DNA from: an uncultured Latescibacterota bacterium
GTDB taxonomy: Bacteria > Latescibacterota > UBA2968
Length of the DNA stretch: 64,000 nucleotides
Assembly (NCBI GenBank): GCA_951812755.1
Contig: OX638329.1
Location: 2,403,339 to 2,467,338 of the forward strand
Reading direction: 5' to 3'
Program-made: the position numbers and the translations under genes
Notes under the pieces: model-generated
Database searches by the model: none
What the model saw: the letters and a program-made list of their open reading frames with translations, nothing else
Told to the model about the DNA's origin: nothing
Shown here: positions 1-64,000 of the stretch, in pieces
Position numbering within the stretch: position 1 is the stretch's first letter
How the letters are laid out: the number at the start of each line of letters is the position of its first letter

Positions 1-931
1 CCGTATGTGCCAGAATTAATTCAATCAGAATGGGGCCGTTCAGCGGCGCTGTAAAATCGATGCGACCAACCATTCCCAGAGTGACACTGGGCACCCACAC
101 GGCGGCGATACACAGGGGATAGAATACAATAGGCGTTTGAAATGACCGCGCGGTTCGGGCGGAAAGCCAATGGCCGTAAATATGGGGAAATGCCGCAACA
201 CTGATGGGCAGGAGGAGATAGGAGAGTATTTTGAACACGGTATAAGAGCCGCTGCCAAAAACCACAAATTCGGGGTGCGTATCGCGCAGCGTTGCCATAG
301 CCTCGCCGATCCCGCCGTAGTGATCCATAATGACGAGATAGGCAATGATGCCCACGAGAATAAATACTGTTGTTTGAAAGGTATTTGCCCAGGCGGTACT
401 TCGCATTCCGCCATAGGTTACGTACAAAAATGTCACACCACATACGAGCAAACTGCCAGCCCAACCCGGCCACTCACCGCGCGTGATTGCCGCGAGTGCA
501 TCGCCCCCGCCTTTGACTCCTATCAGGATGTAGGGTAGCATCAACAACACCACTACGACAAATAAGAGCGTTCCCAGTGCCGGGGATGTATAGCGGTCCC
601 GGATCATTTGGATTTGGGTGACATAAGAGAACCGTTTGCCCAGCCACCAGCTTTTTGTGCCGAGATAATAAAAGAGAAATGGAATCAAAATGGACGAACT
701 CGCGCCCATCAGACCGAAGACGACAATTCCCAGGCGATAGGCTTCTCCAGATGCCCCCAGCATTGTAAATGCAGTGAGGTTGGTGCCCAGCAGTGTCATC
801 AACAGGACTACAGGACCAATGCTTCGGCTTGCGACAAAGTAATCTTCTGCGGTATTGCGAAATAGCCGATGCCCCAGAGTGCCGACTACTATGACCAGCC
901 CCAGATAAATTGCGACAACCGCAATAATCAT
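1..931 (-). CDS. Sodium:solute symporter (SSS family), C-terminal part cut off by window edge
   Basis: The reverse strand reads as one open frame from an ATG at 931 to the window edge, giving about 310 residues of a multi-pass membrane protein. Hydrophobic segments follow each other from the start (IIAVVAIYLGLVIVVG), and YGGMRSTAWANTFQ near residue 173 is the SSS family signature. The family imports small organic solutes (sugars, amino acids, carboxylates) driven by sodium; the substrate cannot be read here. The ATG overlaps the stop of the upstream small gene as ATGA, so the two are translationally coupled. The C-terminal transmembrane helices lie outside the window. Confidence 0.88.
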   Translation of the reverse strand, partial: MIIAVVAIYLGLVIVVGTLGHRLFRNTAEDYFVASRSIGPVVLLMTLLGTNLTAFTMLGASGEAYRLGIVVFGLMGASSSILIPFLFYYLGTKSWWLGKRFSYVTQIQMIRDRYTSPALGTLLFVVVVLLMLPYILIGVKGGGDALAAITRGEWPGWAGSLLVCGVTFLYVTYGGMRSTAWANTFQTTVFILVGIIAYLVIMDHYGGIGEAMATLRDTHPEFVVFGSGSYTVFKILSYLLLPISVAAFPHIYGHWLSARTARSFQTPIVFYPLCIAAVWVPSVTLGMVGRIDFTAPLNGPILIELILAHT

Positions 932-1143
932 TCCGCAACCTCCTCATCTAAATGATGAGGCCATGCCAGGCGCACAATTACGAGCATAGAGAGTGTGGTC
1001 AGGACGCACAGGCCGATGTGGTAAAGCAAATTGATCGGCATTCCCAGGATCAGTGCGTTGTTGTCCCACATCCAGAAATTAAAAAATAAAATCAGCAGAA
1101 GGAACAAAATACTCAAAGGCCAGATTTTTGTTTTTTCTGACAT
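928..1143 (-). CDS. Small DUF3311-type membrane protein, symporter partner
   Basis: A 71-residue protein with two hydrophobic helices (about residues 7-25 and 35-58) and an acidic tail. Its size, topology and place directly ahead of an SSS symporter match the DUF3311 family, which is regularly paired with sodium:solute symporters and may be an accessory subunit. The ATG at 1143 is chosen over an upstream in-frame start because GGAGA lies just ahead of it. The stop overlaps the symporter start by four bases (ATGA). The biochemical role is unknown. Confidence 0.72.
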   Translation of the reverse strand: MSEKTKIWPLSILFLLLILFFNFWMWDNNALILGMPINLLYHIGLCVLTTLSMLVIVRLAWPHHLDEEVAE

Positions 1144-1167
1144 AAATATTCTCCTGTCATTACCCCT

Positions 1168-1213
1168 GTCCATCTGTGGTTGCTTTTAATTTTTAATTCT
1201 CAATTCTTAATTT
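1168..1213. repeat. Dispersed CATCTGTGG-type repeat fragment plus AT-rich tail
   Basis: The intergenic DNA carries CCATCTGTGGTTGCTTTTAA followed by a run of TTAATT/TTAAT units. The same CATCTGTGGTTGCTTT core recurs at 18645-18690 and a CATCTGCG variant occurs at 5955-5990, always between genes or at a gene edge. No coding or transposase function is visible. Confidence 0.55.
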
Positions 1214-2185
1214 TCATGGCCTTTGCGCGCCTTTGGTTTCGACATACACTGAGTACAAACACATGCCGCCTGTCATGAAGAGGCGGTTTTTCTTTTTTCC
1301 GCCAAAGCAGAGGTTGGAACACACTTCGGGCAGGTGAATTTTGCCAATGAGGTCCCCATCGGGCGCGAAAATCTTGACGCCGTTATCTTCGGGGTTGCCC
1401 CAACCCGAGCTACTCCACAGGTTGCCGTCAATGTCGCAGCGAATGCCATCGGCAAATCCGGGCGCCATGTCGGCAAAGATGCGACTGTTTTTGAGGCGGC
1501 CATTTTCCACATCAAAAGCGCGAATATGCGCGGGGCCTCCCAGGCCATGAGAGGAGCCGGTATCGGTGATATAAAGAGTTTTTTCGTCGGGTGAGAAACA
1601 CAGCCCATTGGGGCGCACAAAATCGTCGACAACAACCGTGGCATTTCCGGTATTGGGATCGAGGCGATAGACGCTGATGGGCAATTCATAGTCGGCAATG
1701 TGGCCTTCGTAGTCGATCATGATGCCGTATCCCGGGTCGGTGAACCATATACTGCCGTCGGAATGCGTGGTGATGTCATTGGGCGCATTGAGCGGTTTGC
1801 CCTCAAAGCTGTCGATGAGCACGGTGATGGTTCCGTCGTATTCGGTGCGGGTGACGCGGCGCGTGCCGTGTTCACAGGTGATCAGACGTCCTGCTCGGTC
1901 GCGGGTGTGTCCATTGCAATAATTGGAAGGCTGACGATAGACGCTGAGGCTGCCATCGATTTCGTTCCAGCGCATGATGCGATTGTTGGGAATGTCGCTG
2001 AAAAGCACACAACGCGCATCTCCAAACCACACCGGACCTTCGCCCCAGCGCAAGCCAGTACAGAGACGCTCGACAGCGGCGTTGCCAATGGCGTATTTTT
2101 CAAAGCGTGTGTCCAGAATTTCAATGGCGGGATCGGGATAGGGAACAGGGCTGCCGTCCCACGGACGGGTTTTCCATTCGGACAT
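1214..2185 (-). CDS. SMP-30/gluconolactonase/LRE family protein
   Basis: A 323-residue six-bladed beta-propeller of the SMP-30/gluconolactonase family. Visible signatures are GEGPVWF near residue 49, NAPNDI with the nearby WFTDPGYG strand, PNGLCFSPDE, and GFADGIRCDIDGNLW towards the C-terminus; these supply the Glu, Asn and Asp side chains that hold the single divalent metal in the family. Such enzymes hydrolyse sugar lactones. No signal peptide is seen, so a cytoplasmic enzyme is likely. The start is supported by GGAG eight bases upstream. The real substrate lactone is not determined. Confidence 0.88.
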   Translation of the reverse strand: MSEWKTRPWDGSPVPYPDPAIEILDTRFEKYAIGNAAVERLCTGLRWGEGPVWFGDARCVLFSDIPNNRIMRWNEIDGSLSVYRQPSNYCNGHTRDRAGRLITCEHGTRRVTRTEYDGTITVLIDSFEGKPLNAPNDITTHSDGSIWFTDPGYGIMIDYEGHIADYELPISVYRLDPNTGNATVVVDDFVRPNGLCFSPDEKTLYITDTGSSHGLGGPAHIRAFDVENGRLKNSRIFADMAPGFADGIRCDIDGNLWSSSGWGNPEDNGVKIFAPDGDLIGKIHLPEVCSNLCFGGKKKNRLFMTGGMCLYSVYVETKGAQRP

Positions 2186-2288
2186 TTTTTCTCCTTAGAG
2201 GTGGTTTGATGCCTGCGCGTACAATGGGCTTCAACGAGCACCGTGCTCTGAAGGGCTGTGGGTATAAGAGAGAAGGGAAGGAGGGGGG

Positions 2289-3035
2289 CTAATCTAATGA
2301 AAATTCTATTGGCATAATCATCCAGACTTTGCGGCGTTCTCCCTGATGTTTGCCGGGGCGAAATCGAAATTGCCACGCTGCGGCCAATGCCGCTTCTCTA
2401 AAAATTTCCGGGCCGTGAATAAACTGGACGTCTTCTACATTGCCTACCTTGTCAACCAGCACTTTGACCGTGACTTTGCCTTCGATGTGTTTTTTTCGCG
2501 CTTCGGCGGGATATTCCGGCGTGACAATTCGGCTTGGATGCGGTTTATAGTCGATCTCTGTATAGTCGAGTGGTTCGTCTAAGTCGGTTCCCGCTGTGCT
2601 TGCCAAATTGGGTATAAATATTTTGTCGAGGTCCAGTTCGGTTGATTCAATTGTCACATCTTCGGGTATCTCGTCGCCTTCAACGGCCAGTGGCACTTGA
2701 GGGCGCGGTGGTGGTGGTGGGCGTTTTTGTTGACTTGTTTCGGGAATATCAACTGTTATAGCTTTGAATGCGGATTTCGTCAGATGTACGGTGGGATGGT
2801 ATTCGGGATAGAGCAGAGCAACGGCGATAAAGATTATGAGATTCAACAGACTCGCACGCATCATGTTCGGCCAATAGGGCAACTTCAAGTCAGCAGAAGG
2901 GGTTTTTGAGCGCGTCTCTATCTGGACATCGCAGGGCTGGGCAGATAGTCTTTTTTGAAATTCGCGCTGCGCGAGGCGCGCCTGATAAATTTGACCGCTT
3001 AGCGTATTTCCAAATCTGATTTGGACGAGGTTCAT
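2289..3035 (-). CDS. Energy transducer TonB-family protein
   Basis: The 248-residue protein has a cytoplasmic N-terminus of about 58 residues, one transmembrane helix (about 60-76, LLNLIIFIAVALLYP), a proline-rich stretch (RPPPPPRP near 105), and a TonB C-terminal domain (about 165-248) with the typical PEYPAEARKKHIEG and GPEIFREAALAAAWQFRFRPG motifs. TonB proteins pass proton-motive energy to outer-membrane transporters. The cytoplasmic N-terminal extension is longer than in classical TonB, as often seen in the FCB group. No exbB/exbD lies alongside, so the partner must be encoded elsewhere. Confidence 0.86.
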   Translation of the reverse strand: MNLVQIRFGNTLSGQIYQARLAQREFQKRLSAQPCDVQIETRSKTPSADLKLPYWPNMMRASLLNLIIFIAVALLYPEYHPTVHLTKSAFKAITVDIPETSQQKRPPPPPRPQVPLAVEGDEIPEDVTIESTELDLDKIFIPNLASTAGTDLDEPLDYTEIDYKPHPSRIVTPEYPAEARKKHIEGKVTVKVLVDKVGNVEDVQFIHGPEIFREAALAAAWQFRFRPGKHQGERRKVWMIMPIEFSLD

Positions 3036-3210
3036 GCGTTTCCCATTTAATGAACTGTGCTGTATGCAGACGTACTTTAGATTTTTAACTTAAGAGAAAG
3101 TTCCAATTCCACTGATGTAGATGGGGTGCAGGAGGCAACAATCTATATGAGTCTTCGCCATTTGTCCAGATGAAATTATTGTCCGAGATGGGAGATTGCA
3201 TGTAATAAAG
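3036..3210. other. Intergenic, no gene seen
   Basis: About 175 bases between the TonB gene and the aspartic-protease pair. I find no plausible coding sequence, tRNA-like fold or convincing terminator in it. Confidence 0.5.
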
Positions 3211-3594
3211 CTATGTTGTTTTTGGAGATAATGTTTCAATAGTTACAGGGCCTTCCTCCTCAATATCCAGCGTCATTCGGTGTCCCATAAGCATTGACAT
3301 GCGCAGTAGCGCACCAGCATCTGTTGCCAAAACAACTACTTTTCGTTTTTCCTCACCCCATAACACATCTGCTTCATAAACGTCCATATACACTTGATGT
3401 CCATCTCCCAAGGCCGCTGGCGTGGTGCAGACAAATTGTAAATTAAGCGTATCAACCATATCGGTTGATAAAGTGAGATAGCCATTGAAGCCTGTATCAA
3501 TAACGACCTCAATTTGAAGTGTTTGACCTGTAGGACCACACACTTGTAAATCTATAACTGCTTCCTTCTGGGCTGTAACGCGACCAATTATCAT
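3211..3594 (-). CDS. Clan AA (retropepsin-like) aspartic protease
   Basis: A 127-residue single-domain protein with VVIDTGFNGYLTL near residue 30, the D-T-G catalytic motif of clan AA aspartic proteases, followed by the hydrophobic strand set and MLMGHRMTLD near residue 100 that matches the second psi-loop (hydrophobic-G). Such bacterial single-domain proteases act as homodimers; substrates are mostly unknown. The ATG follows two bases after the stop of the small gene upstream, so both are made from one transcript. It has no signal peptide. Confidence 0.75.
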   Translation of the reverse strand: MIIGRVTAQKEAVIDLQVCGPTGQTLQIEVVIDTGFNGYLTLSTDMVDTLNLQFVCTTPAALGDGHQVYMDVYEADVLWGEEKRKVVVLATDAGALLRMSMLMGHRMTLDIEEEGPVTIETLSPKTT

Positions 3595-3596
3595 TT

Positions 3597-3860
3597 TTAT
3601 TGGTCCAGACTCTGTTTTCCCAACCTATACGCAGCAGGATGACCGATACGCAACATATAGAGTGGTGCATCATTTTGCTTTGTTTTTGCACGTTGTAAAG
3701 CAGTCAATTCATCTGCATCAATTTCATATTCGCCGGTTTCAATATTTAATACAAGAAATTTTCCTTTTTCGCAGTCGGCGATTTTTGACCGGACCTTTTG
3801 ATCATACAATATTTGTCCACGTCGGGAAATTTCTTCACTGGTATATTTTGGATGAGGCAT
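3597..3860 (-). CDS. Small hypothetical protein preceding the aspartic protease
   Basis: An 87-residue protein without a family I can name. The centre holds SKIADCEKGKFLVLNIETGEYEIDAD, a short beta-hairpin-like region, and the C-terminus has RIGHPAAYRLG. The layout (small acidic protein, then clan AA protease two bases on) is a recurring pair in bacteria, sometimes suspected to be a toxin-antitoxin-like or regulatory pair, but nothing here proves that. GAGGAG precedes the ATG. Confidence 0.6.
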   Translation of the reverse strand: MPHPKYTSEEISRRGQILYDQKVRSKIADCEKGKFLVLNIETGEYEIDADELTALQRAKTKQNDAPLYMLRIGHPAAYRLGKQSLDQ

Positions 3861-4105
3861 GAAAACTCTCCTCGGTTAGTGGTTCTATTGGTGAAACAAA
3901 TACTAATTAAATTTACTAATGCGGCGTCAAAATTCAAGTGGTTTGTGTCTGTTATCTTCCTTATGTCCTTTTCCCAACGCATTGTTAACACATTCGAAAG
4001 GGAAAGGTGTATGGGGTTTCTTGATTAAACCAGTTGTGTTTTGTGGCGATGGATTGTAATATAAAAGGGATATTTGGAGTATGACAAACTTATTGGAGGA
4101 AAAAA
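3861..4105. other. Divergent intergenic region
   Basis: About 245 bases separate the divergent pair 3597-3860 (reverse) and 4106 (forward), so it should hold both promoters. I see no gene. TAATATAAA at about 4057-4065 could be a -10 element for the forward gene, with GGAGG at 4096-4100 as its ribosome site; no confident -35 is visible. Confidence 0.4.
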
Positions 4106-5107
4106 ATGAACCGTCAGATTACACTGGCTGCGCGTCCCAAAGGATTTCCTGCGCCGGAGGATTTTAAGCTCGTTGAAACGCCCATTCCAGAACCAGGCGA
4201 AGGCGAAGTATTGTCGAGAACGCTGTTTATGTCGGTTGATCCCTATATGCGCGGGCGGATGAATGATCGGGCATCGTATGCGGCAAATGTGCAAATTGGC
4301 GATGTGATGGTGGGTGGCACGGTGGGTGAGGTGGTTGCGTCTAATGATCCCAATTTTGAGGTTGGCGATATTGTACAGGCGCAAATTGGATGGCAGGCTT
4401 ATGGCGTGTCTAAGGGATCAAATTTGCGCAAGGTCAATCCAGACCTTGCACCTGTTTCAACGGCTTTGGGGGTGTTGGGCATGCCTGGGCTTACGGCGTA
4501 TTTTGGATTGTTGGATGTTGGGCAGCCCAAAGAAGGCGAGACCGTGCTGGTGACGGGTGCTGCTGGTGCTGTGGGATCAATTGTGGGACAAATCGCCAGG
4601 ATCGTGGGCTGTCGCGTTGTTGGGGTGGCAGGATCGGATGAAAAGATTGCCCATGTGGTTGATGAACTGGGTTTTGACGCCGCTTTCAATTACAAGGAGG
4701 TCGAAGATTACAGTGCTGAATTGCAACGCCAGTGTCCCGATGGTATTGATGTATTCTTCGACAATGTGGGTGGCGCGGTTTCCGATGCGGCCTTTCCCCT
4801 GATGAATGTGCGCGGTCGCATTTCCGTTTGCGGGCAAATATCGCAATACAATTTGACCGCTCCAGAACAAGGCCCGCGGATGATGTGGTATTTTATTTCA
4901 CAGAGATTGACGATGCGCGGTTTTCTGGTCTTTGATTTTGAGGACCAGCATGCCGAAGTGCTCAAACAGATGGCCGTTTGGGTCAATGAAGGACGGATTA
5001 ATTATCGGGAAGATATATGGGAGGGGCTGGAGAATGCGCCCGAGGCATTTATCGATATGATGCGGGGCGGGAATATTGGAAAGCGCGTTGTAAAGGTGGC
5101 AGATTAA
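4106..5107 (+). CDS. NADP-dependent medium-chain oxidoreductase (prostaglandin/alkenal reductase-like)
   Basis: A 333-residue zinc-free member of the MDR superfamily. It has an N-terminal GroES-like domain (MSVDPYMRGRM near residue 48), the Rossmann motif TGAAGAVGS near residue 150 and FFDNVGG near 220, then GRISVCGQISQYN, all typical of the leukotriene B4 dehydrogenase/double-bond reductase branch that reduces alpha,beta-unsaturated carbonyls with NADPH. GGAGG sits seven bases ahead of the ATG. It is followed after 17 bases by a PhyH-type dioxygenase on the same strand. A paralogue of similar length lies at 11638-12648. Confidence 0.87.
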   Translation: MNRQITLAARPKGFPAPEDFKLVETPIPEPGEGEVLSRTLFMSVDPYMRGRMNDRASYAANVQIGDVMVGGTVGEVVASNDPNFEVGDIVQAQIGWQAYGVSKGSNLRKVNPDLAPVSTALGVLGMPGLTAYFGLLDVGQPKEGETVLVTGAAGAVGSIVGQIARIVGCRVVGVAGSDEKIAHVVDELGFDAAFNYKEVEDYSAELQRQCPDGIDVFFDNVGGAVSDAAFPLMNVRGRISVCGQISQYNLTAPEQGPRMMWYFISQRLTMRGFLVFDFEDQHAEVLKQMAVWVNEGRINYREDIWEGLENAPEAFIDMMRGGNIGKRVVKVAD

Positions 5108-5124
5108 CTGCTATACCACTTGAG

Positions 5125-5901
5125 ATGGATATGACAGATTATCAGATCGAACATTTTCATCGCAATGGATTCTTTTTTATTTCAAATCCGCTGGGCGATG
5201 AGGCTATGTTCGAGATTGACCAACGCCAGCGCGCGGTTGAACCGGGGTGGTTACAGGCCGAGTGGGCTGAGGGTTTTAACCGAGGGGCCTGTCAGTTTTT
5301 TATGGTGGGCGAGCCGTTGTTGCAGGCGGTGGAGCGGCCGGAATTTGTGAATATGGCGCAGCGCATTTTGGGGTGTGAAGATGTACATGTGGGCGCGTGT
5401 GGGTTGGGCGATGCGTCAAAAATTGTGTCGGCAGATGGGCGTTTGCTGCAGCAGGTCCAATGGCACGCGGACGGGGGACCAGATGTACAGCAGGTGTCGA
5501 TGCGTACGGCATTGGATCGGCACGACCCATCCAATGCGCCGTTGCGCGTATTGCCCGGTACCCATGTGATATCCCGCGAAGAGGTCGAAGAAGAATTGCG
5601 ACATATCGAAATTGCGACCGGGCAGCACGATGAGATGCCCGAGTTGTTATTTGCCTCGCATCCCCGCGAAGTGGAAGTGATTCTGGATCCGAGATGGACG
5701 CTGGTGTGGACGCCGAGTTGCTGGCATGCAACGGGTGTGAAGACGGCAGCGGGTCCGAGGCGTGCGATGGCGTGGAATTATTTTCCGAGTGGTGGTCGCA
5801 AGCGAGATGTGGAGGCTTTGAAATACGTGATTGAAGGTTGGGAGGATTGGTCCGATGATCGGAAGCGGTTATGGGGGCTTGGATCAGGATTCTCAGGATG
5901 A
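5125..5901 (+). CDS. Phytanoyl-CoA dioxygenase (PhyH) family protein
   Basis: A 258-residue Fe(II)/2-oxoglutarate dioxygenase of the PhyH family. The iron-binding H-x-D is visible as WHADGGPD near residue 113, and the distal His is in CWHATGVK near residue 202, followed by an Arg (GPRRAMAW) suited to 2-oxoglutarate binding. PhyH enzymes hydroxylate organic acids, amino acids or secondary metabolites; the substrate is unknown. Start at 5125 (or 5131) is chosen because the open frame extends into the previous gene. The last six codons (GSGFSG and stop) lie inside a dispersed GGATTCTCAGGAT repeat, so the native C-terminus may have been altered by the repeat. Confidence 0.82.
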   Translation: MDMTDYQIEHFHRNGFFFISNPLGDEAMFEIDQRQRAVEPGWLQAEWAEGFNRGACQFFMVGEPLLQAVERPEFVNMAQRILGCEDVHVGACGLGDASKIVSADGRLLQQVQWHADGGPDVQQVSMRTALDRHDPSNAPLRVLPGTHVISREEVEEELRHIEIATGQHDEMPELLFASHPREVEVILDPRWTLVWTPSCWHATGVKTAAGPRRAMAWNYFPSGGRKRDVEALKYVIEGWEDWSDDRKRLWGLGSGFSG

Positions 5902-6044
5902 AAGGATGAACAGGATTCCCCGCACCGCCACTGCCAGTAAACTGATTTTGTCCATTTTTCATCTGCGTCCATCTGCGTCTATCTGCGGATACCTTTCGCC
6001 TTTTATCCTGAGAATCCTCCTATCCTGACTATCCTGATCCGCTC
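5880..6044. repeat. Dispersed repeat element with inverted GGATTCTCAGGAT ends and CATCTGCG core
   Basis: Between two convergent genes, GATCAGGATTCTCAGGATG starts at about 5883 and an inverted relative (TTATCCTGAGAATCCTCC then TATCCTGATCC) lies at 6003-6039. The middle holds the 11-12-base periodic CATCTGCGTCCATCTGCG array at about 5959-5988. Both word families are short dispersed repeats without coding capacity. The left end supplies the last codons and stop of the PhyH gene, and the right end reaches the stop of the MFS gene. Confidence 0.65.
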
Positions 6045-7184
6045 TTATTTTTCGGACACAATTACCAATGCGCCGATGGCATATATTCCACCGCCAATGA
6101 GAAAAATCCAGTCCGACGGCAAATGTATCTGCTGCGTCATCCATCCGAGCATGGGACCTGTTGCAGAGCCGAGGTCAGATGCTGTTACGTATCCGGCAAC
6201 AGAACGCGAACCGCGCATTCCTGCCTCGGCGTGCATTACTACCGTTGCGCCAACACCGCACAGGAAGAACACGACCACGCACAAGATCAACAATCCCATA
6301 TTTGATGCGATTGACGCCGAGAACAGAGCCAACATCCCGGTGCCAAAATAAATGATTGCACTCCATCGCCGTCCCAGCCGATCGCTGATATGGCCCAGAA
6401 AAGGGGCACCGATCGCGTCGGCGATCCACCTTGAAGATAGCAACAGGCCGTTTAATGTGGCTACGCCAATGACCATGCCCAATAGGGTCAGGGATGTGCC
6501 CACGGTTTCGACGAGGACCACCCCCAGGGTGGACATCAAAATACCCGGTCCAACGCACCCGATCACAAATCCGCAAATCATTAATTTGGGTACCCAGCCC
6601 GCGTCCTCAACGCCTTTTTTATTTATATTTTTTTCGAAAACAGCGCGTCGCGCGATCCATCCCAGGGGCGTTCCCAGTAACGAGATGATTGCGAAAAAAA
6701 AGAGTGTGAGTGTAAATCCAATGATGTCATGGGCCAGTCCGCCCAAAGAATTACCCGCCAGTGACCCAAGGCGCGATACGCCATTGTAAAATCCCATCCT
6801 GTGACCGAGCATTGATGGCGGCGTGGTATCTACCACGGTCATCAGGCCAATCTGGCGTATAAATGACCAGGATAATCCCCAGAGCATACGCGCGATGAGC
6901 AAGATGGGAAAAGAGGTGGCTACACCATAAACAGCTGTCAATACGGCTCCGAGGATGAGGGATCCTGTCATCAAAGCCGTCAGATTATAGCGCTGGCACA
7001 ATTTTTCAGCCAGGGTGTTCGTTATCAGGCGCACCCAGCGATTTATCGAGAGAATAACGCCAACCTGATAAGGCATCAGTCCAATTTCGGCATAATGCGT
7101 TGGCAATACGGAGTACAGCATCTGGTCGCCCAGCAATGAAAATGCCGTGGCCAATGCAATGAACACTACGGATGACTGTATCAT
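6045..7184 (-). CDS. Major facilitator superfamily transporter
   Basis: A 379-residue membrane protein with about 12 hydrophobic segments. An MFS-type loop motif is visible as GHISDRLGRRWSAI near residue 268, and the charged cytoplasmic loop between the two six-helix halves is at about 185-195 (FEKNINKKG). The substrate cannot be inferred. Its ATG overlaps the stop of the creatininase gene (ATGA), so the transporter is coupled to that amidohydrolase, which suggests uptake or export of a related small compound; that is inference. Confidence 0.85.
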   Translation of the reverse strand: MIQSSVVFIALATAFSLLGDQMLYSVLPTHYAEIGLMPYQVGVILSINRWVRLITNTLAEKLCQRYNLTALMTGSLILGAVLTAVYGVATSFPILLIARMLWGLSWSFIRQIGLMTVVDTTPPSMLGHRMGFYNGVSRLGSLAGNSLGGLAHDIIGFTLTLFFFAIISLLGTPLGWIARRAVFEKNINKKGVEDAGWVPKLMICGFVIGCVGPGILMSTLGVVLVETVGTSLTLLGMVIGVATLNGLLLSSRWIADAIGAPFLGHISDRLGRRWSAIIYFGTGMLALFSASIASNMGLLILCVVVFFLCGVGATVVMHAEAGMRGSRSVAGYVTASDLGSATGPMLGWMTQQIHLPSDWIFLIGGGIYAIGALVIVSEK

Positions 7185-7906
7185 GGATGATGTTCGATAT
7201 TTTCTCCGCGATGTTCGCCGTCGATAAATGCCTGCGTAAATGCCGCTACCTGTGTAATCGCATCTTCCACGAGTGCTGCACCGGCTTCTGCGGTGGCTTC
7301 CAGAGGTTCCTTATCTACTTGATCTCGCATTGCATCATGGCGCACGTTTTCGGGCCACAGCGCGAGGGCAAATGCCGTTTCAAATTCCTGTGCATGTCCT
7401 GGATAGCGCTTTGTTTTTAAATTTTGTTCGGCAACATCTTTTGACATGAGATCCCAATAAGAAGTCCATTGCAGATTTACTTCGGGGCGGTCGATCTTGA
7501 AAAACAGCCGCCACTGGCCAAATATGCCCTGCAAGGGCGCTACATTGCCGCCGTGTCCATTCAGCACGATGACATTTTTTACGCCATGGCGCACCAGGCT
7601 TTCGACTGCGTCAAATAATACTGCCAACCACGATCCCGGTTTGGCTGTCACGGTTCCTTTGTGTACCATGTGGTGTTCGGAAATGCCCACGGCCATTGGC
7701 ACGTTGACAATTACCTGGGGATATAATCGTTTGGCTGCCTCCACTGCGACATGGGCCGCTGACGCGGTGTCGTGTTCCATGGCGAGATGCTCCAAATGCT
7801 GCTCGTTGCTCCCCACCGGAATAATCGCCGTTTGAAATTCTCCACGCGCCAGTGCTTCCCGAAACTCGCGTCGCGTCAATTTCGTCAGCAAAACTTGTTC
7901 GGTCAT
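7181..7906 (-). CDS. Creatininase family amidohydrolase
   Basis: A 241-residue member of the creatininase/creatinine amidohydrolase fold. The metal-binding motifs are visible: IPVGSNEQHLEHL near residue 29, EHDT near 44, VLNGHGGN near 114 and GHAQEFETA near 169, which carry the family's Glu, His and Asp ligands. The canonical G-S-x-E-Q-H-G-P is altered to GSNEQHLEHL, a variant common among family members of unknown substrate, so true creatinine activity is not implied. It overlaps both neighbours by four bases in a three-gene unit (7903-8634, this gene, 6045-7184). Confidence 0.85.
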   Translation of the reverse strand: MTEQVLLTKLTRREFREALARGEFQTAIIPVGSNEQHLEHLAMEHDTASAAHVAVEAAKRLYPQVIVNVPMAVGISEHHMVHKGTVTAKPGSWLAVLFDAVESLVRHGVKNVIVLNGHGGNVAPLQGIFGQWRLFFKIDRPEVNLQWTSYWDLMSKDVAEQNLKTKRYPGHAQEFETAFALALWPENVRHDAMRDQVDKEPLEATAEAGAALVEDAITQVAAFTQAFIDGEHRGENIEHHP

Positions 7907-8634
7907 CGCGTTTCTCCTTGCGTTGGTTGTGTATAATACTCCGCGGTCTGGTCAGGTGGTGCCACCGCGCCATTTTGTGTCTTGTGGCGGATCAAGCCCC
8001 GCATTGCCTTAAACATGACATAAATTGAAATAGTTGCCCAAACAAATGCAATTGGATATGCCAGTATCTCTATGCCGAAATATCGCGCCAAAATTCCCGC
8101 ATCGGTGCGTTCTGTCTGCATCCACAAGTCCGTGCGAAAATCGTATAAACTGTACAAACACAGGACAATACCCGTCCACGTTGCCAACACATGGGATAAA
8201 CGATCAAATCGAATTGTTACGACAATCAATAGGAGACCGCAGATCGTGCCAAACCAGAAATCGAGTGTCCCAAATGGCGTGTACAGTGCAGCCATTCCAA
8301 TTTGCAAAGTGCCAACCAAACCGAGCAATATTCTTTGCGTGCCCAGCCACCGGCCCGTGTAAATCAGCAATGCACCGAGAATGGCGGATCCCACATAACC
8401 CGCTGAACTGATGAGCGGAAATATTCCCCCTCGGCTGATCACATGTCCCGATTCATTCCACCGCACGCGCAGTTCCTCTACTTCACCACCTGTTGCAATC
8501 GCCATACTCGCATGGCCCATTTCGTGAATCCACACCACAAATACGCGAAAGGGTTTTATCACGGGCGTGTCCCACAATGCCAGAGCGATAATCGCCAATA
8601 ACAAATGCAACCAGAATGTACGTATTATGATCAT
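7903..8634 (-). CDS. M50-like membrane metallopeptidase
   Basis: A 243-residue multi-pass membrane protein with the zinc-protease motif HEMGH near residue 37 following a first helix, and further helices to the C-terminus, matching the small M50B-like (site-2 protease related) family. In true S2P proteins a downstream LDG/NPDG motif gives the third zinc ligand; here GTLDFWFGT near residue 122 may play that part. The ATG at 8634 is taken; a TTG two codons upstream is the alternative. It overlaps the creatininase start by ATGA. Its substrate and link to the creatininase-MFS pair are unknown. Confidence 0.72.
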   Translation of the reverse strand: MIIIRTFWLHLLLAIIALALWDTPVIKPFRVFVVWIHEMGHASMAIATGGEVEELRVRWNESGHVISRGGIFPLISSAGYVGSAILGALLIYTGRWLGTQRILLGLVGTLQIGMAALYTPFGTLDFWFGTICGLLLIVVTIRFDRLSHVLATWTGIVLCLYSLYDFRTDLWMQTERTDAGILARYFGIEILAYPIAFVWATISIYVMFKAMRGLIRHKTQNGAVAPPDQTAEYYTQPTQGETR

Positions 8635-8647
8635 TCTCAATACAAAC

Positions 8648-9622
8648 CTATCGTCCAGATTCCAGGTTCACAGAAACAGCGTCCAATCTTTCTCGCAATG
8701 CAGTGTCCAGAACCCATCCCACGCCCCCGATATTGTCTTCTAAATGCGCGATGGTGTCGCCACCTGTAATTGCCACGGTCACTTCGGGGTGCGATAGGAC
8801 CCATGATAGGGCGACTTGTCCCGGCGTTTTATCCAGTTCATTTGCGATATCGAACAGGGTTGTTAGCACTTTTCCCTCTGCGCCCGCCATCATGGTTTCG
8901 TATTGGTGCATTCGGCGTTTTGCCCACAGCGAACCTTCAGGTGGAGGTGCGTCGGGTTTGTAAAATCCGCTCAACAGTCCCACGGCTAACGGACTGTAAA
9001 CCATCACCCCCAGACCCTCGCTTTGTACGAAGGGAAAAATTTCTCGCTCCAATGCGCGGTGTAGCAGATTGTATGGATTTTGCATGCACATATAAGGCAC
9101 CAGATTCAATGTGTGTTGAATCCAGAGTGCTTTGCACGCTTGCCATGCCGAATGGTTGCAGCACCCGATATAGCGCACTTTGCCCTGATGTACCAGGTCG
9201 TCCAATGCGCGTGCGGTTTCTTCAATCGGTGTCGATTCATCGAAGTTATGCACGAGATATACGTCGATGTGATCGGTGTCCAACCGGTTCAGCGAGCGCT
9301 CTACTTCCCGCATGATGTGATAGCTGGATAGGCCCTGATCATTTGGTCCGGTGCCGATGCGGCTAAATACTTTCGAGGTAATTACCACATCGTCGCGCTT
9401 GCCCTTCAAGGCTTTGCCCAACACCACTTCTGAACGCCCGATATGCGTGCGAGCATCTCCTGGCCCATAGGTATTGGCACAGTCGATTAAGTTTATGCCC
9501 AGGTCTATCGCCCGCTCAATAACCCTTTGCCCTTCTGCCTCGTCTGCCTGTCCGCGAAATCCCAGACCCAGTGCCAGCCGACTTACTTTTACACCCGCAG
9601 AACCAAAGTTGACATATTCCAT
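8648..9622 (-). CDS. Aldo/keto reductase
   Basis: A 324-residue (alpha/beta)8 barrel of the aldo/keto reductase family. The catalytic tetrad is visible: Asp in LIDCANTYG near residue 47, Tyr five residues later, Lys in ITSKVFS near 82, and His in YLVHNFD near 123. NADPH-binding features occur near the C-terminus (SWVLSHPEVTVAITGG). The enzyme probably reduces a sugar or small aldehyde; the substrate is not determined. It lies 14 bases upstream of the M50-like gene on the same strand and may be co-transcribed. Confidence 0.88.
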   Translation of the reverse strand: MEYVNFGSAGVKVSRLALGLGFRGQADEAEGQRVIERAIDLGINLIDCANTYGPGDARTHIGRSEVVLGKALKGKRDDVVITSKVFSRIGTGPNDQGLSSYHIMREVERSLNRLDTDHIDVYLVHNFDESTPIEETARALDDLVHQGKVRYIGCCNHSAWQACKALWIQHTLNLVPYMCMQNPYNLLHRALEREIFPFVQSEGLGVMVYSPLAVGLLSGFYKPDAPPPEGSLWAKRRMHQYETMMAGAEGKVLTTLFDIANELDKTPGQVALSWVLSHPEVTVAITGGDTIAHLEDNIGGVGWVLDTALRERLDAVSVNLESGR

Positions 9623-9644
9623 AAAATCTACTCCCGTTAATTAT

Positions 9645-10952
9645 TCATATTTTCGCCAATAAGCCTGGTGCGAGTTTATCCCTTGTTTTGTGTGCCCAGG
9701 CTTGCAGGTGGGTTTTCAAATTTGCGACGGTTTCAGAGCTTGCCATCTCTTGCCAGCGGTTTTGTCGTTCCCCCGGGTCGCTGGGCAAGTGATACAATTC
9801 GGGTTTTCGCACGGTTGACAAAATTAATTTCCAATCGCCTGACACCACACACCGCTCTTCTCCTTTATCGAGTTCGGGCTGATTGGGGCCTTCGCTTTTT
9901 TTGTCGATAAATGGCGTATTTACTATGATGAGTGCCTCGCGTCCTGTTTTGCCACCCTGTCGGATTGAATCGCTGAGGTCTATGCCATCGAGGCCCTCGG
10001 AGACTGTATATCCCAGGAGGCCGAGGATTGTCGGTATCAAATCGACCGAACTGATGAGGGTTTCGCCGATTCCGCCGCTGGAAATTGCCGCGGGGAATCG
10101 CATGAGCAGGGGAATGCGCGCGACAGTATCATAACAGAGGCGCTTGCTGTGGTCATTCCACCGGTGGTCAAAGAGGTGACCGTGTTCGGAGGTAAAGACG
10201 ACGAGGGTATTGTCTGCAATTCCCCTGTCATTGAGTGTTTTTAACAGGTCGCCAACTGCATCGTCAATCGCTGTACACATCGCGTAGTACTTGCGCCGTT
10301 TTTCGTCATTGGGGTAGAGCTTCTGATAAAGTGCTTCGTATTTTTCGGGGACAGAATAAGGCGGATGGGGAGGATAATAGGACACATAAGCACAGAATGG
10401 ACGTGTGTCCTCCTTGCGAATAAAGTCAATGGCGTCTTGTGCCAGCACATCCGTTTGATACACTTTTTTCTCGCCGATGGTGTAATAATGCCCTTGTCCC
10501 CGTCCGTCTCGGGGATATGTGGGCATTGTCTCCCAGGCGTCTCGTGCGGGGTCTCCCAGGTGCCATTTGCCAAAGTAGGCACACCGATATCCCACAGCTT
10601 TGAGGAAATCGGGAAAAAGCGGTATTTCTGGATCTATATCCCATGTGTTTTCGAGCACGCCGTGATTGTGCGGATAAAGGCCCGAGAAAATTGTGCCGCG
10701 ATTTGGCGCGCAGACGGGTTGTGCGGCATAAGCTCTGTCGAATCGCATTCCGTCCGATGCCAACCGATCCAGATTGGGTGTTATAATGCCCTTTTTTCCA
10801 TAACATCCCACGCCATCTCGCCGGTGTTGGTCCGTTAAGATGAATAGCAGATTGGGTTTTGGTTCTGCGGTAGCCTTGCTCATCATCGACAGTCCCACCG
10901 CCGCGCTGCCAACTCCTCCTGAGAAATCTCTCCGTGACACATTTTTTTTCAT
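9645..10952 (-). CDS. Sulfatase, predicted Tat-exported
   Basis: A 435-residue type I sulfatase. The signature C-A-P-N-R at residues 81-85 holds the Cys that formylglycine-generating enzyme converts to formylglycine. LLFILTDQHRRDG carries the metal-binding Asp, and GKWHLGD and TSEHGHLFD give further active-site residues. The N-terminus MKKNVSRRDFSGG followed by a weak hydrophobic stretch resembles a twin-arginine (Tat) signal, so export after folding and maturation is likely. The ATG at 10952 is preferred to one 20 codons earlier because the Tat motif follows it directly. The sulfated substrate is unknown. No FGE gene is in the window. Confidence 0.9.
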   Translation of the reverse strand: MKKNVSRRDFSGGVGSAAVGLSMMSKATAEPKPNLLFILTDQHRRDGVGCYGKKGIITPNLDRLASDGMRFDRAYAAQPVCAPNRGTIFSGLYPHNHGVLENTWDIDPEIPLFPDFLKAVGYRCAYFGKWHLGDPARDAWETMPTYPRDGRGQGHYYTIGEKKVYQTDVLAQDAIDFIRKEDTRPFCAYVSYYPPHPPYSVPEKYEALYQKLYPNDEKRRKYYAMCTAIDDAVGDLLKTLNDRGIADNTLVVFTSEHGHLFDHRWNDHSKRLCYDTVARIPLLMRFPAAISSGGIGETLISSVDLIPTILGLLGYTVSEGLDGIDLSDSIRQGGKTGREALIIVNTPFIDKKSEGPNQPELDKGEERCVVSGDWKLILSTVRKPELYHLPSDPGERQNRWQEMASSETVANLKTHLQAWAHKTRDKLAPGLLAKI

Positions 10953-11096
10953 ATCAATTCCCCAGTTACAAAAAATAAAGAGACAATCATTTCTTTTTTT
11001 TGGACTCGACAAAGAGCCTATAATTCTCGATATTTATTTCAGGAAATACCTTGAATTATTTTATAATAGAAAAGTCATTTGGGTGATGAGGTCATT

Positions 11097-11318
11097 ATGA
11101 AAGAAATATCTTGTGTTCATTCCGATCCAGATATTATGAGTGGTGTGCCCGTTTTTCGCGGTACGCGTGTGCCGGTTCAAACCCTTTTTGACTATTTGGC
11201 CGATGGATGTAGCATATCGGAATTTCTCGATAACTTTCCCACTGTCTATCGAGACCAGGCACTGCAAGTACTCACCTATGCTTCGTCACACTTTTTGAAG
11301 GACGAAGCGTCCCAATGA
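11097..11318 (+). CDS. DUF433 antitoxin-like protein
   Basis: A 73-residue protein with the DUF433 core: DIMSGVPVFRGTRVPVQTLFDYLADG near residues 12-37, then FLDNFPTV and a helix-turn-helix-like C-terminus. DUF433 proteins are DNA-binding antitoxin candidates that precede DUF5615 PIN-like toxins. Here the stop overlaps the ATG of a DUF5615 frame as ATGA, the standard layout. TATAAT at 11062-11067 is a likely -10 element. The partner toxin is frameshifted, so this antitoxin may now be an orphan. Confidence 0.8.
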   Translation: MKEISCVHSDPDIMSGVPVFRGTRVPVQTLFDYLADGCSISEFLDNFPTVYRDQALQVLTYASSHFLKDEASQ

Positions 11319-11618
11319 GAATTCTCATTGATGAAAATTTGCCTCGTTATCTCAAGCGCGTCCTTTCAAAATATGATGTTCAAACCGTTCAGGACATGGG
11401 ATGGTGTCAAAAACGGTACACTTTTGAACCTTGCAGAATCTATTTTCGATATTTTTCTTACAGCCGATAAAAATCTGCCTTGCCAACAAAATTTATCGGA
11501 TATACAGCTCGGCATTGTCGTATTTCCGTCAAATAAGTTGAGTGTTGTGAAATCCATAGAAGAACAATTGAGGGCTGAAATTAAAGTTCTCAAAGTTGGA
11601 GATCTTGTCGAGCTTTAA
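11315..11618 (+). pseudogene. DUF5615 PIN-like toxin, frameshifted
   Basis: The frame starting at 11315 reads MRILIDENLPRYLKRVL, the DUF5615 N-terminus with its catalytic Asp, and continues to QDMGW near residue 30. It then breaks into unrelated sequence and stops at 11470. The expected continuation (KNGTLLNLAESIFDIFLTADKNL with further conserved LPCQQNL) is present in the +1 frame from about 11401 to 11618. A net indel near 11400-11410 therefore disrupts the conserved W-x-G-x-x-N-G region. DUF5615 proteins are PIN-fold nuclease toxins. The gene is either inactivated or affected by a sequence error. Confidence 0.75.
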
Positions 11619-11637
11619 TTGACTTCTAATCCCGTTG

Positions 11638-12648
11638 TCATCCCTCACACTTCACCAACCGCTTGCCAATATTATCACCTCTCAGCATGCCGATAAATGC
11701 ACTGGGCGCATTTTCCAATCCTTCGACAATATCTTCCCGGTAATTGAGCCTGCCTTCCTTTAGCCAGACCGACATCTGCTGTAATCCCTCGGCGTGTTGA
11801 TCTGCGAAATCGCCCACTAAAAATCCCTGCATTCGCAGCCGCTTGCCAATAAATCCGCTCATCATCCGGGGTCCCATTTCCGGTTCAATGAGGTTGTATT
11901 GTGATATTTGTCCGCAAACGGAAATTCGACCCCGCATGTTCATCAGGGAAAAAACCGCATCGGTAATGCTTCCGCCTACGTTATCAAAATACACATCGAC
12001 GCCATTGGGGCATAAGCGCTGCAATTCAGCGTGGTAATCCGCTGTGGTTTTGTAATTGAATGCGCCATCAAAACCCAGGCCGTCAATGGCATAGTTCACT
12101 TTTTCATCGCTGCCAGCTATGCCAATGGCGCGGCATACTTTGATTTTTGCAATTTGCCCGACCAGCGACCCCACGGCACCGGCTGCTGCCGAAACTACTA
12201 CGGTCTCGCCGGCTTTTGGTTTGCCGACTTCTAACAAGCCAAAATAGGCTGTCAATCCCGGCATGCCGAGAATGCCGAGTGCGGTTGAAACGGGTCCCAT
12301 TGAAGGATCTATTTTTCGGAGGCCCTGCGCTGAAGAAATCCCGTAAGCCTGCCATCCGTGATCGGACCAGACAATATCTCCGGGCTGGAACTCAGGATGG
12401 TTGGATGCGATTACTTCGCTTACACTCCGCCCGATCATAACCGCACCAATTTCTACATTTGGCGCGTAGGATTTCCGCTCATTGATGCGCCCGCGCATGT
12501 AGGGATCAACGGAGAGGTACTGCGTTTTCAAGAGGAGTTCTCCTTCGCCGGGTTCGGGAATGGGCGATTCTTCAATTGAGAAATCGGATGTTTTGGGATA
12601 TCCGACTGGACGCGCAGCCAATCGAATTTGAATATTTTTCTCTGCCAT
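11638..12648 (-). CDS. NADP-dependent medium-chain oxidoreductase, paralogue
   Basis: A 336-residue zinc-free MDR oxidoreductase, by eye about two-thirds identical to the protein at 4106-5107. It shares SVDPYMRGRI, the Rossmann motif SAAAGAVGS, YFDNVGG and GRISVCGQISQYN. Probably an NADPH-dependent alkenal/double-bond reductase. The ATG at 12648 is chosen because the open frame upstream lacks homology to the paralogue and GGAGC lies ahead of this ATG. It follows the UxuA-like gene by 38 bases on the same strand. Confidence 0.87.
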   Translation of the reverse strand: MAEKNIQIRLAARPVGYPKTSDFSIEESPIPEPGEGELLLKTQYLSVDPYMRGRINERKSYAPNVEIGAVMIGRSVSEVIASNHPEFQPGDIVWSDHGWQAYGISSAQGLRKIDPSMGPVSTALGILGMPGLTAYFGLLEVGKPKAGETVVVSAAAGAVGSLVGQIAKIKVCRAIGIAGSDEKVNYAIDGLGFDGAFNYKTTADYHAELQRLCPNGVDVYFDNVGGSITDAVFSLMNMRGRISVCGQISQYNLIEPEMGPRMMSGFIGKRLRMQGFLVGDFADQHAEGLQQMSVWLKEGRLNYREDIVEGLENAPSAFIGMLRGDNIGKRLVKCEG

Positions 12649-12686
12649 AAAAATAATGCTCCTGATTTTGCGGTGGTTTGGATATC

Positions 12687-13715
12687 TCACTCTGCATAAA
12701 CTGCTTCTCGCAAGCCCTTCAAATATCCGACGGCAAATAGTCGCGCGATGCCGTGTTCGTCGCCAAATTGATCGTCTCCCATTTTGGGAAAGTGGTCTGG
12801 CCGGCACACGCCGTCAAATCCAGTGTCTCGATAGGCGCGCAAACATTCGACGAGGTCTGTTTTCCCATCGTCGTGAAATGCTTCTTCAAATTTATCGGGT
12901 TGACCGACAACATCGCGGATGTGCAAGAAGTGGATTTTTTTCTGTTCGCCAAAGTGCCGGATAACCGAGGGCAAATCGTCTGTCATCAGTGTAAAATTGC
13001 CCTGGCAGAGTCCAATGCCATTCATCGGACTCGGTACGAGGTCAACGAGTTTTTGGTAGTTTTCTACGCTGCTCATAATGCGCGCAATGCCGCGGATCGG
13101 CGACAGTGGTGGGTCGTCGGGATGCAGGGCCAGCTTGACATTGGCCTCTTCGGCCACGGGTACGACGCGCTCGAGAAAATATTTTAGATTAGCCCACTGT
13201 TGCTCCTCTGTCACGGACGCTGCGGGGATCTCTTGCTCGGTTATCGGCACGCCGTCAATATTGTGTATGGGACGCTCGGCAGGGTTGCCTTGTGATTCCA
13301 GTGCATTGAGATCAAATCCGCTTACATGCGCGCCGCCCCGAGATGAAATAGAACGGGATGTACGCATGACTCCCAGAATGGGCATCCACGCATAACACCA
13401 CACGGGGATTTCGAGTTTGCCCATGTTCCTGAGCAGTTCACATACTACCTCAATTTCCTCGTCTCGCCCGGGCAATCCCAATTTGATCTTTTCCATGGGC
13501 GGTCGCGATTCAATAACCTCAAAAGGTATTCCGCTCGCTTCGTAAGCGGCTTTTGCTTGTGCCAGCGATGTGTAACTCCAGGGCTGTTCTTCTGGCTCTG
13601 CGTCCGGTTTTGGGCGCAATGTTATGCCTCCAACCGCGCCTTCGACCCCGCATTGTTTCATGAGCGTCCACCGCTGACTGGCTTGTGGTGGTGCCAGAAT
13701 AGCAATTCTCAGCAT
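12687..13715 (-). CDS. uxuA: Mannonate dehydratase-like (UxuA family) TIM-barrel protein
   Basis: A 342-residue TIM-barrel protein resembling D-mannonate dehydratase. Visible features are LALHPDDPP near residue 208, GIGLCQGNF near 248, IHFLHIRDV near 276 and GVCRPDHFPKMGDD near 310, which provide the His, Cys, Asp and His residues of the metal site in UxuA. UxuA converts D-mannonate to 2-keto-3-deoxygluconate in hexuronate degradation. No other uronate genes lie beside it, so a related substrate is possible. The start codon sits directly after a purine-rich GGAAAT. Confidence 0.8.
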   Translation of the reverse strand: MLRIAILAPPQASQRWTLMKQCGVEGAVGGITLRPKPDAEPEEQPWSYTSLAQAKAAYEASGIPFEVIESRPPMEKIKLGLPGRDEEIEVVCELLRNMGKLEIPVWCYAWMPILGVMRTSRSISSRGGAHVSGFDLNALESQGNPAERPIHNIDGVPITEQEIPAASVTEEQQWANLKYFLERVVPVAEEANVKLALHPDDPPLSPIRGIARIMSSVENYQKLVDLVPSPMNGIGLCQGNFTLMTDDLPSVIRHFGEQKKIHFLHIRDVVGQPDKFEEAFHDDGKTDLVECLRAYRDTGFDGVCRPDHFPKMGDDQFGDEHGIARLFAVGYLKGLREAVYAE

Positions 13716-13905
13716 GACTATTTCCTTTCGCTGTTGGTGTTTTTGCCATTTTTATCGCTGCCCAATATATGCAGACCGGACGCGACATGCCATAAAAAAT
13801 CCATCGCCAGGAGCGCGATCTAAAAGGCTTTTGAGAAGCTGTGCTCTTGTATATATTGACAATGATAAAAGGCGATTACTACTCGGCATACAAGGAGGCT
13901 CTGCT
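13716..13905. other. Divergent intergenic region
   Basis: About 190 bases between the reverse UxuA-like gene and the forward esterase. It should contain both promoters. TTGACA occurs at 13856-13861, but no good -10 follows at the right distance. AAGGAGG at 13891-13897 is the esterase ribosome site. Confidence 0.45.
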
Positions 13906-15039
13906 ATGACCCGTAAACTGCTGGCGCAGTTGTATCCCGCTTGGAAAATTCTCGCTGTCATCCTGCTGTTCATATCACCTCTATTTGCTCAGGAGCAAGC
14001 TGAAAACCGCTTCCAGAGCGCGGCGGAGCGTTTTTTTGCACGCAATGACAAAAATAAAGACGGCAAATTGTCCCGGGAGGAATTTCCCGAACGACAGCGC
14101 CGTCTTTTTGAGCGAATTGACACGGACAAAGATGGCTTTGTCACACTCGAAGAAGATATTTTTTATCGCAATAATCGACGGAGGAATACCGTGAATATTC
14201 CAGAAGGTGTAACCGTCCACCGAGATCTGATCTACGGACGGGTTGGGGAAAGAGAGCTTCCCCTCGATCTCTATCTTCCGCCCGATACATCATCCCCTGT
14301 GCCTGTGGTGATATGGGTTCACGGGGGTGGTTGGCGTGGAGGATCCAAAGGCAATGGCGGGCGGGCGCTCAATATGACCACACGCGGATTTGCCGTGGTT
14401 GATGTGGAATATCGACTCAGCGGCGAAGCCCTCTTTCCCGCACAAATTGAAGACTGCAAAACAGCCGTGCGCTGGGTGAGAGCAAATGCAAAAAAATACA
14501 ATCTCAATCCCGACCGCATCGGCGCGTGGGGATCGTCTGCTGGGGGCCACCTCGTGGCGATGATGGGTTTAACGCATGATGAAAATGTATTTGAAACGGA
14601 TGATCACAGCCAATATTCGAGCGAGGTGCAGGTGATATGCAACTGGTTTGGACCTACAGATTTTTTGCGTATGAATGATTTTGAAGGTCGAATTGATCAC
14701 GACGCAGCCGATTCGCCCGAGTCCAGACTCATTGGTGGCCCCATTCAGGAAAATAAGGGGAAAGTCGCTGCAGCTAATCCCATTACTTATGTCAGCAAAA
14801 ACGATCCGCCCATGCTGATTATGCACGGGGAAAAAGATCGGGCAGTTCCGTATAACCAGAGTGAGTTGCTCTATGCCGCGATGCAAAAAGCGGGTTTGGA
14901 TGTTACGCTTTACAAGGTTGTCAATGCCGGTCACGGCTTTGGCAATGCCACGCAAGATAATGCGGCATCGCTTTTTGAAATGTCCGCTCAATTTTTAGAA
15001 AAGTATCTCAAACCCCAAACTGATGCCGCATCGCCATAA
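13906..15039 (+). CDS. Secreted alpha/beta-hydrolase (esterase) with N-terminal EF-hands
   Basis: A 377-residue exported protein. Residues 1-28 form a signal peptide ending at LFAQ. Two EF-hand calcium loops follow (DKNKDGKLSREEF near 46 and DTDKDGFVTLEE near 70). The catalytic domain has the oxyanion motif HGGGWRGGS near 145, the nucleophile GSSAGGH near 206, Asp in HGEKDRA near 307 and His in NAGHGFG near 343, as in BD-FAE/acetyl-esterase-like hydrolases. It probably deacylates a plant or algal polysaccharide ester; calcium may stabilise it. AAGGAGG precedes the ATG, and a strong terminator follows. Confidence 0.87.
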   Translation: MTRKLLAQLYPAWKILAVILLFISPLFAQEQAENRFQSAAERFFARNDKNKDGKLSREEFPERQRRLFERIDTDKDGFVTLEEDIFYRNNRRRNTVNIPEGVTVHRDLIYGRVGERELPLDLYLPPDTSSPVPVVIWVHGGGWRGGSKGNGGRALNMTTRGFAVVDVEYRLSGEALFPAQIEDCKTAVRWVRANAKKYNLNPDRIGAWGSSAGGHLVAMMGLTHDENVFETDDHSQYSSEVQVICNWFGPTDFLRMNDFEGRIDHDAADSPESRLIGGPIQENKGKVAAANPITYVSKNDPPMLIMHGEKDRAVPYNQSELLYAAMQKAGLDVTLYKVVNAGHGFGNATQDNAASLFEMSAQFLEKYLKPQTDAASP

Positions 15040-15045
15040 GATAAC

Positions 15046-15084
15046 AAAAGCCCTGTGGATGAAGTTCCACAGGGCTTTTGTTTT
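15046..15084. terminator. Bidirectional intrinsic terminator
   Basis: A perfect 14-base stem (15046-15059 with 15066-15079) encloses a 6-base loop and is followed by GTTTTT on the forward strand. A T-rich tract also follows on the reverse strand. It lies between the convergent esterase and lipoprotein genes and can serve both. Confidence 0.92.
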
Positions 15085-15107
15085 TCGACACGACAAGCAT
15101 TAGTAAG

Positions 15108-15713
15108 TCAACGAAACTCCAAACTCGCCACAATTTGCTCATATTCGGATAGTGGGTAGCCAGCATCCCGGCTGCCATTGCCGATCATGTAATACCCCAC
15201 CTGATTGTGAATGGCTATGGCTACCAGAAATCGGGTGCCGGGGTAATTTCGATTGGAGCGTTCTATTTGAGAATAGCGAAATTGCCACTGAATCGCCTCG
15301 CCCCCCCTGAGTTGGACGCGCTGTTTTTCGCCGATAACGCGATATTGATCAAATACCAGCATTAGATACTGCTCTTCAAATTGCTGAACGAGTTGATCCA
15401 GTGTCATTGTGGCGAAATTAGCCGGTAGTGCTCGTGGTTCCAGGCGCATTTGCGGACGAAAATCGCTTGTAATATCAGGGCTGAGAATGCGTACGGTTAC
15501 AGGTGACAAACCATTGATATCTCTTTGTGATGTAAGAGTTGCTACATCGATACCCCACTGGTCGCTGGGACGACTGACTCGAAATCCCCATGAGTTGTTG
15601 GTATAAACAAGCCCGTCTAAACTGGGTTCAGAATCTGTGGGGATTGGCTTACACCCAGAAGTTGCCAACAGGCTGCACAACGCGAAAGCGCAAAATATTT
15701 GGGCGCGTATCAT
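15108..15713 (-). CDS. Lipoprotein of unknown function
   Basis: A 201-residue protein with a lipoprotein signal (LLATSGC, lipidated Cys at 21). The mature part has a PsbP/photosystem-like or DUF1795-like look: NSWGFRVSRPSDQWGI near 45, then alternating strands ending YPLSEYEQIVASLEF, a pattern shared by many envelope lipoproteins that carry a stress-type beta-sheet domain. No function can be assigned. The ATG at 15713 is chosen because GGAGATTGAT precedes it. It lies 44 bases downstream of the 973-residue fusion gene. Confidence 0.7.
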   Translation of the reverse strand: MIRAQIFCAFALCSLLATSGCKPIPTDSEPSLDGLVYTNNSWGFRVSRPSDQWGIDVATLTSQRDINGLSPVTVRILSPDITSDFRPQMRLEPRALPANFATMTLDQLVQQFEEQYLMLVFDQYRVIGEKQRVQLRGGEAIQWQFRYSQIERSNRNYPGTRFLVAIAIHNQVGYYMIGNGSRDAGYPLSEYEQIVASLEFR

Positions 15714-15757
15714 ATCAATCTCCTTTTCGTTCAATCGCGAAAGCGGACAAGTACTTA

Positions 15758-18679
15758 TTATTTGACGCCAGATGGCCTGAGCGTGTTCCTGTCGCGCTGG
15801 AACAATTCCGGATGCAGGCGGTAAAATAATGATTCCGTACGCTTCAGACCTTCGGCCTGCACTACAAAACGGCCATCAATTACCACAGCCGGTAAACTCG
15901 TTACGCCGAGTGACCGAGCAGTGGCGCGTATTGCTGCCCTGTTGTCTTGCCCGCTGATGGCAATACCCATCTGTTTTAAGCAGCTTTCCACAGAAGATGT
16001 ATCGGAAGATGCCTTTTGTTTGTGGCACAACAGCGCGTCAGCTACCCGCTCGGGTGTGGCTTGTTGCGCCAGTTGAAACAGTGCGTTTTGTTTTCCATCT
16101 CCCACAAAGTGCAGGCGCAAGCGCCCGGGGGCATTGACTTTTTTTACCCAGCGCAAGAGTTGTTCTGCTATTGATAATGATACGGGCGTTCTCACATCCA
16201 GGAACAGGTCCATGCCCTGCAGGTCGCGTCCCTGGAAAATTCGCGCAATCGGTGTCAATAGCGCACTTGGCACAAAATGATCGCCGACACGCCGCACATG
16301 GTGTGCAAGCCGATTAAAACGGGCTGTTTTTTCAAATTCATTATTCAGCACATAAGCCGGCACCCGGTCCAGTCCATAACGCGCAATCAGGTCCTGTCCC
16401 ATCTGGCTGTTTACATCCACGGTTTGAAACTCAGCACTGGGAAATAGCGATAGTGTGGATCGAATAAACGGATAGGTGTCACATACTTCACAGGTCGCGT
16501 CGTTGAGAATGGTCGTTTGAAAAGAGATGGGATCGCGCATTTCGCATTTTGCGCGGGGTGTTCCGCCGTTTAAGCACAGGCCAACTTTGCCCGAATGTAC
16601 ACAATCCCGATCGCTGAGGCATTCGGGAACATCGGCGCAGAAGGGCAAATTTTTGTCATTGCGACAGATGAACTGCGCCAGTTCATGAGAAGCCGTTTTG
16701 ACATCGCGCCCATTTACGCGCAATGTGGGCGATGCGTTGATCCCCAGCAGATTGGCTCGGCGAATATTTTCGGCAAATAGCGTTTCACCTGCATCGCTTT
16801 CGGATAATTCGGCGATTTTGTCTGCGTCCATGTTCACCTGCGTTGCACAAACGCGCCAATCGGTCGCAATACCCGATTTGTTGCGACACAAAATGTAATC
16901 CCAGAATCGATCGGGATAAAGCGACATCACAACGGTTTGTCGAATGCCTTCGGCTATTTCTCTATCGCCGTGTAAGCTGCGAAAGCGGCCCGATCCCGTC
17001 GCGGTCGTCGCCTGACATCCAGGCTCTGTTGTCCGGGGCGTGCGTGCGATGGGGGGGGGCGATGCGACATCTTTTGCATCCGCTTCATCTGCGATAAAAT
17101 ACAGATGAAAATCGATTTGATCTCTCAATTTGTGAAGCATAGGAGCCAGTGTTTGTTCTGCACGTATGCCATAGGGACAATCTGCCATCACAAATAGCTC
17201 GACGAGGGGGCGACCAGATCGCTCGAGTCCCGTTTCACCTTGCTCTATGTCCGATTTAGTTATTGAGTGAGAAGAACCGTGCCCCTTGTGATTTACTTCT
17301 GCCAGCATATCGGCAAATCGGGTGTCAAAGTCGGGCGTCTGGTTTGCATCGTGACAGCGTTGGCACAAATCGGGAGATGGCGTGCGGCGGATATTGCGAA
17401 CTTCGGGACGCCGCACATGTTGTTCGCCAGGCCCGTGACACACTTCGCACTGCACATTTGTAAGTCGTTTGGCATCTTTGCCAATTCGGAACCCCGTGGG
17501 ATATCCAAATCCCGTGGTGTGACAGGTTACGCAGTCGGGCTGATAGTGTTTTTGTTTTTGCAACAAGCGGTTAAATGCATTCGCATGATGCGAATGTTCC
17601 CAGTCTGCAACCTCGGCAGAATGGCATCCTTTACATGTTTCTACTCCTACATATCTATTCGTGCCCTGACGCACCTGATCTTCCAGTGCAAATCCCGCAA
17701 ATTTCGGTCGCCCCGTCTGCTGCAACGCCGAATTTTTTTGAACCAGATTGTAGAATTCATCCACGAGCCGTTTCACTGTGCGGTCTTCGCCAATGGCTTC
17801 CGAGATCAATACAGAGGTGATTTGTTCTGCTGTCACCCGTCCATTTTCTACGTTTAAGATCGCCTGTCCAATTGCCTTGCCCTGGGGATGGGTGCCCAGC
17901 AATAGGGTATTGCCGATCCGATGGGTTGCCTCTGTTGATCGCGCGCTGATCACGATATCTATATCGGCGATGTGTTGTATGAGGTCGCGTTCTGATTCTC
18001 GATCCAAATCGCTCAATACAACTATGAGATCGGTCTGTTGGTGCAATTGTGCAACTGCCTCTTTCACGCCATCAAGCTCCACTGTTACACCATCGGGCAT
18101 ATTTATGTGTGAGGTACCTGCCCCCATTGCCATACCGTGTACTTCAATCTCTCGTTCACCCGCTACACCTATGACACCTACGCGCACATCGCCCGCATCC
18201 AAAATTCGCACGGGCGCACCCATTTGCACGCCATTTATCTTCAAGTTTGCACTTACAAAAGGGATGCCACCCGAATCGCGCATGGTTTCAAAGAACGCTT
18301 GCCCAAAACGCAACTCTCCCATACCGACATTAGCCGCGTCGTAATGGATGGCTTTCATGGCTTTCAAATGTATTTTGCAACGCAATTGATCTAATACTGT
18401 ATCGCCTGCAAATAGGCTACCGGCATCTAATAATAGTGCATTGGGATACGACAGTTTTAAGTCGTTTACCATTGTTGCACGCCGCGCAATGCCGCCGAGC
18501 TGATTGTCCGCACAGCCACACACTTCGAGAAAACTCTGTGTGTCCCCCGTATAAAGCAATACTACTTCCGCCGCTTTACTTTGCCCGATGAGACAAAAGA
18601 CAGCTAAGAGGAAACACAAAACTAAGGGTGCCCCGGCTATTGATCTTTCACTATCCCATCTGTGTCCATCTGTGTTCAT
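15758..18679 (-). CDS. 5'-nucleotidase-like / tetraheme cytochrome c / thioredoxin-fold fusion protein
   Basis: A 973-residue predicted periplasmic protein. Residues about 1-36 are a signal peptide (LVLCFLLAVFCLIG). Residues about 38-310 match the metallophosphatase/5'-nucleotidase-like family in the variant form YTGDTQSFLEVCGC...QLGG. Four haem motifs follow: CKGCH 349, CVTCH 383, CEVCH 411 and CQRCH 439. The rest is thioredoxin-like: VMADCPYG near 498 with a FWDYILCRN helix near 592, and TCEVC near 730 (a C-x-x-C), then a third weak module. The ATG at 18679 is used because the earlier ATG at 18736 lies inside the upstream terminator. A run of nine C (coding strand) at 17051-17059 makes the frame sensitive to slippage. 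Role unknown; a periplasmic redox function is inference. Confidence 0.78.
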   Translation of the reverse strand: MNTDGHRWDSERSIAGAPLVLCFLLAVFCLIGQSKAAEVVLLYTGDTQSFLEVCGCADNQLGGIARRATMVNDLKLSYPNALLLDAGSLFAGDTVLDQLRCKIHLKAMKAIHYDAANVGMGELRFGQAFFETMRDSGGIPFVSANLKINGVQMGAPVRILDAGDVRVGVIGVAGEREIEVHGMAMGAGTSHINMPDGVTVELDGVKEAVAQLHQQTDLIVVLSDLDRESERDLIQHIADIDIVISARSTEATHRIGNTLLLGTHPQGKAIGQAILNVENGRVTAEQITSVLISEAIGEDRTVKRLVDEFYNLVQKNSALQQTGRPKFAGFALEDQVRQGTNRYVGVETCKGCHSAEVADWEHSHHANAFNRLLQKQKHYQPDCVTCHTTGFGYPTGFRIGKDAKRLTNVQCEVCHGPGEQHVRRPEVRNIRRTPSPDLCQRCHDANQTPDFDTRFADMLAEVNHKGHGSSHSITKSDIEQGETGLERSGRPLVELFVMADCPYGIRAEQTLAPMLHKLRDQIDFHLYFIADEADAKDVASPPPIARTPRTTEPGCQATTATGSGRFRSLHGDREIAEGIRQTVVMSLYPDRFWDYILCRNKSGIATDWRVCATQVNMDADKIAELSESDAGETLFAENIRRANLLGINASPTLRVNGRDVKTASHELAQFICRNDKNLPFCADVPECLSDRDCVHSGKVGLCLNGGTPRAKCEMRDPISFQTTILNDATCEVCDTYPFIRSTLSLFPSAEFQTVDVNSQMGQDLIARYGLDRVPAYVLNNEFEKTARFNRLAHHVRRVGDHFVPSALLTPIARIFQGRDLQGMDLFLDVRTPVSLSIAEQLLRWVKKVNAPGRLRLHFVGDGKQNALFQLAQQATPERVADALLCHKQKASSDTSSVESCLKQMGIAISGQDNRAAIRATARSLGVTSLPAVVIDGRFVVQAEGLKRTESLFYRLHPELFQRDRNTLRPSGVK

Positions 18680-18690
18680 CTGTGGTTGCT
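18645..18690. repeat. Dispersed CATCTGTG repeat at gene start
   Basis: CATCTGTGTCCATCTGTG is followed by TTCATCTGTGGTTGCTTTC, a third member of the CATCTGYG family in this window. It overlaps the 5' end of the fusion gene, so its first codons (MNTDGHRW) are repeat-derived. Confidence 0.6.
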
Positions 18691-18714
18691 TTCTGTTTTC
18701 TGAATTTTGTTTGC

Positions 18715-18743
18715 AAAAAAAGGCCCGATATTTCATCGGGCCT
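18715..18743 (-). terminator. Intrinsic terminator after lepB
   Basis: On the reverse strand a perfect 9-base stem (18743-18735 with 18729-18721) with a 5-base loop is followed by seven T (18721-18715). It lies 22 bases after the lepB stop and ends that transcript before the fusion gene. Confidence 0.9.
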
Positions 18744-18765
18744 CATAGATGCCATTTTTGTTCGG

Positions 18766-19431
18766 TTATTCCAACAAGCCCAGCCTGCTCCAGCGAATTT
18801 TTTCAAAAATATTCCACAGGGATTTTTGGCTGTCCCAGGAATAGTAAATAAATAGTGGGTGTGCTTTTACTTTTTCCATGGATACCATTCCCCAAAAACG
18901 GCTGTCGTAACTGCTGTCGCGGTTGTCTCCCATCGCAAAAAAGTGTCCCGGCGGCACTGTGCGCGGTCCGTAGTTGTCGCGTGGGCTGTGCTGTTTGTCT
19001 TCCACTCTGGGGTCTTCGTGCTTAACACCTTCTGGGTTTTCAAATCGCTTTCCATCTACATACACAATTTTGTTTTTGATTTCCACTGTCTGCCCTTCAA
19101 TCGCAATACATCGCTTGATAAAATCGCGCGATTCATCGCGGGGGAATTCAAAAATCACCAGATCTCCCGGTTGAGGGGTTGAAAATCCCGGCACGCGAAA
19201 TGAGGGCAATTTGGTATTCAAAATGGGCACGCGGTCGGGTATTTGTGTGCCAAACGTCAGTTTGTCACCCAGCACGTAATCCCCTTCTAATAGCGTATCT
19301 TCCATTGATCCCGAGGGAATGTGATACGCTTGCACCAGCGTTCCCCGGATCAAAATGGCTAAAAATATGGCGATTCCAAATTCTCGCAAGTTACTCCGTT
19401 TTCGCTTCTTTTTGGTGTTTCTTTTTAGCAT
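18766..19431 (-). CDS. lepB: Signal peptidase I
   Basis: A 221-residue type I signal peptidase. A basic N-terminus (KRNTKKKRKR) leads into one transmembrane helix (about 17-33). Catalytic Ser is in PSGSMEDTL (Ser42), the general-base Lys in FIKRCIA (Lys106), and the box E motif is GDNRDSSYDSRFWG. It removes signal peptides from exported proteins at the outer face of the inner membrane. The ATG at 19431 is preferred because the upstream open frame overlaps the neighbouring gene and lacks family similarity. A strong terminator follows. Confidence 0.93.
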   Translation of the reverse strand: MLKRNTKKKRKRSNLREFGIAIFLAILIRGTLVQAYHIPSGSMEDTLLEGDYVLGDKLTFGTQIPDRVPILNTKLPSFRVPGFSTPQPGDLVIFEFPRDESRDFIKRCIAIEGQTVEIKNKIVYVDGKRFENPEGVKHEDPRVEDKQHSPRDNYGPRTVPPGHFFAMGDNRDSSYDSRFWGMVSMEKVKAHPLFIYYSWDSQKSLWNIFEKIRWSRLGLLE

Positions 19432-19501
19432 AGTCCTACCTTTGTGAATTACTCCGTTGTGCTCTGCGTGCAGTGCGGGATAACTGGCTTGACTGCTTTC
19501 T

Positions 19502-20479
19502 TCAACGATTTTGTGAAAAATAAGTTCGCTCGGGTTGGCCCGTTTCAGCAGATTTGTTTGCCGCGAGTGAAATGTCGAGGCTACGCAAACCGTCTTCAAA
19601 GTCAGACATTATCCCCGATCCATCTCCCGAACGAATTGCAGCCATAAATACTTCGTCAATATCTTCCGATTCGGGTATTTCGCCGACTTCAGCCGCACCG
19701 CCTGGAAATACGGTTACACCATTTCCAGCGACGGTTGCTCGCATATCGCGCATGATTATATCAATGGCATTCGAGCCACCGCCATTGCGGAGAACGCAGG
19801 TGGAACTCAGCGTGCCGACAGCGCCATTTTCAAATTTGAGCGATAGGGCATATACATCGGGGATATCGAGATTTTCGACATCGTTCAATGCGCGGGTGGC
19901 ATAATACGCGTGTACTTCTGCAACATCGCCCACGAGGTAGCGCAATAAGTCGATCTGATGTGTGGTCTGTTCGACAATTTGCCCACCCGACTGCGCCATG
20001 ACGCGCCACCACGGGGTGCCAGGCAAACCGCCCCATCGATAGGCCAGGGCCATAGCGACGGGCTTGTCTTTCAAAAATTCACGCCCCTGTTTTGCCCATC
20101 CCGTATATCGCTGTTGATAGCCGACAGAGGTCAATACGCCCGATTTTTGAACGGCTTGTAGAATTTCCAATCCCTTTTCCATTGACGGCACTACGGGTTT
20201 TTCCAATAACATGTGTACGCCCTGTTGCGCCGCCAGGATCTCAGCGTCATAATGTGCAAATGTCGGTACGACCACATACATTGCGGTCAAATTTTCACTG
20301 TCCAGCATCACGCGATAGTCGGTATAAGCCGTGCCACCAAATTCTGAAGTCGCACTTTGCGCTGTTTCTTCTTTTATGTCACAAATTGCAACGATCTCGA
20401 CATCTTCTATATTGGATAACGCGCGCATATGCGACCGCGCACGTCCTCCAGCACCCACAAAACCCACATTAATGCCCAT
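19502..20479 (-). CDS. Gfo/Idh/MocA family oxidoreductase
   Basis: A 325-residue NAD(P)-dependent oxidoreductase. The N-terminal Rossmann fold shows VGFVGAGGRARSH, and LLEKPVVPSM near residue 93 is the conserved E-K-P motif holding the catalytic Lys. GGQIVEQTTHQIDLLRY near 165 includes the His of the active site. Members oxidise or reduce sugars, inositols and related polyols. The substrate is unknown. It lies 70 bases upstream of lepB on the same strand. Confidence 0.88.
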   Translation of the reverse strand: MGINVGFVGAGGRARSHMRALSNIEDVEIVAICDIKEETAQSATSEFGGTAYTDYRVMLDSENLTAMYVVVPTFAHYDAEILAAQQGVHMLLEKPVVPSMEKGLEILQAVQKSGVLTSVGYQQRYTGWAKQGREFLKDKPVAMALAYRWGGLPGTPWWRVMAQSGGQIVEQTTHQIDLLRYLVGDVAEVHAYYATRALNDVENLDIPDVYALSLKFENGAVGTLSSTCVLRNGGGSNAIDIIMRDMRATVAGNGVTVFPGGAAEVGEIPESEDIDEVFMAAIRSGDGSGIMSDFEDGLRSLDISLAANKSAETGQPERTYFSQNR

Positions 20480-20610
20480 TTATAGCCTCCATTTAAAAGA
20501 TGAAAGGTGAGAACACCTCGCACCTGGTATTCTTTCGTTCAAAAATAGACTGCATGACAGAACCTGTCAAGAGGAACGCCCATTATTAAGCCGTGTTGTG
20601 GCACTCTGCA

Positions 20611-22356
20611 TTATTTTTTTGCCACTGGCCCCTGTGGCGCCTCCTTGCTATACAATGCACCGCCTCGTTCATAAGACGCGACGACTGAACCGTCGGCAAT
20701 TTCCAATCTGGGCACGTTCTTTTCGAATACATCGCGGTCGGGACCGCGCATGACTGCCATCTGTTCGTCGGTCATGCCCGAGACGAGATCGCCCCACCGT
20801 TTTTCCGGATGGGTCAAGTCTCCGCCGCTGCGATTGAAGTTGCGCGATGAGTATTTGTGCAAGATCCCCCGCCGCGAGATGTCGCTTTTCCACGCCAATG
20901 TGCCATGTGTGGTGCCTCCGTCCATGAAGAAGAGCACATCGCCCGCTTTCATCTCTACGTGTTTTACCAGGCCCATGTGGTCATCGCAGGAACTCACCCC
21001 ACGCGGCATGCGATAATACGCCTTGTGCGATCCAGGCACACACGCAAATCCACCGTCGGCTTCGGCTACGTCGCGCAATTGCCAGGTTACGGTTACGGCT
21101 TCGCAAAAGCTTCGCCCATTTTGATAGATATATCCTCGGCCTGGATTGAGTGGCTCATTGGAGTCGTGCAGGGAGTGGCCCGATGTGCCTTTGACCGCGC
21201 AAAATGCGGTTCCTCCACCCGTGCGACCACCACTGGCGCCCATCCAGTTCAGCCGATGTTCAACGGCCGGGTGCGCGAGCATTCGCCGAAACGAATCGCA
21301 ATAGGGGCTGGGCAACTGCGTTAGTCCACCCAACAAGGGTCTGCCCGTGCCTGCGAGGCTTTTTGACCCGCGTGCGAGTTCGTCGCCAACGACGATTCGA
21401 TCTTCAAATTTGTCAATGGCCGCGTTGGCCTGTGCCAGCCATTCTTCATCCATGATTCCGCGCAGCACCAGATACCCGTTCAAGTCCCAAAAGTAAAATT
21501 CTTTTGCATCAATGCCCGAATTTGGATTTTTCATCAGGAATGATGGGTGAAAAATTTCGCGCGATTCGTCCAATGCGATTGTCTCCCCATCTGTTTTTAA
21601 CGTTGGTGGTGGTGTTGTGTCGCGATATCCTGGGCGATACAGCGATGTGCGCTGTTCAGGAGTCAATTCTTCCATCCGGTCGGATACTGGCATCTTTTCT
21701 GATTCAGGGCCAGGTCCCGCAGAACGGATCACACCGCGTCCCACGTATTCGTAGGATAGCAGGCGCTGAGGTCCTTCGCCCTGCCACGGACGCATGCCCT
21801 GTACGACGCTCAGGCCGACGATGAGCAGATCGCCTGCTTTTAGTTCGGGTTGAAAAAGATAATCTGAGTCGTCTTCGCCGGTCAATATGTCTTCTGGTGT
21901 TTCCACATTTGACTTGTGTGTACACGGTACAAACACAAACCCGTCGTCGCCGGCTTTTACGTCCGAGAGTGCCCAGATTACGCGCACGCCTTCGCAAAAT
22001 CTTCGACTGTTCTGGTAATAATATGCCAGCGCGGGATCTCGCGGCTCATTGCCGCCTACCAGCGGAGCCGAGGTGTCACAGGTTTCGTCGCACAGAATTT
22101 CAGGTGCGCGGTCGAGTCTGAAACCGTGTCCTACAATTTGATTCAGATACCACACGAGTTGGGGCTGGATCAGCAAATCGCGGAACGGTTCGCGCAAATC
22201 GCCTTCCCAGCCGAGCATGCCCTCGAGCGATCCGGCCCGATCAATCGCGTCATTTAACCGCGCGACTTCAGGACGGGTCAAAGCTCCCGGTATATGCAAA
22301 TAACCCGTTAAATCAAAGGCGTAATTCTCTTCGTTTGTCATCGTTTCCCGGTCCAT
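20611..22356 (-). CDS. Two-domain PhyH-like dioxygenase, copy A
   Basis: A 581-residue protein made of two PhyH-type halves: residues about 1-260 (YAFDLTGYLHIPGAL) and 290-560 (YFWDLNGYLVLRGI). Both halves share the YQN-RxFCE strand and a late VPCTHKS / VPGSHKA motif. The canonical H-x-D iron motif is not clear: the first half has no His at that place (PLVGGNEPRDP) and the second reads HSLHDSNEP. The substrate and even metal use are uncertain. The ATG at 22356 is chosen because AAGGAG is nine bases upstream and copy B agrees. No signal peptide. Confidence 0.8.
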   Translation of the reverse strand: MDRETMTNEENYAFDLTGYLHIPGALTRPEVARLNDAIDRAGSLEGMLGWEGDLREPFRDLLIQPQLVWYLNQIVGHGFRLDRAPEILCDETCDTSAPLVGGNEPRDPALAYYYQNSRRFCEGVRVIWALSDVKAGDDGFVFVPCTHKSNVETPEDILTGEDDSDYLFQPELKAGDLLIVGLSVVQGMRPWQGEGPQRLLSYEYVGRGVIRSAGPGPESEKMPVSDRMEELTPEQRTSLYRPGYRDTTPPPTLKTDGETIALDESREIFHPSFLMKNPNSGIDAKEFYFWDLNGYLVLRGIMDEEWLAQANAAIDKFEDRIVVGDELARGSKSLAGTGRPLLGGLTQLPSPYCDSFRRMLAHPAVEHRLNWMGASGGRTGGGTAFCAVKGTSGHSLHDSNEPLNPGRGYIYQNGRSFCEAVTVTWQLRDVAEADGGFACVPGSHKAYYRMPRGVSSCDDHMGLVKHVEMKAGDVLFFMDGGTTHGTLAWKSDISRRGILHKYSSRNFNRSGGDLTHPEKRWGDLVSGMTDEQMAVMRGPDRDVFEKNVPRLEIADGSVVASYERGGALYSKEAPQGPVAKK

Positions 22357-22386
22357 GTCAGTCTCCTTGACTTTGATGTACCTGTT

Positions 22387-22406
22387 TGCCTGCCAGCATG
22401 CAGGCA
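22387..22406. promoter_or_regulatory. Inverted repeat upstream of PhyH copy A
   Basis: TGCCTGC-N6-GCAGGCA, seven-base arms, lies 31 bases before the start codon. The arms are identical in copy B while the spacer differs at three of six positions, as expected for an operator or an RNA hairpin under selection. Confidence 0.5.
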
Positions 22407-22498
22407 TGAATGTGGCGGTTTCTTCATGAAAGGCTCAAACCGGTCTAAAAAACAAGTACAAAATGCGCCCCCTCTTGACCGATTGCTTGACGCATTTC

Positions 22499-22528
22499 AA
22501 AAAAACTGCCCATTTAAATGGGCAGTTT
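22499..22528 (-). terminator. Intrinsic terminator between the two PhyH copies
   Basis: AAACTGCCCATTT and its complement form a 26-base perfect palindrome (22503-22528), followed on the reverse strand by seven T. It ends transcription from copy B and separates the two units. Confidence 0.85.
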
Positions 22529-22550
22529 GTGATTGGTTCTAAAAAACGGT

Positions 22551-22652
22551 TTAGTTTTTCTTTTCGAGAATGCTCCCTTCCTTAATCATTCGATTTTCTG
22601 GAGGGGCTGGTGGCTTTGGCTGGTGGGATGATGGGGGATTTGTCGTCTGCAT
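22551..22652 (-). CDS. Possible 33-residue proline-rich small protein
   Basis: The stop of PhyH copy B overlaps an ATG as TAATG, opening a 33-codon frame (MQTTNPPSSHQPKPPAPP then a charged tail KEGSILEKKN) that ends before the terminator. The arrangement would allow translational coupling. In copy A the same TAATG opens only 14 unrelated codons, so conservation is lacking. It may simply be untranslated trailer. Confidence 0.25.
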   Translation of the reverse strand: MQTTNPPSSHQPKPPAPPENRMIKEGSILEKKN

Positions 22653-24397
22653 TATTTTTTTCCCACTGGACCTTTGGGTGCGTCTTGGCTGTACAATGCA
22701 CTGCCTCGCTCGTAAGACGCGACGACTGAACCGTCGGCAATTTCCAATCTGGGCACGTTCTTTTTGAACACATCGCGGTCGGGACCGCGCATGACTGCCA
22801 TCTGTTCGTCGGTCATGCCCGAGACGAGATCGCCCCACCGTTTTTCCGGATGGGCCAATTCTCCGCCACTGCGATTGAAGTTGCGCGATGAGTATTTGTG
22901 CAAAATCCCCCGTCGCGATATGTCGCTTTTCCACGCGAATGTACCATGTGAGGTGCTGCCATCCATGAAGAAGAGCACATCGCCCGCTTTCACCTCTATG
23001 TGTTTTACCAATCCCATGTGGTCATCGCAGGAGCGCACACCCGGGGGGGGAGGATAATACGCTTTGTGCGATCCCGGCACGCATGCAAACCCACCGTCGG
23101 CTTCTGTTACATCGCGCAACTGCCAGGTTACGGTTACGGCTTCGCAATAACTGCGTCCATTTTGATAAATATATCCCCGGGTTGGATTGAGCGGCTCATT
23201 GGAGCCGTGCTGGGAATGTCCCGATGTGCCTTTGACCGCACAAAATGCCGTTCCTCCGCCCGTGCGACCACCACTGGCGCCCATCCAGTTTAGCCGATGT
23301 TCAACGACCGGGTGGGCGAGCATTCGTCGGAAAGGATCGCAATAGGGGCTGGGCAATTGAGTCAGTCCACCCAACAGGGGCCTGCCCGTGCCCGCGAGAG
23401 TTTTTGATCCTTGTGCGAGTTCGTCGCCAACGACGATTCGGTCCTCAAATTTGTCAATAGCGGCATTGGCCTGTGCCAACCATTCTTCATCCATGACTCC
23501 GCGTAGCACCAGATACCCGTTTAAGTCCCAAAAGTAAAATTCCTTTTCGTCAATGCCCGAGTTTGGATTTTTTATCAGGAAAGACGGGTGAAAAATTTCA
23601 CGGGATTCGTCCAATGCGATTGTCTCCCCATCTGTTTTCAAAGTCGGTGGTGGCGTGGTATCGCGATATCCGGGTCTGTACAGCGATGCGCGTTGTTCAG
23701 GTGTTAGTTCTGCCATCAAGTCGGATACTGGCATCTTTTCCGATTCAGGGGCAGGTCCTGCAGAACGGATCACGCCGCGGCCTACATATTCGTAAGATAG
23801 CAAGCGCTGCGGTCCCTCGCCATGCCATGGACGCATGCCCTGTACGACGCTCAGGCCGACGATGAGCAGATCGCCCGCTTTTAGTTCGAGTTGAAAAAGA
23901 TAATCCGAGTCATCTACGCCGGTCAATATATCTTCTGGTGTTTCCACATTTGATTTGTGGGTACACGGTACAAATACAAATCCGCCGTCACCGGCCTTGA
24001 TATCAGAGAGTGCCCAGATTACGCGCACGCCTTCGCAAAATCTTCGATCGTTCTGATGATAATATGCGAGTGCGGGATCTCTCGGCTCATTGCCGCCCAC
24101 CAGCGGAGCGGAAGTGTCACAGGTTTCGTCACACAGAATTTCGGGGGCGCGGTCGAGCCTGAAACCGTGTCCCACAATTTGATTCAGATACCACACGAGT
24201 TGGGGATGGATCAACAAATCGCGAAATGGTTCGCGCAAATCGCCTTCCCAGCCGAGCATGCCCTCGAGCGATCCGACCCGATCAATCGCGCCGTTTAACC
24301 GCGCGATTTCGGGACGGGTCAAAGCTCCCGGTATATGTAAATAACCGGTTAAATCAAAGGCGTAATTCTCTTCGTTTGTCATGGTTTCCCGGTCCAT
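22652..24397 (-). CDS. Two-domain PhyH-like dioxygenase, copy B
   Basis: A 581-residue close duplicate of the protein at 20611-22356 with the same two PhyH halves. It differs at scattered positions; one is notable: the second-half motif HSLHDSNEP of copy A is HSQHGSNEP here, so the only candidate Asp ligand is lost. It also carries YYPPPPGVRSC, encoded over a run of eight C on the coding strand. AAGGAGG precedes the ATG at 24397. The copy has its own upstream region and ends at the terminator near 22510. Confidence 0.8.
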   Translation of the reverse strand: MDRETMTNEENYAFDLTGYLHIPGALTRPEIARLNGAIDRVGSLEGMLGWEGDLREPFRDLLIHPQLVWYLNQIVGHGFRLDRAPEILCDETCDTSAPLVGGNEPRDPALAYYHQNDRRFCEGVRVIWALSDIKAGDGGFVFVPCTHKSNVETPEDILTGVDDSDYLFQLELKAGDLLIVGLSVVQGMRPWHGEGPQRLLSYEYVGRGVIRSAGPAPESEKMPVSDLMAELTPEQRASLYRPGYRDTTPPPTLKTDGETIALDESREIFHPSFLIKNPNSGIDEKEFYFWDLNGYLVLRGVMDEEWLAQANAAIDKFEDRIVVGDELAQGSKTLAGTGRPLLGGLTQLPSPYCDPFRRMLAHPVVEHRLNWMGASGGRTGGGTAFCAVKGTSGHSQHGSNEPLNPTRGYIYQNGRSYCEAVTVTWQLRDVTEADGGFACVPGSHKAYYPPPPGVRSCDDHMGLVKHIEVKAGDVLFFMDGSTSHGTFAWKSDISRRGILHKYSSRNFNRSGGELAHPEKRWGDLVSGMTDEQMAVMRGPDRDVFKKNVPRLEIADGSVVASYERGSALYSQDAPKGPVGKK

Positions 24398-24427
24398 GTC
24401 AGCCTCCTTGACTGTGATGTACCTGTT

Positions 24428-24447
24428 TGCCTGCCGATATGCAGGCA
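24428..24447. promoter_or_regulatory. Inverted repeat upstream of PhyH copy B
   Basis: TGCCTGC-N6-GCAGGCA, the same arms and the same 31-base distance to the start as in copy A, with spacer CGATAT instead of CAGCAT. Confidence 0.5.
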
Positions 24448-24536
24448 TGAATGTGGCGGTTTATTCATGAAAAGCTCAAATCGCTGGAAAAAACAAGTAT
24501 AAAATGTATCCCTTCTCGACCGATTAATTGACGTAC

Positions 24537-24564
24537 AAAAAAAACTGCGGTACGATGACCAGTT
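24537..24564 (-). terminator. Terminator-like hairpin upstream of PhyH copy B
   Basis: On the reverse strand AACTGGT pairs with ACC-GCAGTT (one bulge) and is followed by eight T. No reverse-strand gene precedes it, so it looks like a relic of a gene boundary present before HigBA came to lie here. Confidence 0.45.
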
Positions 24565-24596
24565 GAATCCAAACATAATCCCAAAAGTATTAACAC

Positions 24597-24625
24597 TTGA
24601 CCCTAATATCACCTCTCGTTATCAT
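24597..24625 (+). promoter_or_regulatory. Predicted promoter of higBA locus 1
   Basis: TTGACC (24597-24602), a 17-base spacer and TATCAT (24620-24625). The higB ATG is at 24632, where transcription would start, so the mRNA is probably leaderless. Confidence 0.6.
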
Positions 24626-24631
24626 TGTAAT

Positions 24632-24913
24632 ATGATCAGAAGCTTTGCCAATGATGAGACCGCAACAATCTTCCGGGGTGAAGTCTCAAAGAAACTACCC
24701 CCCGATATCCAGAGAACAGCGCGGCGCAAGTCGATTTACCTCAACGAGGCCGACAATTTGAGAGATCTCATCTTACCTAAGGGCAATCGTCTTGAAGCTC
24801 TCAAGGGTAACCGCTCGGGACAATACAGTATTCGGATCAACGATCAATGGCGCATTTGCTTCCGATGGGAGCAGCCTGATGCATACCGTGTAGAAATCAC
24901 CGACTATCACTGA
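24632..24913 (+). CDS. higB: HigB/RelE-family toxin
   Basis: A 93-residue RelE-superfamily toxin of the HigB branch. Typical features are SFANDETATIFRGE at the N-terminus, LRLPKGNR-like LILPKGNRLEALKGNRSGQYSIRIN in the centre and RICFRWE...VEITDYH at the C-terminus. HigB cleaves ribosome-bound mRNA. The ATG at 24632 is preferred to an ATG 23 codons earlier because family members begin here and a promoter overlaps the upstream codons. The antitoxin follows after 11 bases. Confidence 0.9.
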   Translation: MIRSFANDETATIFRGEVSKKLPPDIQRTARRKSIYLNEADNLRDLILPKGNRLEALKGNRSGQYSIRINDQWRICFRWEQPDAYRVEITDYH

Positions 24914-24924
24914 CGGAGACAAAA

Positions 24925-25230
24925 ATGGAAAAACTCCCACCTGTCCATCCAGGCGAGGTGCTTCTCGAAGACTTTATGAAGCCCCTTGGATTGAGCCAAT
25001 ATCGCGTTGCAAAGGATATCGATGTGCCTCCGTTGCGAATCAGTCAAATCGTGCGAGGGATGCGTTCGGTAACAGCAGACACAGCGCTCCGACTTGCGCG
25101 TTACTTTGGGACCACGCCAGGTATCTGGATGCGATTGCAGGCCCAATACAACCTGGAAATTTCCCAGGCAAAACATGGAAAAACAATTGATCAAGTGGTC
25201 AAAGTACTGTCTCTACCAAATGATGGATAA
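24925..25230 (+). CDS. higA: HigA antitoxin (XRE family)
   Basis: A 101-residue antitoxin with the HigA opening PPVHPGEVLLEDFMKPLGLSQYRVA, a helix-turn-helix (VPPLRISQIVRGMRSV) and the C-terminal GTTPGIWMRLQAQYNLE. It should neutralise HigB and repress the shared promoter. GGAGAC lies before its ATG. A second HigBA pair is at 30232-30821. Confidence 0.92.
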   Translation: MEKLPPVHPGEVLLEDFMKPLGLSQYRVAKDIDVPPLRISQIVRGMRSVTADTALRLARYFGTTPGIWMRLQAQYNLEISQAKHGKTIDQVVKVLSLPNDG

Positions 25231-25297
25231 GCCATTTTTAGTCTATCGATAAGCATAGTACACGACAACATAGGTCATTTCCTCAAAAGGTATCACG

Positions 25298-26755
25298 ATG
25301 GCAAAGTCGCGTCCCAATATCGTACTTGTAATGTGCGACCAAATGCGCTGGGATGCGGCTGGTTTTGCAGGTAGTTCTGTTGTTCAGACGCCCCATCTGG
25401 ATCGTCTATCCGAGGGGGGCGTGTGCTTTGAAAATGCCTATTGCGCTTCTCCTGTTTGTTCGCCGGCTCGGGCGAGCTGGTTGACCGGATGCTATCCCCA
25501 TGCCCATCTGCAATTGCGAAATTATGGGCCAAAACGAGGCAAAGACTGGGGATGTTATCTGCCGGATGACTGCGTTACAATGGGCGATGTCTTGAAACGC
25601 GCGGGGTATCGCTGTGGCATGGTCGGTCCATGGCATCTGGGCGATGATCATGCCCCGCAGCACGGATTTGAGGATTTTTGGCAGACCTATCGATATCTCG
25701 GCGATGAATATACAGATCCCCTTTTCGATTATTTTTCACGCGAGAGGGTGCCCAATCTCTACAGCGATGGGGAAGCTGTCACCCAGTACGGAAATATACT
25801 GGCGTTTACGACACTTACAGACCCGCGACAGCAGCGTACGAACTGGACGGTTGACCGCGCGATTGATTTTTTGCGCGAGCAGGAGGACGATCCGTTTTTC
25901 CTTTTTGTGAGTGTCAAAGATCCGCATCCTCTCATCGTTATTCCTCCAGAATTGCTCAAATACTATCCGATAGATCAGATGCCCTTGCCGGATTCTTTGC
26001 GAGATCCACTTGAGGGTAAACCGCATTTTCAGACCCGCGCAAAATTTCGCATGCCCGATACGGTGACAGATCGGCAATTCCGCGAGATGATTGCGTACTA
26101 TTACGCCTTGATTACCCATATTGATGCGCAGGTTGGGCGTCTGATTGGCGTTCTCGAAGAGCAGAATATGCGAGATAATACGCTTGTCGTTTTTATCAGT
26201 GACCACGGCGAATTGCTCGGCGATCATGGCTTGACCGAAAAGTGTATTATGTACGAAGCCTCGGTGAGAGTTCCCTGTCTGCTCTCATGGCCGCGCGCCC
26301 TCCCGGCGGGGCTGCGCGTGACGACCCCGCTTGCCGGTGTTGATTTAATGCCGACCTTGCTCAATCTGGCAAACGAGACGCCACCCGATAAAATTGATGG
26401 TCGTTCTGTTGCGAATGCAATTTTGAATGGTCGGCAACCGAAACCTCAGCCCATTTTCGCAGAGATCGCCAGCCAGGAAGCCATTTATTGGGGTTCAACA
26501 GAAAGAGAGCAGTTTGCCGCGCATGTGATGAATCTCGATGGTCGCTGGAAGTATATTCGCAATCGTTTTGATATCGATGAATTGTACGATTTGGAGACAG
26601 ATCCGGGCGAAATGCAAAATCTCGCGCAGTTTTCCGAATACCAACTGCGTATTACGGCTATGCGTCAACAAATCGCCGAGATGATTTGCCATACAGGTCC
26701 CGGTCCTTACGACTGGTGTTTGCAAGTGCAGGCAGCGGATAAAAAGGAGAACTAA
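25298..26755 (+). CDS. Sulfatase
   Basis: A 485-residue type I sulfatase or choline-sulfatase-like enzyme. Formylglycine Cys is Cys54 in VCSPARAS. Metal and substrate residues are in NIVLVMCDQMRWD, GPWHLGDDH and FISDHGELLGDHGL. No signal peptide, so it acts in the cytoplasm, unlike the Tat-type sulfatase at 9645-10952. Followed after four bases by a glycosidase-like propeller, suggesting joint processing of a sulfated sugar. Confidence 0.9.
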   Translation: MAKSRPNIVLVMCDQMRWDAAGFAGSSVVQTPHLDRLSEGGVCFENAYCASPVCSPARASWLTGCYPHAHLQLRNYGPKRGKDWGCYLPDDCVTMGDVLKRAGYRCGMVGPWHLGDDHAPQHGFEDFWQTYRYLGDEYTDPLFDYFSRERVPNLYSDGEAVTQYGNILAFTTLTDPRQQRTNWTVDRAIDFLREQEDDPFFLFVSVKDPHPLIVIPPELLKYYPIDQMPLPDSLRDPLEGKPHFQTRAKFRMPDTVTDRQFREMIAYYYALITHIDAQVGRLIGVLEEQNMRDNTLVVFISDHGELLGDHGLTEKCIMYEASVRVPCLLSWPRALPAGLRVTTPLAGVDLMPTLLNLANETPPDKIDGRSVANAILNGRQPKPQPIFAEIASQEAIYWGSTEREQFAAHVMNLDGRWKYIRNRFDIDELYDLETDPGEMQNLAQFSEYQLRITAMRQQIAEMICHTGPGPYDWCLQVQAADKKEN

Positions 26756-26759
26756 CAAT

Positions 26760-27707
26760 ATGGGAGAATCAACAGAAATGACAGAGAACGACGCCATTCC
26801 CTTTGAAGTGTTTGCGGATTTCGAGCGGCTTGAGGGTGTCAACCCCATTATTGCCTGCGAGCCGCCAGAGTGGGCTGCTGCAGCCCATGCATTTGTGATG
26901 GATGATACGGTTCACTATTTGTGGGGAAGAAGAAAAGAGGGCAACTATTGGGTTTTAATGCATAGCACGGCTCCGGTGAACGATCCCGCAAAGATCGAAC
27001 ACGATCCACGCAATCCCGTACTCTTGCCTTCGAGCGAGGGGTTTGACGATTATACAATCGAATATCCTTTCCCATTTTGGAATCCCGCCGACAGCAAGTT
27101 CTATGTTTATTATTTGGGGCGGCGGCAAAAGCCACCGAAGCAGACGGGTCTATTGGTGGGGGATGGCGATTTTGGCAAGTGGACGCGCGTTTGTCAGACG
27201 CCTGTGATTGCCTCAGACACCGCGCATGAGCGGCAGGGGTCATCGCATCCCTCAGTTGTGGTCATAGACGATACCATACATATCATCTATACGGGTGAGT
27301 CGGCAGATCCGCCGACGATATGCCATGCGACCGCGCCGACGAGCGATCCCGCGGCTGTTGCCAAAGATCCTGCTAATCCCATTTTTAAGGGTAGCGGGGA
27401 AATGTGGGATAGTTGTGGTGTCCGCGAGGCTGAAATTTTTAAGGGACCGCAGTATTTCCATATTTTTTACGGTGGTTCCGATGGCGAGACCTGGCGGATT
27501 GGACATGTTCGGACGCGCGATTTCCGCACTTTTGAACCCAATCCGCACAATCCAATTTTTTCACCCTCGCCAGATCCCGATGCATGGGACTGCGATGGGT
27601 TGCTAACGCCTCAGGTGATTGAAATTGACAATCGCTACTACATGGTCTATGCGGGTATGAGGGGGAGTGAGTGGCAGACGGGAATTGCGGTAACTCGAGC
27701 GCCATGA
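26760..27707 (+). CDS. Five-bladed propeller glycosidase-like protein (GH43/GH130-like)
   Basis: A 315-residue protein of repeated beta-propeller blades: HAFVMDDTVHYLWG, KFYVYYLGR, TIHIIYTGES, YFHIFYGGSDG and RYYMVYAGMRG. These alternate with DPxNPxF/xxDP strands as in GH43, GH117 and GH130-like families. The acidic catalytic residues cannot be assigned confidently. Its start lies four bases after the sulfatase stop, so the two are one operon and probably act on the same saccharide. Confidence 0.72.
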   Translation: MGESTEMTENDAIPFEVFADFERLEGVNPIIACEPPEWAAAAHAFVMDDTVHYLWGRRKEGNYWVLMHSTAPVNDPAKIEHDPRNPVLLPSSEGFDDYTIEYPFPFWNPADSKFYVYYLGRRQKPPKQTGLLVGDGDFGKWTRVCQTPVIASDTAHERQGSSHPSVVVIDDTIHIIYTGESADPPTICHATAPTSDPAAVAKDPANPIFKGSGEMWDSCGVREAEIFKGPQYFHIFYGGSDGETWRIGHVRTRDFRTFEPNPHNPIFSPSPDPDAWDCDGLLTPQVIEIDNRYYMVYAGMRGSEWQTGIAVTRAP

Positions 27708-27708
27708 C

Positions 27709-28830
27709 TCAGTCTTTCAAAACGCGATTGGGCGTGTACTGGTTTGTGTAGTGACGCATATTTCCCGTGGCGTTGTTCTGTTTGATGGCGTCGGTCGGAT
27801 TTGTATGGAGAAACCAGTTGTTGTAGATTTCAGCACTTTCCTGGGGGATGCCGCGAATGACTACGGCGGGTACACTGGTGGCGCGAAAGGTGTTGTGGTG
27901 GATTAACATGAGATCGCCAGCGATATGCGTATCGTCACCGCGGTCCCGACCTCCGTGCATGTCAAAGCTGTGACTGTTGGCGTTTTCCAGAATCAGGTTA
28001 TAACGGGCCTCGTAGCTGGTGCCGGGTCTGCCGGTGCCCGCAATGTGGTGGCGGCACCAGTCGAACAAATTGGCCTCGATAAGGGCGTTGGACCGGTCCA
28101 ACACCACACCATAGCCCAGGCCATAGCGCTGGTTGTGGTGAAAGTAGTTGTGATGGATGTGGTTGTCCGTTGAGTTGGCCTGCAGGAAGATCGCGCCGTG
28201 GCTCCAGCCCCAGAGTTCGCAGTTATCGACTTCGAGGTTGGGATATTCGGTCTGGATAGCGCGGGAGTTGGGTATGCTGTAGTAGCGTCCTTCGGCATGG
28301 AGTTGTCTCATCTGCTCGGTGCGTCTGAGGGTGTCCGGGCCCTGGAAACGAAGGCCGGTGATACGGACGTTGGGCCCGGTGGCGACAAAGAGCGGTATGG
28401 TTTCGAGTTGTTCGGAGTAGAGCAGGGCACCCTGAGAGCCGGGTTTGCCCCGGCCGCTGGCGAGTGTGACGCCCCCGCGAATGGCGATGTTCTGGTGTCC
28501 GGTCAGGTCGATTCTGGCGGTATCTACTATATAGACTATCTGGTTGGTGCCAGCGAACTGGAGGGCGTCGAACAGTTCCATGCGGTTTGTAACCAGGTAT
28601 TCGGATGGGTCAAGAAGGCGGTTATAGCCCTCGCCACCGCCGATGGGATTGCCGGTGGGGTTGATATCGGCGCCAAATTTGTCATCTGAAAGCAGGGGTT
28701 TTTCCTGCTGACCGTTGCCATCTGGTGTATCGGGAGTGAGTGGCTTTTCTTTTCCAGAACAGGCGAGCAGAAGGAGCAGGACAGTGAGATATCTGATAAT
28801 GATTCCATAAAATCGACATATCTCAGGCAT
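27709..28830 (-). CDS. Right-handed parallel beta-helix lipoprotein (polysaccharide lyase-like)
   Basis: A 373-residue lipoprotein. TVLLLLLAC gives a lipobox with Cys24, followed by a low-complexity linker (about 25-75). The remainder is a right-handed beta-helix with pectate-lyase-like coils: QNIAIRGGVTLASG, NVRITGLRFQGPD, NLEVDNCELWGW, NHIHHNYFHHNQRYG and EIYNNWFLHTN. Such folds occur in pectate lyases and mannuronan epimerases; catalytic residues are not identified. It ends one base from the convergent propeller gene stop and overlaps the DUF2442 gene by eight bases. Confidence 0.78.
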   Translation of the reverse strand: MPEICRFYGIIIRYLTVLLLLLACSGKEKPLTPDTPDGNGQQEKPLLSDDKFGADINPTGNPIGGGEGYNRLLDPSEYLVTNRMELFDALQFAGTNQIVYIVDTARIDLTGHQNIAIRGGVTLASGRGKPGSQGALLYSEQLETIPLFVATGPNVRITGLRFQGPDTLRRTEQMRQLHAEGRYYSIPNSRAIQTEYPNLEVDNCELWGWSHGAIFLQANSTDNHIHHNYFHHNQRYGLGYGVVLDRSNALIEANLFDWCRHHIAGTGRPGTSYEARYNLILENANSHSFDMHGGRDRGDDTHIAGDLMLIHHNTFRATSVPAVVIRGIPQESAEIYNNWFLHTNPTDAIKQNNATGNMRHYTNQYTPNRVLKD

Positions 28831-29110
28831 TTACATTTTCCATCCTTAATTTGGGAAAAATATTCTCGGGCGTTTTTCCCGTAATTTCCAAATAAAGCGA
28901 ATCGGCACATAGATCTATTTCATCTGTCCAGATAATAAATCTGCCGTTTTTAACTTGAAAATTTCGAAACACATTTGCATCTTTCCAGGCCGAGAATACA
29001 CCTTTTCCAACGAGATGGGATAGATCTACTTCGCCTTCAACGCCATCTGAATATTGAATCCAAATTTTATAATCAGCACTCGCTTTTGCAGATATGATTT
29101 TAATCATCAA
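28823..29110 (-). CDS. DUF2442 domain protein
   Basis: A 95-residue protein with the DUF2442 pattern: YKIWIQYSDGVEGEVDLSHLVGKGVFSAW, then FVQ-like NFQVKNGRFIIW and DLCADSLYLEI. The family is usually paired with a DUF4160 gene and suspected of toxin-antitoxin-like behaviour, but no DUF4160 frame is present here. The role is unknown. The last codons overlap the start of the beta-helix gene. Confidence 0.8.
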   Translation of the reverse strand: MMIKIISAKASADYKIWIQYSDGVEGEVDLSHLVGKGVFSAWKDANVFRNFQVKNGRFIIWTDEIDLCADSLYLEITGKTPENIFPKLRMENVNA

Positions 29111-29242
29111 TAAATCTCCTATGCCAGATTATGATCTGTTTCAAAATGATTCGTCAGTGAAAAACTACGGCAATTCAGTTAATTGATCAAGTCGAATAGA
29201 AGCCCAATCAACGCAGGTCCACTCACGAGAAAGGAGTTTGCT

Positions 29243-30211
29243 GTGCGCGATATTGTGGTCTTTAGCGGGAATGCACATCGTCAATTGGCAGAGCATATAT
29301 GCCAGTATCTAAGCGTGCCTCTTAGCCAGAGTACGATTAACCGCTTCAGCAATGATTGCATTCAGGTGCAGTTGAACGCAAATTGTCGGGAGGCCGATGT
29401 CTTTCTGATTCAGCCTCTTGTGCCACCTGTTCAGGATCATCTCATGGAACTCCTGCAGATGCTGGACGCGGCACGCGGGGCATCGGCTGCCCGTACGACG
29501 GCCGTTATTCCATACTATAGCTACGCGCGGTCAGATAAAAAGGATGCTCCCCGCATCTCTATTGCAGGGAGGTTGGTAGCAGATTTGATTGATACAGCAG
29601 GTGCAAATCGGGTGCTTACGATGACTCTCCACGCGCCGCAGGTACATGGATTTTTTCGCATTCCCGTCGATCATCTCAATGCTCTCCATGTGTTGGCGAA
29701 ATATTTTCAGGGCAAAGACCTGGCGGATACGGTCGTTGTTTCGCCCGATCTTGGAGGTGCCAAGGAGGCAACGCATTTTGCCCGCCTGCTCAAGCTGCCC
29801 GTAGCAGCCGGAATCAAACGCCGCATCAACGATGAAAAAGTCGTGATTGATACAATTGTCGGCGATGTAGAGGGGAAGAAGGTGATTGTTCTGGACGAAG
29901 AGATAGCTACGGGGGGAACACTTGTGGAGCTTGTTGATCGCCTTCGGGATCGCGGCGTTAATAACATCACGGTATCCTGCACACATGGACTTTTTACGGG
30001 ACAGGCTCTGCCGCGTTTGAGCGCAATTGCAGAAGTGAAGGAATTGGTGACAACAGATACGGTTCCTCTTTCTTCACAGAGCCAATGTCCTCCCAATCTG
30101 ACCACCTTATCCGTGGCATCTCTCCTGGGTGAGGCTATCCGCAGGATACACCACGGGGAATCGGTTAGCAGTCTGTTCACAGCTCCAGATTGGGTCGTCG
30201 ATACGGGATAG
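29243..30211 (+). CDS. prs: Ribose-phosphate pyrophosphokinase-like protein
   Basis: A 322-residue protein of the PRPP synthetase family, which makes PRPP from ribose 5-phosphate and ATP. Motifs are IPYYSYARSDKKDAPR, LHAPQVHGFFRIPVDHL, SPDLGGAKEA, the flexible-loop KRR and the PRPP loop VIVLDEEIATGGTL. Some positions deviate: T-L-H-A for D-L-H-A and LDEEIATGG for VDD-type. The GTG at 29243 is chosen because AAGGAG lies eight bases before it. It may be the main Prs or a divergent paralogue. Confidence 0.82.
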   Translation: MRDIVVFSGNAHRQLAEHICQYLSVPLSQSTINRFSNDCIQVQLNANCREADVFLIQPLVPPVQDHLMELLQMLDAARGASAARTTAVIPYYSYARSDKKDAPRISIAGRLVADLIDTAGANRVLTMTLHAPQVHGFFRIPVDHLNALHVLAKYFQGKDLADTVVVSPDLGGAKEATHFARLLKLPVAAGIKRRINDEKVVIDTIVGDVEGKKVIVLDEEIATGGTLVELVDRLRDRGVNNITVSCTHGLFTGQALPRLSAIAEVKELVTTDTVPLSSQSQCPPNLTTLSVASLLGEAIRRIHHGESVSSLFTAPDWVVDTG

Positions 30212-30231
30212 ATGAGACGGGAATTTAGCAA

Positions 30232-30531
30232 TTAAGTTGCAGGGGCGGTATCAGTTAATGGCTCAATTTGAAGATCGCCGATCTTTTGTTGCGCGTGCCA
30301 GAGGTCGTATTGCAGTTGCAAATTCATCCAGAAAACAGGCGTTGTTCGAAATGCTTTGCTCAACCGAATCGCCATTTCTGGACTCACTCCGGCCTTGCCA
30401 TTGACGAGTTCCGAAACGGTCTTTCGCGCCACGCCGAGCGTCTGTGCTACTTCTGTCACGGTCAGGTTTAGTGGGATTAAACAAAGTTCTTTTAAAATTT
30501 CACCCGGATGAGCCGGATTGTACATTTTCAT
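30232..30531 (-). CDS. higA: HigA antitoxin (XRE family), locus 2
   Basis: A 99-residue antitoxin with [20 protein letters not shown], the helix-turn-helix [16 protein letters not shown] and [15 protein letters not shown], the HigA pattern. The ATG at 30531 is preferred over one two codons earlier because GAGGAG (30541-30546) is then seven bases away. The Shine-Dalgarno overlaps the end of higB, so the pair is tightly coupled. Confidence 0.92.
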
Positions 30532-30542
30532 AAGCATGCTCC

Positions 30543-30821
30543 TCAGTGATAGTCCACGAGATCCACATCAAATACGACACCATCTTCAATTCTAAAAATG
30601 ACCCGCCAATTGCCACTCACTGAAACCACCCAGAATCCCTTTCGACGACCTCGCAAGGGATGAAGGCGCAGTCCCGGAAGATTCATGTCTCGAATTGTCA
30701 ATGCCTGGTTCAGAGCCGTTAGAATCAATCTCAATCGTTTGGCCTGAGCAGGTTGAATACCGGACGTGTTTCCCGTTCTAAAAAATAGTTCCAAACCTTT
30801 ATGCCGAAATTTTTCAACCAT
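30543..30821 (-). CDS. higB: HigB toxin, locus 2
   Basis: A 92-residue HigB-like mRNA interferase: [16 protein letters not shown] at the start, [31 protein letters not shown] in the centre and DVDLVDYH at the end. It differs clearly from the HigB at 24632, so the two loci are not recent duplicates. The ATG lies five bases after the -10 element of its promoter. Confidence 0.92.
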
Positions 30822-30825
30822 TTGC

Positions 30826-30854
30826 AATGTAACCTATAACGTATCAGGTGTCAA
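30826..30854 (-). promoter_or_regulatory. Predicted promoter of higBA locus 2
   Basis: On the reverse strand TTGACA (30854-30849), a 17-base spacer and TACATT (30831-30826). The higB ATG starts at 30821, so the transcript probably starts at or within a base or two of it. Confidence 0.6.
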
Positions 30855-31013
30855 CTCATGTATGCGCGATGAATGATTTGCAATGCAATTTTCGTGCCAC
30901 TTGCAAAAAGCTTAAAATTTCGGCATTTTTAACTCCTGTGCAAAGATAAGTTGAATATATCGTTCAACTCCCAACGCTCCATCCTGTAAATTCTGATCAC
31001 GGATAGATTAACT

Positions 31014-31697
31014 ATGAAAAAGAAAGCGGTTGTCTTGCTCAGCGGTGGTTTGGATTCTACTACAACTTTGGCTATTGCAATAGACAAAGGGTACGCGTGT
31101 TGCGCGATCACGTTTCGCTATGGACAGCGACACGAAACCGAACTCGAGTGTGCGAGAAAAATTGCCGCGCATTTTGGTGTGCGGGATCACGTTATTGCCA
31201 CTATTGATTCGCGTGCCTTTGGTGGTTCGGCATTAACCGACGATATCGATGTGCCCAAGAATCGAGACGAGAGCGAAATGTCCGACGGTATCCCGGTTAC
31301 TTATGTACCCGCTCGCAATACGATTTTTCTTTCTTACGCGCTTGCAATGGCCGAATCTCTCGATATCCGCGATATTTTTATTGGTGTCAACGCCATTGAT
31401 TACAGCGGTTATCCCGATTGCCGTCCCGAATATATCGCCGCGTTTCAAAACATGGCGAATCTCGCCACCAAAGCCGGTGTTGAAGGGGATGCGTTCACCA
31501 TTCACACGCCGCTTATTGACCTGACCAAAGTCGAGATTATCAAACGGGGATTAGAACTCGGCGTTGATTACGCGATGACCTGCACCTGTTACGATCCCGA
31601 TACAGAGGGCCGCGCGTGCGGGCGGTGCGACGCTTGCCTGTTGCGCTTGCAAGGTTTTGCCCAGAATGGTATAAAAGATCCGGTGGCGTATCGGTGA
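31014..31697 (+). CDS. queC: 7-cyano-7-deazaguanine synthase QueC
   Basis: A 227-residue QueC, which converts 7-carboxy-7-deazaguanine to preQ0 with ATP and ammonia in queuosine synthesis. The PP-loop SGGLDS is at 10-15, [15 protein letters not shown] near 125 is the substrate-binding motif, and four Cys in CTCYDP...CGRCDAC near 189-208 bind zinc. No preQ1 riboswitch is recognisable in the 186 bases upstream and no other queuosine gene is nearby. It begins a forward run of genes to 37.7 kb. Confidence 0.95.
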
Positions 31698-31808
31698 GAG
31701 GCGAATTCCCTTTTGCCATAGTGCCAAAGTCAGCTTGCAAAATTCAGACGGATTTACGATCTTAAAAGCAGTTATTGGCCCCATTCATCTTCGAAGAATT
31801 GATTGCTT

Positions 31809-33146
31809 ATGCCTGTTCTTTCTCTTGACCAACTCATTGCCGACTACTATGATCAAAACGCATATTCGCAACGCCTTTTTAAACGCGCACAAGAAGTTTT
31901 GCCCGGTGGCAATACGCGCACTGGCGTTTTTGTCAATCCCTTTCCAGTTTATGCTGACCGGGGCGAGGGTGTTTATATCGATGATGTCGATGGCAACCGC
32001 CGCCTCGACTTTGTCAATAATGCCACTGCCCTCATCCTGGGTCACACCCATCCCGCCGTGAGCGATGCCCTGCGCGAACGCATCAATAGTGGCACGGCCT
32101 TTTTTGGGCCTACCCAACTCGAAATCGAATGGGCAGAACTCCTGCGCGAGCGCGTCCCTTCCCTCGAACATCTGCGCTTTTGTAGTTCCGGCACCGAGTC
32201 TGTGGGCAATGCCCTGCGCGTTGCCCGCGCTTTTACGGGACGTGAAAAAATTGCCAAATTTGAAGGTGCGTATCACGGTATTGACGATCCGGCTCTCATA
32301 AGCTATGTACCACCCGTTACCTCCGATCTCGGTCCCGAAGATGCACCCCATTCGGTGGTTTCTTCTGCTGGCCTTGCCCCCGCGACTGCTGAAAATGTCA
32401 TCGTCTTGCCCTTTAACAATGCGCCCGCTTGTGAATACCTCATTCGCCAACACGCCGAAGAACTCGCGTGCGTTATTATTGACCCGCTTTCTACGGCTGC
32501 GGGCATGGCCTTGCCCGATTCCGAATTTCTCACGCTCTTGCGCTCTGTGACGCGGGAACTCGATATTCTTCTTATCTTCGACGAAATTGTCAGTTTTCGA
32601 ATGACGTCGGGTGGCACGCAGGCGGCGTACGATATTACACCTGATTTGACTTGTTTGGCGAAGGTCATTGCTGGTGGTACCCCGGCAGGTGCTTTTGGCG
32701 GTCGCAAAGACGTGATGGCTCTGTATGATCCCACTTCTGGGTCGCCCGCTATTCCGCAATCTGGCACCTATAATGGCAATCCGCTCGTCGCCATCGCCGG
32801 TCTTATGACTCTTAAAACCATGACCCCCGATGCATACCGCCATATCGATTCCCTCACAGATTACATCGCCAATGGTCTCAAAGAGGCTTTCAAGAGTGCT
32901 GATATCCCGGCGACTATTGTTACTGCAGGTTCGCTTTTTCGCATCTACTTTCTCGACTATGCACCTGTCAACTATCGCCAGGCAGCACGAGATAGCAGCG
33001 AAAAACACCGCTGGCTCTATTTTTATCTTTTGAACCACGGTATCGCTATCCGTCAAGGTGGCTGCGTTTCTCTGCCCATGACGACCAAACACGCTGATGA
33101 TTTGATTAACCGAGTGCGTAAAGGATTGCGCGTTTGGCCCTATTAA
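31809..33146 (+). CDS. Class III PLP aminotransferase (HemL-like)
   Basis: A 445-residue fold-type I aminotransferase close in pattern to glutamate-1-semialdehyde aminomutase: LPGGNTRTG, GVYIDDVDGNRRLDFVNN, SSGTESVGNALRVAR, IFDEIVSFR and the PLP Lys in LTCLAKVIAGGTPAGAFGG. The change from PGGVNSP to PGGNTRT suggests an amino-acid or amine aminotransferase rather than true HemL. ATG at 31809 is used instead of a TTG two codons earlier. The deacetylase gene follows after nine bases. Confidence 0.85.
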   Translation: MPVLSLDQLIADYYDQNAYSQRLFKRAQEVLPGGNTRTGVFVNPFPVYADRGEGVYIDDVDGNRRLDFVNNATALILGHTHPAVSDALRERINSGTAFFGPTQLEIEWAELLRERVPSLEHLRFCSSGTESVGNALRVARAFTGREKIAKFEGAYHGIDDPALISYVPPVTSDLGPEDAPHSVVSSAGLAPATAENVIVLPFNNAPACEYLIRQHAEELACVIIDPLSTAAGMALPDSEFLTLLRSVTRELDILLIFDEIVSFRMTSGGTQAAYDITPDLTCLAKVIAGGTPAGAFGGRKDVMALYDPTSGSPAIPQSGTYNGNPLVAIAGLMTLKTMTPDAYRHIDSLTDYIANGLKEAFKSADIPATIVTAGSLFRIYFLDYAPVNYRQAARDSSEKHRWLYFYLLNHGIAIRQGGCVSLPMTTKHADDLINRVRKGLRVWPY

Positions 33147-33155
33147 TCGAAAAAT

Positions 33156-33881
33156 ATGTCTGTATCCATACCAGATGGCCTCGTTGTCCTCACTTTTGAT
33201 GACGGTGTCAAATCACAACATACCTTCGCGGCACCCATCTTGCGCGAATGCGGGTTCAACGCCACTTTTTATATTACTGAGGGCTTGAACTTTCTCGCGG
33301 ACAAAACGCGCTATCTCACCTGGGAAGAGGTGCGGGAATTACACGACCTGGGTTTTGAAATTGGGAATCATACGCGGCAGCACAAAAGCGTTGCCAATCA
33401 ATCAGGTGAGGAACTTTTATCCGATATCCGCCACATTGATCGCCGGTGTAATCACTACGGCATACCGATTCCCACCACATTTTGTTACCCCGGTTATACC
33501 AATACTCCCGAAGCCGTTGAGGTGCTCAAAAAACGCGGTTTTACTTATGCCCGACGTGGGATGGCACCAGAATATCCTTATGATAGGGAAGGTGGTCGCG
33601 GCCCGGCCTATAATCCCGTGCAACACGACCGTCTCCTCATTCCGACTACGGGTGCGTCGGGGCCGCACTGGAACTTCGACGATTTCTTGTGGTCGCTTGA
33701 GCAGGCACAAAAAGGTTGCGCCACAGTTCTCACTTTTCACGGGGTGCCCGATCTCGATCATCCCTGGGTGCATACCGAACCCGCATTTTTTGAACGCTGT
33801 ATGCAGCATCTTACAGATAATGGACACAGAGTAATCGCTCTGCGCGATCTCACAAACTATATTACAAACCTGAACGACTAG
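33156..33881 (+). CDS. Polysaccharide deacetylase (NodB) family protein
   Basis: A 241-residue NodB-domain protein. TFDDG near residue 13 gives the catalytic and metal-binding Asp pair, HTRQH near 70 gives the two metal His, and TFCYPGYTNT near 106 and LTFHGVPD near 195 form the remaining active-site walls. Cytoplasmic, so a small amide or N-acetyl-sugar substrate is possible. Its C-terminus (ALRDLTNYITNLND) appears a second time at 35642-35683 beyond the DUF262 gene. Confidence 0.88.
   Translation: MSVSIPDGLVVLTFDDGVKSQHTFAAPILRECGFNATFYITEGLNFLADKTRYLTWEEVRELHDLGFEIGNHTRQHKSVANQSGEELLSDIRHIDRRCNHYGIPIPTTFCYPGYTNTPEAVEVLKKRGFTYARRGMAPEYPYDREGGRGPAYNPVQHDRLLIPTTGASGPHWNFDDFLWSLEQAQKGCATVLTFHGVPDLDHPWVHTEPAFFERCMQHLTDNGHRVIALRDLTNYITNLND
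33837..33859. repeat. Left copy of NodB 3'-end direct repeat
   Basis: Matches 35642-35664 at 20 of 23 bases, with 13 consecutive identical bases (ATCTCACAAACTA), in the same frame. The two copies bracket the DUF262 gene. Confidence 0.75.
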
Positions 33882-33891
33882 GGAAAAGGCT

Positions 33892-35637
33892 ATGTACCAG
33901 ACCGGTTACACGATCAAAGAAACCCTTGATCAAATTCAAAGCAATGAACTTGTATTGCCCGCTATCCAACGCGAGTTCGTATGGCGGCCCGAACAGATTT
34001 GCCGCCTGTTCGACAGTCTGATGCAAGGCTACCCCTTTGGCACATTTCTCTATTGGCAAGTCAACCGAGAGAACAGCGACAAATTTAAGTTCTACGACTT
34101 CGTTCTAAACTATCACCAGAAAAGCAATCGCCACAACCCAACTCTGCCGATGATGTCGGACCGGAACTTAACGGCAGTCTTGGATGGACAGCAGCGTCTA
34201 ACAGCACTGAACATCGGTCTGCGCGGTTCTATGGCACTGAAACAGCCCAAATTGTGGTGGAGTAATCCCAATGCTTTCCCCGTCTGTAAGCTCTACCTTG
34301 ACCTACTTTGGCAACCTGACGAAGACGATGAGGAAGGGCTGAAATATCTCTTCAATTTCCGCACCGATGAAGAAATTGCAGCAGTCAATGAGAAGGAATG
34401 CTGGTTTCTTGTTAGGGATATACTATCTATGAGTAGTGGCCCTGCTATGGTTAGATGGTTGAACAGCCAGCTACCGCAAGAACAGGTGGATCTGGCTTAC
34501 GAAACACTTCATGAACTTCATAAAGTCGTGCATACTGACCATCTAATAGCCTTTTATGAAGAGCGTGAGCAAGAACTGGAGAAAGTACTCCAGATTTTTA
34601 TTCGCATGAACAGCGGTGGAACAATCCTGTCATATTCCGATATGCTCCTTTCAGTAGCGGTGGCGCAATGGAAACAGCATGATGCCCGAGAAGAGATTCA
34701 CTCTCTAGTAGATAATCTCAATGATATTGGCAGCGGCTTCACGTTCCCCAAAGACCTTGTTCTCAAAGCCGGGCTGATGCTGATCGACATTGGTAGCGTT
34801 GCATTCAAAGTGGATAACTTTAATCGTGAGAATATGGCCGACTTTGAGAGAATGTGGGACGACATCAAGCGGGCATTGACGCTGACTGTCCAGCTTATTT
34901 CCAATTTTGGATTTAACGGGCAGAACTTAACAGCGACAAACGCTATTTTGCCCATTGCATACTATCTCTATAAGAAAAACCCCAGACAAGCTTACCTGAC
35001 AAGCAGCAAGTTCAATGAGGACAGGAAGGCAATCCGTGAATGGTTAATCATAAGCCTGCTAAAAGGCGTATGGGGCGGATCTTCGGATACACTGCTGACC
35101 GCCCTCAGACAGGTTATCAGAGTAAATGGCTGCAACAGCGGCTTTCCTGTTACACAAGTCCAAGAAGAACTGACCCGGCAAGGCCGTTCCCTGATATTTG
35201 AGGATGAAGAAATTGAGGATTTAGCAGATATTCAGTACGGCAACAGACTCGCCTTCGCTCTGCTTTCATTGCTCTTCCCTTTCGTTAAGGTACATACCGA
35301 ACAGTTCCACATTGACCACATCTTCCCGACAGCACGGTTCACTCGGCATAGTCTCAGGTCTGCCGGTGTCCCCGAAGACAAGATAGACGACTACATCCAA
35401 CGCCGTAACGGACTTGCTAACCTTCAACTGCTTCAAGGTGCAAAGAACATCGAAAAAAGTGCCAAGATGCCGAACGAATGGCTGAAGGAAGTCAATCCCG
35501 ATTTCAAAAGTAGGCAGCAATACCGAAACAACCACCTACTTGACGAAATTCCCGAAACTATGCCCAAGTTTGAGACTTTCTATAACGCAAGACGAGAACG
35601 TTTAAAGGCAGAAATTAAACGATTGCTGGGTAGATAA
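33892..35637 (+). CDS. DUF262 / GmrSD-type restriction protein
   Basis: A 581-residue DUF262 protein. The N-terminal ParB/Srx-like NTPase half shows LPAIQREFVWRPEQ near residue 22, YPFGTFLYW, LDGQQRLTAL near 101 and FIRMNSGGT near 236. The C-terminal HNH-type nuclease half has HIDHIFP near 473 and NLQLLQGAKNIEKS. DUF262 proteins include the GmrSD type IV enzymes that cut modified phage DNA and other defence effectors. It stands alone between two genes that were formerly adjacent (see the remnant at 35642). AGGGAAAAGG precedes its ATG. Confidence 0.88.
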   Translation: MYQTGYTIKETLDQIQSNELVLPAIQREFVWRPEQICRLFDSLMQGYPFGTFLYWQVNRENSDKFKFYDFVLNYHQKSNRHNPTLPMMSDRNLTAVLDGQQRLTALNIGLRGSMALKQPKLWWSNPNAFPVCKLYLDLLWQPDEDDEEGLKYLFNFRTDEEIAAVNEKECWFLVRDILSMSSGPAMVRWLNSQLPQEQVDLAYETLHELHKVVHTDHLIAFYEEREQELEKVLQIFIRMNSGGTILSYSDMLLSVAVAQWKQHDAREEIHSLVDNLNDIGSGFTFPKDLVLKAGLMLIDIGSVAFKVDNFNRENMADFERMWDDIKRALTLTVQLISNFGFNGQNLTATNAILPIAYYLYKKNPRQAYLTSSKFNEDRKAIREWLIISLLKGVWGGSSDTLLTALRQVIRVNGCNSGFPVTQVQEELTRQGRSLIFEDEEIEDLADIQYGNRLAFALLSLLFPFVKVHTEQFHIDHIFPTARFTRHSLRSAGVPEDKIDDYIQRRNGLANLQLLQGAKNIEKSAKMPNEWLKEVNPDFKSRQQYRNNHLLDEIPETMPKFETFYNARRERLKAEIKRLLGR

Positions 35638-35641
35638 ACTT

Positions 35642-35683
35642 GCCCTACGCAATCTCACAAACTACACCGCTATGGAGTCCTGA
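35642..35683 (+). pseudogene. Remnant of the NodB gene 3' end
   Basis: Beginning four bases after the DUF262 stop, the DNA reads in frame as ALRNLTNYTAMES and stop, matching the real NodB C-terminus ALRDLTNYITNLND. Differences include synonymous changes (GCT/GCC, CTG/CTA, TAT/TAC). The stop TGA is one base before the PhyH ATG, and GGAG inside the remnant is the PhyH ribosome site, so this was the native end of the gene upstream of PhyH. Confidence 0.78.
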
Positions 35684-35684
35684 T

Positions 35685-36485
35685 ATGGTCGATCCTCTTC
35701 CTCTTGTCGCCTATGATACACTTGCAGAGCAAACCGAAGCTCTGTACCGCGATGGCTATGCGTATTTACCAGGTGTATTGACGTCCGATAAAGTGACAAA
35801 ACTTCGCGGTCACATGGATGCGCTTACACCTATCCCGGAAAGTTTTGACAAAAACGGGCGCCCTGAAGACATCGGCTTTATAAATAAACACATCAACAAT
35901 GCGTTCAATCGACACCCTCACTTCTTGCAATTTCTCGACAGTTCCGGCGTTATTGAGATTGCTGAAGCCATACACGGCGACGATTGCCACTGTATCGGCA
36001 TGACCGCATGGATGACTGGTCCCGGGCGTCCCGACCAGAACCTCCATACTGACTGGCTTCCCCTGAGTCTGCCGGCAGATATACTTGAGGATTCTCGGGT
36101 GCGTATTCCTATTTTTATCACTACGGCGCATTTCTATCTCGATGACATTACCGAAGCCCTTGGTCCCACTAATTTTATCCCTGGCAGCCATCTTTCGGGC
36201 AGAAGTCCCAATGGCGATACAACATGGAAAGGCCAGACTGAAAAATCCATTATGTGCAATGCCGGCGATGTGGTCATTTTCCGCAGTGAGGTCTGGCATC
36301 GCGGCACGGCCAATACCAGCGATAAAACGCGCTATTTGCTTCAGGTCCACTATGCGAAACGCATGATTACGCAAAAATATCCACCCTATCTCAACCGTTT
36401 TCAGTTTGACCCTGAAATTCTCGAGCAAGCAACCCCGCGCCAGCGCCGTCTGATGGGCGATCACAAAAGCAGCAATTACGATTGA
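35685..36485 (+). CDS. Phytanoyl-CoA dioxygenase (PhyH) family protein
   Basis: A 266-residue Fe(II)/2-oxoglutarate dioxygenase. The iron motif is intact: NLHTDW near residue 125 (H-T-D) and the distal His in VWHRGTAN near 205, followed by TRYLLQV whose Arg suits 2-oxoglutarate binding. The ATG at 35685 is chosen for its GGAG nine bases upstream. Its closest ancestral neighbour was the NodB gene; hemJ follows after 10 bases. The substrate is unknown. Confidence 0.87.
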   Translation: MVDPLPLVAYDTLAEQTEALYRDGYAYLPGVLTSDKVTKLRGHMDALTPIPESFDKNGRPEDIGFINKHINNAFNRHPHFLQFLDSSGVIEIAEAIHGDDCHCIGMTAWMTGPGRPDQNLHTDWLPLSLPADILEDSRVRIPIFITTAHFYLDDITEALGPTNFIPGSHLSGRSPNGDTTWKGQTEKSIMCNAGDVVIFRSEVWHRGTANTSDKTRYLLQVHYAKRMITQKYPPYLNRFQFDPEILEQATPRQRRLMGDHKSSNYD

Positions 36486-36495
36486 GGAGTACACT

Positions 36496-36930
36496 GTGAC
36501 TTTCTTGATAGGATATTATCTTTGGCTAAAAGTTGTACATCTCATCGCCATGATTGGCTGGATGGTCGGTATTTTGTATTTACCGAGGCTATTTGCCTAT
36601 CACGCCGATGCCTCTGCTGATACGGATGAGACATTTCAGCAGATGGAATACAATCTTATGCGGCTTCTGCTTATGCCCTGTATGATTGTCGTTTTTATTA
36701 CGGGTATTCTTTTGATTTTTGCAACGGAGAGCCTGGCGAGCGGGTGGCTTCACACCAAAATTTTACTCGTTCTCATGCTCGCGGGATTGCACGGCATGAT
36801 GTCGCGCCAGCGCAAGAATTTTCAACGCGGCGAAAATACCAGAAGCGCAGCTTATTTTCGCACATTTAGCCACGTCACAACGCTTATTGTGGTCCTCGTT
36901 GTCGCGCTGGCTGTTTTAAAACCTTTTTAG
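36496..36930 (+). CDS. hemJ: HemJ-like protoporphyrinogen oxidase
   Basis: A 144-residue four-helix membrane protein of the HemJ family (formerly UPF0093). WLKVVHLIAMIGWMVGILYLPR has the conserved His near residue 15 and the Trp/Leu-Pro-Arg motif, and a second conserved segment is LHTKILLVLMLAGLHGMMSR. HemJ oxidises protoporphyrinogen IX in haem synthesis. It starts with GTG at 36496 preceded by GAGGAG. The link with the HemL-like gene upstream is probably coincidental. Confidence 0.88.
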   Translation: MTFLIGYYLWLKVVHLIAMIGWMVGILYLPRLFAYHADASADTDETFQQMEYNLMRLLLMPCMIVVFITGILLIFATESLASGWLHTKILLVLMLAGLHGMMSRQRKNFQRGENTRSAAYFRTFSHVTTLIVVLVVALAVLKPF

Positions 36931-36953
36931 CATCCTTTTGAGTGGGAGTGAAC

Positions 36954-37706
36954 ATGGCAAACGACGAATTTGTGATTCCGCGACGATTGATCAACTCGGA
37001 CCGGGAAGAAACACCGAGGTCCTTGCTGGACCTGATTGAACAGGGACCATTTGATTTGGACACGGCGGCGTGGTGGATGTCGCATGTGACGAATGGGGCA
37101 TCGTGGATCGTGGGGTCGGGGCCGGGCGGAATCGGGAAATCGACGACGATGCGTTCCTTTCTGAGCGTTGTACCCGGGGACCGGGCATTTGCAATCGCGA
37201 TGCCGGGAGAGATCCCGCCGCTCGCGGATCAGCAGAAACGCTGCACGATTGCGCTCGAGTTGAGCGATCATCGGCCGCCCGGCTACCTTTGGGACCAGAA
37301 TCTGCGTGACTTCTTTGACCTGTCGAAGGCGGGACATCAGCTTGTGGGGAATGTCCACGCGGATACGGTGGAAGAGACGCGTGAACAGATCGTCGGGGCG
37401 TGCAGCGTTCCCGAGGAACAGTTCCATCATATCAATATCATCGCATTCGTCTGGCTGGAAGGTTATGAACGCGGACAAAGTAGGCGGATCAGGGATCAGA
37501 CGTCGCGGCGGTTTCTGACAAGCGTGCATTACACCGATGGTTCAGGTGCTCACGAGCAAGTCTATTCGGAAGGATCAGGACTCTCGCCCAACGCACCGAG
37601 GGATGTGGCGCACGAAGCAAAGTGCCGAACTTTTTTGGAGGAGGCATTGGGAGAAGCGTCGCGGGATATGGATGAATTGAGGGAGCGATATCTGGCCTGG
37701 CATTAG
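36954..37706 (+). CDS. P-loop ATPase of unknown role
   Basis: A 250-residue protein with a clear Walker A, GSGPGGIGKSTTM, near residue 55. CTIALELSDHRPPGY near 97 could be Walker B, and LVGNVHADTVEETREQIV near 131 resembles the His-box of VirB11/CpaF-type secretion ATPases (G-N-x-H-A-D-T). The length is below that of those families and no secretion genes are near. GC content is visibly higher than in the genes before it, similar to the esterase that follows. GGGAGTG precedes the ATG at 36954. Confidence 0.68.
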   Translation: MANDEFVIPRRLINSDREETPRSLLDLIEQGPFDLDTAAWWMSHVTNGASWIVGSGPGGIGKSTTMRSFLSVVPGDRAFAIAMPGEIPPLADQQKRCTIALELSDHRPPGYLWDQNLRDFFDLSKAGHQLVGNVHADTVEETREQIVGACSVPEEQFHHINIIAFVWLEGYERGQSRRIRDQTSRRFLTSVHYTDGSGAHEQVYSEGSGLSPNAPRDVAHEAKCRTFLEEALGEASRDMDELRERYLAWH

Positions 37707-37757
37707 GAGCGGGTGGATCCCCTTCGACTGGTAGCAGTCTCACGGACATTTTTTCGA

Positions 37758-38888
37758 TCAGGTCTGAATCTGCTCCAACCAGCCTTCCAAGGTGTAGCTC
37801 GGGTCGCCTATTTCCTCCGGGCGGAGGCACGATAGGTCGGTGCGGTGCATGGGCCGAATGCCGAGGTCGGGAAGGGTGGCGCCGCGCTGGTGGAGGTCGG
37901 TGCCGTAGAGTTTTTCCAGGACGATGCCATTGGCGTCGCACCAGTCGCCCGAGTTGAGGGTGGGCAGGCTCTCTTTGGGGTCGAAACCGGGAGCGCCGAG
38001 GTGGCGGTGGATCCATTCTATGGCGACGGTGTAGCCGAAATAGGGTCGGTGCCCTCCCGCCGGTTCGAACCAGCAAGCGATGTGGCCGTCCGGGAAATTC
38101 GGAGTCGCGCAGGCCACGGTGTTCCGGGTACCTTTCCACGCGGTGCCATCCCCCTCTGTGTCGATGATGATGTCGGCGTCGCCGTTGAGGATGAGGACGG
38201 CGCAGTGGGGCGCAGATAGGGAGAGGAATTCGGGCCAGGTGCAGAGGGTGCGCAGGCGCTGATTCGGGACGCGGGTGCAGAACTTGCCGGTGACTGTCAT
38301 GGTGTCACACAGCGCCCAACCGGAGACCAGGGCCAGCTTGAGGCGGGTGTCGAGGGCCAGCATCCAGGAGGCCTTGGCGCCGCCGAGAGAGTTCCCCGCC
38401 ACACCGACGCGCTCCTGGTCGATGTCGCTCCGGGTGAAGAGGAAATCGATGCCCCGCATCGTGTCGAAGACGAGCTTGCCCATGATGAGCCGACCAGCCC
38501 TATCGGCGCAGGTGTGGACCTCTTCGGGGTCGTGCGCCCGGGTACCCATGTCGCTGCAGATGTGCCGCTCTTCTTCTCCGATTGGGTCCAGCACCAGGCA
38601 GGCCAGCCCGAGTTTGGCGTAGAGCTGGGGGATGTAGGTGTACTGCCACTGGCTTTTGCTGCCGCCGTGGCCGCAGGTTATCACGATGGACGGCATGGGT
38701 GCGGTGGGGTGTGCCGGTCGATAGAGTACGGAGGGGACGCGGGAACCGGGTTCGCTCGTCCAGATCCATTTTTCGACGACGATTCCATCCCGTTCGATCT
38801 GTCCGCGGAACTCCGGATCCAGGTCGCAGCGGACCGTGGGGATGCCCAGGAGGTCGTGCAGGGCGCGGCGCAGGGATTCGGTCTGCAT
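37758..38888 (-). CDS. Alpha/beta-hydrolase, acetyl-xylan-esterase-like
   Basis: A 376-residue hydrolase of the large serine-esterase type. The nucleophile motif GNSLGGAKASW lies near residue 181, an Asp in LNGDADIII near 251 and the His in PAGGHRPYFG near 290. CGHGGSKSQW near 72 forms the oxyanion region and LVLDPIGEEER near 98 a conserved lid strand, as in AB-hydrolase families acting on carbohydrate esters. ATG at 38888 is used because the open frame upstream enters the tmRNA region. The gene is GC-rich like its neighbour. Confidence 0.8.
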   Translation of the reverse strand: MQTESLRRALHDLLGIPTVRCDLDPEFRGQIERDGIVVEKWIWTSEPGSRVPSVLYRPAHPTAPMPSIVITCGHGGSKSQWQYTYIPQLYAKLGLACLVLDPIGEEERHICSDMGTRAHDPEEVHTCADRAGRLIMGKLVFDTMRGIDFLFTRSDIDQERVGVAGNSLGGAKASWMLALDTRLKLALVSGWALCDTMTVTGKFCTRVPNQRLRTLCTWPEFLSLSAPHCAVLILNGDADIIIDTEGDGTAWKGTRNTVACATPNFPDGHIACWFEPAGGHRPYFGYTVAIEWIHRHLGAPGFDPKESLPTLNSGDWCDANGIVLEKLYGTDLHQRGATLPDLGIRPMHRTDLSCLRPEEIGDPSYTLEGWLEQIQT

Positions 38889-38940
38889 GGGAATGCTCTT
38901 TAGCAGGGCAGCGGGATGTAGGCGTGCCTTGAGACAGTGA

Positions 38941-38968
38941 AGGGCCGGCCTGTAGATCGGCCCGCCCT
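38941..38968. terminator. Hairpin downstream of tmRNA
   Basis: AGGGCCGGCC and GGCCCGCCCT form a 10-base stem with one mismatch. It lies seven bases beyond the tmRNA 3' end but has no T-run, so termination is only possible, not certain. Confidence 0.4.
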
Positions 38969-38975
38969 GAAAGAA

Positions 38976-39361
38976 TGGTGGAGGCGGCGGGAATCGAACC
39001 CGCGTCCGAAAGCAGTTTAACAACGGCATCTACGTGTGTAGTCTATTCACTTAGGATCTCGCATCCCGCGCCCCAACAGACAGGGTCGCTGGGATGCCAG
39101 CTCGATGGTTGGGGCTGTGGCCCACTCTCATCCGGAGGCCCTCGAGCGGAAACCCCCGCACCAGCCTGCTCTCGTCGGCGCTCTGATCCAGACCACGCAG
39201 GCAAGGTCTGATAGAACGGACTGCGTAACGGTTAGTTAGGCAGCCATTGCGTACGTGTTATCGTCCGCAGTTGCGTTTTTTCCCAATTGTTTTACGAGGT
39301 GATTGGGCACCTCGACACGCAGCCATCATCTCTCCACCCCCGTCGAAGCCATGTCGCCCCC
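38976..39361 (-). ncRNA. ssrA: tmRNA
   Basis: One-piece tmRNA of 386 bases on the reverse strand. The 5' end GGGGGCGACATGGCTTCGAC pairs with the 3' CGCCTCC ahead of an encoded ACCA to form a seven-base acceptor stem, and the T-arm GGTTCGATTCCCG is present. The tag frame at 39268-39236 reads GCG then GACGATAACACG and so on, giving the peptide A-DDNTYAMAA before TAA. It rescues stalled ribosomes with SmpB. Confidence 0.96.
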
Positions 39362-39411
39362 AGCACGTTTTAAAATATATCTAAGTTAATCCTTCCAGTC
39401 AAGCGGTCAGC

Positions 39412-40347
39412 CTAATTTCCCCTAAACCACGCAATTGTTTGTCGCAATCCCTCTTCTGGTGTCACTTTGGGTTCCCATCCCAAAAGTTTTTGGGCCAGGG
39501 TGATATCGGGTTGTCGCATTTGGGGATCGTCGCCGATTTGTGCGTTGGGCATCAGCGCGATTTCGCTTTTGCTATCCGTTAGCTCAATAATCTTTTTTGC
39601 CAGATCTAACATCGATGTCTCACTCGCTGGATTGCCGATGTTTACGGGTGTGTGATAATCTGTGTGCATCAATCGATAGATCCCATCAATCAGGTCTGAA
39701 ACATAACAAATACTGCGCGTTTGACTGCCATCGCCATATACTTTTAGTGGTTCACCTGCCAGTGCCTGATTGACAAAATTGGGAATGGCTCGTCCATCGT
39801 TTTTGCGCATGCGGGGACCATAGGTATTAAAAATCCGCACAATCCGCGTATCGACCTCGCTTTCGCGGTGATAGGCCATTGTCATGGCCTCGGCAAAACG
39901 CTTGGCTTCGTCATAGACGCCACGCACACCCAGTGTATTGACATTGCCCAAATACGATTCTGGCTGTGGATGCACCAGGGGGTCGCCGTAAATCTCGGAT
40001 GTTGAGGCCAAAAAAAACTTCGCTTTTTTTGCACGCGCCACACCGAGCGCGTTGTGTGTGCCATGTGCGCCCACTTTCAGGATGCGGATTGGATAGCGCG
40101 AAAAATCATCGGGGCTGGCCGGGCTGGCAAAATGCAATACATAATCCAGAGGTCCCTTCACATAGATGTATTGCGTCACATCGTGTTTGATAAATGTAAA
40201 ACCGTCTCGTCCAAACAGGTGCGCGATATTTTTTGCACGTCCGGTCAGCAGGTTATCCATGACAATTAGTTCGTGCCCTTCATCCAGCAAACGGTCACAC
40301 AAATGCGACCCTAAAAACCCCGCGCCGCCTGTTATTAAAATACGCAT
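39412..40347 (-). CDS. UDP-glucuronate decarboxylase-like NAD-dependent epimerase
   Basis: A 311-residue extended short-chain dehydrogenase. GGAGFLGS near residue 7 binds [12 protein letters not shown] and YDEAKRFAE provide the Thr/Ser, Tyr and Lys of the catalytic triad, and [16 protein letters not shown] with [12 protein letters not shown] are typical of the UXS family that makes UDP-xylose from UDP-glucuronate. It lies 10 bases after the nucleotide-sugar dehydrogenase, which could supply a UDP-uronate. ATG at 40347. Confidence 0.88.
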
Positions 40348-40357
40348 ATAATCCCTG

Positions 40358-41704
40358 TTACAATTTAAAGACGTGATCTTTTTTTCCAGATACGGCCTGC
40401 GTGGCATTGCGCGTATCGACAATACAGCGCGCATGCTTTACAATCCATTCGTAGTCCCAATCGCTGTGATGTGTCACAATCACCACACAATGGGACTCAG
40501 TTAAGTTTTTCTCGTTCAAAGTAATGCTCTTCAAGTCCAAACTGTCTGTCTGCAAGTGACCGACAAACGGATCAGAATACGAGACCTTAGCGCCTTTCTC
40601 TACAAGCATTTCTATAATATCCAATGCCGGCGACTCGCGAATATCGCTCACATCGGGCTTGTACGTCACGCCCAATATCAAAATGTTCGAGCCTTTCAAA
40701 CACCGTTCGTATTCGTTGAGTGCGTTGGTGATTTTATCGACCACATAATTAGGCATGCTGCGCGTCACTTCGCTGGCCAATTCGATAAAGCGCGCATTGT
40801 AATTCAAGGTCTTCAGCTTCCAGGCCAGAAAGTGTGGATCAACCGGGATACAATGCCCACCCAGCCCAGGGCCGGGATAAAATGGCATAAATCCGAACGG
40901 CTTGGTCGCTGCGGCATCGATTACTTCCCAAACATCCACTCCCAGACGGTCACACATTAGTGCCACTTCATTGACAAGGCCTATATTCACACTGCGAAAT
41001 GTATTTTCCAGCAACTTGGTCATTTCAGCGGCCTGGGTCGATGAGACCGGGACGACTTCGCCAATCAATTGTCGGTAAAAATGCGTGCCTATTTCTGTGC
41101 AAGACGGTGTAATACCACCCACGACTTTGGGCGTGTTGGTAATGGTATAAACCCTATTGCCCGGATCAATGCGCTCTGGGGAAAACACCAAAAAAAAGTC
41201 TTCACCGGCCTTCAAGCCACTTTCTTCGAGCAAGGGCAATACCAGTTCATGAGTCGTACCTGGATATGTGGTACTCTCCAGAATTACCAGTTGTCCGCAA
41301 CACAATCGATCTTTGATTGCATCACACGCTTGTAAAATAAACGAGACATCCGGGTCGCGTGTTTTATTTAAGGGCGTGGGCACGCACACCACCACCACAT
41401 CGGCCTCATCGAGTACATCGCATTCTCGCGTCGCTGTCAATTTCCCCACAGCTTTGAGACCCGCCACTTCAAATTCCGATACACCTTGCACATCGGACTT
41501 TCCCGATTCGACGAGATCTACTTTGCGCGCCGATGTATCGATCCCCGTGACGGAAAATCCCACCTTACCCAATTCCACGGATAGGGCCAATCCCACATAC
41601 CCCAATCCCATCACCACCACCCGCGCCTCGTGCGATGCGATCTTCTCCTCCAGCATTTGTCTGGGGTTGGCGATGTCCTGAGACACTCTTTCTGTTATAG
41701 CCAT
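40358..41704 (-). CDS. Nucleotide sugar dehydrogenase (WbpA/TviB type)
   Basis: A 448-residue UDP-sugar 6-dehydrogenase. [18 protein letters not shown] near residue 28 binds [12 protein letters not shown] precedes the active site, [16 protein letters not shown] holds the Lys/Asn pair, and [17 protein letters not shown] carries the catalytic Cys. It oxidises a UDP-hexose or UDP-HexNAc to the uronic acid for surface polysaccharide. Its ATG overlaps the argF stop as TAATG, so the start at 41704 is well supported. Confidence 0.9.
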
Positions 41705-42627
41705 TATGTTATCCGCTCTGGTCCGATCATTTGAAGCAATACGGCCTTTTGAATGTGCATGCGATTCTCTGCTTGATCCACAGCAATGCATCGCTCGCTT
41801 GCCATGACTTCGTCTGTCACTTCATATCCCTTATGTGCAGGCAAGCAGTGCATCACATAAGCGTCGGTTTTTTTGAGCAAATCGCCATTGATCTGATAGG
41901 GCATAAATAATTTAGCGCGTCGCTCTTTTTCTTCTGCAAATTCTGGATTGTTAAAAAATTCCATATCGATCCACGTATCGGTATAAAGAAAATCTGCATC
42001 GGCAACAGCAGTTTCCAGATCCAGCGTTTCTTCAAATAACCCGGTTGCACGCGCTGCTTTGACCAGTTCGGGATCTGCCGATGGCTTGTTGATCTCTGGC
42101 GTCACAGCGGTTATGCGTACGCCGGCTTTTGTACACGCTGTCACCAGCGAATTGCACACATTGTTCCAGATGCCCGCATAAACCACATGAGTTCCCGCTA
42201 ACTTACCTCGCACTTCCAGGATTGATAGCAGATCGCCCAGGGCTTGACAGGGGTGATAGCGGTCGCAACATCCGTTGATCACCGGGACTTCGGAACCGAG
42301 GGTCAGCCGAAGCAAATCTTCGTGTTTGAGCATGCGCGCCATAATCACATCTGCATACCGCGATAGCACTTGTGCTTCATCGCGCACATCGGCCAATCCA
42401 AAATTAGTGGCCATCCAGTCCAAAAACACGGCCTGACCTCCCAATTGATGCATGCCCACTTCAAAAGATACGCGAGTGCGCGTCGATGTTTTCTGAAATA
42501 ACATCGCCAAAGTGTGTCCCTTTAGCAAACCTTCATAGCGTTCGGGATTTTTTTTAATCACCAACCCCATTTCTACCGCACGCAAAATATCATCTGGCGA
42601 CCACGTCTTCAGTGTCAAAAGATCCAT
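41704..42627 (-). CDS. argF: Ornithine carbamoyltransferase
   Basis: A 307-residue carbamoyltransferase. FQKTSTRTRVSFE near residue 46 binds carbamoyl phosphate, HPCQALGDLL near 123 is the second conserved motif, and MHCLPAHKGYEV near 259 is the ornithine-type HCLP loop. It makes citrulline in arginine synthesis. The Thr in FQKTSTRTR replaces the usual Pro. ATG at 42627 is preferred over one two codons earlier because AAAGGA is then at proper distance. Its stop overlaps the next start (TAATG). Confidence 0.88.
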   Translation of the reverse strand: MDLLTLKTWSPDDILRAVEMGLVIKKNPERYEGLLKGHTLAMLFQKTSTRTRVSFEVGMHQLGGQAVFLDWMATNFGLADVRDEAQVLSRYADVIMARMLKHEDLLRLTLGSEVPVINGCCDRYHPCQALGDLLSILEVRGKLAGTHVVYAGIWNNVCNSLVTACTKAGVRITAVTPEINKPSADPELVKAARATGLFEETLDLETAVADADFLYTDTWIDMEFFNNPEFAEEKERRAKLFMPYQINGDLLKKTDAYVMHCLPAHKGYEVTDEVMASERCIAVDQAENRMHIQKAVLLQMIGPERIT

Positions 42628-42664
42628 ATTCATTTCCTTTCCATTGAACCGCTGCTACAGCCTG

Positions 42665-42687
42665 CTCCTGCTGGTATCAAGCAGGAG
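42665..42687. other. Perfect hairpin between nrnA and argF
   Basis: CTCCTGCT and AGCAGGAG form an eight-base stem around a seven-base loop in the 89-base gap. No T-run follows on either strand, so it is not a standard terminator. Confidence 0.4.
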
Positions 42688-42716
42688 GTTGCCAGGCCTG
42701 GGGGAGTTTTACCGAT

Positions 42717-43682
42717 TCACAATTGTTCGCGCACAAGAGATAGCAGACGCGCTTGCACTTCATTGACAGAGCCTTTAATCTCGCATCCCGATGCGAGGAT
42801 GTGCCCGCCACCATCAAATTGGCGGGCAATGCGATTGACATCCACTTTTCCCCGCGACCGCAAACTCACGCGCTGTTGTCCCAGCTCCTGTTCTTTAAAA
42901 AATAGTGCGACTTCGACTCCGCCAATTGACATTGCGTGATCAACCACCCCATCCAGATCGCCATTCATCTTATGCGTTTTGTGATCGACGTACAATGTGC
43001 TGATCTGTCCATTTTCGTGTAGCGTCAGGTTCGATAGTGCGAACCCCAGAGTTTTTACCGTTTGGTATGTCTGGTGCGAAAACATGTTCTCTGCTATTTG
43101 CTGTGGGTCTGCACCATGTGTAACGAGTTCTGCAGCAGCGCGGAGGGCGCGTTCTGGATGCGAATGTTTAAATAGCTTTGTGTCAAAGACAATTCCAGCA
43201 TATAAACACGTCGCGATTTCGGGTGTAAATCCCGTGTTACTGCGACGGGCATACCGGTTTATGAGCAAATAGATCAATTCACTGGCAGAGCTGGCATCCG
43301 GATCGATCACCCGTACATCGCTCTCTTCATCTGCATCCACATGGTGATCGATCACCAGCGTTTTGGTCGCAGGCCCAATCAGCTCCGCGACATCGCCAAT
43401 GCGTTTTTTCGATATCGTCGTATCCACCACCACGAGGCGCGGCACGGGGGTTGCCAGTCCAGAGTTGTACACCGATTCAATGTGATCATAGCCCGGCAAA
43501 AACCGATATTTGCGATCCGGCGTCTCGTCTGCCACCACAAGGCGATGCTTTTTGCTCTGCCTCGTCAGCCAATGGCTCAACCCCAAAAGCGCGCCGAGGC
43601 CATCGCCATCGGCATTCACATGCGTTGTTAGCACGAGTTCATCGCCTGAAAATAAAAAATTCAGAGCCGCTTGAAAGTTCAT
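42717..43682 (-). CDS. nrnA: DHH-family phosphoesterase (NrnA-like)
   Basis: A 321-residue bifunctional oligoribonuclease/pAp phosphatase-like protein. HVNADGDGLGALLGL near residue 20 corresponds to the D-x-D motif, VIDHHVDADEE near 113 is the DHH motif, and FDGGGHILASG near 287 is the DHHA1 GGGH. It degrades nano-RNA, pAp or cyclic dinucleotide products in the cytoplasm. The ATG at 43682 is chosen, with a second ATG four codons earlier as alternative. Between the EnvC-like gene and argF. Confidence 0.9.
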   Translation of the reverse strand: MNFQAALNFLFSGDELVLTTHVNADGDGLGALLGLSHWLTRQSKKHRLVVADETPDRKYRFLPGYDHIESVYNSGLATPVPRLVVVDTTISKKRIGDVAELIGPATKTLVIDHHVDADEESDVRVIDPDASSASELIYLLINRYARRSNTGFTPEIATCLYAGIVFDTKLFKHSHPERALRAAAELVTHGADPQQIAENMFSHQTYQTVKTLGFALSNLTLHENGQISTLYVDHKTHKMNGDLDGVVDHAMSIGGVEVALFFKEQELGQQRVSLRSRGKVDVNRIARQFDGGGHILASGCEIKGSVNEVQARLLSLVREQL

Positions 43683-43735
43683 TGTTATATCCAAATGTAC
43701 GCATCAATGCAAGGGAATAGCTGTTCATTAACGTT

Positions 43736-44317
43736 TTAAATCTGCTCGTGCTGGCGTTTGCGTTGCAATAAAATTTGCTGTCGCTGCTTCTGCGAACTAA
43801 GTATGGTATAAAGAATACTTACCCGTTTGCTTGCTGTTTGCAGTGCCTGGACATCCCGCTGGTCCTGATCCTTTAACCGGGACAAATACAGCATGCGTTG
43901 GGCTGCATCTCGTAGTGACTTTGCCGAAAATAATACCGATAGTATTCCCTGTCGTCCTATTTTGTATATCTCACGCGTACGTTGCGCTATCTTTTCCTCG
44001 CGATTTTTGAGTAGCGACTCGGCTTGCCGAAGCTGTCGCTCGGTACGGTGGATTTCATCATTCAGACTATTGATTTCATCAGCGATATTTAGAGATGTGT
44101 CCTTTGTTTTTTCACTCTCATTTTCAGGTTGAGCCGATGCTTCCTGCGGAGGTTGAGGATTCAAGTCACGCACTTTCAAGCTGTCCATCGCCGCTTGCTC
44201 AGCTTTCAAGCGCGTTTCCAACTCTGTTATTGTCTGCGCTCTTCCATCGGGTGGTAATGCGAGTAGAAAAGCTATGATATGCAATATATACACTGGTTTT
44301 TGCACACTATACCTCAA
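43736..44317 (-). CDS. EnvC-like coiled-coil protein lacking a LytM domain
   Basis: A 193-residue exported protein: signal peptide to about residue 27 (LLALPPDGRAQ), a first helix with a proline-containing linker (about 50-72), then long coiled coil (about 75-130) and a second helix to the end. The segment REIYKIGRQGILSVLFSAKSLRDAAQRMLYL near 112 is the hallmark of EnvC/murein hydrolase activators, which continue into a C-terminal M23/LytM domain. Here the frame ends at RKRQHEQI, right after the coiled coil. It lies three bases after ftsX, the usual place for EnvC. Confidence 0.8.
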   Translation of the reverse strand: MRYSVQKPVYILHIIAFLLALPPDGRAQTITELETRLKAEQAAMDSLKVRDLNPQPPQEASAQPENESEKTKDTSLNIADEINSLNDEIHRTERQLRQAESLLKNREEKIAQRTREIYKIGRQGILSVLFSAKSLRDAAQRMLYLSRLKDQDQRDVQALQTASKRVSILYTILSSQKQRQQILLQRKRQHEQI

Positions 44318-44320
44318 TGG

Positions 44321-45196
44321 TCAGGCACTGCCCTGCGCAATTTCTCTCAACATGCGGTTCAGGGATGCCCAACTGCCTATCGCGCCCAGTATGGTGCCTA
44401 ATACCACCAGACAGAATGCCAGTTCAATCGTTGGTGTAACCGTCAAATCCGGTACGCGAACAGCCCACCACGGTGATATATAAGCCAACATCAAGGGTCC
44501 CAAAAATCCACCGACAGAGCCTTGTATTGCCCCCCCAACTCCAAAGATCATCCACACAGTCGTATTTGTCGCGCCGACCAACCGCATAATCCCAATGGCA
44601 TCGCGTTGCGCCAGTACCATCAACTTGGTCGCATGGCTTACTGCAAATGCACACGCAAAACACAGCATACACCCAAGCGCGAGTCCAATTCCGGTGATTA
44701 CTTCAATAAAATGCTCTAAAGAATCCGCCCAAACTTCCCCCACATTTATACCTTCTACAGCACTATGACCGGTTACAGATCTTGCAACAGCCCGAGCGCG
44801 GCGCGGCATATTCTCACCGGGCGAAATGCGTACTCTGAGGGAAGCGGGCAATGGATTGCGCGAAAGCGCATCAACCGTCCCCAGGCCAAATATTGACCGA
44901 AATTCTCTGGCCGCCGCTTCCTGATCCACATACACAATTTCGGCTACCTCGGGCCTCGCTTCTAAGGTGCGTCGCAATGCGATTACGCGCTGAGATGAAA
45001 TGCTATCTTTTAGGTAAATGTCTATCTCCACCCGCGCGCGCAATCGGTTAAGTAGCGCATTCCCACTCTCGATCACCTGCCAAAAGAATCCCAATACCAG
45101 CAGCGATGCTCCAATAGTCGCCACTGAAATCACACCTGCGATTCCCGTACGCATCACCCCTTGCAACGCCTCGCGAAATACCAGCGACAAATTCAT
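44321..45196 (-). CDS. ftsX: Cell division protein FtsX-like
   Basis: A 291-residue membrane protein with the FtsX layout: one helix at about 18-40, a periplasmic domain (ARVEIDIYLKDSISSQRV, LSRNPLPASLRV) to about 165, then three helices. FtsX links cytoplasmic FtsE to periplasmic hydrolase activators and controls septal peptidoglycan splitting. Order ftsE-ftsX-EnvC-like is standard. The conserved coupling helix region (AQRDAIGIMRLVGAT) is present, so binding to FtsE is likely although FtsE itself is degenerate. Confidence 0.88.
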   Translation of the reverse strand: MNLSLVFREALQGVMRTGIAGVISVATIGASLLVLGFFWQVIESGNALLNRLRARVEIDIYLKDSISSQRVIALRRTLEARPEVAEIVYVDQEAAAREFRSIFGLGTVDALSRNPLPASLRVRISPGENMPRRARAVARSVTGHSAVEGINVGEVWADSLEHFIEVITGIGLALGCMLCFACAFAVSHATKLMVLAQRDAIGIMRLVGATNTTVWMIFGVGGAIQGSVGGFLGPLMLAYISPWWAVRVPDLTVTPTIELAFCLVVLGTILGAIGSWASLNRMLREIAQGSA

Positions 45197-45213
45197 TTCA
45201 CTTTTCCATTAGC

Positions 45214-45879
45214 TCAATTTGTAATCTGTTCAATGACCTCTTTTTTCAACTGCAATATTCGTCGCGGATACCGGTCCTGCAGCACTGCATCATGTGTCGC
45301 TATGACCACAGCTATTCCGCGCACATTTATTTTTTGAAAAATGGCCATCACATGCTCGGTCGCCTCGGGATCCAGATTGGCTGTTGGTTCATCTGCCAAC
45401 AAGACAATGGGATCATTCACCAGTGCCCGCGCAATTGCCACCCGCAATTGCTCATCACCCGACAGCATATCTGGATACGCATTGCGTTTGTGCAATAAAT
45501 CTACATCCGACAATATCGCCTGTGTTTTGCGCTTGATCCGACGCCGTGAAACACCTGTTACTTCAAGCGCGAAAGCCACATTTTCATAAACTGTGCGATG
45601 GTGCAACAATTTAAAGTCTCGAAACACCACACCCACTTGTCGTCGCAACCGGGGGATATCCGTTTTCCGAATCTGCCGGGAGTCGTATTCCCCCACAACT
45701 ACCATACCCGCATCGGGCAAATTCTCAAATATAATCAGTCTGAATAGCGCGCGTTTCTCCGCTTCTGTGTGTCCAGTCAGATAGACAAATTCGCCCTGAT
45801 TGATCTCTATGTTGGCATCGACCAATATCGGTTGACCCTGCTGCTCGACCCGCACGTTTTGTAATTTAATCACTGGCAT
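45214..45879 (-). CDS. ftsE: FtsE-like ABC protein with degenerate ATP-binding motifs
   Basis: A 221-residue ABC domain protein in the ftsE position. The fold is recognisable: IKLQNVRVEQQG, VGVVFRDFKLL, LSGDEQLRVAIARAL, IVLLADEPTANLDP and ATHD. But Walker A reads GHTEAEKR (residues 36-43) instead of G-x-S/T-G-A-G-K-S, the Q-loop Gln is Arg87, and the signature is LSGDEQ instead of LSGGEQ. Walker B and the H-loop His196 are intact. ATP hydrolysis would be expected to be weak or lost. The ATG at 45879 is the first in frame; a TTG at 45906 is possible. Confidence 0.85.
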   Translation of the reverse strand: MPVIKLQNVRVEQQGQPILVDANIEINQGEFVYLTGHTEAEKRALFRLIIFENLPDAGMVVVGEYDSRQIRKTDIPRLRRQVGVVFRDFKLLHHRTVYENVAFALEVTGVSRRRIKRKTQAILSDVDLLHKRNAYPDMLSGDEQLRVAIARALVNDPIVLLADEPTANLDPEATEHVMAIFQKINVRGIAVVIATHDAVLQDRYPRRILQLKKEVIEQITN

Positions 45880-45921
45880 GATGCACAACTGCGTCAGCAG
45901 TTCCAATATCCACTTTTTGAA

Positions 45922-46671
45922 CTATTTTTTAAGAACAAAATGCACCCTGTCCGAAAATTCTGTCGGCGGTGCATACCCAAATCCACCGTAAGCTCCTACT
46001 ATTTCAAAAGGTGATTTATCTACAATTTCTTCAATCGCCGTCAAAGAATAAATGCGCTGTTGATGCACTTCTTTGACCACTTCATCCGTGTCTTCAAAGT
46101 GGATATCAAATTTGTTGTATTGCACTCCCTTCTGGTAATAGCTGTGCCGTCGATATGAAAATCCATCTCCCGAATCTTCTGACTGCATATTGCTAAAGTA
46201 TTGCTTCGAATTGCTCTCTGTACAGATATCGACCACAAAAACACCGTTGGGATTTACAATGCGATACACTTCTTCCAGAGCATGCGCGATTGTTTCGGGT
46301 GACATCAAATAGTTGATGCTATCGTACAAACACAATACCGTATCACATGCAGGCAGATCGTCCAAATCGAGCAAATTGCGATGGTAAAATGGAATAGGAT
46401 AGTGCAACTTACGAACTTTATCTACAGCTATATCCAGCATTTCTTTGCAGCCATCTGCGCCCAGGACATCAAACTTCTGACGGTATAGCTCAATTGCCAG
46501 ACTGCCCGTGCCACAGGCCAGGTCCAATACGCGGTTGGGTTTGACTTTGTGGCGTGCGAGCAATGACGATACATAATGCGCCCAATGCACGTAATCTACA
46601 TGTCGCATTACGTAGTCATAAATGGTCGCCAGGCGGCTATAAGGTGTTGTTTTAGTATCGAATTTTGGCAT
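45922..46671 (-). CDS. Class I SAM-dependent methyltransferase
   Basis: A 249-residue methyltransferase. VLDLACGTGSLAIEL near residue 49 is motif I for SAM binding, LGADGCKEMLDIA holds the acidic loop, and CDTVLCLYDSINYLMS near 110 is motif II. The N-terminus PYSRLATIYDYVM is common in a small-molecule or protein methyltransferase group. The substrate is unknown. It lies 42 bases upstream of ftsE on the same strand, downstream of a terminator, so it may begin the ftsEX transcript. Confidence 0.85.
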   Translation of the reverse strand: MPKFDTKTTPYSRLATIYDYVMRHVDYVHWAHYVSSLLARHKVKPNRVLDLACGTGSLAIELYRQKFDVLGADGCKEMLDIAVDKVRKLHYPIPFYHRNLLDLDDLPACDTVLCLYDSINYLMSPETIAHALEEVYRIVNPNGVFVVDICTESNSKQYFSNMQSEDSGDGFSYRRHSYYQKGVQYNKFDIHFEDTDEVVKEVHQQRIYSLTAIEEIVDKSPFEIVGAYGGFGYAPPTEFSDRVHFVLKK

Positions 46672-46672
46672 A

Positions 46673-46703
46673 AAATAAAAAACGGCCAGCCCGTGCCGGC
46701 CTT
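46673..46703 (-). terminator. Intrinsic terminator after the S4-domain gene
   Basis: On the reverse strand GGCCGGC pairs with GCTGGCC (one G-T wobble) around ACGG, followed by TTTTTTATTTT. It sits two bases before the methyltransferase ATG. Confidence 0.82.
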
Positions 46704-46736
46704 TGCCTTTCTACTTTTTTTTGACGGGGTTGCGTC

Positions 46737-47009
46737 TCAAAAAAACTCTGATGCCTGTGCTTCCTCTCGAATAATACGATAATATTCAGATGCTTGCTTT
46801 CGCGATACATTGCCTCGTGGAATCGCCAATACCTCAAACTCTAACAGACGGTCGGAAAATGCAATGCACACTCTTTGTCCGACGCGCAAAATGCGACTCG
46901 CTTTGGCCTCTTGCCCATCTACTGTCACAATCCCATTGCCACACGCTCGCTTGGCTTCTGATCTCCGCCGGACCAGACAACACGTATTTAGATAGATATC
47001 TAATCTCAT
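46737..47009 (-). CDS. S4-domain RNA-binding protein (HslR-like)
   Basis: A 90-residue single S4 domain: MRLDIYLNTCCLVRRRSEAKRACGNGIVTVDG, then ASRILRVGQRVCIAF, the usual RNA-binding motif of Hsp15/HslR and YbcJ-like proteins. HslR recycles stalled 50S subunits with bound peptidyl-tRNA. It starts six bases after surA and ends at the terminator, so it closes that operon. Confidence 0.85.
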   Translation of the reverse strand: MRLDIYLNTCCLVRRRSEAKRACGNGIVTVDGQEAKASRILRVGQRVCIAFSDRLLEFEVLAIPRGNVSRKQASEYYRIIREEAQASEFF

Positions 47010-47015
47010 ACTATC

Positions 47016-48257
47016 CTATTCCAACCGCACATCCACATATAATTTCGCTCGCGTTTCCGCCAGTTTCTCGCGGAATAATTCCTGCAAACGCTCTTCTTTG
47101 GCAATTTGTTCTAATGCGGTCGCATCGTCATTGATTCGAAATAGATTCCAGCCACCTTCCAGTTTTACGGGCAAGCTCACCTCGCCCGGCTTGAGTGCTC
47201 GTACTACATCTGCATATTCAGGTGGAAGTTCAGACTTGGGAAAGTTCCTCAAAAATCCGCCGTGCGCTGCTGTTTGTTCAAAGTCGGAATGCTCGCGCGC
47301 AAGTTCGGCAAAATCCGCCCCGTCTTGAATCTGTTTATACAATGCCATCGCCTTTTGCTGCGCGATTTTTTCGTCTTTTTGCAATAAAAACAAAATGTGA
47401 CGCGCCCGCACCTGATCGCCCGAAATTTCCTCGACGAGAATAATGTGAAAGCCAAATTGCGATTGTACCAGGTCGCTCACTTCGCCGACTTTGAGGCTAA
47501 AGGCAACATCTTCAAATGCAGGCACCATGGTACCGCGCCCAAAAAAGCCCAGATCCCCACCTTGAGACGCGCTGCCAGGGTCTTGTGAGTATTCTTTTGC
47601 CAGTGCTGCAAAATCTTCACCTGCCCGAATGCGTTCTAAAACCGCTTCTGCCTGGGGGCGAATTTTGTCCTGCTGTTCTATCGATGCAGCAGGTTCAATA
47701 AAAATATGACTCAACGACACGGTATTTGACTCGCCGCGGCGGTATTTTTCTTGAAATTCCTTTATGTCCCGGGGCGACACACTGACCTGCTGCACCAGCA
47801 GGCCATACATACTCTGTTCCAAATACTGATTGCGAATTTGCTCCCTGTAGTTATCTCGCATCTGTCGCTCGGTCAATCCCGCTTTTTTTAATTCTTCGGC
47901 AAAAGCTGCTGCGCCAAACTGTTCCTTAATCAGGCGAATTTGCGCCCGCACGCTCTCCTCCACGTGCTCGTCATCTACTTCAATACTGTCTTCTCGCGCT
48001 CTGACCAATAATAAGTTGCGCTGAATTTCATTCTCCAGCACCTTATTAAACATATTTTCAAGCTCTGCCTGTGGCACGGTGCGCACATCAATTCTTCGAC
48101 CGATCAATTCCTGCCGCAGCTTGTTTTCCACATCGGACCGCAGCACAATTTTATCATCTATTACCGCTACTATATGATCCAATAATAGAGGCTCTGCACG
48201 CGCTACGCTCATGAGTGGGAATAATACAACCAACAAGTTGATAAACAGCGTTTTCAT
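47016..48257 (-). CDS. surA: SurA-like periplasmic peptidyl-prolyl isomerase
   Basis: A 413-residue exported chaperone: signal peptide to about residue 21 (LMSVARA), a SurA N-terminal domain (LDHIVAVIDDKIVLRSDVENKL), and two PpiC parvulin domains around SLSHIFIEP...GGDLGFFGRGTMVPAF (about 175-275) and ARHILFLLQ...HGGFLRNFPKSELPPEY (about 285-385). SurA escorts outer-membrane proteins. It follows a second PpiC gene and shares the operon with the S4 protein. Confidence 0.9.
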   Translation of the reverse strand: MKTLFINLLVVLFPLMSVARAEPLLLDHIVAVIDDKIVLRSDVENKLRQELIGRRIDVRTVPQAELENMFNKVLENEIQRNLLLVRAREDSIEVDDEHVEESVRAQIRLIKEQFGAAAFAEELKKAGLTERQMRDNYREQIRNQYLEQSMYGLLVQQVSVSPRDIKEFQEKYRRGESNTVSLSHIFIEPAASIEQQDKIRPQAEAVLERIRAGEDFAALAKEYSQDPGSASQGGDLGFFGRGTMVPAFEDVAFSLKVGEVSDLVQSQFGFHIILVEEISGDQVRARHILFLLQKDEKIAQQKAMALYKQIQDGADFAELAREHSDFEQTAAHGGFLRNFPKSELPPEYADVVRALKPGEVSLPVKLEGGWNLFRINDDATALEQIAKEERLQELFREKLAETRAKLYVDVRLE

Positions 48258-48302
48258 GTCAATTAAATTCCTTGTATTAGTAGTCAGTGGTCAACTCAGC
48301 CC

Positions 48303-49160
48303 TTATTTTGCACTATTCAATTGCTTCCAATCGACTGACCATTCAATTCGCTCTTTGAGTTCGGTCAGCAATTTTGCGCGTTGCTCGCGTCGGCGCTCGG
48401 TCAGGATGCGTTGCTGAATCTCGCCGCGCACATCGACCAAATCGCGTATTGAACCCTCGTCGTTCCGATCCATTACCTCGATTATATGGTAGCCCAATTC
48501 GGTACGTGTGCGTATTCGATGTCCCAATTTGGCATCTCGACATACCGACCAGAAAGCGGGGGCGACCATATCTTCGGTAAAATACCCCAGATCGCCGCCA
48601 TTTACAGCCGACTGATCGATTGAAACTTCGCGTGTTACCTGCTCAAAAAATTCGCCCCTTTGTAGCCGGTCCCACGCCCGATTCATTGCATTTCTATCTG
48701 CCACAACGAGATGCCGCACTCTGAGTTCGAGTTGATCGCGCTCAAAATCTGCTCGATGTTCTTCGTAATAATTGAGAATTTCATCCTCTGAGACTTGGGC
48801 AGCGCGTGCGTATGTGCGGGCCATCAATTCGCTCGCCAACAGTTGCCGAACAGCGCGATCAATGCGATCCGATAGTCCGGGGTCCCGGTCGAGGTTTTGT
48901 CTTATGGCTTCTCGATAGAGGAGTTCTTCCTCGATCCAATTTTCGACTAATCTTTGTTTTTCTTTTGGCGAGATTGTGCCTGCAAACGGGGTGGGAATAC
49001 GCCTTTCCAATGCTTCTTTGGTCAGATAGCGATTCTCCACCTGCGCCACGACGGAAACTTTTTGTGGCCTTTCGCATCCCCACAGGCCAATCAGGCAGAT
49101 TATCAGGCCGATTTTCAAACACCGCGTCCGATTCAAAACGCGATCCCCCATTGCGGTCAT
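48303..49160 (-). CDS. PpiC-type peptidyl-prolyl isomerase lipoprotein
   Basis: A 285-residue protein with a lipoprotein signal ending LIGLWGC (Cys29) and one PpiC domain (VRHLVVADR near 148 to TELGYHIIEVMDR near 230), preceded by a SurA/PrsA-like helical domain. It is probably a membrane-anchored folding factor in the periplasm, partner to the adjacent SurA. An ATG three codons later (49151) is an alternative start. A 45-base gap separates it from surA. Confidence 0.87.
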   Translation of the reverse strand: MTAMGDRVLNRTRCLKIGLIICLIGLWGCERPQKVSVVAQVENRYLTKEALERRIPTPFAGTISPKEKQRLVENWIEEELLYREAIRQNLDRDPGLSDRIDRAVRQLLASELMARTYARAAQVSEDEILNYYEEHRADFERDQLELRVRHLVVADRNAMNRAWDRLQRGEFFEQVTREVSIDQSAVNGGDLGYFTEDMVAPAFWSVCRDAKLGHRIRTRTELGYHIIEVMDRNDEGSIRDLVDVRGEIQQRILTERRREQRAKLLTELKERIEWSVDWKQLNSAK

Positions 49161-49224
49161 ACCCCCGCATGTGGCTCTAAACTATTGGCAATAAAAAAGG
49201 TTCCGAATAATCGAATATACGCCT

Positions 49225-52200
49225 TCAAATTAGGCTCTGCAACACATTTTTAGCCGATTCTAACCGCGATTGTGGCCCATTTCCAATTAGCGCGACTTCG
49301 ATTTTTGGTGGTTCTCCCAGGGCAAATTCCAGGGGGAGTGGCGACTGTGTCACCATCCGTTCAATATCCGTTCGCATCAGCGGCTTGTCCGGCGACAAGG
49401 TTATTGTCATAATCTGCCCGATTTGCAACTGCGACAACCTGAGTTGGCGGGCTAAAATTTTGACCTGTAAGGTGTCTAATAATGCGGATGTGGGTTCGGG
49501 CAAAGGCCCAAAGCGGTCCGCGAGTTCTTCCTCAATCGCCAGGACTTCCACAGTTTGCCGTATCTGGCCCAATCGCTGATAAAATTGCATTTTTTGATCC
49601 GCATCCGGAATATAATCGTCCGGAATATACGACGAGACGGATACCTGTACATCTGGCTCAATAGCGGGTTCGGTCTCATCGCCCTTAATTTGTCGCACGG
49701 CTTCGTCCAACAATCTCGTGTACAAATCAAATCCCACGGCTGCTATATGTCCGTGTTGCTGCGCTCCGAGCAAGTTGCCGGTGCCCCGAATTTCCATGTC
49801 CCGCATTGAAATGTGAAAACCCGATCCCAAATCCGAAAATTCTTCGATGGCGCGCAATCGCCTCACCGCCGGTTTTTTGAGTGCTTGCCAGGATGGTACG
49901 AATAAATATGCATAAGCCCGCTTGTTTGATCGTCCCACCCGACCGCGCAATTGATACAACTGCGCCAATCCCAGGCGATCTGCCCGATTTACGATTAGCG
50001 TGTTCGCGTTGGGAATGTCCAGACCGGATTCTACGATCATGGTCGAGACCAGAACATCGTATTTGTGCTCAAAAAAGTCCATCATCACTTTTTCGAGTTG
50101 CCGTTCGGGCATCTGTCCATGTCCCATACCAAAACGCACTTGCGGCAGCAGGCGCGTGAGAAAACCCATCATCGCGTGCATGGATTGAACCCGATTGTGT
50201 ACAAAATAAACCTGTCCACCGCGATCCACTTCCCGTAATATCGCTTCGGCAATGCGGTCTTCTTCAAATGCCAGCACTTCGGTCTGAATTGGCAGTCGGT
50301 CTTTGGGTGGAGTTTGTATGACCGACATATCGCGCGCGCCCATCAACGACATGTGCAGGGTGCGCGGAATTGGCGTGGCAGTAAGCGTCAATACATCCAC
50401 CATGCGCCGCATTTCTTTTAATCGCTCTTTGTGCCGCACCCCAAAGCGGTGTTCTTCGTCTATGACCAGAAGGCCGAGCTCTTTGAAGTTGACATCTTTT
50501 GACAATAACCGATGCGTGCCCACCACGATATCTACGGTGCCTTTTTTCATCGCCTCGAGGGTTCGCATCTGTTCGGCTCGCGTGCGGAAGCGGCTCAAGA
50601 CCGCTACGTGGACTGGAAACTCGGAAAACCGTTCGCAAAATGTGCGATAGTGTTGCTGCGCCAAAATGGTTGTGGGGGCGAGCACTGCTACTTGTTTGCC
50701 ATCTAAAATCGCCTTAAACGCCCCGCGAATCGCCACTTCTGTTTTGCCATATCCCACATCGCCACAAATCAATCGATCCATTGCCGACTGCGCTTCCATA
50801 TCTTTTCGCACGGCGTCAATCGCTTCTTGTTGATCCCGGGTTTCGCGATAGGGAAACGAGGCTTCCAGTGCGTTCATTTCTGACCCATCAGGCGAAAATG
50901 CCAGGCCCGGTTGCGCCTTGCGTTCGGCGTATAATGACACGAGTTCTGCGGCCATTTTGAATATCGCTTTGCGCGTCTTTTCCTTTAGCCGCTCCCATGC
51001 CACTGTACCCAATTTGCTCAATACGGGTACTACGCCATCTTGTCCCGAATATTTTTGTACCTGATTCATCTGATCCACCGGCACAAAAACCCTATCTCCA
51101 TCTCGATATCCAATGGTCAGACAGTCGCTGGACATGCGGCCTATATCAATTCGCTCTACGCCGTTGAACCGACCGATTCCGTGATCTACATGCACGACAA
51201 AATCGCCGCGCTGAAGTGCGGTCACGGTCTTGATGGGTTGCGCGTCTTGAAAGCGGCGATACCGCCGTCTGCGATGTACGCGGCTGTAAATTTCGTGGTC
51301 ATTGATCAAAAAGACTTTGCCGGGGCGGTATGTAAATCCGGATTGTAGTGTGCCCACGTACAGGGAGACCACATCGGCACTTTCCTCCAAAATTTCTTCT
51401 AATCGAGCTTTTTGCCCATCACTTTCACACAGAATGACCACTTCATAAGCGTCCAACCAGTGCTTTTGTAAATCCTCTTTTAATAGCTGTACATGGCCTT
51501 CGTAGTGTCGCCCGCTCTGTCCGCCAAAATCCACCACTTCCTCTGATGCTCCTCCCAGTGCGCGGTTCAAGACCCGGGGCCTGTGTTCCAATTGTCGAAG
51601 CATAGTTTCCGGTTGTCGGAGTACACACTGCGCTGGCAAGGGTTCTGTTTCCGCCCGCCGTTTTTTTTGTCTCTGTGCGATTTGCTCACAGGCACGCCAG
51701 GCGTTATCCGCGGCAGTAGCGATGCCATCCGGGTCATCGAGGACGAGCCAGCATCCTTCGGGCACGTAATCCAACAACCCCGTTCGCTCGCCATATAACA
51801 CACTCAGGTAATGCTCTTGTCCTTCAAAAATGCCTTCGCGCTCCAGTAAGTTTCGCACCTCGGGCAATTCAATGCCCAGATCCCGTTCTGCTATTTCCAG
51901 ATTTTCCAAATAAATATCTGCCATTGTCAGCGGGAGTACGCTTTCCCGACAAGGCAAAATTCGCGTTTCCTCCAGTTGCGCGATCGACCGTTGGGTGCTC
52001 AATTCAAATGACCGAATGGACGAGATTTCATCGCCCCAAAATTCCAGCCTGACTGGATGCGCGTTGCCAAACGAACAAACATCCAGGATGCCGCCGCGCA
52101 TCCCAAATTGCCCCACGCCTTCCACAGTTGTTACCCGTTCATATCCGATTTCCACCAGATGATCGGCCAGTTGTAGGGGCGAAACTTCCTGTTCCAGACG

Positions 52201-52632
52201 AAGCGTTTTTACACTCAAGTCAAAGAGGTCTGGGGGCAAGGTGTGTCCCATCAGGGCCTCGATGGGTGTGACCACAATGCCGCTGACTCCCCGGTGCAAC
52301 TGGTCCAATACCTCCATCCGCAATCCCACCACATCCAAATGTGGGGAACGCCCGTCAAAATGTGCGACATCCCAACTCGGAAAGTAGCCCACATGTTCTT
52401 CGTACAATAACCGTTCCAAATCATTGCGCAATGCCTCGGCGCGATCCTCATCTGCACATACGACTACCACTGGCCCCGGTACGGTTTCTTCAATCCACGC
52501 GATGGCATAAGCAGATAGCGATCCGGATCCTCCGCGCATGGTTACGACCCGCTCTCCCGATTCCAGTTTTTTCGATAGGTCCTTAAATGGCGGCGAGTTT
52601 TTAATTCGGTTGTACAGTCTGTCAATGGACAT
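49225..52632 (-). CDS. mfd: Transcription-repair coupling factor Mfd
   Basis: A 1135-residue Mfd. The UvrB-like N-terminal part occupies about the first 450 residues, the RNA-polymerase-interaction domain is at GDFVVHVDHGIGRFNGVERI, and the RecG-like translocase has GDVGYGKTEVAIRG, the DEEH box in VIDEEHRFGVRHKE, TATPIPRTLHMSLMGARDMS and HNRVQSM. The C-terminal D7 region follows with RFGPLPEPT. It removes stalled RNA polymerase and recruits UvrA. The ATG at 52632 (after GGAGG) is used because the frame upstream runs into the tRNA gene. Confidence 0.95.
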   Translation of the reverse strand: MSIDRLYNRIKNSPPFKDLSKKLESGERVVTMRGGSGSLSAYAIAWIEETVPGPVVVVCADEDRAEALRNDLERLLYEEHVGYFPSWDVAHFDGRSPHLDVVGLRMEVLDQLHRGVSGIVVTPIEALMGHTLPPDLFDLSVKTLRLEQEVSPLQLADHLVEIGYERVTTVEGVGQFGMRGGILDVCSFGNAHPVRLEFWGDEISSIRSFELSTQRSIAQLEETRILPCRESVLPLTMADIYLENLEIAERDLGIELPEVRNLLEREGIFEGQEHYLSVLYGERTGLLDYVPEGCWLVLDDPDGIATAADNAWRACEQIAQRQKKRRAETEPLPAQCVLRQPETMLRQLEHRPRVLNRALGGASEEVVDFGGQSGRHYEGHVQLLKEDLQKHWLDAYEVVILCESDGQKARLEEILEESADVVSLYVGTLQSGFTYRPGKVFLINDHEIYSRVHRRRRYRRFQDAQPIKTVTALQRGDFVVHVDHGIGRFNGVERIDIGRMSSDCLTIGYRDGDRVFVPVDQMNQVQKYSGQDGVVPVLSKLGTVAWERLKEKTRKAIFKMAAELVSLYAERKAQPGLAFSPDGSEMNALEASFPYRETRDQQEAIDAVRKDMEAQSAMDRLICGDVGYGKTEVAIRGAFKAILDGKQVAVLAPTTILAQQHYRTFCERFSEFPVHVAVLSRFRTRAEQMRTLEAMKKGTVDIVVGTHRLLSKDVNFKELGLLVIDEEHRFGVRHKERLKEMRRMVDVLTLTATPIPRTLHMSLMGARDMSVIQTPPKDRLPIQTEVLAFEEDRIAEAILREVDRGGQVYFVHNRVQSMHAMMGFLTRLLPQVRFGMGHGQMPERQLEKVMMDFFEHKYDVLVSTMIVESGLDIPNANTLIVNRADRLGLAQLYQLRGRVGRSNKRAYAYLFVPSWQALKKPAVRRLRAIEEFSDLGSGFHISMRDMEIRGTGNLLGAQQHGHIAAVGFDLYTRLLDEAVRQIKGDETEPAIEPDVQVSVSSYIPDDYIPDADQKMQFYQRLGQIRQTVEVLAIEEELADRFGPLPEPTSALLDTLQVKILARQLRLSQLQIGQIMTITLSPDKPLMRTDIERMVTQSPLPLEFALGEPPKIEVALIGNGPQSRLESAKNVLQSLI

Positions 52633-52664
52633 AAATTTTTGATTTTCCTCCAACAGTACACGCC

Positions 52665-52697
52665 AAAAAGCTCGACACATTATATGCGTCGAGCTTT
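52665..52697 (-). terminator. Intrinsic terminator after tRNA-Asp
   Basis: On the reverse strand a perfect 10-base stem (52697-52688 with 52676-52667) around an 11-base loop is followed by TTTTT. It lies between tRNA-Asp and mfd. Confidence 0.82.
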
Positions 52698-52706
52698 CCA
52701 GCGAGA

Positions 52707-52785
52707 TGGCGGGGTAGACGGGACTCGAACCCGCGACCACCGGCGTGACAGGCCGGTACTCTAACCAGAACTGAGCTACTACCCC
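52707..52785 (-). tRNA. tRNA-Asp (GTC)
   Basis: A 79-base cloverleaf including the encoded CCA. Acceptor GGGGTAG pairs with CTACCCC, the anticodon stem CCGGC/GCCGG encloses the loop CTGTCAC with anticodon GTC, and the T-arm is GCGGGTTCGAGTCCCG. The D-loop is two bases longer than usual. Confidence 0.96.
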
Positions 52786-53013
52786 AAATTCATATTGTAA
52801 AATAATCTCCAAAATTCCATGAAGGACCAAAAATTTAACAAGGTGTCTTTGCAGTGTCAAGCAAATTTAACAAATCGCGGAGTGATCAACATACCTGCCT
52901 TTCTTCCAGCATAACACTTCACTATTTGTGTGCACCTTACTTGAGGATTGCGTAATATCAGTATCTTATTATGTTAAGACGATTTTGCGCCAAAACTTTC
53001 AAAGGAGAATTTT
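52786..53013. other. Divergent intergenic region
   Basis: About 228 bases between tRNA-Asp (reverse) and the large CPBP gene (forward), so both promoters should be here. AAAGGAG at 52999-53005 is the ribosome site for the latter. I see no gene. Confidence 0.45.
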
Positions 53014-56000
53014 ATGACTCGACGCGATGCTGTATGGGTTGTTTGCTTCCTGATCGCAGGTGCGCTCGGTCTCACCTGTTATATCCAGTTTTTTGACCGC
53101 GCGCTTCCCGTTGCCTCGCTCAATTTTCGCGTGGATCGCGAACAGGCGCATCAGGCTGCCGAGGCGTATCTCGACCGCCTGGGGTACGATCTCACAGATT
53201 ATGAAAGTGCTCAGGTCTTCTCGTACTCCAGCCTGCCTCAGGTCTTTCTCGAACGCACCCTGGGCCTTGAGGAAGCCAACCGCCTCGTGCGCGAATGGGT
53301 CTCGGTATGGTATTGGAACATCCGCTGGTTTAAGCCGCTTCAAAAAGAAGAACTCCGCGTGCGTATTGATCCCGGCGGACGCATTGTAGGGTTTACGCAC
53401 AGCATTCTCGAATCTGACGAAGGCGCGAGTCTTTCAGAAGAAGATGCCCGTGTTATTGCGGAGACTTTTTTGACCGATGTGCAGGGCTTTCAACTCGGTA
53501 ATTACGAACCTATTGAGGCATCGAGTGTTGAGCGTCCCAATCGGATGGATCACACCTATACTTATCGAAAAAAAGATTTTGTCGTGGGCGATGATGGGCA
53601 CTACCGTTTGAGCCTTACGGTTAAGGGCGATAAAGCAGGCTATTTTGCCGAATACCTCAAAGTACCCGAAACATTTTCGCGCAATTATCGAGAAATTCGC
53701 TCGCGTGCGGGCTTACTTACAAATATTGCTTCGGTTTTCTTTTTTGCACTGGGCATTGCAATGGTTGTCGTGCTCGTGCGTAAATATCGCCAGCGCACAT
53801 TGATATGGCGCGCAGCTCTCGGCGTGGGTATTCTCGTGGCTGCCACCAGTTTTCTCGGTGCCGTCAATGGCTATCCGCTTACGCGCTTCGGTTACGATAC
53901 CACGCAGTCCTTTGTTTCTTTTATTCTCACCTTCATCTTCGGCGGTCTGTTGAGTGCCGTGCTCAGTGGGGTTATTATCGCGTTGTCCGGTACAGCCGGG
54001 GGAGCTGCTGCTCAGGATGTAGAAGGATGGAAAAATCCACTTGCGCGACTGTCTCTGCGCGGCTGGCGATCGGCGAATTTTGCACGCATTACCCTCATCG
54101 GTTATGGACTTGCCTTTGCCCATCTGGGATATGTCACCATCTTTTATATTTTGGGCAATGACTATCTGGGGGTCTGGTCTCCCGCGGCGATGACACAGTA
54201 CAGCAATACGTATAGTACTTATTTGCCGTGGGTCTATCCTTTGCTTATCGGTCTCCTCGCTGCGACGATGGAAGAGTTTTTCTTTCGCCTGCTCGCCATT
54301 TCCCTGCTTATTCGGTATTTAAAAAGCACCTGGTTGGCCGTTCTTATTCCCGCGATTGTATGGGCCTTTTTGCACGCGAATTATCCGCAGGAGCCTATTT
54401 ATATTCGCGGTCTTGAACTTACCGTAGTGGGCGTCATATTTGGTATTGTGTTTTTGCGCTACGGTGTTTGGGCAACCATTATTTCGCATTATGTGTACAA
54501 TTGCTTTCTCGGCATCTATCCGATGGTGCAGTCCGATAGTCTCTACTTCAAGGTCTCGGGCATTCTGGCGGTTGCGATTATTTTTATACCGGCGATTCCC
54601 GCTATTTTTGGTGTGATTACGGGGCGCTATAAAGAGGTAGAGGAACCCGAAGAGGTGGGGCCCCCTGAACCGCCGGAGGAAATAGCGTCCGAAACTGAGA
54701 TTCCCGAACCCGAACCACTCCCTGAACCCGAGGTCGAACGCAAACTCCCTTCGGATTATCTCATTCCCAGGAGTGGTCTCATCGTTTTTGGCGTTCTGGG
54801 GCTGATCGGTTGGTCTGTGTATTTCATATCCGACCTTCCAGGATTTGCCAAATACGCTCGCGAGTCCATTATCACGCGGGCCGAGGCGATTGAGAAGGCA
54901 GAAGATATTCGCCGGCAACTCGGTCTCAGTCTCGAAGGCTATCAACGCACCACGTCATTTTCCAGCAGCTTTGGATCCAGCCATTTTACACATCTCATTC
55001 GAAATGTCGATCTGGCGCGTGCAGATACGCTCGCTGCCGAACATACTACATCGTGGCGCTGGCGGGTGCGATGGTTCAAACCCCTGGAAAAAGAAGAACT
55101 CACGATCAGTATTGATGGCAATGGCGATTTTTGTCGTATATCGCACTATGTTCCCGAAAATCGAGAGGGCGCAGAACTCAGTACAGAAGAGGCGCAAAAG
55201 ATCGCCGAGGCTTTTCTATCCGGATATTTACAGCGCGATATGACAGATACAGCCCTTTACAAACGTCTTGAAGCCCGCTCGCGAAAGCGCGAAAACCGAA
55301 TGGACCACAGTTTTGTTTGGGAGCGCACGGATATTAAAGTTGAAGAAGGAGAATTTCGCATTATTGCCTCTGTACAGGGCGATCAGATTGGACACGCATA
55401 TAAATCCTATAAAGCACCTGAAGAGTTTTTGCGGAAATTGCGAGAACGCACGGCCAAAAGTACTATTGTTTCTACCATCTCGACCATCGCAGTCATTGTT
55501 ATGGCTGTGCTCGCCATTACTTTCTTTTTGCGCGCTTATCGCGATGGACATGTCAACTGGCAGTTGCCCATTCGCATTGGCATTCTATCTGGTGCGTGCT
55601 TTGTACTGGAAAGACTCAATAATCTGCCCACGTTCTACCGAGGTTATAACACCAGCGATGCCATGAGCACTTTTCTCGGCGATGGACTCATTGACCTCGT
55701 CATAGGGCTTGTTATTGCTGCGATTATGGCTTTTTTATTATGTGCATTTGGCGATACGATGTATCGCCGTGAACGTCCCCAGGAGATGCAGATTTCCGAT
55801 TGGATCGATGTGCTTCGCCTGAAGATAAATAGCACAGCACTCTGGTGGCAGGTTGTCTTTCTCGCTGTCTGCTATTTTGGTTTTACCAGAGGTAACAGTA
55901 TTTTTTCGTCTTATATTAATCTCACCTATCTCGGCGACTACCTCGGTGCAGGCGGTGGTGCGCCTCCCGAAATCAACAGCTATATACCCGCATTTGGTGA

Positions 56001-56412
56001 ACTCATCGACGAAGTCAGCGGTATGCTCATAGCTCCCTTTGCCATTCTGGGTATTCTGTTTGTCTGGTGGCGCGTGATAGGCAAGATAAATCTGCTGATT
56101 CTCGGCGTAGTGCTCGTGCTCATCTTTCAATCGGTGGTCTCGCCAGCCAAAGATTTTTATCACGGAGGTATTCTTCTCGCCAAAAGCATTCCATATTGGA
56201 TACTCATGGCGTTCCTCATTTTGAAGTATATCCGCTTCAATCTGCTCTTTTATGCCGTGATGGCCTGGTGTTCAATTATTTTTGTTGGTATTCGATATCT
56301 CAAGTACGATCCCGGTAGTTACCAGGTCAATGGCATTCTCATGATTCTTTTTGGCTGCGTTCCCCTAATTCTCGCCATTCTCGCATGGTACAAAGCGCGA
56401 TCTACTGCGTAG
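53014..56412 (+). CDS. Giant duplicated CPBP-type intramembrane protease-like protein
   Basis: A 1132-residue protein of two related halves joined by a Glu/Pro-rich linker (about 542-580). Each half begins with a membrane anchor and a soluble repeat (first RWFKPLQKEELRVRID, second RWFKPLEKEELTISID) and continues into a polytopic region. The first half has the CPBP (Rce1/abortive-infection) motifs: EEFFFR near 420, FLHANYP near 454 and SHYVYN near 491. The second half keeps helices but has no EExxxR or the matching His residues. CPBP proteases cut near the membrane surface. Substrate and role are unknown. Confidence 0.8.
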   Translation: MTRRDAVWVVCFLIAGALGLTCYIQFFDRALPVASLNFRVDREQAHQAAEAYLDRLGYDLTDYESAQVFSYSSLPQVFLERTLGLEEANRLVREWVSVWYWNIRWFKPLQKEELRVRIDPGGRIVGFTHSILESDEGASLSEEDARVIAETFLTDVQGFQLGNYEPIEASSVERPNRMDHTYTYRKKDFVVGDDGHYRLSLTVKGDKAGYFAEYLKVPETFSRNYREIRSRAGLLTNIASVFFFALGIAMVVVLVRKYRQRTLIWRAALGVGILVAATSFLGAVNGYPLTRFGYDTTQSFVSFILTFIFGGLLSAVLSGVIIALSGTAGGAAAQDVEGWKNPLARLSLRGWRSANFARITLIGYGLAFAHLGYVTIFYILGNDYLGVWSPAAMTQYSNTYSTYLPWVYPLLIGLLAATMEEFFFRLLAISLLIRYLKSTWLAVLIPAIVWAFLHANYPQEPIYIRGLELTVVGVIFGIVFLRYGVWATIISHYVYNCFLGIYPMVQSDSLYFKVSGILAVAIIFIPAIPAIFGVITGRYKEVEEPEEVGPPEPPEEIASETEIPEPEPLPEPEVERKLPSDYLIPRSGLIVFGVLGLIGWSVYFISDLPGFAKYARESIITRAEAIEKAEDIRRQLGLSLEGYQRTTSFSSSFGSSHFTHLIRNVDLARADTLAAEHTTSWRWRVRWFKPLEKEELTISIDGNGDFCRISHYVPENREGAELSTEEAQKIAEAFLSGYLQRDMTDTALYKRLEARSRKRENRMDHSFVWERTDIKVEEGEFRIIASVQGDQIGHAYKSYKAPEEFLRKLRERTAKSTIVSTISTIAVIVMAVLAITFFLRAYRDGHVNWQLPIRIGILSGACFVLERLNNLPTFYRGYNTSDAMSTFLGDGLIDLVIGLVIAAIMAFLLCAFGDTMYRRERPQEMQISDWIDVLRLKINSTALWWQVVFLAVCYFGFTRGNSIFSSYINLTYLGDYLGAGGGAPPEINSYIPAFGELIDEVSGMLIAPFAILGILFVWWRVIGKINLLILGVVLVLIFQSVVSPAKDFYHGGILLAKSIPYWILMAFLILKYIRFNLLFYAVMAWCSIIFVGIRYLKYDPGSYQVNGILMILFGCVPLILAILAWYKARSTA

Positions 56413-56421
56413 GAGGTATAT

Positions 56422-57636
56422 GTGTACCATGTCCGCACGGCCTGGCCGACTTCCGTGGCAGAGGAATCCTACTGGCAGCCGATTCGCAAGCAGTACATGA
56501 TCGCGCCGGGTGAAATTTATCTCAACACCGGCTCTTTTGGCTCGCAGCCAAGGCCCGTGTTTGAGAAGATGCTGGAAATCATGGAGGATGTTGAACGCAA
56601 TCCCACGCGACAGCGGGCGGAATATAACAGCGTTATAGATAACTCTCGTGCCCACCTGGCGGCGTTTATCAATGCGCCGGCAGAAGATATTGCTTTTGCC
56701 ACCAATGTTACTATGGCTATCAATATGGTGGTGCATGGACTGGATTGGCGTCCAGGTGACGAAATCCTGGCTTCAGATCAGGAATACGGTGCGATTGACA
56801 ACTGCCTGCATCTGGCTGAGCGCCGCCGCGGTGTGGTGGTCAAGCGCGTCCAAATTCCCATCCCTCCCGAACGCCCTGAAGATATTCTGAGTGCTTTTGA
56901 GAGTGAATTTACAGATCGTACAAGGCTGATTTTTTGCAGCCATATCACCACTCGTACGGGTTTGGTCACGCCGATTAGAGCACTGGCCCAACTGGCACAC
57001 GACCGCGGTGCGCTGATTGCAGTAGATGGCGCGCACGCTCTGGGGATGATTCCGCTGGATTTGCAGGATCTCGGCTGCGATTTTTATGGCGGTAACTGCC
57101 ACAAATGGCTCTGCGCACCCAAAGGTACGGGTTTTCTTTATGCATCATCTTCAATGCAAGAGCGGCTCAATCACGTTGTTGTGAGTTGGGGATATAGCCG
57201 GGAAGGCGCGAGGAGGGGAGCAGACGGTATTTTGCGGATCAATGACCGGCCGTTTATGTGGGGTATTGAAAACTGGGGTACCCGGGATCAGGCGTGTTTT
57301 GCGGCTGTAGGGGCAGCTATTGAATTTCAAGAGGCGGTTGGCAAAGATCGGATTCGGGAGCGGGGACAGCAATTGGCGGCGTACTTGCGGGATCGTTTGG
57401 CTGGAACTGGCTGGGCAAAACAGCTCACGCCCACCGTGCCAGCCCTCTCTGGATCTATCTCAGCTTTCCACCTTTCCGGATTCGATGCTCTGGATCTTTA
57501 TGAGCGATACCGGATCACTGTGCCGACTGCAAAGAGCGACGACGTTTACTGGATTCGCGTTTCCACCCATATCTGCAATGGCTTTGATCAGGTAGATCGT
57601 CTGATAGATGCTTTACACGAACAGAGAAATGAGTGA
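56422..57636 (+). CDS. Class V PLP aminotransferase/desulfurase-like protein
   Basis: A 404-residue fold-type I enzyme. YLNTGSFGSQPRPV at the start, ATNVTMAINMVV near 93, AVDGAHALGMIPLDL near 200 and the PLP Lys in GGNCHKWLCAPKGTGFLY near 230 identify the class V family (isopenicillin-N epimerase-like/cysteine desulfurase-like). The specific reaction is not clear. GTG at 56422 with AGGAGG upstream is used; an out-of-frame ATG two bases earlier is ignored. It follows the CPBP gene by nine bases and may be co-transcribed. Confidence 0.87.
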   Translation: MYHVRTAWPTSVAEESYWQPIRKQYMIAPGEIYLNTGSFGSQPRPVFEKMLEIMEDVERNPTRQRAEYNSVIDNSRAHLAAFINAPAEDIAFATNVTMAINMVVHGLDWRPGDEILASDQEYGAIDNCLHLAERRRGVVVKRVQIPIPPERPEDILSAFESEFTDRTRLIFCSHITTRTGLVTPIRALAQLAHDRGALIAVDGAHALGMIPLDLQDLGCDFYGGNCHKWLCAPKGTGFLYASSSMQERLNHVVVSWGYSREGARRGADGILRINDRPFMWGIENWGTRDQACFAAVGAAIEFQEAVGKDRIRERGQQLAAYLRDRLAGTGWAKQLTPTVPALSGSISAFHLSGFDALDLYERYRITVPTAKSDDVYWIRVSTHICNGFDQVDRLIDALHEQRNE

Positions 57637-57651
57637 ATTGTTTTGTAAATT

Positions 57652-59445
57652 TTAAGAACCTACCTCGCGGAATCCTTTGGGCAAATCTTCTCCCTTCACA
57701 AGTGCAGCCTTCAATGCGCGTGAGTGCTGACAATTTCCTCTGTATTGAAATCCGCGGCATGCACATGACACATCGTTTCCATCTACTTCCAATTCGTAAA
57801 AAGCCCCCGGCCGTGACGAACTTTCCGCGCGATACTGCGCAATTTTTGGTCCGCTCAACACTCGTGCCAAAATCTCAATAGCTTCTTGCGATGGTTGTTG
57901 GCGTTCGATCCGTTCTCCAGTGCCGAATGCTTCTGCATGCGCTTCGCGAAAGGCCGCACTTGCCTCGCGCAGTACATTGCCCACTTGGGTGCTGTCTATA
58001 TCCCCAGACAAAGCATCTACCCCAGGTTGCAATACATCCATAATGCGTCGCATTTCACCCATCACGTCGCGATGGAAATCTTCGGGCAGTGCGCTGCCCT
58101 CCACCATCTGATCGATCAAATCTGCTTTTGTCTCCAGCACTGTGCGCACAAATGTATCGACTGTATCACGTCCAACCATATACGTCACATTTACTGTACC
58201 CGTCTGCCCAATGCGATAAGCCCGGTCCTCGGCTTGCCAGTGATTGACCGGTACCCAGTCCAGATCGTTAAAAATTACCTGGCGGGCTTCTGTCAGATTT
58301 AGCCCCACGCCGCCTGCTGTGATATTTGCCAGCAATAATCGCACGTCATCGTCTTCCTGAAACCGATCCGCCCGTTCTTGCCGTTGTGCTGCCGGGACTT
58401 CACCCGTAATGACTACGGCGCGATCGCCGAATTTTGTTTTCAAAATTTCCAGTGGGCGCAAGAAGCACGAAAATACTATCGCTTTTTCTCCTTGATCTAC
58501 TACATTTTCTACAAAGGGCAATGTCGTTCGCACTTTGGATGTCGCCAATCGAAGCCTTGCCCTTGTCAACTGTCCCAGTGCGCGTCCCCGTTCTTCAGAG
58601 GATGGGGATTTTTGTAAAGTCTCTCGCGTACCTCGTCGAGAATATTTTTGCAGGAGATCCAGAACGGCTGTGCTCATTCGATGCGCGACCCGACTCGCCA
58701 CATCCACATCTAACCACGTCCGTATTTTGGGCGGCAAATCCAGGACCTGATTCTTTGTCCGCCGCAGCATAATTCCGTGCAAATGTACTGTTAATTCTCC
58801 GATATTACTCGCACCATCCGTCACCCAGCCATATTCTCCCTTATATGCATCGCAATATCGTTTTGCAAATCCTATAAAGCTGCGCCCCAGAGCGTGTCGG
58901 GCAAGTTGTAGCAATGGAAAAAGATCTCTTGGCCGACTCGTCAGAGGCGTGCCTGTCAAGATATGAACCACTGTTTCTTCGGGCAATTGCTTTACCAGTT
59001 GCATAGAAAATTTGTGCCGCTGACTGCGGTGGTTTTTTAAATAATGCGCCTCGTCAAAGACAATGCCTTTCCATCCCAGCGCGCATAACGCATCTATGTG
59101 CTTGCCCAGGATATCGTAGTTGACAATCGCCCAACCCTCAAATCCCAACCCAGGAGGATCGTCCGGTCCAATAATCCATGTCTGTACACGAGGTAGAACT
59201 ATTGCAATTTCTCTCGCCCAATTGCGTTTTACCGTCGCTGGACAAATTACCAGATATGGCCCTTTTGGTTCGAGTTGTGACATGGCAATCACGGACTGCC
59301 GCGTTTTGCCCAGTCCCATGTCATCGGCTAAGATCGACCGCCGCCGCCCCATCAAAAACGCTATCCCCTCTACCTGATGTGGATAAAGTCCTTCGGCAAT
59401 ATCTGTTGCGCGGTTGAGTATTGCTGTATCGAATGTTTCAGCCAT
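57652..59445 (-). CDS. SNF2-family helicase with C-terminal SWIM zinc finger
   Basis: A 597-residue Snf2/Rad54-type ATPase. Motif I DDMGLGKT near 41, motif II FDEAHYLKN near 130, motif III HILTGTPLTSRP, and motif VI HWQAEDRAYRIGQTG near 420. The C-terminus has CACRGFQYRGNCQH (about 561-574), a C-x-C-x(n)-C-x-H SWIM zinc motif. Members remodel protein-DNA or rewind DNA, and SWIM-containing bacterial forms are poorly studied. It is convergent with the aminotransferase and divergent from ilvC. Confidence 0.9.
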   Translation of the reverse strand: MAETFDTAILNRATDIAEGLYPHQVEGIAFLMGRRRSILADDMGLGKTRQSVIAMSQLEPKGPYLVICPATVKRNWAREIAIVLPRVQTWIIGPDDPPGLGFEGWAIVNYDILGKHIDALCALGWKGIVFDEAHYLKNHRSQRHKFSMQLVKQLPEETVVHILTGTPLTSRPRDLFPLLQLARHALGRSFIGFAKRYCDAYKGEYGWVTDGASNIGELTVHLHGIMLRRTKNQVLDLPPKIRTWLDVDVASRVAHRMSTAVLDLLQKYSRRGTRETLQKSPSSEERGRALGQLTRARLRLATSKVRTTLPFVENVVDQGEKAIVFSCFLRPLEILKTKFGDRAVVITGEVPAAQRQERADRFQEDDDVRLLLANITAGGVGLNLTEARQVIFNDLDWVPVNHWQAEDRAYRIGQTGTVNVTYMVGRDTVDTFVRTVLETKADLIDQMVEGSALPEDFHRDVMGEMRRIMDVLQPGVDALSGDIDSTQVGNVLREASAAFREAHAEAFGTGERIERQQPSQEAIEILARVLSGPKIAQYRAESSSRPGAFYELEVDGNDVSCACRGFQYRGNCQHSRALKAALVKGEDLPKGFREVGS

Positions 59446-59540
59446 AGAAGCGATCTGTTCGGTGAATTTAGTTGCTTTTAAAATAACTCTTTTCTTTTTT
59501 TAATATAGTTTATACTTTGCTTTTTGCAATCTGCAAATAA

Positions 59541-61034
<1,494 letters not shown>

Positions 61035-61056
61035 GCTATCTGTTTTAGTACATGAC

Positions 61057-61097
61057 AAAACGCTGTACAGAAATGATCTGCACAGCGTTTTTTTTTA
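61057..61097. terminator. Bidirectional intrinsic terminator
   Basis: AACGCTGTACAG and CTGCACAGCGTT form a 12-base stem with one mismatch around a seven-base loop, followed by eight T on the forward strand; AAAA ahead of it gives a T-tract on the reverse strand. It lies between convergent ilvC and the RND gene. Confidence 0.9.
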
Positions 61098-61112
61098 ATA
61101 TGGCGACGCGAT

Positions 61113-64000
61113 TCAGGCTCTTTTTGCCACGGCCACAATCCGCTTTGCATATCCCGACATGTCGTCCATGAGCGAATATATGGTGGGCAAAATGACGAGT
61201 GTGAGGATGGTCGAGATCGAGAGGCCAGAAATAATGACCAGACCAATTGGACCCCAACGCCTGGCATTGCCTTCGGCATTGCCGTAAATCATCGGGATAA
61301 CCAGCGGTGTAAGCCCCAGTATGGTCGTGGTTGCGGTCATTAAAATGGGACGCAGGCGATCTTGTCCGCCGCGCAAGATCGCATCTCTTCGATATAATCC
61401 CTGCTTGCGATAGCGATTGATGTGGTCGATTAATACAATGCCGTTGTTGACCACAATGCCAAACAAAATGAGCAATCCATAAGTCGCATTGCTGTCCAGC
61501 GCAATGCCGAATATGTAAAGGCCCAATGCGACGCCTATAAAGGCAAAACTGATGGAAAACATGATTGTAAATGGATGGATGTACGATTCAAATAGCGAAG
61601 CCATGATCAGATAAATGAGCAGGGCGGCAAATATCATGGTGAAATTCGTTTCGCCCTCTTCCGAAGACATATAGCGGAAGCGCCGATCCATCTGCCAGCT
61701 ATATCCTTTGGGCAATGGGATGGCATCCATGCGGTCACGCATTTCATAACCGACCGTTTGGACCTCCGATGCTTCCGTATTTGCAAACACGGTTACGGTT
61801 GACATCCGATCCTGACGTTCAATAGATCGGGGGCCTTTGGTCAATTCAAAATCGGCCAGGCTGGCAAATGAAATCATAGTGCCGCGGTTGTTTTCAAAGG
61901 AGAGGGTCTTGAGTTGATCCAGCGTAGCGCGGTCTTCTTCCCGCAATTGCAGCGCAATGTCGATTTCTCCATCCGGCGTTTTGAATTTGCTGTTTCCACG
62001 AGAACCCAATGCCGTGGCAACAGTTGTGGCTATTTGCTGCGGTGAAAGGCCGTATTGTTGCGCGCGGTCTCTCCTCACCGATACCCTGATTTCTTCTGTG
62101 CCACTTTCCAGGCTGGTTTCCACGTCGTGAATGCCTTCAATATCGTCCATTCGCAGCCGAATATCTTCAGCCAGGATCGCCAGCACTTCGGGGTTTCGTC
62201 CTTTGATTTCTACCCCGACGCCCGTGCCACTGCTGCCACCACGCCTGAAGCCCGCCTTAAAACGCACGCCCGGGATATCTTTGGGCAGCAAAGCACTTAC
62301 CTTTTTTTTCACATCGTCTGTGCTCAACGGGCTTTCTTCGACGGGTTTCAGATACAAATAAATCGTATTGCCGCGTCGGGTACTAAATCGCGTTTTTATC
62401 GCTTCGATATCCAGTTCTTCCTTTTGCGGGATGATAATGGCTTCGATTTGTTTGAAAAGCGCGAGTGCGTCGTCGATATCGTACGTTCGCGGCATTTCCA
62501 CCATATAGCCCACCATGCGGTCGGGTTGATAGCGGTAGCGCTGTACTTCAATTTTGGTAAAGATATAGATGCCGCCAAATAGGATAAATGTAGCGACCAT
62601 AACGGTAGTCCAGCGATAGTGCAAGGTGGTGCTAATTATGCGCGTGTAAACACCTTTGAGACCGAGATGCCGAAACCGGAAATAGAGATAGCCGATTGTG
62701 GCGACGAACGCGCCCAGCGCGATCCACGCGCCTATCGGCATGGTTGAAAGTCCGCCCAAAATCCACAGGGTATTATCTTTGAGCCAGGTAGCCGATTCGA
62801 CAATGCCCTCCTGGTAAATGAGATACGCAGCACCTGAGGCAAATAAAGTGCCCAATCCGATTTTCAAAACGAGATCGACGCGGGTCCCTGCATTTGAAAA
62901 TGCCCGAGAGCAGGCCAGCGGTATGAGTGTTAAAGCCACGCATAGTGCGGCTACCACTGCAATGCATACGGTAATGGCAAAATCGCGCATCCACATTGTA
63001 TTGTACGATCCCGAAATAAAGATGAGGGGTACAAAGACACATATTGTCGTCAGTGCCGCCGCCAGTACAGGTATTCCGATTTCGCGGCTGCCCTCAATCG
63101 CTGCGGTTCGAGTGCCATCGCCTACATCAAAACGCCTGCGATAAATATTTTCCAGAGCCACGACCGCTGGATCGACCAGCATCCCAATGGCGACCATCAG
63201 CCCCATCATCGAGATCATGTTCAGCGTGATAGTCGATCCAAATACTTGTCGCATCAGATACATGATCATGAAAACGCACAAGACGGAAATGGGAATGGCC
63301 GATCCCACAATGAGCGTGCTGCGGAAATTTCGCAAAAACACAAAAATGATGCCAATAGCGAGCATGCCTCCCAAAACGGCGGATTGTCCCAGGCTGGCGA
63401 TGCCCCTTACCACTGCTTCTGATTGATCTCGGCGCAAGTGCAATCGCAATTTGTCCCGCCCAATTTCATCTTGAAGAGCGTCTAACTCTGCCCGGACCAG
63501 GCGGCAGGTTTCTACCAGATTGGCTGTCGAGGTTTTGCGAATTTCCATAGAGACCACATCGCGCCCGTCCATGCGTTCAAAATATCGCTTTTCCGGATAG
63601 TCGTAACTCACCTGTGCCACGTCTTTTATTTCCAGACCATTGGGAAGCGTGAGATCGCGTATTTGATCCACTTCGTCAAATTCGCCTACAGACCGAACGG
63701 CGAGGCGTTTGTCACCTTCGGTGACGTAACCGCCGGAAATATTGATGTTGTTGGAGCGTATCGTTCTGTTGAGGGTGCGGATGTCTAAGCCATGGGCGTG
63801 CATGCGATTTTTATCGACATCAACTCTGAGTATTCTTTCATCGGCTCCTTCCATTTCGACATTGCCCACCCCGGGGATGCGTTGCAAGCGCGGCAATATT
63901 GTGTTTTTATACACTGTGGCGAGTTCAGATTGATCATCGCCCATCCAGATCATATTGTAGTCCAGAATTTCCCAATCTGCCGAATCCCATCTGCGCATCT
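61113..64000 (-). CDS. RND efflux permease (AcrB/HAE1 family), N-terminus outside window
   Basis: At least 962 residues of an RND inner-membrane pump, running off the window at its N-terminal side; about 100-150 residues are missing. Visible are the pore region (VGNVEMEGADERILRVDVD), TM4 GLMVAIGMLVDPAVVALENI, and the late FGIVVNNGIVLIDHINR. The usual Asp-Asp of TM4 is Asp-Pro here, leaving one acidic residue for proton relay. An unusually long insert with additional helices lies between TM6 and TM7 (about 375-480). Exports drugs, lipids or metabolites with an MFP and an outer-membrane channel, neither in view. Confidence 0.92.
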   Translation of the reverse strand, partial: MRRWDSADWEILDYNMIWMGDDQSELATVYKNTILPRLQRIPGVGNVEMEGADERILRVDVDKNRMHAHGLDIRTLNRTIRSNNINISGGYVTEGDKRLAVRSVGEFDEVDQIRDLTLPNGLEIKDVAQVSYDYPEKRYFERMDGRDVVSMEIRKTSTANLVETCRLVRAELDALQDEIGRDKLRLHLRRDQSEAVVRGIASLGQSAVLGGMLAIGIIFVFLRNFRSTLIVGSAIPISVLCVFMIMYLMRQVFGSTITLNMISMMGLMVAIGMLVDPAVVALENIYRRRFDVGDGTRTAAIEGSREIGIPVLAAALTTICVFVPLIFISGSYNTMWMRDFAITVCIAVVAALCVALTLIPLACSRAFSNAGTRVDLVLKIGLGTLFASGAAYLIYQEGIVESATWLKDNTLWILGGLSTMPIGAWIALGAFVATIGYLYFRFRHLGLKGVYTRIISTTLHYRWTTVMVATFILFGGIYIFTKIEVQRYRYQPDRMVGYMVEMPRTYDIDDALALFKQIEAIIIPQKEELDIEAIKTRFSTRRGNTIYLYLKPVEESPLSTDDVKKKVSALLPKDIPGVRFKAGFRRGGSSGTGVGVEIKGRNPEVLAILAEDIRLRMDDIEGIHDVETSLESGTEEIRVSVRRDRAQQYGLSPQQIATTVATALGSRGNSKFKTPDGEIDIALQLREEDRATLDQLKTLSFENNRGTMISFASLADFELTKGPRSIERQDRMSTVTVFANTEASEVQTVGYEMRDRMDAIPLPKGYSWQMDRRFRYMSSEEGETNFTMIFAALLIYLIMASLFESYIHPFTIMFSISFAFIGVALGLYIFGIALDSNATYGLLILFGIVVNNGIVLIDHINRYRKQGLYRRDAILRGGQDRLRPILMTATTTILGLTPLVIPMIYGNAEGNARRWGPIGLVIISGLSISTILTLVILPTIYSLMDDMSGYAKRIVAVAKRA

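Follow-up and report, generated by a model that had tools for sequence, protein, structure and literature searches.

A coiled-coil-only EnvC beside a degenerate FtsE in a Latescibacterota genus without canonical amidase: a putative disarmed FtsEX-EnvC scaffold

FtsEX-EnvC is a widespread cell-division system that ordinarily spends ATP to turn on enzymes that cut the wall. The described system closest to the locus reported here is FtsEX-EnvC-AmiA/B of E. coli (6TPI). In the excerpts of Cook et al. (2020, PMC7668044) on which we draw, FtsX binds EnvC at residues 114-128 and 141-160, a short linker helix is present in EnvC, and the constructs used place the restraining arm from residue 222 and the LytM domain at residues 278-419. 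An excerpt of a 2025 study (PMC12505981) describes how, on activation, the N-terminus of EnvC pairs with the restraining arm. According to the excerpted text of Du et al. (2020, PMC7343993), FtsE and the FtsZ tail mediate the localisation of E. coli FtsEX, which needs no ATP hydrolysis to bind FtsA and to recruit EnvC; hydrolysis is then required, and septal synthesis is otherwise blocked. The FtsE mutant D162N, whose FtsEX still recruits EnvC without hydrolysing ATP, is the laboratory state to which our locus can be likened (PMC7343993, excerpt). In the excerpted text, D162N, K41A and E163Q are single laboratory mutants that impair division or cell separation while the amidases are present. 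Because such mutants confound both roles of FtsEX, work in E. coli can hardly decide whether ATP is needed for anything but amidase activation (PMC7343993, excerpt). The partners of FtsEX vary by phylum and include PcsB, RipC and CwlO (PMC7668044, excerpt).

We analysed a window of 64,000 nucleotides, the whole stretch of DNA under study, from a Latescibacterota genome. On its minus strand the genes run in the order SurA-like, S4, methyltransferase-like, ftsE, ftsX, short envC, nrnA and argF, the last being named from a reading of its translation, and this gene order is common to the genus and its sisters (Table 1). FtsX lies between ftsE and envC, as expected, and matches the FtsX extracellular domain (PF18075, E 1.4e-14) and the permease domain (PF02687, E 1e-6), both over the Pfam cut-off; its match to TIGR00439 (E 5.1e-53) scores 180 bits, below the cut-off of 255. 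FtsE is similar over its full length to TIGR02673, its best NCBIfam match (E 2.7e-69), with a score of 233 bits that lies below the cut-off of 264.85. The first-pass annotation had placed nrnA next after envC, 40 bases on, and the spacing is 41 bases. In the genus and its sister G014, envC and nrnA are separated by a few to tens of bases; in G020, G012 and G011 (L042, L043 and L044) the distance is about 3.4-3.9 kb.

Table 1. Features of the ftsE-ftsX-envC locus, in window coordinates.
Feature	Coordinates	Strand	Remarks
nrnA, flank	42717..43694	-	41 bases downstream of envC
envC, short ortholog	43736..44317	-	193 aa; signal-like N-terminus and coiled-coil hairpin, without restraining arm and without LytM
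EnvC residues 134-153	43859..43918	-	aligned with E. coli FtsX-binding site 2 (141-160)
EnvC residues 107-121	43955..43999	-	aligned with E. coli FtsX-binding site 1 (114-128)
EnvC residues 48-80, variable P/S/E-rich linker	44078..44176	-	replaces N-terminal half of long helix I
ftsX	44321..45196	-	extracellular domain and X-lobe motif (EFRSIFGLGTVDALSRNPLP) kept
ftsE, degenerate ATPase motifs	45214..45906	-	probable ATG start at 45879
degenerate ABC signature LSGDEQL	45445..45465	-	sister genus: LSGGERQ
degenerate Walker A GHTEAEKRA	45748..45774	-	sister genus: GPTGSGKST
upstream flank: methyltransferase-like ORF, S4-domain protein, SurA-like PPIase	45922..48257	-	conserved gene order; SurA and methyltransferase named from translations

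The short envC reads as 193 codons from a TTG start, and its product carries an N-terminal hydrophobic, signal-like segment followed by a match to CC_PcsB (PF24568, E 1.4e-7, residues 99-164). No Pfam match to a Peptidase_M23 or LytM domain was obtained in the short protein, which bears out the earlier statement that it stops short of LytM. The EnvC of the full-length relatives and their FtsX match the E. coli proteins (profile E 5.5e-39 and 2e-34, respectively). The short protein is therefore orthologous to EnvC, as the gene's position had suggested at first pass, and its coiled coil is no chance resemblance. When site limits are taken from the excerpt of PMC7668044 and the alignment offset of 7 is applied to E. 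coli EnvC numbering, the C-terminus of the short protein falls at about E. coli residue 200, within the second helix of the coiled coil, so that the arm (222-277) and the LytM domain (278-419) as numbered in that excerpt are both absent. The P/S/E-rich linker, variable in the genus members aligned except G008, stands where helix I would have paired with the missing stretch of helix II. Thus, with helix II truncated and half of helix I replaced, both arms of EnvC have been shortened around the FtsX-binding tip. Conservation follows the same layout: among nine genus members, mean identity reaches 0.91 and 0.90 at sites 1 and 2, respectively, and 0.98 at the turn, and it is lowest, at 0.45, in the linker. 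An AlphaFold2 model of medium confidence (pLDDT 68) places helices at residues 64-122, 125-131 (a short one) and 135-192 and leaves the linker mostly without structure. A fold search with the hairpin returned EnvC 6tpi as its top match (E 1.2, not significant), and RipC fourth and fifth, likewise not significant. From alignment and model, the short protein is predicted to contain the antiparallel coiled coil of EnvC that putatively binds FtsX. PcsB, RipC and CwlO are likewise coiled-coil partners of FtsX, and the Pfam match of the short protein is to CC_PcsB; they end in an enzymatic domain (PMC7668044, excerpt), whereas the short EnvC ends after the coiled coil.

We searched 100 related genomes with the short protein and obtained matches in 23. 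Within the genus, EnvC frames are 194-233 aa long in all ten genomes in which one was found (G000-G008 and G010), versus 398-523 aa in all 13 homologs beyond the genus. A full LytM domain in frame in relatives, which would have refuted the first-pass annotation, is thus seen outside the genus and not inside it. The eleventh genus genome, G009, has no EnvC match and also lacks nrnA, so the envC locus probably falls in an assembly gap there. A frameshift or assembly error hiding the LytM domain, which the first-pass annotation had named as a possible undoing of its own claim, is ruled out by the recurrence of the short form at 10/10 genus loci and by an envC-nrnA gap of only 41 bases. Outside the phylum, 55 of 56 EnvC-like ORFs among the matches listed reach the LytM part; the exception, L288, lies near a contig edge. 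One genome, G020, encodes a second EnvC-like protein (G020:C80:564-1583, a 380 aa frame, E 1.4e-39) besides the copy at its ftsEX locus.

The neighbouring FtsE had been called degenerate, and comparison confirmed this, its P-loop reading GHTEAEKRA where the sister genus has GPTGSGKST. Neither the Walker A pattern GxxxxGK[ST] nor the LSGGE signature occurs in any of the ten genus FtsE sequences; nine share the P-loop G-x-T-[ED]-A-[EK]-K-R-A, and that of G008 is GQTSAETSA. The P-loop is intact in 15/15 other FtsE of the phylum, a comparison from which two rows were dropped (L045, incomplete, and L046, from another phylum). For a survey outside the phylum we took 80 FtsX loci among the matches listed, 11 of which had no FtsE in the stretch fetched. 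The remaining 69 FtsE all keep Walker A and Walker B; 12 of these 69, again among the matches listed, fail the strict LSGG pattern with both Walker motifs kept. Given that the P-loop lysine and the Walker B glutamate are each kept in 9/10 genus sequences, residual ATP binding is possible, and one could propose that ATP, bound at a noncanonical site of FtsE, still drives movement of the short EnvC, with some direct effect of the latter on the cell wall. We consider this very improbable, however, as the glycine preceding the P-loop lysine is lost in 10/10 genus FtsE, the Mg-binding Ser/Thr has become Arg in 9/10, the ABC signature is altered in 10/10 and the switch histidine is lost in 5/10. Of the columns that do not vary among the phylum's 15 other FtsE, 13/21 motif columns versus 6/26 other columns have changed in at least one genus member (p 0.016); under a stricter count, requiring change in at least five of the ten genus sequences, there is no significant excess at ATPase columns (p 0.49). 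One of these 15, the FtsE of the incomplete MAG G062 (L210:3095-3994), has DQP for DEP at Walker B, a naturally occurring replacement of the catalytic glutamate.

The amidase that EnvC would be expected to control was sought in 64 genomes, with canonical Amidase_3 defined by E <= 1e-40. It was present in 22 of them and in none of the 11 genus genomes. Calling the short EnvC an activator, as had been done at first, is therefore not supported. Among genomes with a full-length EnvC, 18/19 have the canonical amidase, a count that leaves out G051 (amidase present, EnvC a contig-edge fragment) and G062 (60% complete, a C-terminal EnvC ORF only and no amidase match). G061, 57% complete, has EnvC and no amidase match. 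Three of the 32 genomes without an FtsX ortholog match also have the canonical amidase (G056, G057 and G060), which may point to another activator or to missing contigs. Three further genomes without an FtsX ortholog (G024, G035 and G043) have intermediate Amidase_3 matches of 1e-27 to 1e-31. What the genus does have is a divergent Amidase_3 match (about 1e-14 to 1e-21), shared by most close relatives whether the module is present or absent. Loss of SPOR proteins alongside the amidase was considered and is not supported, SPOR matches being present in 30/30 genomes (1-2 in genus genomes, 4 in G011-G013 and 1 in the intact G014).

Conserved H, D and HxH zinc-ligand motifs are the mark of active M23 peptidases. 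The window's genome encodes four M23 proteins besides the envC locus, and all four keep these motifs; an inactive LytM activator is not apparent among them. Likewise, the EnvC profile found no other EnvC-like protein in this genome, its matches being to the LytM part of M23 proteins alone. A move of the LytM domain to another gene is thereby ruled out for the window's genome, and the suggestion that a separate LytM protein has taken over finds no support, as each of the 21 genomes scanned, from the genus and beyond it, has several M23 matches. At G008:C1:2659275-2659523, in the deepest member of the genus, there is a weak M23 match with an in-frame TAA. The four active-type M23 proteins and the one divergent Amidase_3 protein are nevertheless candidate enzymes for a re-purposed adaptor, in which the short EnvC would bring a different periplasmic enzyme to the septum without ATP-driven switching, and the differing FtsEX partners among phyla (PcsB, RipC, CwlO; PMC7668044, excerpt) lend this some plausibility. 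We regard it as unlikely: the divergent Amidase_3 is shared by module-free relatives and by most of the close ones whose module is intact, no gain of M23 proteins stands out in the genus (5-6 matches versus 6-8 in its family), and the short EnvC showed no surface for binding apart from its FtsX tip.

We built a tree from five neighbour proteins (1410 columns). The window's genus forms a clade with support 100, G008 being its deepest member, and the intact G014 is its sister, also with support 100. The sister locus (JABIFK010000698.1) is alike in position and gene order, and its EnvC is about 40% identical over the shared part; in contrast to the genus, G014 has a full LytM domain, intact FtsE motifs and the canonical amidase. 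In G015, G016 and G019, nrnA comes straight after the methyltransferase gene: ftsE-ftsX-envC is cleanly absent, and none of the three has a canonical amidase. G015 and G016 form a group within a genus in which the other members, G017 and G018, retain everything, and G019 stands apart; on this tree the deletions are two separate ones. An FtsX ortholog and a full EnvC are also absent from all 25 genomes of family f4 of the same class (G022-G046), three of which are those with intermediate Amidase_3 matches. Thus, amidase loss has been accompanied at least twice by loss of the whole module and once by its disarming.

Since relatives manage without the module, our main doubt is that the remnant may be decaying slowly or serving a new partner. 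Decay would mean that amidase loss made the module unnecessary and that the genus has been caught midway towards the clean deletion of its relatives; in favour are the clean absence from G015/G016 and G019 and the missing FtsX ortholog in 25/25 f4 genomes. Median pairwise dN/dS within the genus, with G008 left out, is 0.26 for ftsE, 0.26 for ftsX and 0.30 for envC, slightly raised relative to the 0.09-0.20 of five flanking genes, as decay would have it. These values nonetheless lie near those of two pairs with intact modules (ftsE 0.18-0.27, ftsX 0.16-0.18, envC 0.12-0.20), all three frames are open at 10/10 assembled loci, on both sides of the genus's deepest split (G008 versus the rest), and EnvC conservation is concentrated at the FtsX-binding tip. 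Selection on the remnant is slightly relaxed and clearly purifying, and we think it doubtful that the module is a vestige. Loss of peptidoglycan or of FtsZ-based division is ruled out: FtsA and transpeptidases were each found in 11/11 genus genomes, and FtsZ with a conserved C-terminal FLRR-type peptide was found in the two genus genomes read. Peptidoglycan division therefore persists in the genus.

Compared with FtsEX-EnvC-AmiA/B of E. coli, the genus is alike in having an FtsX with X-lobe and an EnvC hairpin with two FtsX sites, and it differs in lacking the arm, LytM and canonical amidase and in its broken FtsE P-loop and signature. The genus has thus lost the motor (FtsE P-loop and signature), the switch (EnvC arm and LytM) and the output enzyme (canonical Amidase_3) of the pathway, while purifying selection maintains FtsX, the fold of FtsE and EnvC's FtsX-binding tip. 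Unlike in the laboratory FtsE mutants, the loss is natural and genus-wide, and it is joined by loss of the EnvC output domain and of the amidase. The first-pass annotation had called the whole module rewired; the whole module is indeed affected, and "disarmed and kept as a scaffold" describes it better. That selection keeps the remaining parts probably points to a structural job without need of ATP. Our preferred reading, to which we give a probability of roughly 0.55, is that the genus gave up amidase control and kept the complex as a divisome scaffold that works without ATP and is capped by the EnvC hairpin.

On the scaffold reading, once the amidase was gone there would have been no conformational signal left to send, and ATP hydrolysis and the LytM arm would have been released from selection. 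If activation has ceased, loss of the arm and degeneration of part of helix I are what one would expect, and both are seen in the genus. The remaining role would be the ATP-independent one known from E. coli, in which contacts of FtsE with the FtsZ tail and of FtsX with FtsA help divisome assembly. The shortened EnvC hairpin may sit between two FtsX periplasmic domains and hold the FtsX dimer in one conformation, making the complex a static scaffold at the division site and not a mechanotransmitter. Several observations weigh against the scaffold, among them the kept P-loop lysine and Walker B glutamate, the lack of significance under the stricter column count, and the medium confidence of the hairpin model with its non-significant best match. 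The dN/dS values, somewhat above those of neighbouring genes, fit slow decay too, and ATPase-dead FtsEX blocks septal synthesis in E. coli (PMC7343993, excerpt). Unlike the ATP-locked E. coli mutant, the genus complex would be unable to block septal wall synthesis, given that proper ATP binding appears to be lost. An essential role for what remains is not obvious either, because relatives have lost the whole module.

In our searches of the open PMC literature on FtsEX/EnvC and on Latescibacterota, we found no description of a combined loss of motor, switch and enzyme. We put at about even odds the broader proposition that two FtsEX functions have been naturally separated here, a permanently ATP-independent FtsEX with a coiled-coil-only EnvC serving divisome assembly while EnvC-controlled amidase cleavage has been abandoned. 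If true, this natural separation would contradict the view from E. coli that FtsEX must hydrolyse ATP throughout septation. Having lost motor, switch and enzyme together while selection keeps FtsX, the FtsE fold and the EnvC tip, the genus is an experiment of nature in which the role left to FtsEX stands by itself, and the nearby lineages that are module-free and also lack the amidase provide matched comparisons.

Follow-up and report, generated by a model that had tools for sequence, protein, structure and literature searches.

The closest described relative of the locus reported here is the FtsEX-EnvC-AmiA/B system of Escherichia coli, Pseudomonas aeruginosa, and Vibrio cholerae, in which FtsEX is a type VII ABC mechanotransducer. 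In E. coli, FtsE binds the tail of FtsZ, FtsX binds FtsA, and a loop of FtsX binds the coiled coil of EnvC, all without ATP hydrolysis; recruitment of FtsEX to FtsZ, FtsA, and EnvC is likewise independent of hydrolysis (PMC7343993). In the ATP-driven relay proposed for E. coli, the N-terminus of EnvC zips onto the restraining arm and so releases the LytM domain (PMC12505981). In the Gram-positive and mycobacterial FtsEX-PcsB, FtsEX-RipC, and FtsEX-CwlO systems, the partner carries its own hydrolase domain and FtsE is a working enzyme. Research on FtsEX has treated it as an ATP-driven mechanotransducer; in the laboratory, its role in building the divisome without ATP is difficult to disentangle from amidase control, and doing so required a special ftsA allele (PMC7343993).

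A divergent version of this system is encoded in an uncultured Latescibacterota bacterium (G000), within a 64,000-nucleotide stretch (the window; Table 1). The locus resembles FtsEX-EnvC-AmiA/B in its orthologous FtsE, its FtsX with an extracellular domain, the gene order ftsE-ftsX-envC, and a coiled-coil partner with a signal peptide. FtsA and FtsZ are also present in the genus of this bacterium (g1, comprising 11 genomes including G000 among the 64 of the phylum that were searched), the latter with the C-terminal tail ...DLQYPTFLRR. Unlike the described system, the genus has no P-loop, LSGGE motif, EnvC restraining arm and LytM domain, or canonical Ami-type amidase.

Table 1. Features of the ftsE-ftsX-envC locus, in window coordinates.
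Feature	Position	Strand	Description	Basis
ftsE	45214..45879	-	221 aa; FtsE orthologue, degenerate ATP site	translation, TIGR02673, synteny
Walker A, degenerate	45748..45774	-	residues 36-44, GHTEAEKRA (GPTGSGKST in canonical relatives)	
Q-loop position 87	45619..45621	-	Gln to Arg; Arg only in G000, G030, G038	
ABC signature, degenerate	45448..45465	-	residues 139-144, LSGDEQ (canonical LSGGE[QR])	alignment with relatives
Walker B	45388..45405	-	residues 159-164, VLLADE, intact; E164 to D in G038	
H-loop His196	45292..45294	-	intact in window copy	alignment with relatives
ftsX	44321..45196	-	291 aa; PF18075 54.9 bits (cut-off 23.5), PF02687 29.2 bits (cut-off 25.5)	
envC, truncated	43736..44317	-	193-aa coiled coil with TTG start and signal peptide; restraining arm and LytM domain missing	
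Pro/Ser/Glu-rich stretch of EnvC	44093..44182	-	replaces N-terminal helix of the coiled coil	
Coiled-coil tip of EnvC	43826..44023	-	residues 99-164; putative FtsX-binding stretch	homology

Judged by its sequence, the window protein is an FtsE by descent and gene order, but by its motifs not an ATPase. Its top NCBIfam match is TIGR02673 (FtsE; 233.3 bits, E 2e-69), with the next family at 139 bits; the curated cut-off is 264.85 bits, which the window copy does not reach. The solved structures that match it best in a PDB sequence search are FtsE chains. An AlphaFold prediction from a six-row alignment reached a pLDDT of 35.6, too poor for a fold search. The gene is paired with ftsX directly downstream, an order kept in all relatives that retain the two, and lies in a syntenic series of surA, an S4-domain gene, a methyltransferase gene, ftsE, ftsX, envC, a DHH phosphoesterase gene, and OTC. 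The preliminary description of this DNA had placed the gene correctly and recognized its open frame, to which the minus strand can be added. The start is a conserved ATG, although translation could also begin at a TTG 27 bases upstream. The gene is single-copy: although the 6.53-Mb single-contig genome G000 holds about 80 ABC ATPase domains, a search for a second, intact ftsE, as had been suggested, returned none in this genome, the next best match being a 38% identical ABC protein (C1:1819004-1819585).

The substitutions originally reported, namely GHTEAEKR at the P-loop, Arg for the Gln of the Q-loop, and LSGDEQ, are all borne out by the translation. Walker A of the window copy departs from the canonical sister genera by G39E, G41E, S43R, and T44A; Lys42, which went unmentioned before, is retained. 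FtsE orthologues occur in the ten further genomes of the genus (65-94% identical) and in other genera, and both Walker A and LSGGE are broken in all 11 genomes of the genus. Walker A takes the form GHTEAEKRA, GHTEAKKRA, GQTEAEKRA, GQTDAEKRA, or GQTSAETSA, and the second Gly of LSGGE, intact in 8/8 canonical relatives, has been altered in every member (DEQ, AYER, GYER, GDGR, GEER, or GRER). Six positions that are invariant in the eight canonical relatives are altered genus-wide (G39, G41, T44, R54, G142, and T189), four of which belong to the ATP site. Other elements vary within the genus. The Q-loop Gln is kept in eight of the 11 genomes, and Q87R lies on two separate branches. The earlier statement that Walker B and the H-loop are intact holds for the window copy and fails for the genus, where Walker B has changed in G038 and the H-loop His is gone from five of the ten readable copies (Arg in G029, G031, G035, and G036; Gly in G038), having been lost at least twice. 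Loss of canonical ATPase function in this FtsE is thus nearly certain on the strength of its motifs. The protein is very probably a pseudo-ATPase, as first proposed, given the motif loss across 11 genomes, and ATP binding has presumably been lost as well.

FtsE is canonical in all eight other FtsE-bearing genomes (G018, G019, G020, G023, and G025-G028), a set that comprises the other four genera of its own family, three genomes from a second family in the same order, and one genome from yet another family. Alignment with related genomes, proposed at the outset as a check, therefore gives broken motifs shared by the genus and canonical motifs in the sister genera. A local sequencing error or frameshift is excluded, because the loss is common to 11 concordant genomes from several separately deposited assemblies. 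In the tree, the genus is monophyletic (support 100) and its sister is G025, which has a canonical FtsE; the simplest history would therefore be a single loss of the motifs, on the stem of the genus.

FtsX keeps its extracellular domain (PF18075) and its permease domain (PF02687). The core of its coupling helix, IMRLVGA, which holds the hydrophobic positions that bind FtsE, is retained in every genome of the genus core; the interface positions were taken from published work (PMC11139282). As a separate observation, the Glu of the coupling-helix sequence AIEIMRLVGA is replaced by Gly (AIGIMRLVGA or TIGIMRLVGA) in G000, G029, G031, G035, and G036 (window:44321-45196 and loci L043-L046) and is still present in G032, G033, G034, and G037. 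In G038, ftsE and ftsX are separated by a gap of about 459 bases (L048:6550-7012), compared with about 17 bases in other members of the genus. A fusion of FtsX with EnvC in G035 and G036 was considered and rejected, each ftsX having its own TAG stop.

EnvC, by comparison, has been cut short. In the genus it measures 187-219 aa and ends after the coiled coil, whereas in the sister genera and family f2 it measures 388-411 aa and carries a C-terminal LytM (M23) domain. The only match of the window EnvC is to PF24568 (CC_PcsB; 31.7 bits against a cut-off of 27), with none to M23, and no M23 match was found at the envC locus of any member of the genus. The next gene begins 17-41 bases on (the DHH gene at 41 in the window) and overlaps envC in G038. 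Relocation of the LytM domain was rejected, since the other M23 proteins match those of the sister genera and the EnvC one alone is missing, a comparison made on counts and lengths, without a tree. Queried against PDB sequences, the truncated EnvC returned chance matches only. The match to the PcsB coiled-coil domain recalls FtsEX-PcsB, FtsEX-RipC, and FtsEX-CwlO; in contrast to the partners in those systems, the coiled coil of the genus stands alone. The N-terminal helix is affected too. It is shortened in the genus core, and where seven canonical relatives have no proline in 51 residues, nine genus-core genomes have 2-4 in 31-46 residues. The tip, in turn, varies least of all parts of the protein within the genus, with a mean pairwise difference of 0.156 against 0.447 for residues 61-98.

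The target of the pathway is also missing. Exactly eight of the 47 genomes of the class, those with a canonical FtsE, encode a canonical Amidase_3 protein (405 aa in G025). The amidase of the sister genera has no match in any of the 11 genomes of the genus, and in family f4 only three genomes gave matches, weak and partial (E about 1e-4 to 1e-5). In the genomes checked for its position, the amidase gene lies 3' of smpB, with a dnaC-like gene after it. In the genus, as in G021, G022, and G024, smpB is directly followed by the dnaC-like gene and the amidase is cleanly missing. Compensation by an Amidase_2 enzyme was rejected, as there is none in the order. A different, LysM-bearing Amidase_3 protein persists in all genomes of the genus and in the FtsEX-less relatives; in G000 it is a 484-aa protein with LysM repeats (L070:634-2088; G000:C1:1922633-1924087), which could perform cell separation without FtsEX.

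Canonical FtsE, the LytM domain of EnvC, and this one amidase thus co-occur perfectly in the class, which supports the view that the ATP cycle of FtsE is kept for amidase activation. The class shows three states: some genomes have the full machine, others a pseudo-ATPase core lacking both effector and target, and others none of it. The preliminary description had concluded that a pseudo-ATPase FtsE would imply a different control of septal splitting. The pseudo-ATPase part stands, whereas the rest is not supported as worded because the EnvC arm, the LytM domain, and the canonical Ami-type amidase are missing from the same genomes. The pseudo-ATPase accompanies the loss of the EnvC-amidase branch and is not a new way of driving it.

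It is proposed, with moderate confidence, that the FtsEX-EnvC-amidase machine has been dismantled at its motor, relay, effector, and target, and that FtsE, FtsX, and the EnvC tip have been kept as an ATP-independent scaffold for the divisome. FtsE2X2 would be held in a single nucleotide-free state, forming a static bridge. FtsE would contact FtsZ, and FtsX would contact FtsA and hold the short periplasmic coiled coil. Such a bridge may help in recruiting or assembling the divisome without triggering cleavage of the wall. The amidase and the LytM domain may have been lost first, after which the ATP cycle would no longer have been under selection, leaving the motifs to decay and the binding surfaces in place. 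The balance tips slightly towards a wider claim, that the entire genus divides with an ATP-independent FtsEX selected as a pure divisome scaffold, and that the recruiting and wall-cutting roles are separable in nature.

The nearest laboratory counterpart is E. coli FtsE D162N-X, which supports cell separation when unable to block FtsA (PMC7343993). Like this mutant, the FtsEX of the genus is predicted to be unable to hydrolyze ATP and could still recruit its partners. In contrast to it, the loss in the genus arose naturally, is fixed genus-wide, affects the P-loop and signature where the mutant is altered in Walker B, and goes along with the disappearance of effector and target. The same study also provides evidence against a scaffold, as hydrolysis-dead FtsEX blocks septal synthesis through FtsA in E. 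coli (PMC7343993). The interaction with FtsA would therefore have to differ, or be tolerated, in the genus. The E. coli mutant is probably locked in the ATP-bound state, whereas the FtsE of the genus is probably nucleotide-free. Relatives without FtsEX exist, and the scaffold therefore cannot be essential across the class.

Selection on the three genes was examined within the genus by Nei-Gojobori counts. The dN/dS ratio is 0.23-0.24 for ftsE, 0.26-0.27 for ftsX, and 0.28-0.29 for envC, compared with 0.12-0.18 for three neighboring genes. In phylogenetically independent pairs, pN/pS is 0.25, 0.27, and 0.36, respectively, and nonsynonymous changes are depleted (p = 2e-29, 5e-25, and 5e-16). At the 28 ATP-site positions, the mean pairwise difference is 0.107 in canonical relatives (0.448 elsewhere in the protein) and 0.228 in the genus (0.205 elsewhere), a shift in constraint with a site permutation p of 5e-5. 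The best-conserved stretch of FtsE in the genus is the segment that follows the Q-loop (residues 88-112; 0.099). FtsE, together with FtsX and the EnvC tip, is under purifying selection in the genus, and the special conservation of the ATP-site positions of FtsE is gone.

These values also bear on the foremost alternative, in which FtsEX-EnvC became dispensable after loss of the amidase and LytM domain and is a slowly decaying remnant on its way to complete loss, any remaining constraint being weak or serving to keep a misfolded protein harmless. The dN/dS of ftsE and envC above that of their neighbors fits such slow erosion and counts against a scaffold; the absence of former special constraint at the ATP site also speaks for erosion. 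The end point of such a process also exists, since ftsE-ftsX-envC and the amidase have been lost fully and cleanly in G021, G022, G024, and the two checked genomes of f4. Conversely, every readable copy in the 11 genomes is open and full-length, and a pN/pS of about 0.25 with the deficits given above is hard to reconcile with simple decay, which the preliminary description had already doubted on the evidence of the open frame. The FtsX-binding tip and the coupling helix are more conserved than the remainder, and the motif loss was already present in the ancestor of the genus, so the genes have outlasted many substitutions. Decay is accordingly considered unlikely, though it deserves to be kept in view.

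Retention of a functional scaffold is also preferred over a role in which FtsE binds ATP or another ligand non-canonically through Lys42, Asp163, and Glu164, with binding itself as the signal. These three residues are retained in 10/11 genomes, and T-E-A-E-K-R-A is well conserved in the genus core. Glycines 39 and 41 have nevertheless become acidic in most copies, the Mg-binding Ser/Thr at position 43 has become Arg, five genomes have lost the H-loop, and the signature motif varies freely; in G038, Lys42, Glu164, and His196 are all absent. Binding of this kind is quite improbable.

Some ABC exporters pair one degenerate with one canonical site, and in ABC proteins such as ABCG5/G8, which share broken consensus motifs with the genus, one of the two sites is canonical. 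With no second FtsE alongside it, both sites of an FtsE dimer would be degenerate here. It is very unlikely that FtsE instead joins a different, catalytic ABC ATPase on FtsX as the inactive member of a heterodimer, since, for all the exporter precedent and the many ABC domains in the genome, FtsX is homodimeric in solved FtsEX, a second FtsE-like protein is absent, and the output module is gone anyway.

A search of the open-access literature, with most subscription journals outside its scope, returned no report of a natural pseudo-ATPase FtsE. The genus appears to have made the separation that is difficult to achieve experimentally, the parts that belong to the ATP cycle being gone, and would constitute a natural test of FtsEX without ATP. 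The surfaces still conserved in the genus should mark those that matter in its absence.

The wider class offers further observations on the loss of the module. The ftsE-ftsX-envC block is absent from G021, G022, G024, G049, and G050 (loci L113, L112, L111, L114, and L115, respectively), where the methyltransferase, DHH, and OTC genes adjoin; G049 and G050 are the two genomes of family f4 that were checked. The block is cleanly missing in relatives that also have no canonical amidase, and the module has seemingly disappeared on more than one occasion. Family f4 yielded no FtsX bearing an extracellular domain. Many genomes of this FtsEX-less family (G040, G042, G045-G050, G052-G056, G058-G060, and others) encode two strong FtsA homologues. 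Families f1 and f2 hold one, and the second FtsA of f4 is possibly linked to the loss of FtsEX.
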